Of a DNA stretch of 28,611 nt, positions 1 to 28,611 are shown piece by piece. Made by a program: the position numbers and the translations under genes. Position 1 is the stretch's first letter. Each line of letters opens with the position of its first letter. Below the pieces are notes generated by a model that saw nothing but the letters and a program-made list of their open reading frames with translations, was not told where the DNA came from and did not search any database. The stretch covers positions 1-28,611 of the IMG/VR virus record IMGVR_UViG_3300035162_004558. The stretch is one strand, 5' to 3'. The DNA is from a virus.

Positions 1-1
1 T

Positions 2-1165
2 TCAGATGTTACAAAAAGAAACAGAAATGGCCAGACAAAGTCTGGTTTATACTCTTTGTTTATCCCAATGGAATGGAACTACGAAGGATTTATTGATGAG
101 TTCGGAATTCCAGTTTTCACTACTCCTGATGTCGATAGGTTCGACCCAAGCGGTGAATTAATAGATGTAGGTGTAATAGATAACTGGCAAAATGAAGTAG
201 ATGGTTTAAAAGATGATTCAGATGGTTTGAATGAATTCTATAGACAATTCCCTAGAACTACAGAGCACGCGTTTAGAGATGAGACCAAAGGAAGTATATT
301 CAACTTAGTCAAGTTATATGAGCAGATAGATTATAATGAAGAGATGTCAAACACTCTAGGCGTTACTCAAGGTAATTTTCAATGGGTTGATGGAATTAAA
401 GATTCTCAAGTTATATTTTACCCAGACAGAAAAGGTAGATTTAAAGTTAGCTGGGTTCCACCCTCTAACATACAGAACAACGTTGTACTGAAAAATGGAG
501 TCAAACATCCAGGAAACGAACACATGGGTTCATTTGGTTGTGACTCGTACGATATATCAGGAACAGTGGATGGAATAGGATCTAAAGGAGCTTTACACGG
601 TCTAACTAAATTCTCGATGGAAGATGCTCCAGCTAATAGCTTCTTTTTAGAATACTTATCAAGACCTCCGACAGCCGAGATGTTCTTTGAAGATGTTCTA
701 ATGGCTTTAGTGTTTTACGGGATGCCAATATTAGCAGAGAACAATAAACCACGTCTATTGTACTATTTAAGGCGAAGAGGATATAGAGGGTTTAGCATGA
801 ATAGACCTGACAAGATATGGAACAAATTATCTGTAGCGGAAAAAGAGGTTGGTGGGATACCCAATTCAAGTGAAGATATAAAACAAGCACATGCTGCTGC
901 GATCGAGATGTATATTCAAGATCATGTTGGTATTAAGCAAGATGGAACGCACGGGGATTGTTACTTTAACGAATTGTTAAATGACTGGTGTAAATTTGAT
1001 ATAAACAAAAGAACAAAGCACGATGCGTCTATAAGCTCTGGTTTAGCTATAATGGCTAATAATAGACATCTATATAGACCAAATGCTGAGGTTAAAAAAC
1101 CTCAACTAAACATAAACGTTTCCAGATACACAAACACTGGAAGTAATTCACAAATAATCAAGTAA
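2..1165 (+). CDS. terL: Terminase large subunit, C-terminal part (5'-truncated)
   Basis: This is the nuclease half of the packaging motor that cuts concatemeric DNA and, with its missing ATPase half, pumps it through the portal. The frame is open to the left edge, so the ATPase domain lies outside the window; the TTG at 56 is not a real start. The RNase H-like (RuvC) fold is visible: a first acidic strand FGCDSYD (Asp at 542-544), then AENN followed by a leucine/arginine-rich helix (Glu at 737-739), then a C-terminal KFDINKRTKHDAS (Asp at 998-1000 and 1022-1024) leading into a helix with small residues. This is the usual acidic spacing of TerL nucleases. The portal gene follows after 5 bases, the common packaging order. 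The family call is firm; assigning individual metal ligands is inference from pattern. Confidence 0.9.
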   Translation, partial: SDVTKRNRNGQTKSGLYSLFIPMEWNYEGFIDEFGIPVFTTPDVDRFDPSGELIDVGVIDNWQNEVDGLKDDSDGLNEFYRQFPRTTEHAFRDETKGSIFNLVKLYEQIDYNEEMSNTLGVTQGNFQWVDGIKDSQVIFYPDRKGRFKVSWVPPSNIQNNVVLKNGVKHPGNEHMGSFGCDSYDISGTVDGIGSKGALHGLTKFSMEDAPANSFFLEYLSRPPTAEMFFEDVLMALVFYGMPILAENNKPRLLYYLRRRGYRGFSMNRPDKIWNKLSVAEKEVGGIPNSSEDIKQAHAAAIEMYIQDHVGIKQDGTHGDCYFNELLNDWCKFDINKRTKHDASISSGLAIMANNRHLYRPNAEVKKPQLNINVSRYTNTGSNSQIIK

Positions 1166-1170
1166 TAAAT

Positions 1171-3588
1171 ATGGCAGAGTCTGGCATTAAAAGTTATTTC
1201 CCAAGTCAAACCGTTAGCGATGCTGAAAAGTTGAGCTATGAGTATGGGTTAAAGGTAGGTAAAGCTATAGAGCAAGAATGGTTTAATCATGATCAAGGCT
1301 CTAATAGGTACAAAGCCAATAGTAATGATTTTCATAATTTAAGATTGTACGCCAGAGGCGAACAGTCTATTCAAAAGTATAAGGATGAGTTATCGATCAA
1401 TGGTGATTTGTCCTATCTTAATTTAGATTGGAAGCCTGTGCCAATTATCTCTAAGTTTGTTGACATTGTTGTTAACGGTATGTCTGAAAGAATGTATGAT
1501 GTAAAAGCATACTCTCAAGATCCATTTGGAGCAAATAAAAGAACTGAGTACATGGAGTCTACATTGAAGGATATGGAGATGAAGGCTTTTGACGCTGAAA
1601 TGGAAGCTGGTTACGACATGAACACTAGAGACACTGAGGGTGAGCTACCGGAATCACCCGAAGAACTACAGTTGCATATGCAGTTAACATACAAACAATC
1701 TATAGAGCTAGCTGAAGAACAAGCTTTAAATGTTTTGTTTAATGGTAATAACTATGAATTAATAAAGAAAAGATTTTACTATGACTTAACAGTGCTTGGT
1801 ATTGGCGCTGTAAAAACTTCTTTTAACACTTCAGAAGGAGTTGTTATAGACTATGTAGATCCGGCAAATCTAGTTTACTCCTACACAGACTCACCGTATT
1901 TCGAGGATATATACTACGTTGGAGAGGTAAAAACAATACCGGTTAACGAGCTGGCAAAGCAATTCCCCCACTTATCAGAAGAAGATTTAGAAGATATAAC
2001 GAAGAATAAACCCACTAATAGATCCAATAACAACTCAAAACATAGTTACGATAAAGAAGATAACAATACAGTTCAAGTAATATACTTTAACTATAAAACC
2101 TATATGAATGAGGTTTATAAGGTCAAAGAAACTAGTAGTGGTGCGGATAAAATTATACCTAGAGACGATCAATACAATCCACCAGGAGACAAAGAGGGTG
2201 GTTACGGTAGAATGCTAAGATCTATAGAATGCTTGTACGAGGGTGCTATGATCCTTGGTACCGATAAAATGCTTAAGTGGGAGATGGCTAAGAATATGAT
2301 GCGACCTAAGAGCGATTACACTAAGGTTAAGATGAATTATTCTATAGTAGCGCCAAGAATGTACAATGGTAAAATCGACTCTCTAGTTAAAAGAATAACC
2401 GGTTTTGCCGACATGATTCAACTAACACACCTCAAACTCCAACAAGTAATGTCTAGGTTGGTTCCAGATGGCGTTTACTTGGATGCGGATGGTTTAGCTG
2501 AAATAGATTTAGGCAACGGGACAAACTACAATCCACAGGAAGCCCTGAACATGTATTTCCAGACTGGTTCTGTGATAGGTCGGTCATTTACTTCTGACGG
2601 AGACATAAATCCAGGTAAGGTACCTATTCAAGAGATTACATCCGGATCTGGTGGTAACAAAATGCAAGCTCTAATCAGCACCTACAATTACTATCTACAA
2701 ATGATAAGAGATGTGACTGGACTTAACGAGGCTAGAGACGGTAGCACGCCTGATAAAAACGCTTTGGTTGGTGTTCAAAAACTAGCAGCAGCTAACTCCA
2801 ACACGGCAACTAGACATATTTTACAAGCCGGATTATTTCTAACAGCTGAAACATGTGAGTGTTTGTCTCTTAGGATATCTGATATCATAGAATACTCCCC
2901 AACAAAGGATGCTTTTATACAAGCAATAGGAGTTCACAGCGTAGCTACTTTGGAAGAGATATCCGAACTACATCTCTATGACTTCGGTGTATTCATAGAA
3001 TTACAGCCGGACGAAGAGGAGAGGGCGTTGTTAGAGAATAACATTCAAATGGCTTTGCAACAACAATTGATAGAGCTCGCTGATGCTATTGATCTTAGAG
3101 AAATAAAAAATATTAAACTAGCAAATCAATTACTTAAAATACGTAGGCAAAAAAAGCTCGAAAGAGATCGCCAGTTGCAATTAGAAAACATTCAAGCCCA
3201 AACACAATCTAACACCCAAGCCGCTGAAGCAGCCGCTCAAATGGACATACAAAAAAACCAGGCGATTAATGCTGGTAAAGTAGAAATAGAGCAAGTGAAG
3301 GCCCAAATTGATTCTCAGAAAATGCAACAAGAGGTTGAAATGAAAAAAGAGTTAATGGCTCTAGAGTTTCAATACAGCATGCAGTTACGGGGCATAGAGG
3401 TAGATAGTAAAAAAGCAGGCGAGAAAGAAAAAGAAGATCGTAAAGACGAAAGAACAAAGATACAAGCAACACAGCAATCAGAAATGATTGAGCAAAGAAA
3501 TGGTGGTAAACCACCTAAAAACTTTGAGTCCGCAGGTAATGATATACTAGGTAGCGGATTTGATTTAGGTAGTTTTGACCCTAGTTAG
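1171..3588 (+). CDS. Portal protein
   Basis: Predicted dodecameric portal at the capsid vertex: channel for DNA and docking site of the terminase. At 805 aa it is long, in the range of podovirus-type portals. The N-terminal third carries a motif I associate with portals of Bacteroidota phages (WKPVPIISKFVDIVVNGM, residues 87-104), followed by a mixed wing/stem region including YVDPANLVYSYTDSPYF. Residues about 620-780 form a long Gln/Glu/Lys-rich helical, probably coiled-coil tail, like the barrel or crown helices of large portals. The end is a Gly/Ser/Asp-rich tail with KNFESAGND, a peptide echoed in the next gene. The ATG at 1171 is five bases after the terminase stop, with only an A/T-rich stretch before it. 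It ends in TAG with a backup TAA nine bases later. Identification rests on the motif, size and position between terminase and scaffold. Confidence 0.85.
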   Translation: MAESGIKSYFPSQTVSDAEKLSYEYGLKVGKAIEQEWFNHDQGSNRYKANSNDFHNLRLYARGEQSIQKYKDELSINGDLSYLNLDWKPVPIISKFVDIVVNGMSERMYDVKAYSQDPFGANKRTEYMESTLKDMEMKAFDAEMEAGYDMNTRDTEGELPESPEELQLHMQLTYKQSIELAEEQALNVLFNGNNYELIKKRFYYDLTVLGIGAVKTSFNTSEGVVIDYVDPANLVYSYTDSPYFEDIYYVGEVKTIPVNELAKQFPHLSEEDLEDITKNKPTNRSNNNSKHSYDKEDNNTVQVIYFNYKTYMNEVYKVKETSSGADKIIPRDDQYNPPGDKEGGYGRMLRSIECLYEGAMILGTDKMLKWEMAKNMMRPKSDYTKVKMNYSIVAPRMYNGKIDSLVKRITGFADMIQLTHLKLQQVMSRLVPDGVYLDADGLAEIDLGNGTNYNPQEALNMYFQTGSVIGRSFTSDGDINPGKVPIQEITSGSGGNKMQALISTYNYYLQMIRDVTGLNEARDGSTPDKNALVGVQKLAAANSNTATRHILQAGLFLTAETCECLSLRISDIIEYSPTKDAFIQAIGVHSVATLEEISELHLYDFGVFIELQPDEEERALLENNIQMALQQQLIELADAIDLREIKNIKLANQLLKIRRQKKLERDRQLQLENIQAQTQSNTQAAEAAAQMDIQKNQAINAGKVEIEQVKAQIDSQKMQQEVEMKKELMALEFQYSMQLRGIEVDSKKAGEKEKEDRKDERTKIQATQQSEMIEQRNGGKPPKNFESAGNDILGSGFDLGSFDPS

Positions 3589-3590
3589 AG

Positions 3591-3619
3591 TTATTAATTA
3601 TTATTATATTATATTATGG
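3591..3619 (+). repeat. 29-bp AT-rich direct repeat, copy 1
   Basis: This stretch is identical, base for base, to 6304-6332. It fills the gap between portal and scaffold and ends with the scaffold ATG plus the next G. It consists only of A and T until the start codon. It may be a late promoter or a translation-initiation leader; the sequence alone cannot separate these. There is no Bacteroidota-type TTTG element in it. Confidence 0.75.
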
Positions 3620-4794
3620 AAGAAGAAAATGAAACAGTAGTCGAAGAGACTACGCAGGAAACAACTGAACAAGTTAGTGAAAATAAATTTGAGTCTGCAG
3701 GTGATGATAGCGTTATGAAAGTAGATTTAAGTAAACCCCCAAAACCAAAAGAAGATGAAGTTAAGGAAAGTGACGCTGACGACGGCGGAGTGGTTGCAAG
3801 CGCTGAAGATGCCGACGCCCCACAAGAACAAGAAGAAGTACAACCGGAAGTTCAAGCACAAGAAACTCCAGTATTAGAAGAAATTACTGAAGAAGAAGTT
3901 GAAGAGGTTGAAGAAAAGGTTGAAGAAGCTATAGCGGAAGCTGAGGCTACTGGAAAACCATTACCAGAGAATATTCAAAAGTTAATGGACTTTATGGATG
4001 AGACTGGTGGAGATTTAAATGACTACGTTAAGCTTAACCAAGATTATAGTAAGTTAGATGATCAGGATTTACTATATGAATACTACAAGCAAACAAAGCC
4101 TCATTTAAATGCAGAAGAAATTAACTTCCTTATGGAAGATACATTCTCATTCGACGAAGATGTTGATGACGATAGAGATATACGTAGAAAGAAATTAGCG
4201 CTTAAAGAGCAAGTTGCCAGCGCTAAAAGCCACTTAGACGGGCAAAAGTCTACATACTATGAAGAGATCAAAGCTGGATCGAAGCTCACAACTGAGCAAC
4301 AGAAAGCGGTTAACTTCTTTGATAGATATAACAAGGAGTCAGAAGTAACTCAAAAAACAGCAGAAGCACAAAAATCTACTTTCTTAAATAAAACCGAGCA
4401 GGTTTTTAACGACAAATTCAAAGGTTTTGAATATAACGTCGGGGAGAAAAAATACAGATTTAATGTCAACAATGCCAACGAGGTTAAGGATACTCAAAGC
4501 GATATTAATAATTTTGTCAAGAAGTTCTTGAATAAAAATAATGAAATGTCAGATGCTAAGGGTTATCATAAATCTCTGTACACAGCAATGAATGCTGATG
4601 CTGTTGCAAAACACTTTTACGACCAAGGTAAAGCAGATGCTATGAAAAATAGTATTGCTAAAGCCAAGAATGTGGATATGAACCCAAGACAAAGTCATGG
4701 GAATGTTGAAGCAGGTGGAACTAAGTTCAAGGCGTTAGGTAGTAACTCTTCTGATTTTAAGTTTAAAATTAAAAACAATAAATTTAAAAATTAA
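3616..4794 (+). CDS. Capsid scaffolding protein (predicted)
   Basis: Probable internal scaffold that directs assembly of the capsid protein encoded next and then leaves the prohead. The 392-aa protein has the classic scaffold composition. The first ~130 residues are extremely acidic and disordered (for example EEITEEEVEEVEEKVEEAI). The middle is charged and mostly helical. The C-terminus is basic, Asn/Lys-rich and aromatic-dotted (FKFKIKNNKFKN), and such basic tails bind the capsid shell in known scaffolds. There is no visible protease motif. Near the N-terminus it carries NKFESAGDD, close to a peptide at the portal C-terminus. The start ATG lies at the end of the 29-bp repeat. It sits 11 bases upstream of the capsid gene. 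No sequence family is recognised; the call rests on composition and position. Confidence 0.75.
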   Translation: MEEENETVVEETTQETTEQVSENKFESAGDDSVMKVDLSKPPKPKEDEVKESDADDGGVVASAEDADAPQEQEEVQPEVQAQETPVLEEITEEEVEEVEEKVEEAIAEAEATGKPLPENIQKLMDFMDETGGDLNDYVKLNQDYSKLDDQDLLYEYYKQTKPHLNAEEINFLMEDTFSFDEDVDDDRDIRRKKLALKEQVASAKSHLDGQKSTYYEEIKAGSKLTTEQQKAVNFFDRYNKESEVTQKTAEAQKSTFLNKTEQVFNDKFKGFEYNVGEKKYRFNVNNANEVKDTQSDINNFVKKFLNKNNEMSDAKGYHKSLYTAMNADAVAKHFYDQGKADAMKNSIAKAKNVDMNPRQSHGNVEAGGTKFKALGSNSSDFKFKIKNNKFKN

Positions 4795-4805
4795 AAAACA
4801 AAATT

Positions 4806-6251
4806 ATGGCAATTACTGCAGGTGGGTCACTTAACTTGACCCCTAGTCCAATCCAATCAACATTATCGTCGAACTACGTAGATTTTACTACAGCGGCGAC
4901 TGAAGGATGGGCACAACAATATTTACCAGATCTTATGGCGCAAGAAGCTGAGGTGTTCGGAAACAGAACAATTTCAGGATTTCTTTCACAAGTAGGAGCT
5001 GAAGAGTCTATGACTGCTGATAGAGTAGTATGGTCTGAACAAGGTAGATTACATTTAGCGTACACAGGTACGATTGATGCTTCTGCTTCTAATGTAACGA
5101 TTACAGCACAAGCTGGATCGAACGCTACTTATGTAGCATCTAGTCACGGTCTACGTGTTGGTGATACTTGTTTAGTAGCCAATGCAAGTGTTACTTACCC
5201 AGGTAGAGTAACGGTTGTATCTGCTGATGTTGTTACAATTCTTCCTTATACTCAAGGGCATGCATCTGAAGCTGGTATCGCAATGGGCGATGACCCTGTA
5301 ACTGTACTTAAGTATGGTTCAGAGTGGGCTAAAGGATCAGACACTCCTTACACTACGGCTAATGAGCCAGATTTCTTATCTTTAACTAACAAACCAGTTA
5401 TTATCAGAGACATGTATCACGTTTCTGGATCTGACGTTTCATCTGTAGGATGGGTTGAGGTTTCTGGTGAAGATGGTGCTGGAGGTTACTTATGGTACTT
5501 AAAAGCTGAAGGAGAAACTAGAATGAGATTTGCTGATAACTGTGAGATGACATGTCTTGAAGGTATAGTTATCGCTAATGATACAACTCTAGACACTCAA
5601 ACTAACGGTGGTGCTTTACCACAAGGTGGTACTGAAGGTTTATTTGCTGCTGTTGAAAACAGAGGAAATTCAACTTCTGGTGTTACTGGTGTTAATGCTG
5701 CAACTGATTTAGCTGAATTCGACGCTATCTTAGCTGAGTTTGACTCTCAAGGCGCGATTGAGGAAAACATGATGTTTGTAAACAGAGCTACTTCGTTAGC
5801 AATGGATGACATGTTAGCTTCTATGAATTCTTACGGGGCTGGTGGTACTTCTTACGGAGTATTTGACAATTCTGAAGATATGGCATTAAACTTAGGTTTC
5901 TCTGGTTTCAGAAGAGGTTCTTATGACTTCTACAAGTCTGACTGGAAATACTTAAACGATGCTGGTACAAGAGGTGCTATCAACGCAAGAAACACTGTAG
6001 GTGCTATTAGAGGAATGATTGTTCCTGCTGGAGTATCTTCTGTGTATGACCAACAATTAGGGAAGAACCTTAAACGTCCTTTCTTACATGTTCGTTATAG
6101 AGCTTCTCAAACTGATGACAGAAAAATGAAAACTTGGGTTACTGGTTCTGTTGGAGCTGCTACATCTGAGTTGGACGCAATGCGTGTAAATTATTTATCT
6201 GAAAGATGTTTAGTTACACAAGGTGCTAACAATTTCATGTTAATGAACTAA
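4806..6251 (+). CDS. Major capsid protein (HK97-type, predicted)
   Basis: Predicted main shell protein, 481 aa. Evidence is position (after the scaffold, before a strong terminator), size and codon use. It is far more biased than its neighbours, with nearly only AGA for Arg and mostly TTA for Leu and GCT, ACT, TCT and GGT, as expected for the most highly expressed gene. The N-terminus is disordered, then an N-arm-like stretch leads to a helix (WAQQYLPDLMAQEAEVF). A small beta insertion (about residues 96-152, centred on LRVGDTCLV) looks like an inserted surface or E-loop domain. The C-terminus (FLHVRYRASQTDDRKMKTWV, then LSERCLVTQGANNFM) resembles, from memory, capsid proteins of environmental phages. 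No delta-domain protease or maturation site is obvious. The start follows A-rich sequence 11 bases after the scaffold stop. Confidence 0.83.
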   Translation: MAITAGGSLNLTPSPIQSTLSSNYVDFTTAATEGWAQQYLPDLMAQEAEVFGNRTISGFLSQVGAEESMTADRVVWSEQGRLHLAYTGTIDASASNVTITAQAGSNATYVASSHGLRVGDTCLVANASVTYPGRVTVVSADVVTILPYTQGHASEAGIAMGDDPVTVLKYGSEWAKGSDTPYTTANEPDFLSLTNKPVIIRDMYHVSGSDVSSVGWVEVSGEDGAGGYLWYLKAEGETRMRFADNCEMTCLEGIVIANDTTLDTQTNGGALPQGGTEGLFAAVENRGNSTSGVTGVNAATDLAEFDAILAEFDSQGAIEENMMFVNRATSLAMDDMLASMNSYGAGGTSYGVFDNSEDMALNLGFSGFRRGSYDFYKSDWKYLNDAGTRGAINARNTVGAIRGMIVPAGVSSVYDQQLGKNLKRPFLHVRYRASQTDDRKMKTWVTGSVGAATSELDAMRVNYLSERCLVTQGANNFMLMN

Positions 6252-6266
6252 GCACTATTTATATTT

Positions 6267-6307
6267 AAAACCGTCCCCTGAAATACGGGGATGGTTTTTA
6301 TTTTTAT
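6267..6307 (+). terminator. Rho-independent terminator after the major capsid gene
   Basis: The 5' arm AAAACCGTCCCC (6267-6278) pairs over 12 bp with GGGGATGGTTTT (6287-6298), with one G-U wobble and an 8-base loop (6279-6286). It is followed by a T-rich tract broken by single As (TTTTTATT). It lies 15 bases after the capsid stop. It would end or reduce transcripts of the scaffold-capsid unit, as the T7 late terminator does after gene 10. The downstream 29-bp repeat overlaps its T tract. Confidence 0.92.
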
Positions 6308-6332
6308 TAATTATTATTATATTATATTATGG
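6304..6332 (+). repeat. 29-bp AT-rich direct repeat, copy 2
   Basis: Exact copy of 3591-3619. It starts within the T tract of the capsid terminator and ends with the ATG of the next gene plus the following G. Being directly downstream of a strong terminator, it is where a new promoter would be needed, which favours a promoter role. Because it reaches the ATG, a leaderless mRNA or a shared translation leader are also possible. Confidence 0.75.
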
Positions 6333-7198
6333 CTAAAAAAGCTAACACAAAGAAAGTTGAGGTAGAACCTCAAATCGAAACAATGGAAGAAGTGGTTACA
6401 GAATTTTTTGAAGACACTGTGGTTGCTGAACCAAAAATTAAAAAACAGGTTGCGGAGACTCCAAAGCCAAAAAAAGCAAAATGGGAGCTGAAAGATAGGA
6501 TGTATATACTTAAGAGTGGTAAAAAACCTTTAAGTAAAATGATCAAAGCTGCTGGTATTTATTTTTTCGACGAAGAGTTGGGGTATGAAAGAGAAATTAA
6601 GTATTGCGAAAACCAAAGAACTGTATTTGTAGATGAAATGAAAGGTGATCAAAGATTATCTCACATTATATTTAGAAACGGTATGCTTAGTGTTCCTAGA
6701 GAAAAAGTAGTTTTACAGCAACTATTATCTTTATATCATCCTCATAGAGAGGCTTTGTACTACGAGTGGAAACCTCAAGCAGTAGCTGAAAATGAGATTG
6801 ATGTATTAGAAAGAGAAGTTGAAGCTTTAAATGCGGCGATGAATCTAGACATAGATATGGCAGAGGCTATTATGCGTGTTGAATTGGGATCTAAAGTGTC
6901 TACGATGAGTTCTAAGGAACTTAAAAGAGATTTATTATTGTATGCTAAGAAAAACCCTGAGTTGTTCTTAGAGTTAGCTAATGACGAAAATGTTGTACTT
7001 AGAAACTTTGGTATTAAAGCAACTGAAATGGGAGTATTAAAATTATCCTCTGATCAAAGAACTTTTTCATGGGGATCTAACGATAGAAAACTAATGAACG
7101 TTCCGTTTGATGAACACCCTTACTCAGCTTTAGCCGCTTGGTTTAAAACTGACGAAGGTATGGAGATTTACTCCAATATTGAAAAAAGATTAAATTAA
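6329..7198 (+). CDS. Conserved phage structural-module protein, function unknown
   Basis: 289 aa. Residues 1-55 are a disordered Lys/Glu/Pro-rich lead. A compact domain begins at KDRMYILKSGKKPLSKMI and contains IIFRNGMLSVPREK, a feature I recall as highly conserved in environmental phage proteins at this position. The middle has a helical run (DVLEREVEALNAAMNLDIDMAEAIM); the end has SSKELKRDLLLYAKKNPELF and RNFGIKATEMGVL followed by an aromatic C-terminus (SALAAWFKTDEGMEIY). I cannot assign a function. The place after the capsid gene would suit a head-completion or decoration protein, but the Lys-rich N-terminus would also suit a DNA-contacting head protein. It is the first gene after the capsid terminator and starts at the end of the second 29-bp repeat. 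Confidence 0.7.
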   Translation: MAKKANTKKVEVEPQIETMEEVVTEFFEDTVVAEPKIKKQVAETPKPKKAKWELKDRMYILKSGKKPLSKMIKAAGIYFFDEELGYEREIKYCENQRTVFVDEMKGDQRLSHIIFRNGMLSVPREKVVLQQLLSLYHPHREALYYEWKPQAVAENEIDVLEREVEALNAAMNLDIDMAEAIMRVELGSKVSTMSSKELKRDLLLYAKKNPELFLELANDENVVLRNFGIKATEMGVLKLSSDQRTFSWGSNDRKLMNVPFDEHPYSALAAWFKTDEGMEIYSNIEKRLN

Positions 7199-7210
7199 TC
7201 TAACTGTAGA

Positions 7211-7236
7211 TGCGGTCGCTCTACGGAGCGATCGTA
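7211..7236 (+). promoter_or_regulatory. Stable RNA hairpin with UNCG-type tetraloop
   Basis: TGCGGTCGCTC (7211-7221) pairs over 11 bp with GAGCGATCGTA (7226-7236), with two G-U wobbles. The loop is TACG closed by C-G, so the RNA has a cUACGg tetraloop of the extra-stable UNCG class. It sits 12 bases after the 289-aa gene and 19 bases before the 53-aa gene. There is no T tract afterwards, so it is not a standard intrinsic terminator; an mRNA-stability or 3'-end processing role is possible. Confidence 0.7.
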
Positions 7237-7255
7237 AACTACTAAATTTAATTAT

Positions 7256-7417
7256 ATGAAAGAAAAATCAAAAGGATTAGGTGATACAATTCAAAAAATA
7301 ACCAAAGCAACTGGGATAAAGAAAGTTGTAGATACAGTAAGCAAAGCTGTTGAAAAAGATTGCGGATGCGGAGCAAGAAAAGATAGGCTAAATAGATTGT
7401 TTCCATATAATAAATAA
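7256..7417 (+). CDS. Small conserved Cys-Gly-Cys protein, 53 aa
   Basis: A short gene with an intact frame: ATG at 7256, TAA at 7415-7417. The N-terminal half is a Lys/Thr-rich amphipathic helix (KGLGDTIQKITKATGIKKVV). The C-terminal half holds DCGCGARKDRLNRLFPYNK: two cysteines one residue apart, then a basic helix and an aromatic end. I remember small proteins with this CGC-x-x-R-K...LN..FP signature among genes of Bacteroidota phages, but cannot verify the family. Two cysteines alone could bind metal in a dimer or form a redox pair. It is preceded by A/T-rich sequence after the UNCG hairpin and followed 9 bases later by the next gene, so it belongs to the same late operon. Function unknown. 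Confidence 0.72.
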   Translation: MKEKSKGLGDTIQKITKATGIKKVVDTVSKAVEKDCGCGARKDRLNRLFPYNK

Positions 7418-7426
7418 AAAGAAATT

Positions 7427-8167
7427 ATGGCGGTAAATATAGATACGGTGTACCAAAAAGTTTTAGCTTTTGCGAATAAAGAGCAGAGAGGCTACATAAC
7501 ACCACAAGAGTTTAATTTGTATGCCGACCAAGCTCAAAAAGAAATTTTTGAACAATACTTTTATGACTTAGATCAACGTCTACGTATGACTGGTAATTCA
7601 GAAGAATATAGTGATATAATACATAATATAAACGAAAAAATAGCTATATTTGAAGAAACTACAAGTATCACGGGTAGCGGCGCTATTGTTGCTATCGACT
7701 TATATAGATTAGGAACAGTAACATGGACTCCAGCTAATGGTTTTGAAATGGAAATAGAAGAGGTTCAGCAAAATGAACTTTTATACATGAATCAAGGCAG
7801 TCTAACGAGACCAACAGCCGATAGAAGGGTTTATGTTAGACTTAAAACCGAACTTAATTTAACAACTCTTATTAATGAAAGTAAAATTAGAATATATCCA
7901 ATTGGACTTGGAATGACCACTGCAAATGTTAATTGCACTTATATAAGAAAACCTCTACAACCAGCTTGGGGTTACTTTGTTATAGGTGATAAAGCTCTTT
8001 ATGACCCAGACCCATCCAAAACTACAAATTTCGAATTACATCCAGCTGAGGAATCAGAGCTTGTATATAGAATACTAGCATTCGCTGGGATATCCATGGA
8101 AAAACCAGGCTTAACCCAAGCGGCGGTCGGTATGGAAACAACTAAAGTTCAACAAGAAAAACAATAA
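7427..8167 (+). CDS. Putative head-tail connector (ring/adaptor) protein
   Basis: 246 aa. The N-terminus is helical (INIDTVYQ-like start, then YITPQEFNLYADQAQKEIFE). This is followed by a beta-rich centre with VQQNELLYMNQGSLTRPTAD and a YIRKPLQPAWGYF turn. The C-terminal helix includes ESELVYRILAFAGISMEKP. A helical bundle followed by a beta domain and a C-terminal helix is the general build of podovirus adaptor or ring proteins that sit under the portal. By order it occupies the place of T7 gp11. The ATG at 7427 follows AAAAAGAAATT; the next gene starts four bases after its stop. The protein type is common in environmental phages as far as I recall; the exact role is inferred from position. 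Confidence 0.6.
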   Translation: MAVNIDTVYQKVLAFANKEQRGYITPQEFNLYADQAQKEIFEQYFYDLDQRLRMTGNSEEYSDIIHNINEKIAIFEETTSITGSGAIVAIDLYRLGTVTWTPANGFEMEIEEVQQNELLYMNQGSLTRPTADRRVYVRLKTELNLTTLINESKIRIYPIGLGMTTANVNCTYIRKPLQPAWGYFVIGDKALYDPDPSKTTNFELHPAEESELVYRILAFAGISMEKPGLTQAAVGMETTKVQQEKQ

Positions 8168-8171
8168 ATAA

Positions 8172-9569
8172 ATGGGATTACTAGACAGCCAAAAACTGCA
8201 TGAATATTATGATGGAAATGATTATGGAAAATATCAGTTTACATCCTTAGATGATATTATAAACCAATTCATGGCCGTTTACGTTGGTGAAGGTAAAATT
8301 ATACCAAAGGCAAAGAGAATTGATGTTGCATTTCACGCCCAAAGAGCATTACAAGAGTTATCATTCGATACTTTTAAATCCACAAAAGCACAAGAGATAA
8401 CACTTCCGCCTTCACTACAAATGATACTTCCGCAAGATTACGTTAACTACACTAAAGTTAGTTGGGTAGACTCTGCTGGTATAAAACACTTGTTATACCC
8501 TGCAAGCAAAACTTCAAATCCACCAAGCATATCTAAAAACACCAGCGGAGACTTTAAAATAATAGCGGGCGGTAGTCAAACTGCTGGAGATCCTGTTTTG
8601 GTTTTGGATGCAATTTACACTGGCATTGCAATTGGCATGAGTGTAGCGGGTATTAGTAGTAGTATAAGTGGTGTTCAGCCGCTCGCAACCGTCTTGAATG
8701 TTAGTACTGGAGGGGGAGGCACTTACACTACTGTTACCATGGACCTGCCAGCTACCGAAACTTGGTCTAACGAGCAGGTATACACATTCGAGAACTCAGA
8801 CGGCTCACCTATTGCAGCAACTACTAATGAATTTAAGAGTTATGGTTGGATCGCAGTAAATGGAAATGATTATATTTATGATTTAGCAATCCATGGGCTA
8901 GCAACAAATATAAGCAAGATTGAGGTTGGCATGAATGTTAATCTAGCGGGTTTTCCGGCTGGAACAACCGTTGTTGGGGTTAATCCAGCTCTAACAACAC
9001 AAAATATTATCGGGTTTGGAGTAACCGATACTTCATTTGTATTCTTGTCTAATAGTTATACCGGCGCTACCTCAATCAATCAAAGCGTGTTATTTACAAC
9101 ACCCATCGATAATAATCTATCTACGACTTGGTTAAATTACAAATCTGGAACTCCATCTGGAAATCAAGACGATTATCAAGATGATACTTACTGGCCATTA
9201 GACGGGTCAAGATTTGGATTAGATCCTCAACATGCTCAAGCTAACGGATCGTTCTACATAGACAATCAATTGGGAAAAATACATTTTTCATCTAATATTA
9301 GTGGAAAAACTGTGATCTTAGACTACATAAGCGATAGCTTAGGTACGGATGGAGAAATGCAGGTTCATAAGTTTGCTGAAGAAGCAATGTATAAGTGGAT
9401 ATCACACGCTATAATGGCTGGGAGGGTCAATGTACCAGAGCACCAAGTCAATAGGTTTAAAAAAGAAAGGTTCGCTGCTATAAGAACTGCTAAACTAAGG
9501 TTATCAAACCTTAAATTAGAAGAAATCACTCAAATTTTAAGAGGTAAATCGAAACAAATAAAACACTAG
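8172..9569 (+). CDS. Putative tail/connector structural protein with two inserted beta domains
   Basis: 465 aa in three parts. Residues 1-115 look like a connector core (FHAQRALQELSFDTFKSTKA, then LPPSLQMILPQDYVNYTKVS). Residues about 139-207 and 243-312 are two small beta domains of one type, each centred on a Gly-Met-x-Val turn (IAIGMSVAG, Gly155; IEVGMNVNL, Gly253) followed by a GTTV/LSN-like strand pattern. Residues about 345-465 return to a core with a long helical end (VHKFAEEAMYKWISHAIMAG, then LEEITQILRG). The inserts probably decorate the virion surface. It is in the same frame as the next gene, separated only by TAG and one codon. Precise function is not assignable; the ring/adaptor call is by position. 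Confidence 0.58.
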   Translation: MGLLDSQKLHEYYDGNDYGKYQFTSLDDIINQFMAVYVGEGKIIPKAKRIDVAFHAQRALQELSFDTFKSTKAQEITLPPSLQMILPQDYVNYTKVSWVDSAGIKHLLYPASKTSNPPSISKNTSGDFKIIAGGSQTAGDPVLVLDAIYTGIAIGMSVAGISSSISGVQPLATVLNVSTGGGGTYTTVTMDLPATETWSNEQVYTFENSDGSPIAATTNEFKSYGWIAVNGNDYIYDLAIHGLATNISKIEVGMNVNLAGFPAGTTVVGVNPALTTQNIIGFGVTDTSFVFLSNSYTGATSINQSVLFTTPIDNNLSTTWLNYKSGTPSGNQDDYQDDTYWPLDGSRFGLDPQHAQANGSFYIDNQLGKIHFSSNISGKTVILDYISDSLGTDGEMQVHKFAEEAMYKWISHAIMAGRVNVPEHQVNRFKKERFAAIRTAKLRLSNLKLEEITQILRGKSKQIKH

Positions 9570-9572
9570 TAC

Positions 9573-12500
9573 ATGCCAGAAATTAAACACCAGTTTACCG
9601 GTGGTAAAATGAACAAGGATATGGACGAAAGACTTGTTCCCAACGGAGAGTATAGAGATGCGATGAACATACAGGTTTCAACCTCAGAGGGATCTGATGT
9701 TGGTACTATTCAAAATATATTAGGGAACACAATTGGGTGTGCTAACAACACTGACAGCTACATACAAGATGGATCACAAGTGGTGGGCTCTGTTGCTGAC
9801 GAAAAAAACGATTCTTTATATTGGCTTGTGTCTGGGCCTGGGGATGCAGGTGGACAACAACTAGCGGTTGATGAAACAGCTAGTCTAAAAGACTTAATAG
9901 TACGCCTTGATGTTTCTTCACAGCTTTGTGACCCTATTTTTGTTGACAATTACTCGTTTTGCGTTGGAATTCCATCTTCATTCAATAATTTCTCAAATTC
10001 CATAATAATATCAGACAATAGTTTGTATGCGCAGGTGACAGCGGGTATGACAGCTACCGGCTATGGTAACAACATTAATTTATTCGGACCTACACCAGTG
10101 ATTGGTATTGGCAACATAACTACGTTGGCAATTAATTACTATAATGATCTTGATTTTACTGGCACCTCCTTCACTCCACCACCAATTGTCATCTCAGATG
10201 CAACCAATACCACTATGTATATTAGGGGTTTTTGGAATGATACCACGCAAGATTACACTAACATCCATTATGATTCTACGGTGGACACGACAAACGCACC
10301 AATATCACAAGCAAATTTACCTCCAGATGGAGCGTCTCAATTCTGGATACCTATGTCAGACCTCCCCGGTCAACACAATATAACAATAGGTAGTACGATT
10401 CAAAATATTGGTGCTCAAGCTTACCACGCTTTCAACGGGGGTGCGAATGTATTAAATAATTTCAATAGCATAACGGTTAATGACATCTTCTTAGGCCAAG
10501 TTATTCACCCTTTTAACTTTCAACCCATACAAGCTTGGATAATAACAGTTGGAGATCCACTTGGGCCAGACGCGCCACTTAATAGAGTCCATAACTGCTG
10601 GAGTGATTCAAATGGCGCTCAGTTCGGGTGTGGGTTTTGGACTGGTATATGGCAGAAAGCAGCTTCAATTACTATGGGAACACAATCAAGAGATGCTCTT
10701 CCATTCTACGAGTTAGAAGCTACAATCGTTCCAATTGGCATAACAACATATACTTCTGCAGTAAATAATAACATATGGGTTGCGGGTATTTCACACGAAT
10801 GGTTAGATGACATTTATAATTCGTTTTATGATGCGAGTGGGGCCTTGATTGCTGGGCAGCAATTGCAGATCAATAACAATATAGGGTCTGGGATGAATTT
10901 TCCTCCTAATTCATGTATTGACCCAGCATCTGTCATCGATTATGCCTTATTTGATGTGGCGGCTGGGATCTACGATTCGGAATTTGCAATAATCGATTGT
11001 GACACTGGTTTAGGGCTAGCACCAGGTGCGATAACCCCAAATACAACCGGGCGACCTATAACTTTTAATATTATAGGGGACGCTCTAGAGGGTGTTATAC
11101 TAAACCAGGTAGTTAACATGGGTGGCGTGGACACTGTTTGCTTTGAGTCAGGAAGATCGCTAAATTTTGAGCACGATAGGTTGATCACTGGTATTGACAT
11201 TCTTGATGACGTGTTACTTTGGACAGATAATTTTACTGAACCTAAAAAAATAAATATAACTAGGAGCGCACAAGGTACGGATAGTGGGGGTGAAATACAT
11301 ACTGCTATTGTTAATCAAGACGCGGGGCATGATTTAGTAAATGATTATAACCCTATTGGAGAAGAACATATTACGGTTATAAGAAAAACACCGAAAAATG
11401 CCTTAAACCTAGAACTTAGCGATGGTAGAGACCCCTCGCTGAGCTACGCGGGTCGGACAAACGTGGGTGTAGACGCAATTACCACGTCAATAATTAGTTC
11501 CTCCAACAGTACTGTTAATAATGACTTTAGCTCGTTACATGTTGGTGATAGGGTTAGTTTTTTCGTAACAGAAAATCATCTGGGTAATACCTCAATGGAT
11601 TTTGCATGGGAAGAAGGAGGTTATTTATTGTTAAAGGAATTCACCAATGGCATCGCTCCAAATGTTCCCCTAGCAAATTGGACTATAAGGGGCTTAATAA
11701 CAGAGTCCCCTTTAAATAGCTTTGAAAATATATCAGCATCTTTTGTCCAAGTGGAGATAGAGGTGGTGGGTATGAATGGAACCCCGGGATCACCGGATCC
11801 AGCCGTTGGCGCCCTTGATTACACCGTTGACCTAGAGGATACTGAACCAGTTATATTTGAGGACAAGTTTCCTAGGTTTTCTTATAGATATAAATATGAG
11901 GATGGGGAACACTCCACGTTTGCACCGTGGTCCGAAGTGGCATTCTCACCTTCTGTATTTGATTATGAACCTAAAGCTGGGTGGAACACCGGGATGCTTA
12001 ACAACCTTAAATCTATAAAAGTCAAAGGCTTCCATAAAACAACGTGGGGTTCTCCACTAGGCAAAGATGTGGTGGAAGTGGATATATTATATAAGGAAGA
12101 TAGCTCACCAAACATATACCTTGTCCAGACTATTAGCCCCGTAGACATACTTACAAGCCAAAACACCACACTACCTTGGTACTCTAATGAATACTTGATA
12201 AATTCAGAGACGATAAAAGGAATAATTCCCTCTAACCAACTCTTGAGACCATGGGATAATGTTCCTAAAAAAGCCCTAGCACAGAGTATTAGTGGTAATA
12301 GAGTAATATATGCTAATTATGAACAAAACTATGATCTAAAGATTAACGGTTATATTTATAAGCCTGACTTTGGAAGTAGCCTAACTGCTTGGGCTCCACC
12401 AATAAGTGCTGTTCCAAGAAAATCAATCAAATCCTTAAGAGATTATAAGTTAGGCGTTGTTTTTGCAGATAAGTACGGAAGGGAAACACCGGTTCTAATT

Positions 12501-15500
12501 GGCGAAAATGGTGGTTTTAGAGTAGAAAAACACAACTCTATAGATGCAAATAGGCTAAGTGTTAAGCTCAAAGGCCAAGCGCCTCTTGAAATGGCTTACT
12601 ATAAGTTTTATATAAAAGAGACTTCTAACGAGTATTACAACTTAGCGATGGATCGCTGGTACAACGCAGAGGATGGTAATATATGGTTGGCGTTTCCTTC
12701 TTCCGATAGAAATAAAATGGATTTAGATACCTCTTTATATTTTAAGAGAGGGGCGGAGGGAGATCATAATGTTATTGAAAACTCTACGAAGTACAAGGTT
12801 TTAGCCATAGAAAATGAAGCGCCAGAGTTTATTAAAACAAGAAGGATACGAATAGGCGCGGTTGCACACTACGCTGGTACAGCTGCAATCTTTGGTACAC
12901 CTGCAGATCCGCTAGAAGCTGCTCCATATGTAGGTGGGGTGTCCTTTACAATGGACTACGCTCAAGGTGGTTTTTATGGGACTAGCTTGTCAAAAATGGA
13001 GGACATCAAAGAGGATATATATATGCAGTTTGTTAGCTCAAGTGATTACTCTGATCAATATAAAATATCGGAAATCACATCTGACTTTGATGCAACCGCC
13101 TCACCGGCACCTACCAATCCGCTAAACTACTTTGTAACACTTGATACCTCTTTCAAGGGCGATATAAATTTTATTTTTGATAATGCCGCGTCTCCATCAA
13201 CAATAGTTGATGACATCAAAGTTGTATTCACAAAAGCCGTTGTAGAGAATAAACCGAAGTTTGACGGTAGGTTTTTTGCTAAAATTGAAAATGATGGTAA
13301 AATTCAAACACAAATAACAGACGATGCGGTTGGTGTAAATTATATAGATATAGCGTATAAAACGGTTTATGCTTTAGAGGATGACGATAAACTTCGAACC
13401 GTCTCACAGTCAGCTCTATATGAACCACAGAGCACGTCAAACATCGCATATAACTATATCACTCTTGATTATGGGGCTCACCCGAGTGTAACTCTTGATG
13501 ATGGCCCGAGTGGTCGTAATCCTGGTGGTCTTAACTTTAACCAACTTGCCGCTAGAGAAACGTATTTCTTTGATGCTACCTCGTGGAAGACTGTAACTAC
13601 AATAGGAGGTAACTTAACGTCGCCAATGGAGAGCTTACATATATACCGTAAAAAAGAGTCGAATGCGCTTAAGGACATGGGGGTTTGGTTTATAGATAGG
13701 TCAACTAAAAAATATGAAGTAAACACAGCTGGAGTCAATGATAATGAATTTAAGTGGTTAGACCAAAACAACATGAATGATCTATACATCCCAGAATGTA
13801 TGGATGCTGCCGCGTGTGGCTACACTGGGGTGGCGGGAGAGATTGGTAATGGCATAACTCATGATGTAGCAAACGACAACTCGTTTATAGAACTTGGGTT
13901 TGGAGGTTTTGACGATCCTATAAAGGCTGATTGGAAACCAAGGCATGCAAATGATGGTTGTGGTATCCACCATTACACCCAAACTTCTTGGGATACTTTT
14001 TACGGTGTAGGGATGGATAACCCTAAATGGAACGATGCTTTAACCACTAAGTTTGTTGGTGGGTTGAGTGCTGGGTTTATTTTTAGGTGGAAAGAAGACC
14101 CAACGGAAACGATATATAAAATTGAAGGGCAAACCTCTTACCAAAGAAACTTAAGGTTTGGAAGGATTGACGAAGGGCTTTTTTGTGACCAAAGTTATCT
14201 TCATGCTAACGACGAGGACGCAACTAGACTTCTAATTGAAGCCCCGTCGTCTTACACTAAAACGTTTGGATTTAAAGTGACTCCATCTATGGATGGTTGG
14301 GATCCTAGTGCACCAGTGGGTACGTATTCAGGGCAAGCAGGTATGATGAATGGGTTGAAATTGGGTGATGGGATATTAACACCAACAACCACCGTGGCAA
14401 CAGCCGTAAGTAGTTTAGATGTAGTTATAACACTAAGTGACGTTACCTTTATAAAAGTGGGTATGTCGGTTGGTATGAATACAAATATTCCTTTGTTATC
14501 TAAAGTTATTAGTGTGGATGTAGCTAACAGTAAAATAACTATCTCCCTAGCTGCCACCGGCTCAATAGTGGTTAATGCTCCTTTTAGAAGCGGGTTTCAA
14601 ATAAGAGTAGTAGAAGAACACATGTTTGGGTTAGCTGGTAACCCAGGACTGCCAAGACAGAACTACATAGTGGTTGACAACATAACAACAGAGTGTAGCA
14701 ATGGAAACACTCTAAAGCCTATGTATAGCCTTCACAAAGGAATGAAGCTCCATGCGTACAACCTAGACAGCAGTGTAGATCTTGCTCATGATGTTATAAT
14801 AAAAGAAATAGAGCAACATGCAAGTGGTTGGAAGCTCACTTTAGCGGGGTACCAAAACCCAATGAACACCACTAACGCCACTGGTAACTTGTCAGTTGAC
14901 TTCGTGATTGGTGAAAAAATGAAATTCTATCAAGTGTCTATGAATGGGGCGAGTAATTATACAGAGCTCAACACTGATGCAAGGCAAGTAAACGCACCAA
15001 AATCTGATGACACGGTGCCTCACGAGCTAGGGAGGATCGGAGCCGTTGGTTATGATATGGTGTTTATGGAGGCTATTGATGAATATAGTGATGGAGGAAA
15101 TTTACCAGAAAATCCTTTTGTTTGGGAGACAGAACCTAAAAAAGATAATGACTTAGATATTTACTATGAGATAAGCGAGAATAATCCGACCGAGCTTAAC
15201 ACAAAAACCATCAAAGCAGCTATACCCCAAGAGTCCACCGTGGTGGGCGTCTCGGGTAATGGGGGCTCGTGGGGTAATGTGCGTGTTATTAGCAACTCGT
15301 TTGCATCTGGACAAGAGATACAAGTGTCGGATTTTTTCTGGGTTGGCCCGGGCTTAGCTTCTGACGGTACAATCCCACTAGCAGTGGGAGACATATTGAT
15401 GATAACCAAGCCTAACGGAATACAGTTTAGCGTAAAAGTGGCTGGTTGGACTCCTGACTTAACGAATCCAACCATTGCAAGAATCATTAAGCTGTCGCCA

Positions 15501-18311
15501 TCTTTATCCAACGCTGAGCATAATTTAAACTGGCATAATTGCTATTCTTTTGGGAATGGCGTTGAATCTAATAGGATCAAAGACACTTTTAATTCCCCAT
15601 TTATATCAAATGGAGTTAAAGCATCCACAACACTGGACGGTGGTTACAAGAAGGAACGTAGGAAGACCGGGTTGATATACTCCGGTATATACAACTCTAC
15701 TTCCGGTGTGAATAATTTGAATCAATTTATTCAAGCAGAGAAAATAACTAAAGATGTAAACCCAATATATGGTAGTATTCAAAAACTCCACTCAAGATCC
15801 ACGGCTGATGGCGATCTGATAGTTTTGTGTGAGGATAGAATTTTAAAAATTCTTGCAAATAAAGATGCTTTGTATAACGCTGATGGAAACCCGCAGTTAA
15901 CGGCTAGTAATAACGTTCTTGGACAAACAGTGCCTTTTGGTGGTAATTTTGGTATATCCAAAAACCCAGAATCATTTGCATCGGAAAGCTACAGAGCTTA
16001 TTTTACCGACAAAGTCAGGGGAGCAGTAGTGCGTTTGTCTAAAGACGGTTTAACAGCTATATCTAACCATGGGATGAAAGATTGGTTTAGGGATAACTTA
16101 AAGTTAAACAGCGTTTTAACGGGTAGTCATGACGATAAGAAAAGCGAATACAACATAACTTTAAAACAAGTTGTTGAAGCAGGGGATTTCCCTAGCGGTT
16201 TAACCGTCTCGTTCAGGGAGGACGTAAGAGGTTGGGTTAGTTTTAAGTCATTCGTACCAGACCACGCTATTAGCTGTGCTAATGAGTACTACACATTCAA
16301 GGGTGCTACGCCTTGGTTGCACCACGTTGAGAAATTTGATTACTTAGGAAAAGAAGTTGGTAGAAACACTTTTTACAATATCCCTAAGGATTCATCTTTT
16401 AATGTTATCCTAAATGACGCTCCTGGTAGTGTTAAATCATTTAACACTATAAGCTACGAGGGTAGTCAATCTAAGGTTACTCCATTTTTAATTAATCCAA
16501 CTACGGGACTTTCAGATGGGGAATACTATAACCTACACAGCAAAAAAGGGTGGCACGTTGACCATATATTTACAAACAAAGAAGTTGGTACGGTGAGTGA
16601 ATTTATAGAAAAAGAAGGAAAATGGTTTAACTATATAAAAGGAAAGCAAATACAGCTAGCTGGACAATATCTTTTGCCCGGAGAAACGTTAAATCCAAAA
16701 CCACTTTCAAACTTTGATCTAAGTAGTTTTTCAATCCAAGGACTTGGGAAGTTGAAGTTCATACCTCTACCTACGACTGTTGCCGCGTGCACGGATGCAA
16801 CTGCAATAAACTACGACCCAAATGCCGTGGTTGATGATGGTTCTTGTATCTACCCAGCTTTAGGGTGTACTAATCCAACAGCTAATAACTATAATTCTTC
16901 TGCTAATACCGATGATGGTTCTTGCTACTGGCTTGGCTGTACTGATGCTACTGCAACAAATTATGATGCTACAGCTACATTAGATGATGGTTCTTGTATC
17001 GCAACTGTTAATGGTTGTACAGATCCTACGGCGGCGAACTACAACCCACTAGCCAATGTGGACAACGGGACGTGCGTTCCATTTATTTATGGGTGTACTG
17101 ATGCTACTGCAGTTAACTACGACAGTACAGCGAACACTGATGATGGGAGTTGCGTAGCGACTGTTAGTGGATGTACAGATCCTAGCTATATTGAGTATAA
17201 CGCCTTTGCTAATGTAGATGATGGATCTTGTATTACTCTTATTGTAAATGGTTGTACTGATAATACCGCTATCAACTGGGACCCATCGGCTAACGTAGAT
17301 GATGGAACTTGTATTTCAACAGTTTTAGGGTGCATGGATGATGGTACGCTAACTGGATCCATTTACTACCCACAGGTGTATTCCAATTATAACCCACTTG
17401 CAACTATTGATGATGGTACATGTATTGATTGTGTTTACGGATGTACCCAGGCAATGAATTCTAATTTTAATGCTGCTGCGACGTGTGACGATAACACCTG
17501 TGCTTTAGTTACTAGTGGCTGTACGGACTGTGGCTATGTATATGAAGCGACTCTAGCTCATATTCCCTATTATTGTAATGGTGTATCTGCGGCAACCGCG
17601 CCTGGTCCAATAAATTATAATTCCGTTGCAACTATTGATGATGGAAGTTGTGTATACTTTGGCTGTACTGATCCATTAGCGAATAACTATGGTTTCCCCG
17701 GTAGTTCTGTTAATGGTCCTAATGGAAATTTCACTTATCTAAATGGTGGTGCAGTTGATGATGGCTCTTGTACTTTTGGAATTGGTGGCTGTATGGATGG
17801 CAGCACTCTTTGCGGAGGAGCATATGCTTATTCTAACTATAATTCATTAGCAACGGTTGATGACGGAAGTTGTATTTTTGCTGGAGGCTGCCCAGTCCTA
17901 ACCACTTACGTATTGACCACTAATTTACCAGCAAACAATGTTGCTCTAGTCGTGGCTACTTACAATGTCGGCGGGACGATCTACTCTGATAATCTAGGTA
18001 ATAATGGTGTTCCAATAGATTTAACTGTAACGCGTGTTGTAGTTGGTAATGATGGCACTATGCTCTACACTCAGCCTAACCAACAGGGGTGGACAAATGC
18101 TGGTAGTTGCACGAAGAAACAAAACCAACCTTTTCTTACATCAACTCAAGTAATAGGGCTTACGTCTATTTTGTCACATGTTGTTTTGTATACCAATGAT
18201 GGTTCTTGTACCGTGAGCAGATCTGATACATACACTATTGGGTGTAATGATATTACCGCTACTAATTATGTCTCTGTTGACATACTAGATGTTACACAGT
18301 GTACTTACTAA
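9573..18311 (+). CDS. Giant tail (nozzle-like) protein with C-terminal GCTD repeats
   Basis: 2912 aa, one of the longest phage tail proteins. The N-terminus, HQFTGGKMNKDMDERLVPNG followed by EYRDAMNIQVSTSEGSD, has the look of podovirus tail-tube/nozzle proteins (T7 gp12, P22 gp10 type). Blocks that I recall as strongly conserved in environmental phages recur: DDVLLWTDNFTEPKKINITR (about residue 545), a tyrosine-rich PRFSYRYKYEDGEHSTFAPW (767), RPWDNVPKKALAQ (892), an ...ANKDALYNADGNPQL... block (2071-2180) and GWVSFKSFVPDH (2220). These suggest a large beta-propeller-like body. Weakly related Gly-Met/Asp-x-Val beta modules occur at Gly658 and Gly1630. From Cys2406 the C-terminus becomes an array of cysteine/aspartate repeats, then a beta domain and two degenerate repeats. 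It ends in tandem TAA stops. Likely role: tail nozzle plus host-contact tip; the latter is inference. Confidence 0.78.
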   Translation: MPEIKHQFTGGKMNKDMDERLVPNGEYRDAMNIQVSTSEGSDVGTIQNILGNTIGCANNTDSYIQDGSQVVGSVADEKNDSLYWLVSGPGDAGGQQLAVDETASLKDLIVRLDVSSQLCDPIFVDNYSFCVGIPSSFNNFSNSIIISDNSLYAQVTAGMTATGYGNNINLFGPTPVIGIGNITTLAINYYNDLDFTGTSFTPPPIVISDATNTTMYIRGFWNDTTQDYTNIHYDSTVDTTNAPISQANLPPDGASQFWIPMSDLPGQHNITIGSTIQNIGAQAYHAFNGGANVLNNFNSITVNDIFLGQVIHPFNFQPIQAWIITVGDPLGPDAPLNRVHNCWSDSNGAQFGCGFWTGIWQKAASITMGTQSRDALPFYELEATIVPIGITTYTSAVNNNIWVAGISHEWLDDIYNSFYDASGALIAGQQLQINNNIGSGMNFPPNSCIDPASVIDYALFDVAAGIYDSEFAIIDCDTGLGLAPGAITPNTTGRPITFNIIGDALEGVILNQVVNMGGVDTVCFESGRSLNFEHDRLITGIDILDDVLLWTDNFTEPKKINITRSAQGTDSGGEIHTAIVNQDAGHDLVNDYNPIGEEHITVIRKTPKNALNLELSDGRDPSLSYAGRTNVGVDAITTSIISSSNSTVNNDFSSLHVGDRVSFFVTENHLGNTSMDFAWEEGGYLLLKEFTNGIAPNVPLANWTIRGLITESPLNSFENISASFVQVEIEVVGMNGTPGSPDPAVGALDYTVDLEDTEPVIFEDKFPRFSYRYKYEDGEHSTFAPWSEVAFSPSVFDYEPKAGWNTGMLNNLKSIKVKGFHKTTWGSPLGKDVVEVDILYKEDSSPNIYLVQTISPVDILTSQNTTLPWYSNEYLINSETIKGIIPSNQLLRPWDNVPKKALAQSISGNRVIYANYEQNYDLKINGYIYKPDFGSSLTAWAPPISAVPRKSIKSLRDYKLGVVFADKYGRETPVLIGENGGFRVEKHNSIDANRLSVKLKGQAPLEMAYYKFYIKETSNEYYNLAMDRWYNAEDGNIWLAFPSSDRNKMDLDTSLYFKRGAEGDHNVIENSTKYKVLAIENEAPEFIKTRRIRIGAVAHYAGTAAIFGTPADPLEAAPYVGGVSFTMDYAQGGFYGTSLSKMEDIKEDIYMQFVSSSDYSDQYKISEITSDFDATASPAPTNPLNYFVTLDTSFKGDINFIFDNAASPSTIVDDIKVVFTKAVVENKPKFDGRFFAKIENDGKIQTQITDDAVGVNYIDIAYKTVYALEDDDKLRTVSQSALYEPQSTSNIAYNYITLDYGAHPSVTLDDGPSGRNPGGLNFNQLAARETYFFDATSWKTVTTIGGNLTSPMESLHIYRKKESNALKDMGVWFIDRSTKKYEVNTAGVNDNEFKWLDQNNMNDLYIPECMDAAACGYTGVAGEIGNGITHDVANDNSFIELGFGGFDDPIKADWKPRHANDGCGIHHYTQTSWDTFYGVGMDNPKWNDALTTKFVGGLSAGFIFRWKEDPTETIYKIEGQTSYQRNLRFGRIDEGLFCDQSYLHANDEDATRLLIEAPSSYTKTFGFKVTPSMDGWDPSAPVGTYSGQAGMMNGLKLGDGILTPTTTVATAVSSLDVVITLSDVTFIKVGMSVGMNTNIPLLSKVISVDVANSKITISLAATGSIVVNAPFRSGFQIRVVEEHMFGLAGNPGLPRQNYIVVDNITTECSNGNTLKPMYSLHKGMKLHAYNLDSSVDLAHDVIIKEIEQHASGWKLTLAGYQNPMNTTNATGNLSVDFVIGEKMKFYQVSMNGASNYTELNTDARQVNAPKSDDTVPHELGRIGAVGYDMVFMEAIDEYSDGGNLPENPFVWETEPKKDNDLDIYYEISENNPTELNTKTIKAAIPQESTVVGVSGNGGSWGNVRVISNSFASGQEIQVSDFFWVGPGLASDGTIPLAVGDILMITKPNGIQFSVKVAGWTPDLTNPTIARIIKLSPSLSNAEHNLNWHNCYSFGNGVESNRIKDTFNSPFISNGVKASTTLDGGYKKERRKTGLIYSGIYNSTSGVNNLNQFIQAEKITKDVNPIYGSIQKLHSRSTADGDLIVLCEDRILKILANKDALYNADGNPQLTASNNVLGQTVPFGGNFGISKNPESFASESYRAYFTDKVRGAVVRLSKDGLTAISNHGMKDWFRDNLKLNSVLTGSHDDKKSEYNITLKQVVEAGDFPSGLTVSFREDVRGWVSFKSFVPDHAISCANEYYTFKGATPWLHHVEKFDYLGKEVGRNTFYNIPKDSSFNVILNDAPGSVKSFNTISYEGSQSKVTPFLINPTTGLSDGEYYNLHSKKGWHVDHIFTNKEVGTVSEFIEKEGKWFNYIKGKQIQLAGQYLLPGETLNPKPLSNFDLSSFSIQGLGKLKFIPLPTTVAACTDATAINYDPNAVVDDGSCIYPALGCTNPTANNYNSSANTDDGSCYWLGCTDATATNYDATATLDDGSCIATVNGCTDPTAANYNPLANVDNGTCVPFIYGCTDATAVNYDSTANTDDGSCVATVSGCTDPSYIEYNAFANVDDGSCITLIVNGCTDNTAINWDPSANVDDGTCISTVLGCMDDGTLTGSIYYPQVYSNYNPLATIDDGTCIDCVYGCTQAMNSNFNAAATCDDNTCALVTSGCTDCGYVYEATLAHIPYYCNGVSAATAPGPINYNSVATIDDGSCVYFGCTDPLANNYGFPGSSVNGPNGNFTYLNGGAVDDGSCTFGIGGCMDGSTLCGGAYAYSNYNSLATVDDGSCIFAGGCPVLTTYVLTTNLPANNVALVVATYNVGGTIYSDNLGNNGVPIDLTVTRVVVGNDGTMLYTQPNQQGWTNAGSCTKKQNQPFLTSTQVIGLTSILSHVVLYTNDGSCTVSRSDTYTIGCNDITATNYVSVDILDVTQCTY
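16788..17873 (+). repeat. Twelve tandem Cys/Asp-rich protein repeats (GCTD...DDGSC)
   Basis: Within the 2912-aa protein (residues 2406-2767), a unit reading G-C-T-D-x-x-A-x-N-Y-(D/N)-x-x-A-x-x-D-D-G-(S/T)-C occurs twelve times. Units 1-7 and 9 have a 20-residue core separated by 4-7 residues; units 8, 10, 11 and 12 carry inserted loops. Two degenerate units (NDGSC near 18198-18212 and GCNDITATNY near the stop) follow. Two cysteines bracket each unit and Asp/Asn residues cluster, which suggests a disulfide-stapled, probably calcium-binding fold. Codons for the same residues vary widely among units, so the units are not recent copies. I recall this repeat from secreted proteins of marine Bacteroidota; that is memory, not a search. 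Confidence 0.92.
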
Positions 18312-18324
18312 TAAACAAACAAAC

Positions 18325-18687
18325 ATGGCAATACTTCAATACGTTTTTAATTTCAGTGATGTAAATTTTTCTGCGCAAGTGGGGGATACTATGTACTTTA
18401 CTACCGGCGGAGCATTGTTGGGTGGCTTTGACGAAGCAGGCGTGGATAGTACTAGTGTTTTGGGGCCAATAACAGCTATAAATGGCACTCAAATAACGGT
18501 GCAATATGACACCACCATCGTTCTCGTCACGCCGGTAGCAGGAGATTTTTTTACTTTTGTTAAAGACAAGCGAGTTAACACAAGTAGCCTGTTGGGTTAC
18601 TATGCCAGCGTTAACTTTGTTAACACTTCAAGAGGTAAGGTGGAGTTGTTTAGTGTTGGATCAGATATCACGGAAAGTAGTAAATAA
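18325..18687 (+). CDS. Small conserved virion-module protein, 120 aa
   Basis: The start is the ATG at 18325, preceded by AACAAACAAAC. The frame is open to 18289, but that would overlap the end of the previous gene with no better initiation site. It begins with a beta sandwich-like pattern (MAILQYVFNFSDVNFSAQVG, then DTMYFT), including the Val-Gly-Asp turn seen in small beta modules of neighbouring proteins. It ends with NTSSLLGYYASVNFVNTSRG and a VELFSVGSDITESSK tail. I remember short phage proteins with this ELFxVGSxIxESSK ending in environmental phages, always near tail genes. Function unknown; a tail accessory or decoration protein is plausible. It lies 13 bases after the giant tail gene and 16 before the next. 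Confidence 0.72.
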   Translation: MAILQYVFNFSDVNFSAQVGDTMYFTTGGALLGGFDEAGVDSTSVLGPITAINGTQITVQYDTTIVLVTPVAGDFFTFVKDKRVNTSSLLGYYASVNFVNTSRGKVELFSVGSDITESSK

Positions 18688-18703
18688 AAACTAAAAATAA
18701 ACT

Positions 18704-20455
18704 ATGTCATATCATAATACGGGTAGTAACTCTAGCAACGCAAATCAGAGAACAAATAACGCTTCTAGCAATACGGTTGTAGCCCCACCACCTACTACTA
18801 GTCAACCTGTAGCTCCAATTGGTTTTCACTTTATGGCGGATGGCACTCTCATGTCTGATGATGAGCACGCTAGACTAGGTGTTGCATCGCATAAAATAAT
18901 AACAGCTTTTGATTTAGATTTGTCTGATATACCAGAAGTTGGCGAGCGTAGGTTGTTCAGTGTCTTTGGGAGTAATGGAGCCGAGTTTAGATTGGAGATC
19001 AAAGATAATACTAGCGGCTACTACTATAACTTCGTGAGCAATGTTTTTCAAGCAACATCAGCGTATTTAGAAGAGAGTATTGGGGTTGGGTCATATAAGG
19101 GGAGTATCACTTTTCCAATTATAACTGGGAGTGACGATCAATACAACGTGTTTCTTTACGCTTTACCTGGAACAAAACACCAGGAATACAACGAAGTTAG
19201 GTTTGGTGATGGCTCGTTAGACATTAATAGCTCTACTGGCTCTAACTCCTTGATGATGGCAAAGGTTATATATCAATACCCAGCTTTAACGTTAACGCTG
19301 TCAGGTTACTCCATTGGTGGTACTGTTGCTGGAACTTTTGGGAATGACACTATCTCTATCGACAGGGGAAAGCCAAAGGCTAAGTTGGGTTTCTCCTTCG
19401 CAACTACCGCTGCAACCACTGCTGCTTATAGATTGCTAAGCCAACCAACAAAAAATGATACTATATCTTTTCTTCAACCAGTTATTGGCAGTGCGCCAAT
19501 TGATTTACCGGGAGAAGACACGTATCCAACAGTAACAGCAAGTGGTAAAATAAACGTAGCTGTAAGTAGTAGTACAAACGTCACTATAGATACTTTAACG
19601 GCAACACCTAAAATAGGGGATAAATTCGAGATTATAGATGGGCCAAACTCGTCATCCCCTCAGATAGTGGTGGGTGTTGGTGAGGGTTATATAACATCTT
19701 CCGTAGCAATTAGTGCTGACGACGAAAAAGTTATTCAGTTTAGTAATCAAATGAACTTTAGTTGGCCTGTAAGCAACTACGCTAACCTAATTAAAGAGGG
19801 CATGATAGTTGTGTCGGGCACCAATACCACAGCAGGCTCGGCGATTAGCTCGTATAGAGACGTTGTGACCATAAACGGAGGTACTATAAACGAAAAAGTA
19901 ATTGTAAAAAACACAAAGCAAGCGGTAGATACCTTGTCTAAGAAACCAACAATCGTAAATGGTTTAGTTACTGTCCAAGAAGGCCAAATCACCTTCAACA
20001 AACAACAGGAATTAATCTTGGCGGGGCAAACCTTGACGGTGGGTGGTTATGGAGAGGGTGAAACTCTAAGACTGTATGGCTGGGAGGTTAAGTTTTCAGA
20101 CTTAAAAATAGCTTTAGCCACTACAACAACTACGACGACAGAAGCTACAAGCGCTCATGCGACAATTGCGGTTACTAGTAAAGAGGGTGTTATTAATGGT
20201 GTGTCTAGAGTTAGTGGTATAGGAATAAATCCACTAAGTAGTCCAATTATTACTAGCGGCGGTGGAGCAACGGGTAGTGGGGACTGGGTAATGGAGGCAA
20301 CACAGTCACTGGAAAATGGTACCACCCTAACAGTTGGGGACACGAGTAGAATAGCAACTATAACTGGTAATATTGAAGTTGTAAAAGCAGGTGGAGCTAG
20401 CCAAACGATAAGATTTCTTATGGACAGACTAATCTCTACATCAGCTCCATCGTAA
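18704..20455 (+). CDS. Putative virion surface/tail structural protein, 583 aa
   Basis: Residues 1-45 are Ser/Asn/Thr/Pro-rich and disordered. GFHFMADGTLMSDDEH (about residues 40-55) starts an ordered domain that I recall from environmental phage proteins. It continues as a beta-rich domain (DLSDIPEVGERRLFSVFG, then EYNEVRFGDGSLDINSSTGS). The second half contains several short beta modules, including IKEGMIVVSG (Gly366), and a run of seven threonines (20120-20140, residues 473-479) coded by mixed codons. The composition (Gly, Ser, Thr, Val; only beta strands and few helices) resembles tail fibres or fibrous head proteins. No enzymatic motif was seen. It follows the 120-aa gene in the same operon; a 53-base gap precedes the GNAT gene. 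Function is inferred only from composition and place. Confidence 0.62.
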   Translation: MSYHNTGSNSSNANQRTNNASSNTVVAPPPTTSQPVAPIGFHFMADGTLMSDDEHARLGVASHKIITAFDLDLSDIPEVGERRLFSVFGSNGAEFRLEIKDNTSGYYYNFVSNVFQATSAYLEESIGVGSYKGSITFPIITGSDDQYNVFLYALPGTKHQEYNEVRFGDGSLDINSSTGSNSLMMAKVIYQYPALTLTLSGYSIGGTVAGTFGNDTISIDRGKPKAKLGFSFATTAATTAAYRLLSQPTKNDTISFLQPVIGSAPIDLPGEDTYPTVTASGKINVAVSSSTNVTIDTLTATPKIGDKFEIIDGPNSSSPQIVVGVGEGYITSSVAISADDEKVIQFSNQMNFSWPVSNYANLIKEGMIVVSGTNTTAGSAISSYRDVVTINGGTINEKVIVKNTKQAVDTLSKKPTIVNGLVTVQEGQITFNKQQELILAGQTLTVGGYGEGETLRLYGWEVKFSDLKIALATTTTTTTEATSAHATIAVTSKEGVINGVSRVSGIGINPLSSPIITSGGGATGSGDWVMEATQSLENGTTLTVGDTSRIATITGNIEVVKAGGASQTIRFLMDRLISTSAPS

Positions 20456-20508
20456 AAAAAGGATAAAAACTGTGACTATTATAGGTATAAATCAAATTAA
20501 ATTAAATA
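20456..20508. other. 53-base gap, no feature recognised
   Basis: This is one of the larger gaps in the block. It is A/T-rich (AAAAAAGGATAAAAACTGTG, then ATTATAGGTATAAATC). It has no hairpin and no clear -7 TAnnTTTG element. It could hold a weak promoter for the ejection-protein genes, but nothing in the sequence proves it. Confidence 0.4.
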
Positions 20509-20925
20509 GTGAGTGATGAATTAGTGTTTCGTAGTTTTAATGACAAGGACCATGCTTTGGTGTTTGAGTGGTGGGATTGGTGGTGGGGAGAAAACAAAGG
20601 CATAGAAAGGGAAATTTTACCACACAACGATCACTGTTACATAATAGAAAAAAACAATATACCTGTGGCTTCGGGGTTTTTATATGTGGATAAAAATGCA
20701 CCAATAGGTTATTTAACCTTCGTGGTATCTAATCCAGAGTACAAAGAAAAAGATAGACGATTTATTATAGAGCAGTTAATAATGAATACGGAAAAAGAAG
20801 CAAAATCACAAGGAATTAAGTTTATGTTTACAGTTTGCGAAGGCACACACATGAAAAACATACATAATAAGTTAGGTTGGACGATTTCAAAAGCTCCATC
20901 TTACGAAACTTTTAAATATATATAA
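20509..20925 (+). CDS. Phage-type GNAT-like N-acetyltransferase
   Basis: 138 aa, the length of a single GNAT domain. It matches the usual phage pattern: FRSFNDKD at the start, a WW...WWW cluster (residues 21-26), REILPHND (34-41), VASGFLY (53-59) and TFVVSNP (70-76). A helix of charged residues (EYKEKDRRFIIEQLIM) follows, and MKNIHNKLGWTISKA near the end corresponds to the GNAT N..L...LG(F/W) motif. The acetyl-CoA loop Q/R-x-x-G-x-G/A is not recognisable in the helix after strand 4, so it is divergent and may act on CoA poorly or be structural. The start is GTG at 20509: TAA at 20503-20505 closes the frame upstream and no ATG lies near. Substrate unknown. It lies one base before the first ejection-type gene, as T7 gene 13 precedes genes 14-16. 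Confidence 0.75.
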   Translation: MSDELVFRSFNDKDHALVFEWWDWWWGENKGIEREILPHNDHCYIIEKNNIPVASGFLYVDKNAPIGYLTFVVSNPEYKEKDRRFIIEQLIMNTEKEAKSQGIKFMFTVCEGTHMKNIHNKLGWTISKAPSYETFKYI

Positions 20926-20926
20926 T

Positions 20927-21628
20927 ATGGGTTCATCAGGAAAAGACGCGGTTAGAGACGCTAAAAACGCCGCAAACGCACAAATGACGGAGCAAAAAGC
21001 AATGCAAGCTTCTGCAAGAGCGTCTGTAGAAAAACAAAAGCAAGAGTATAAAAGTTTTAATTTTGAAAATCCTTATGCGAATATGGAAAATCAATATGCT
21101 AACATGGAGAATGTATATGAAGATCTAACTGTAAACCAGCAACAAGCTCAATTTCAAGCTCAACAAGGAGGACAACAAAGAGCTAACATAATGCAGAGCT
21201 TAAGAGGCGCTGCTGGTAGTAGTGGTATAGCAGGTTTAGCACAATCAATGGCTAACCAAGGTCAATTACAAGCACAACAAATATCAGCGTCTATTGGCGC
21301 GCAAGAATCGGCTAACCAAAGATTAACCGCTCAGGGTGCAGGCGCGATACAACAAGCAGAAAGAGCAGGCGCTGCTGCTGTGGATATGCAACAAAGGCAA
21401 GGCGAAGGTATGGTTCAACAAGCAGAGAGTGGCAGAATCTCAACTTTGTTAGGCATGGAATATGGAGAGTTGCAAGGCGCGCAAGCTGGAGTACAATCGG
21501 CTTATGGCGCTCAACAAAGTGCGATGGCCATGGAAATGGAAAGAATAAATGCAAATAAAGCGCTAACAGGAGATATAATTGGAGGCGTTACCGATATAGC
21601 AACTAGTTTTATAAAACCAAGAATTTAA
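20927..21628 (+). CDS. Putative internal virion (ejection) protein, gp14-like position
   Basis: 233 aa, very rich in Gln, Ala and Met. A polar N-terminus has a short internal repeat (PYANMENQYANMEN, then VYEDLTV). The rest is nearly all long helix with Gln/Ala (QQQAQFQAQQGGQQRANIMQ, SSGIAGLAQSMANQG, RLTAQGAGAIQQAE). The C-terminus turns glycine/isoleucine-rich and hydrophobic (TGDIIGGVTDIATSFIKPRI), a possible membrane-inserting helix. Small Ala/Gln-rich helical proteins with a hydrophobic end occur as the first ejected core proteins of podoviruses (T7 gp14, which inserts in the outer membrane). I recall very similar sequences in environmental phages. The role is inferred from composition and gene order. 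The gap to the previous stop is one base. Confidence 0.6.
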   Translation: MGSSGKDAVRDAKNAANAQMTEQKAMQASARASVEKQKQEYKSFNFENPYANMENQYANMENVYEDLTVNQQQAQFQAQQGGQQRANIMQSLRGAAGSSGIAGLAQSMANQGQLQAQQISASIGAQESANQRLTAQGAGAIQQAERAGAAAVDMQQRQGEGMVQQAESGRISTLLGMEYGELQGAQAGVQSAYGAQQSAMAMEMERINANKALTGDIIGGVTDIATSFIKPRI

Positions 21629-21640
21629 ACAAATATAGAT

Positions 21641-23716
21641 ATGGCAGTAAATTTATCAGGTAGGGCAGATGCAACATTGGTAAAAGCAGCGACAGACGCA
21701 GCGATGGCTAATGTACCAGTGGACGTTAGTAGAATAAATGAGCGTGTATCTAGATCTTATACAGCAATGACTAAAAGCGTTGGGAAATCATGGGGAAATG
21801 CTCTTAAATCTATAGGGGAAATTGGGGGTGCGTTGATGCAGAATGCAAAAGAGAAAAAAGATGATATTGGCAAACCGTTTGAAAACACCAACGTAGACGC
21901 AAGAAAAGCTGATTTTAGACGTGAAGAAATAGAAATGGATCCAAACCAATTAAAGGATAGACCTATCGCAACCGAACAGCCGGGAGACGCGAAAAGCGAA
22001 ATACAAGTTGGCGGGGGACAATCATATGATATACCATCATTTGCGTCTAAACCAACAAAACCACCAAAAGCACCTAAAGGTTTTCAAGCACTACCCACTT
22101 TTAACCATATTGATAAAGGCGGTACTTCTTCAACCATTACAGTTTCAAACACAGATGAGTTTTCAGAAAAACTAAGAGATCAAATTTATGAACTTCGTGG
22201 AAAAAAAGAAAAAGATTTAAAAGCCGTAGAGTCTAATTCAAGTTATTCAATAGATGAAAAATCATCAAAGAAAAAACAAATTAAAGCGGATCACAAAAAA
22301 GAGAAAAAAAGATTAAAAGATGTTAAGGACAGCATGCATAATTCTAATAGAAGATTTGCGGAGTTTAACGAGGTGTTAAAGAGCCAATTAGAAGGGGATA
22401 ATATTAATATGGAAGCTTCAGGTATGTATGGGGTAAACAAAATGAATTTTGCCAATGCGTTATTAAACAAGGGTACGGCTCTAGCTGACGGATCTAAAGC
22501 TGTCCAAGGTTACAATGAAAATGGAAACATGGTGTTTACGTATGTTGATAAAAATAATAGACCTATAAAAAGTGGTGGTAAAAACTTAACACTAGCAGAG
22601 GGAGATGTTGGATCTTTATTAGTACAAGAATCTCCTTTGCGGCCTTTAATGGATGGTGTAGTTGATAAAAAATCAATAGAACAAAGATATAAATATGGTT
22701 TTGATGGTATTTCAAATGAAATAGCAAGAACAGTAGAAAACAAAGTAAAGGATAAAAATACTTTTCTTGACCTAGCGTTTTACCAAAGTGAAAACACAGA
22801 TGGTTCTTTAGCTGATACATTGCACAACGTGAAGTATGATAGTAATAACGTACCAATAATTGGAGAAACTGGTTTAGCTAGAGAATTTGTTAGTGCAATA
22901 GCCACTTTAGGAAACTCTACAGACTATGACATGGATGGTGATGGTGATTTTGACAAAGATGACTACAACACCGAGGAAAATTATATGAAACTTACAAGAA
23001 AGGCTTTGTCTGGAGACGATCTTGGATTAAGTAAAATTTTATTAAAACAGCACTATCAACTACAAGCAGAGGTACACTTTAACAATGCTGTTGATGTAAA
23101 TAATCCTAATACAGTAATTAATAATACGTCATTAACAGCGCCTAACGAGGAGACTGTTCGGAAAGCTGCTAGCTCGGTTGAACCTGAAAACGTATTTCAA
23201 GGATCTAGAAACCCTAACGGCATTTTTGTTAACAAAGCCGATCAAATAAGAGTGTACAATTCCATATCAAATAAAAAGCAAGAAATTAACGGTGCTGACG
23301 GGAGTTTTTACGTTTTAAGTGGTGATGGAAATAGTTATATGAAGTTTACAGGTAGTAAAGAGAATACACCAAGCGCGGGTAGAAAGCTTTACTATTATCT
23401 TAACTCTAAAAAAGGAGCGCTTGTTGGCGCGAATAAGGGCGCAAGAGTTTCGTTTGAAAAAATGTTAGAAAACAATGCCGCTTACAGCACAAGACTACCA
23501 GGTATTCAAACACAAAAAGAAATAGACAAAGAAAACGAAGGATTAACAACCCCAACCGCTAAAGATATACAAGATTCAGTTCAGAGCGGAGAGCAATCGG
23601 CATTTAACAGAGGTCCAGATGGTAAATTACTTCCTGAAGGTTACACTTTAAATGATTTAGGTGAGGTTGTGAAGGCTGAGGGTGATAACAAGTACTATAA
23701 CATGATAAGCAAATAA
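21641..23716 (+). CDS. Putative internal virion (ejection) protein with EF-hand-like loop, 691 aa
   Basis: This is the middle of the three genes I place as ejection proteins by order. It opens with a helical Ala-rich stretch (SRSYTAMTKSVGKSWGNALK, then SIGEIGGALMQNAKEKK). Residues about 55-150 are low-complexity and Pro/Lys-rich. A Lys/Glu-rich helix follows (about residues 180-235: KEKDLKAVESNSS, KKKQIKADHKKEKKRLK). Residues 430-441 read DMDGDGDFDKDD, with Asp at positions 1, 3, 5, 7, 9 and 12 of a 12-residue loop: the spacing of a calcium-binding EF-hand. A helix (YMKLTRKALSGDDLGLSKIL) follows, but no clear partner loop. The rest is mixed, with no transglycosylase or peptidase motif seen. 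The neighbour upstream is 12 bases away, the giant gene one base. No family was recognised. Confidence 0.55.
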   Translation: MAVNLSGRADATLVKAATDAAMANVPVDVSRINERVSRSYTAMTKSVGKSWGNALKSIGEIGGALMQNAKEKKDDIGKPFENTNVDARKADFRREEIEMDPNQLKDRPIATEQPGDAKSEIQVGGGQSYDIPSFASKPTKPPKAPKGFQALPTFNHIDKGGTSSTITVSNTDEFSEKLRDQIYELRGKKEKDLKAVESNSSYSIDEKSSKKKQIKADHKKEKKRLKDVKDSMHNSNRRFAEFNEVLKSQLEGDNINMEASGMYGVNKMNFANALLNKGTALADGSKAVQGYNENGNMVFTYVDKNNRPIKSGGKNLTLAEGDVGSLLVQESPLRPLMDGVVDKKSIEQRYKYGFDGISNEIARTVENKVKDKNTFLDLAFYQSENTDGSLADTLHNVKYDSNNVPIIGETGLAREFVSAIATLGNSTDYDMDGDGDFDKDDYNTEENYMKLTRKALSGDDLGLSKILLKQHYQLQAEVHFNNAVDVNNPNTVINNTSLTAPNEETVRKAASSVEPENVFQGSRNPNGIFVNKADQIRVYNSISNKKQEINGADGSFYVLSGDGNSYMKFTGSKENTPSAGRKLYYYLNSKKGALVGANKGARVSFEKMLENNAAYSTRLPGIQTQKEIDKENEGLTTPTAKDIQDSVQSGEQSAFNRGPDGKLLPEGYTLNDLGEVVKAEGDNKYYNMISK

Positions 23717-23717
23717 T

Positions 23718-26700
23718 ATGGCAGATATAAAAGAAGTAATTGACATGATGGTTGCCGATGGCAGACCAGAAGAAGAAATTGTTGCTTTAATAGATCGTTA
23801 TAATAAAGACAAACAAGAAGAGCCGGGAAAGACGACAGACCCTGCGGTTGCAGAGCCAATAGTAGGGTCAGAAAATACGGCATCCACTGGGGAGGAAAGT
23901 TCTACGGAATCAGTACCAGGATTTGAAAGCTTTGGTAAGCTAGCAATGAAACAATCAGACAAAGATAAGTTACCTAGTTTTCTTGAAAAAACTAAAAAAG
24001 GCCTAGAAGATGGAAACGTAGATAATGTTGCTGAGTTTGGTTATGCTTTGTATGATATGATGGCTAATAGATTACCATCCGCTGTTTCAGGTGGCTGGGC
24101 TGAACAAGGTGGTTTGGAAGAAAAGCTACAGCTAGAAGAGCAAGGGGCTGATATTGATGATGAAACCCTACAAACAGTTATCGAAAACTATAACATAGCT
24201 AAGAACACGGCTCCTTCGCTCGCTATGAAAAAGTTTACGGATATATATGCTGAGGAAAATAAAAAAATTAAAAAAGATGATCCAGAAGCTAGTGATTGGT
24301 GGGGTTTTATAAAAGCCGCAAAAGAAGAGCCAGGTACAGCGGCAGAACTATTAGTTAGATCTGCGGCTGGTCAAGCTAGAGCTTTTTTAACTAGTGAAAC
24401 AGCTAGAACAGAGGCTTTGGAAGGTGCTGTTGTAGGTGGTAGCGCTGCGGTTACGTTTAACCTTATACCGGGACTAGCGGTATTGCCAGAAGAATTATTA
24501 ACAGTGCCAACAATGATGTACATGGGTGGTATTGGTAAGCTAAGCCAACAAATGGAAATAGGTAATACTATGGTTGAGCTTTTAGACGGCGCGCTAGAAG
24601 GTAAAGATTTTACTTTAGAAAATGTTAAGGAAGTTTTGAAAGACGAAGATAAGCTTGATGATATTAGATTTAAGTCTTGGGCTAGAGGAACTGCTATCGG
24701 GGCAATAGAAGCTATTACCGGAGGTATTGCTGGTAAAGTAGCTAAACTAGCAAAGCCAATAGGTAAACTAGCTCAAACAGGGATTGCAGCTAGTACGGAG
24801 GCTTTTGGTGGTGGTTTAGGTGAATTCGCAGGTCAAAAAGCGGCTGGTCAAGAGACTGATGTTCTTGATATTGGTTTTGAATCTTTTGCTGGCATGTCAA
24901 CAACACCACTGAGTGCTGGTAAGGCTATTTTTGGTAAAAAAGCTAAGTACGCGGTAACCGACAAAGATGGAAATGAAACTAAGGTTTCATATTCTAAAAT
25001 GAAAAAGTTTATTGAAACCGCTAGCAACGCAGATATTGCAAAAGCAAATATCACCATACAAAACGATAACGATTTAGCTAAGTTGGCTTATGATAAGCAA
25101 GAGACCGCTGTAATAGAATCTCAAGTTAATGAAAAAGTTAGTGATCAAAGCGATAGAGATATCTTAGTTGAAAAACAAAAAGAATTAAACAAAGCAAATG
25201 CTGATGTTAAAAAGAAAGGTTCTAAAGCTGTTCCTGGAGCTGTTGAAAAAGTAAAGTCTATTCAAGGTGAGATTGACGTGATAATTGACAAGTATGCCGG
25301 TGTTGATGGCAGGACAAAAGATGTTAAAGCTAGAAAAAAAGCAGCCGCTGATGTACGCAAGACTGTTAGAGAAAACAATCTTAAAAATACTATTGAGTTT
25401 TTGCAAAAAAACAAAGAGTACGCTGGTAAAGATGTTGTAATAGCTGATGATGATGCAGCCGCTCAACTAGCTCACGACAAAGCTATTGAGGAGTATAACG
25501 CTAAAAACCCAGACAACAAGATTAAAGCGGAAGATGTATCAGGTTCTGATGGATTTATAGTTGGTGATGTTATTGTTATCAACAAAGATATAGCCGGTCA
25601 AACGGGTCAGATAAACGTTGGAGCGCATGAACTACTACATGGTATCGTAGCTAAGCATATGAAGGGCTTAACTACCGAGGAACAAACAAGTTTAATATCG
25701 GACTTTACAAACACTATAACTAAAGATCAAAAAGATTACATACAAACAGAAATTAAACGTAGGATTGCTGCTGGTGAAGATTTAGACATAAATACTACTG
25801 AAGAGTGGTTGACGGTGTTTTCTGATGGTATAACTAAAGGTGAAATAACTTTTGATAAAGGAGTTTTTGGTAAACTGAAAGAAGTTATAGAAAGAATATT
25901 TAAAGGAAAAGGTTACAATAAAGAGTTTGAAAATGGAAAGGCAGTTTATGACTTTTTAAAAGATTATCAAAAAAGTGTTGCTGCAGGCGGTGAAATAAGT
26001 GCTAGAGCTCAAAAACTAGCGAGTGGTGGAACTACAGCTACGAGTACGAGTAGATCTATGTCAACTCCGCTAGAAGCTATTAACGAACTTATACCTAAAA
26101 GCATAAAAACTAAAAAAGATTATGATGCTTTTGTGCAGGATCGTAGAGCATTTCCAGCGGTGTTTACAGCTACAATGGGTGACGGTGTTATTAGTAACTA
26201 CGTTAAATCAAAATCTATAGGAGGCGAATATCAAGGAGCTATTGAGTCTGTTCAAAACAGGCTTACAAATTTTGATCCTGAAGCTACAAGAGCTGATGGT
26301 ACAACTGTTGGTCCAGAGGGTTTTGGTGAATTTATATTTGCTAACACTAGGTTTGGTAAGCTAGATTCTAAAAAGAAGTTATTTGAAGCTGGTGAAAAAG
26401 CTAAGAGAGAAGAAAGCATCGATAGCGCAGAGGCTAGACAAATAGAAGATAAGCCAACAACAAAAAAATCTGAACCTAAAGGTCAAAAAGCTAGAGTATT
26501 AAAAAGTTTAGCCGATGTTAATCTTGATAACAAAGAAATAATATCTTCTACGGCTAGAGCTGAGATAGATGCTTTAATAGAGCAAAACCCTAAAAACCTA
26601 GAAGCGCAAATAACTAATATTATAGATAAAGAAATTACCAAAGCCGTTAAAGCTCAAATGGGTAAAATATCTAATGTAAAAGGTGAAGTAGTTATTAGTG

Positions 26701-28611
26701 AAGAGTATAAAGCGTTTATAGCTTTAAACTATGAAAACATCGTTCAAAGTTTAGACGTTAATACAATAAAAAATAATTACAAAACATTATTTGAGCTTAC
26801 AGAAATAGGTAAAGAAGATAGAAGAACTAGAAAGTCAGATAAACCTAGCCTCAAGAAAGATAGTAATTATAGAAAGGCTATTTTCAAAATAGAAACCAAC
26901 AAAGCTAAGTTTACTAAGTTCTTTACGGAGGGAGGATATACAACTTTATTAGCTAGACAAAAAGGATTAGCAAATCAAATAGCTAAAGGAATAGTTGAAG
27001 ATATTGTTAACAATGAGATAATTAACAATTCGGAAAATAATGAAGCTATAGTAAATGCTGAGCTACGTAGTGTTATAAATTCTTTAAACAAACAAAAGAA
27101 AGAAGTTCAAGGCAACTACAATGATCAAATCAAATTTAGTAAAACTGTTTCAGACCAAACAAGTCAATTATCAATTAAGGTGCAAGAAGCCGAATACACT
27201 AACGAGGTTTTTGATACAAAAACTGGTAGACCGGTAGATAAATTTGATAGAGATGGTGATCCTTGGTTGCCCGAGGCTTATGAAAATATATTTAGCCTTG
27301 TGCAAAGTGGTAATATTATACCGAAGGGAACAAAAAATAATATTTTTAGAAAACTGATGGAAAAGCTAAAACTTCCAACAGACAAAACAATAGGTGATAC
27401 TTTTGAAAGATGGTATTATGCTGGCGCTAAAGAAGTAGGTTTGCTTGCTGATGGATTTGTATTGTCAGAGGATACGATTATGATTCAATCCATAGGTAGT
27501 TTTATACGTAAAGCTGTTCAAGCCCCTGACTTATTATTAGAATTTATTAATTCTGTAGGAAGAAAAGTTCAAGTTGGATTTGAAATAAAAGCAACAGGTA
27601 ACACAAAAATGGGACACAACAAGCCGCTTGTAAAAGATCCAAGTAATCCTGATTATAAATACAAAAAAAACGCAGGTTTAAAAGGTAATCCAAAAAATCC
27701 TAAATTTGTAAACGATAAGTTAGAACAAGTCTTTAATAACGTTGCCGAGAAAGCGGGGAAGCTTTCGGAACACTTAAAAAAAGAGTTTAATGTTGATTGG
27801 AAGGATAGAACTGATTTTATACCTTTTAAAAGTGAAGATGGTAGAGTGGTTTATAATGACCAAGTCGTAAAAGATTTAAAAGCGGCAGCTAGAGACGAAA
27901 GCGTTACTATTAATGGTGATTTTATAGCCAACCATTATAACGCTAAAGGAGTTTTTTACATACAAATAGCTGATAAAGGATTGTTTTATTTAGGCTCAGA
28001 CCCTTTGGGTCTTGCAGAATCATTAGGCGTAACTAAGTTTGAAGGAGAATTTGCTTTGCAAGGTAGGTTGTTAGTCAGTAATAAAACTGTAAAAGGAAAA
28101 AAAATTGGCCGCTATGCTAGTATAGATGTAGAGCCAGTAATGGACCCAAGAAAAATAACATCTAAAGTTGGTTTTAGTCTTGATAAACCTGGTGGTTGGA
28201 AAGCACTTAAAAAAGCCTTAAAAAACGCGCCTGTAATTTCTGGCGAGGTTAATGATATTAACACGTTTAAAAATTCTATTAACTTCTCTAGATCTGCTAA
28301 CAATCCTACAAAAGGCATTACAGTTCTAGATTTTGATGATACACTGGCTACGAGTAAATCTTTAATTAGGTTTACAAAACCCGATGGAACTAAAGGTACT
28401 TTAAATGCAGAGCAATATGCCAGTACATATCAAGAGTTAACTGACTTAGGTTATAAGTGGGACTTTTCAGAGTTTAATAAAGTTGTAGATGGTAAGGTAG
28501 CACCGTTATTCAACAAAGCAATGAAATTGCAAGGTAAGTTTGGTCCTGAAAATATGTTTGTACTAACAGCTAGACCAGCAGAAGCGGCTCCAGCTATATT
28601 TGCTTTTTTAC
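23718..28611 (+). CDS. Giant polyvalent protein: zincin, nuclease-like and HAD-like domains (3'-truncated)
   Basis: The frame runs 1631 codons without a stop and is cut by the right edge. ATG 23718 is one base after the previous stop. Residues 1-70 are acidic and disordered. Residues ~230-410 are Gly/Ala-rich with hydrophobic stretches (AVVGGSAAVTFNLIPGLAVL, TGGIAGKVAKLAKPIG), possibly membrane-active. Residues 470-600 are helical and charged. At 632-645 comes a zincin motif NVGAHELLHGIVAK (His637, Glu638, His641); a later EEW (Glu695/696) could be the third zinc ligand. At 1226-1291 a PD-(D/E)XK-nuclease-like pattern appears: GDTFE (1226-1230), Asp1271 and FEIK (Glu1289, Lys1291). At 1538 a HAD-like domain starts (LDFDDTL, Asp1538 and Asp1540), with motif II VLTARP (Thr1617) just before the edge; the catalytic Lys and last Asp motif are outside. 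By position it corresponds to the largest ejection protein. Domain calls are by eye. Confidence 0.72.
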   Translation, partial: MADIKEVIDMMVADGRPEEEIVALIDRYNKDKQEEPGKTTDPAVAEPIVGSENTASTGEESSTESVPGFESFGKLAMKQSDKDKLPSFLEKTKKGLEDGNVDNVAEFGYALYDMMANRLPSAVSGGWAEQGGLEEKLQLEEQGADIDDETLQTVIENYNIAKNTAPSLAMKKFTDIYAEENKKIKKDDPEASDWWGFIKAAKEEPGTAAELLVRSAAGQARAFLTSETARTEALEGAVVGGSAAVTFNLIPGLAVLPEELLTVPTMMYMGGIGKLSQQMEIGNTMVELLDGALEGKDFTLENVKEVLKDEDKLDDIRFKSWARGTAIGAIEAITGGIAGKVAKLAKPIGKLAQTGIAASTEAFGGGLGEFAGQKAAGQETDVLDIGFESFAGMSTTPLSAGKAIFGKKAKYAVTDKDGNETKVSYSKMKKFIETASNADIAKANITIQNDNDLAKLAYDKQETAVIESQVNEKVSDQSDRDILVEKQKELNKANADVKKKGSKAVPGAVEKVKSIQGEIDVIIDKYAGVDGRTKDVKARKKAAADVRKTVRENNLKNTIEFLQKNKEYAGKDVVIADDDAAAQLAHDKAIEEYNAKNPDNKIKAEDVSGSDGFIVGDVIVINKDIAGQTGQINVGAHELLHGIVAKHMKGLTTEEQTSLISDFTNTITKDQKDYIQTEIKRRIAAGEDLDINTTEEWLTVFSDGITKGEITFDKGVFGKLKEVIERIFKGKGYNKEFENGKAVYDFLKDYQKSVAAGGEISARAQKLASGGTTATSTSRSMSTPLEAINELIPKSIKTKKDYDAFVQDRRAFPAVFTATMGDGVISNYVKSKSIGGEYQGAIESVQNRLTNFDPEATRADGTTVGPEGFGEFIFANTRFGKLDSKKKLFEAGEKAKREESIDSAEARQIEDKPTTKKSEPKGQKARVLKSLADVNLDNKEIISSTARAEIDALIEQNPKNLEAQITNIIDKEITKAVKAQMGKISNVKGEVVISEEYKAFIALNYENIVQSLDVNTIKNNYKTLFELTEIGKEDRRTRKSDKPSLKKDSNYRKAIFKIETNKAKFTKFFTEGGYTTLLARQKGLANQIAKGIVEDIVNNEIINNSENNEAIVNAELRSVINSLNKQKKEVQGNYNDQIKFSKTVSDQTSQLSIKVQEAEYTNEVFDTKTGRPVDKFDRDGDPWLPEAYENIFSLVQSGNIIPKGTKNNIFRKLMEKLKLPTDKTIGDTFERWYYAGAKEVGLLADGFVLSEDTIMIQSIGSFIRKAVQAPDLLLEFINSVGRKVQVGFEIKATGNTKMGHNKPLVKDPSNPDYKYKKNAGLKGNPKNPKFVNDKLEQVFNNVAEKAGKLSEHLKKEFNVDWKDRTDFIPFKSEDGRVVYNDQVVKDLKAAARDESVTINGDFIANHYNAKGVFYIQIADKGLFYLGSDPLGLAESLGVTKFEGEFALQGRLLVSNKTVKGKKIGRYASIDVEPVMDPRKITSKVGFSLDKPGGWKALKKALKNAPVISGEVNDINTFKNSINFSRSANNPTKGITVLDFDDTLATSKSLIRFTKPDGTKGTLNAEQYASTYQELTDLGYKWDFSEFNKVVDGKVAPLFNKAMKLQGKFGPENMFVLTARPAEAAPAIFAFL

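Follow-up and report, generated by a model that had tools for sequence, protein, structure and literature searches.

In phage T7 the proteins gp14, gp15 and gp16 are encoded in the order small, mid-size, giant. Other phages carry giant proteins that also bear on the locus described here. Polyvalent proteins, as presented in the main text of PMC5512222, are giant phage proteins made of several domains, for which injection into the host is predicted; the zincin is their commonest domain, and self-processing has been proposed for them. The virion RNA polymerase gp50 of coliphage N4 is a giant, ejected protein with an HExxH motif and a large, mostly helical C-terminal domain, for which a beads-on-a-string model has been described (PMC12633501). 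In PhicrAss001 the cargo proteins gp45–gp47 were found in virions by mass spectrometry (PMC10172136); their genes follow that of the muzzle protein gp44.

The window analysed here is the whole of the 28,611-base virus contig IMGVR_UViG_3300035162_004558, a marine phage fragment in which the giant gene is the last of the virion operon and which holds only the front part of the giant protein. The gene begins with ATG and runs as a single open frame of 1631 codons (23718–28610, + strand), open at the contig end. The features of the giant and of the genes preceding it are:

9573–18311, +: 2912-aa tail protein with a crAss muzzle C-terminal domain (PF25729, E 2.5e-6, above the Pfam cut-off)
20509–20925, +: GNAT-like small protein; MW202828 has an annotated acetyltransferase gene similarly placed
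20927–21628, +: 233-aa Ala/Gln-rich protein, candidate first ejection protein (by position only)
21641–23716, +: 691-aa protein directly upstream of the giant, candidate second ejection protein (by position only)
23718–28610, +: giant ORF, first 1631 codons; 3′ end beyond the contig (full-length relatives 2068–3620 aa)
24093–25451, +: N-terminal module, residues 126–578, with a Gly/Ala-rich, weakly hydrophobic stretch; phrog_32588 match
25335–26087, +: zincin-like metallopeptidase domain, residues 540–790 (HELLH at 25626–25640, Glu696 at 25803–25805)
26466–27176, +: conserved domain, residues 917–1153 (NPKNL...IETNKAKFTK), seen in aligned relatives
27135–27146, +: border motif 1, IKFSKT (FSKT, residues 1140–1143)
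27195–28283, +: swappable slot, here PD-(D/E)XK nuclease-like, residues 1160–1522 (E1230, D1271, E1289, K1291)
28284–28295, +: border motif 2, INFSRS (FSRS, residues 1523–1526)
28296–28610, +: HAD domain, residues 1527–1631; of its motifs the window includes just I and II; complete in relatives

The median length of the full-length relatives is 2654 aa; by this measure roughly the first 60% of the giant is probably in the window, with a C-terminal domain of ∼690 aa beyond the contig end. The order of parts is N-terminal module, zincin, conserved domain, PD-(D/E)XK slot, HAD and C-terminal domain. A sequence-only reading of this DNA had described one frame with HExxH, PD-(D/E)XK-like and HAD signatures in that order. 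This is confirmed, and the signatures are conserved in homologues. Its idea of three enzyme domains in one giant is borne out by invariant catalytic residues, and structure models back two of the domains, the zincin match being the weaker. The 'long charged helices' named as spacers are present in part, but the spacers also include a conserved domain of ∼235 aa; the N-terminal module, the repeated linker motif and the missing extent of the protein had been overlooked. In composition-shuffled copies, HExxH appeared by chance in 0.2% and a HAD-type motif in 0.1%; it is conservation among homologues that is decisive for taking the enzyme signatures as real.

At least 129 distinct relatives, 113 of them full length, were found in viral metagenome contigs. 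Among 2.9 million viral contigs, a first scan picked out six close loci; further alignment scans gave the best 80 of 232 confirmed matches for the HAD part, the best 80 of 89 for the C-terminal part and 14 for the conserved domain, so that the loci retained are the best-scoring matches. HAD and C-terminal domain occur in essentially all family members, an observation that is partly built in because members were gathered by one or the other of these parts; still, on contigs of sufficient length, HAD-seeded members also had the C-terminal domain and C-terminal-seeded members also had HAD. Direct tblastn searches of 50,697 phage records with the giant, its HAD part and its C-terminal part gave no relative; the one exception is a weak C-terminal match (E 8e-4) that is partial, covering 15% of the query. 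Among bacterial and archaeal genome contigs there were five matches only, all in metagenome-assembled contigs. Judged by sequence, this is a large family of giant proteins, unseen in cultured phages, with short, recurring linker motifs between which predicted enzyme modules are swapped.

The HExxH zincin is present in nearly all family members. In the window it reads HELLH (residues 637–641), and its H, E and H together with a downstream Glu (E696 in the window) are 100% invariant in 97 zincin relatives; E157 is invariant in a 71-row zincin alignment. The AlphaFold2 model of this region is confident (mean pLDDT 86.7). Its best structural alignments are to lethal-factor-type zincin folds (for anthrax lethal factor, over residues 50–262) and then to PPEP-3, with Z of 5.8–4.3, below the trustworthy level of the tool; Foldseek alone gave nothing significant for this model. 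The assignment as a putative zincin rests mainly on the residues plus topology. It had been suggested that the peptidase may serve the wall step of infection. This idea found no support: we saw nothing that ties the zincin to peptidoglycan, the role proposed for zincins in polyvalent proteins is protein processing (main text of PMC5512222), and the sole wall-type enzyme in the family data is a GH108 match in one relative.

The HAD motif in the window is DFDDT (residues 1538–1542, nt 28329–28343), and the window ends after motif II. Across 136 aligned copies from 129 proteins, motifs I–IV (DxD-T, the T of LTAR, K and DD) are 100% invariant, and it is by these motifs that we assign the domain to the HAD superfamily; a PDB sequence search returned no HAD match. 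The C-terminal domain was found in 127 sequences, and its comparison with Pfam and PHROG gave nothing convincing. In one relative (L006) an extra insert of acetyltransferase-like look lies between HAD and C-terminal domain, at about residues 1840–2020. The N-terminal module matches the unannotated phrog_32588 (E 8.5e-28), and 42 of the 131 family proteins carry a related module; strong hydrophobic segments are no general feature of the family. The conserved domain that precedes the slot was seen in 14 viral loci and shows 48–79% identity to the window in five aligned relatives. PDB sequence profile searches gave no credible match; rows naming PPARgamma, an ADP-ribosyltransferase and PPR were set aside as chance or repeat artefacts.

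The nuclease residues E1230...D1271...E1289-x-K1291 are 100% invariant in 26 aligned copies and in a 25-row alignment. In the AlphaFold2 model (mean pLDDT 69.5) most core blocks reach ∼80–90, while the loops are not confident. The first 11 rows of the VIA-align comparison were all restriction enzymes or the Hjc Holliday junction resolvase; HhaI came top (Z 8.4, 176 residues), and Hjc, HinP1I, MspI, AvaII and SwaI were also among the best. As modelled, the nuclease region has a restriction-endonuclease-like fold, though Foldseek alone gave nothing significant. The check for fold matches of the separate segments came out in favour of the nuclease; for the zincin, zincin folds ranked best at low Z.

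This nuclease is found in about one-fifth of the family, and elsewhere the same slot holds unrelated sequence. Coverage along the proteins is near-total over HAD and C-terminal domain, intermediate over N-terminal module and zincin, and low in the slot before HAD. By coverage-based clustering the slots form 19 groups; single-linkage clustering was rejected, as it chained the slots into one large cluster via partial similarity. Pfam scans of 54 sampled slot and N-terminal segments left most without a match, with a Zeta_toxin/AAA_33-type kinase in three and the GH108 glycosyl hydrolase in one. The nuclease slot had no match in plasmids. A module starting with FSKSHRxxYEK lies after HAD in L004, and a similar start is seen before HAD in L057, L085, L141, L156 and L157, which, by sequence, is an example of module relocation. 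Since the nuclease occurs in about one-fifth of members and HAD in every one, this distribution suggests that the nuclease is a phage-specific load and HAD a shared one.

Module borders are marked by the motif hydrophobic-x-F-S-[K/R]-[S/T]. We counted 174 copies of FS[KR][ST] in 131 giants, against a mean of 16 and a maximum of 26 in shuffled sequences, a comparison that overstates the number of independent events because some copies are homologous by descent; the stronger point is that the motif recurs after unrelated sequences at different borders. There are 47 copies at the junction of HAD with the C-terminal domain and 38 at the junction of slot with HAD, where about one each would be expected under uniform placement, and many of the remaining copies are near the slot start. 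Of 127 proteins, 119 have FS where HAD meets the C-terminal domain, and the residue after it is most often K. The motif is depleted in 582 other ORFs of the same contigs (4 observed versus 11.4 expected). Its codon use is that of the background, so selection acts on the peptide; a role as a DNA recombination site, considered for the motif, is unsupported, given this codon use and the use of both serine codon families. Thus, constant parts, exchanged parts and a border motif are all observed in these giants.

One could speculate that hxFS[K/R][S/T] is the site of the giant's own zincin. A single packaged polyprotein would then be split into its individual enzymes once delivered, or shortly before, and modules would be exchanged between the sites, making the giant a self-cleaving, reloadable cargo. 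We hold this as a tentative and rather doubtful proposal. The motif would also be compatible with a signal for docking or packaging, or with a flexible linker retained where modules are exchanged. Motif copies show a weak association with zincin clade (mean 1.5 versus 0.8, p 0.011, uncorrected for relatedness), which is why this co-variation is not used as proof. Head proteases of giant phages and T4 cleave after Glu (PMC5694885), so the border motif is not theirs. Caution also comes from the N4 virion RNA polymerase, which has an HExxH domain and, according to the main text of PMC5512222, is packaged unprocessed.

A same-strand gene cluster runs from the large terminase subunit, cut at the window start, to the giant, and includes a portal and a capsid-type protein (PHROG matches). 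These two proteins group the phage with Flavobacteriia podoviruses, namely MW202828, Maribacter phage Panino, the Flavobacterium elemo phages and Cellulophaga phi38:1, each of which has one very long gene at the corresponding end. In the window the giant closes the virion cluster, preceded by the genes for the GNAT-like, Ala/Gln-rich and mid-size proteins, as the sequence-only reading had it. The muzzle match of the 2912-aa protein covers the C-terminal domain only; the PF25729 match is strong in phi38:1 and elemo, where, as in the window, the muzzle lies upstream of the giant. Downstream of this match, about ten short repeats with Cys, of the type GCTDPTAxNYNPxANVDDGSC, form the end of the 2912-aa protein. 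A 132-aa ORF (18289–18687) begins inside the end of its gene, which runs to 18311; the overlap is 23 bases, provided that the start listed for the ORF is correct.

No sequence homology, profile comparison included, was detected between the giants of the cultured relatives and the tested modules of the window giant; the gene in its position is annotated structural in phi38:1 and elemo, and because of this result the label is transferred by position only. A mass-spectrometry origin of the phi38:1 label could not be traced; the record cites phi18:1 gp101, a cross-reference that looks odd, since PMC11946311 describes phi18:1 as a siphovirus of 39.2 kb and 65 ORFs. BLAST aligned a short N-terminal stretch with the MW202828 giant (E ∼1e-6, low-complexity filter off), but the profile did not reproduce this match, and it was not used. 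The MW202828 giant (L009 741–12320) has 3859 aa and two HExxH motifs (HEFGH); its annotation as a reticulocyte binding/rhoptry protein is most likely a misannotation. A domain of the tRNA-methyltransferase type (phrog_4752, E 1.7e-16) is found in the Panino giant (L008 18229–23718), and DUF3293 (E 1e-12) in the elemo giant (L010 19983–31067), so the enzymes of the last late gene differ between phages. In all four complete relatives of the window locus an ORF of 343–359 aa, without a Pfam match, lies directly 3′ of the giant:

18676–19704 in L004: ORF after the giant
17762–18796 in L006: ORF after the giant
17421–18497 in L007: ORF after the giant
17158–18207 in L005: ORF after the giant

We consider it most likely, with a probability of roughly 0.6, that the giant is polyvalent cargo of a Flavobacteriia-type podovirus, packaged in the virion and passed out through the muzzle into the host, either together with the DNA or ahead of it. 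The polyvalent proteins of Iyer et al., the virion cargo of PhicrAss001 and the layout of N4 gp50 make an ejected polyvalent protein the best reading; delivery into the host, which rests on position, is its most plausible form. A late giant that is not ejected would act in the producing cell, in head maturation as a peptidase, in degradation of host DNA or in lysis timing. Its gene does lie within a late-type virion gene cluster, and a zincin and a nuclease could work during assembly; still, size and mixing of enzymes are typical of polyvalent proteins predicted to be packaged or injected (main text of PMC5512222), and the position is that of PhicrAss001 virion cargo and of the genes annotated structural in phi38:1 and elemo. 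We therefore regard such a role as unlikely.

It is quite improbable that the protein is mainly a structural ejectosome or inner-core component like T7 gp16, with enzyme motifs that are incidental or decayed. Decay would not leave catalytic residues 100% invariant over many divergent relatives, and neither Pfam nor PHROGs reported the T7 gp16 family, even though the small, mid-size, giant order resembles gp14-gp15-gp16 and the large C-terminal domain is the most constant non-enzymatic part. An exchangeable slot between constant parts and the Zeta-toxin-like kinase domains of some relatives call to mind a toxin-like or exclusion protein directed against the host or against competing phages, built like polymorphic toxins with exchangeable warheads; yet the constant part is C-terminal, unlike in typical polymorphic toxins, and the gene sits in a virion gene cluster, which leaves this a very slim chance.

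For the giant as ejected cargo, the N- and C-terminal modules would serve packaging and passage, and the domains would pass through like beads on a string, refolding once they are inside the host. The zincin would act on proteins and possibly cut the giant itself at the hxFS[K/R][S/T] borders, while the nuclease may attack DNA, e.g. the chromosome or competing elements. HAD would dephosphorylate a substrate important in every infection, since it is never exchanged. If this is true, widespread uncultured aquatic phages deliver a modular enzyme set as one giant protein. The family would allow a natural comparison of fixed with exchanged modules. With the border motif, the old idea of polyvalent zincins processing their own chain becomes open to direct test by ordinary protein chemistry.

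The predicted zincin, PD-(D/E)XK and HAD domains stand in one phage polypeptide and, as in the polyvalent proteins (Iyer et al. 2017, main text of PMC5512222), several unrelated enzymes share one chain. A term search of the main text of PMC5512222 found no PD-(D/E)XK, HAD-superfamily or phosphatase domains, and what sets the present family apart is the fixed pair of HAD and C-terminal domain, the exchange slot and the repeated border motif. It is best read as a new family of polyvalent ejected proteins, for which we infer packaging, ejection and enzyme activity. With PhicrAss001 (cargo gp45–gp47, gp49 and gp50; PMC10172136) the locus shares the order muzzle, cargo, giant and the muzzle C-terminal domain, whereas crAss giants are RNA polymerase-related; hhalign of the neighbour and giant profiles against PhicrAss001 gp43–gp47 and gp49 gave none above the 20% listing limit, a short portal match excepted.

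The likeness to T7 gp16 is in size class and in position after small and mid-size internal proteins, but full-length relatives of the giant are clearly larger. The parallel to gp16 that had been drawn is not supported as a specific relationship, no sequence link being seen: Pfam and PHROGs did not report the gp16 family for the giant, and a Pfam match to a lytic transglycosylase, such as gp16 has at its N-terminus, is absent from the ORF, although a missing match is weak evidence. The neighbourhood is instead crAss-like, the muzzle match being shared by the window and related phages. Like N4 gp50, the giant combines an N-terminal part, an enzyme, an HExxH domain and a large C-terminal domain. 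The likeness is one of layout, the giant having a nuclease and HAD where gp50 has an RNA polymerase domain, which was not identified here. N4 gp50 nevertheless offers the closest layout, and on the best reading the giant resembles the N4 virion RNA polymerase more than T7 gp16.
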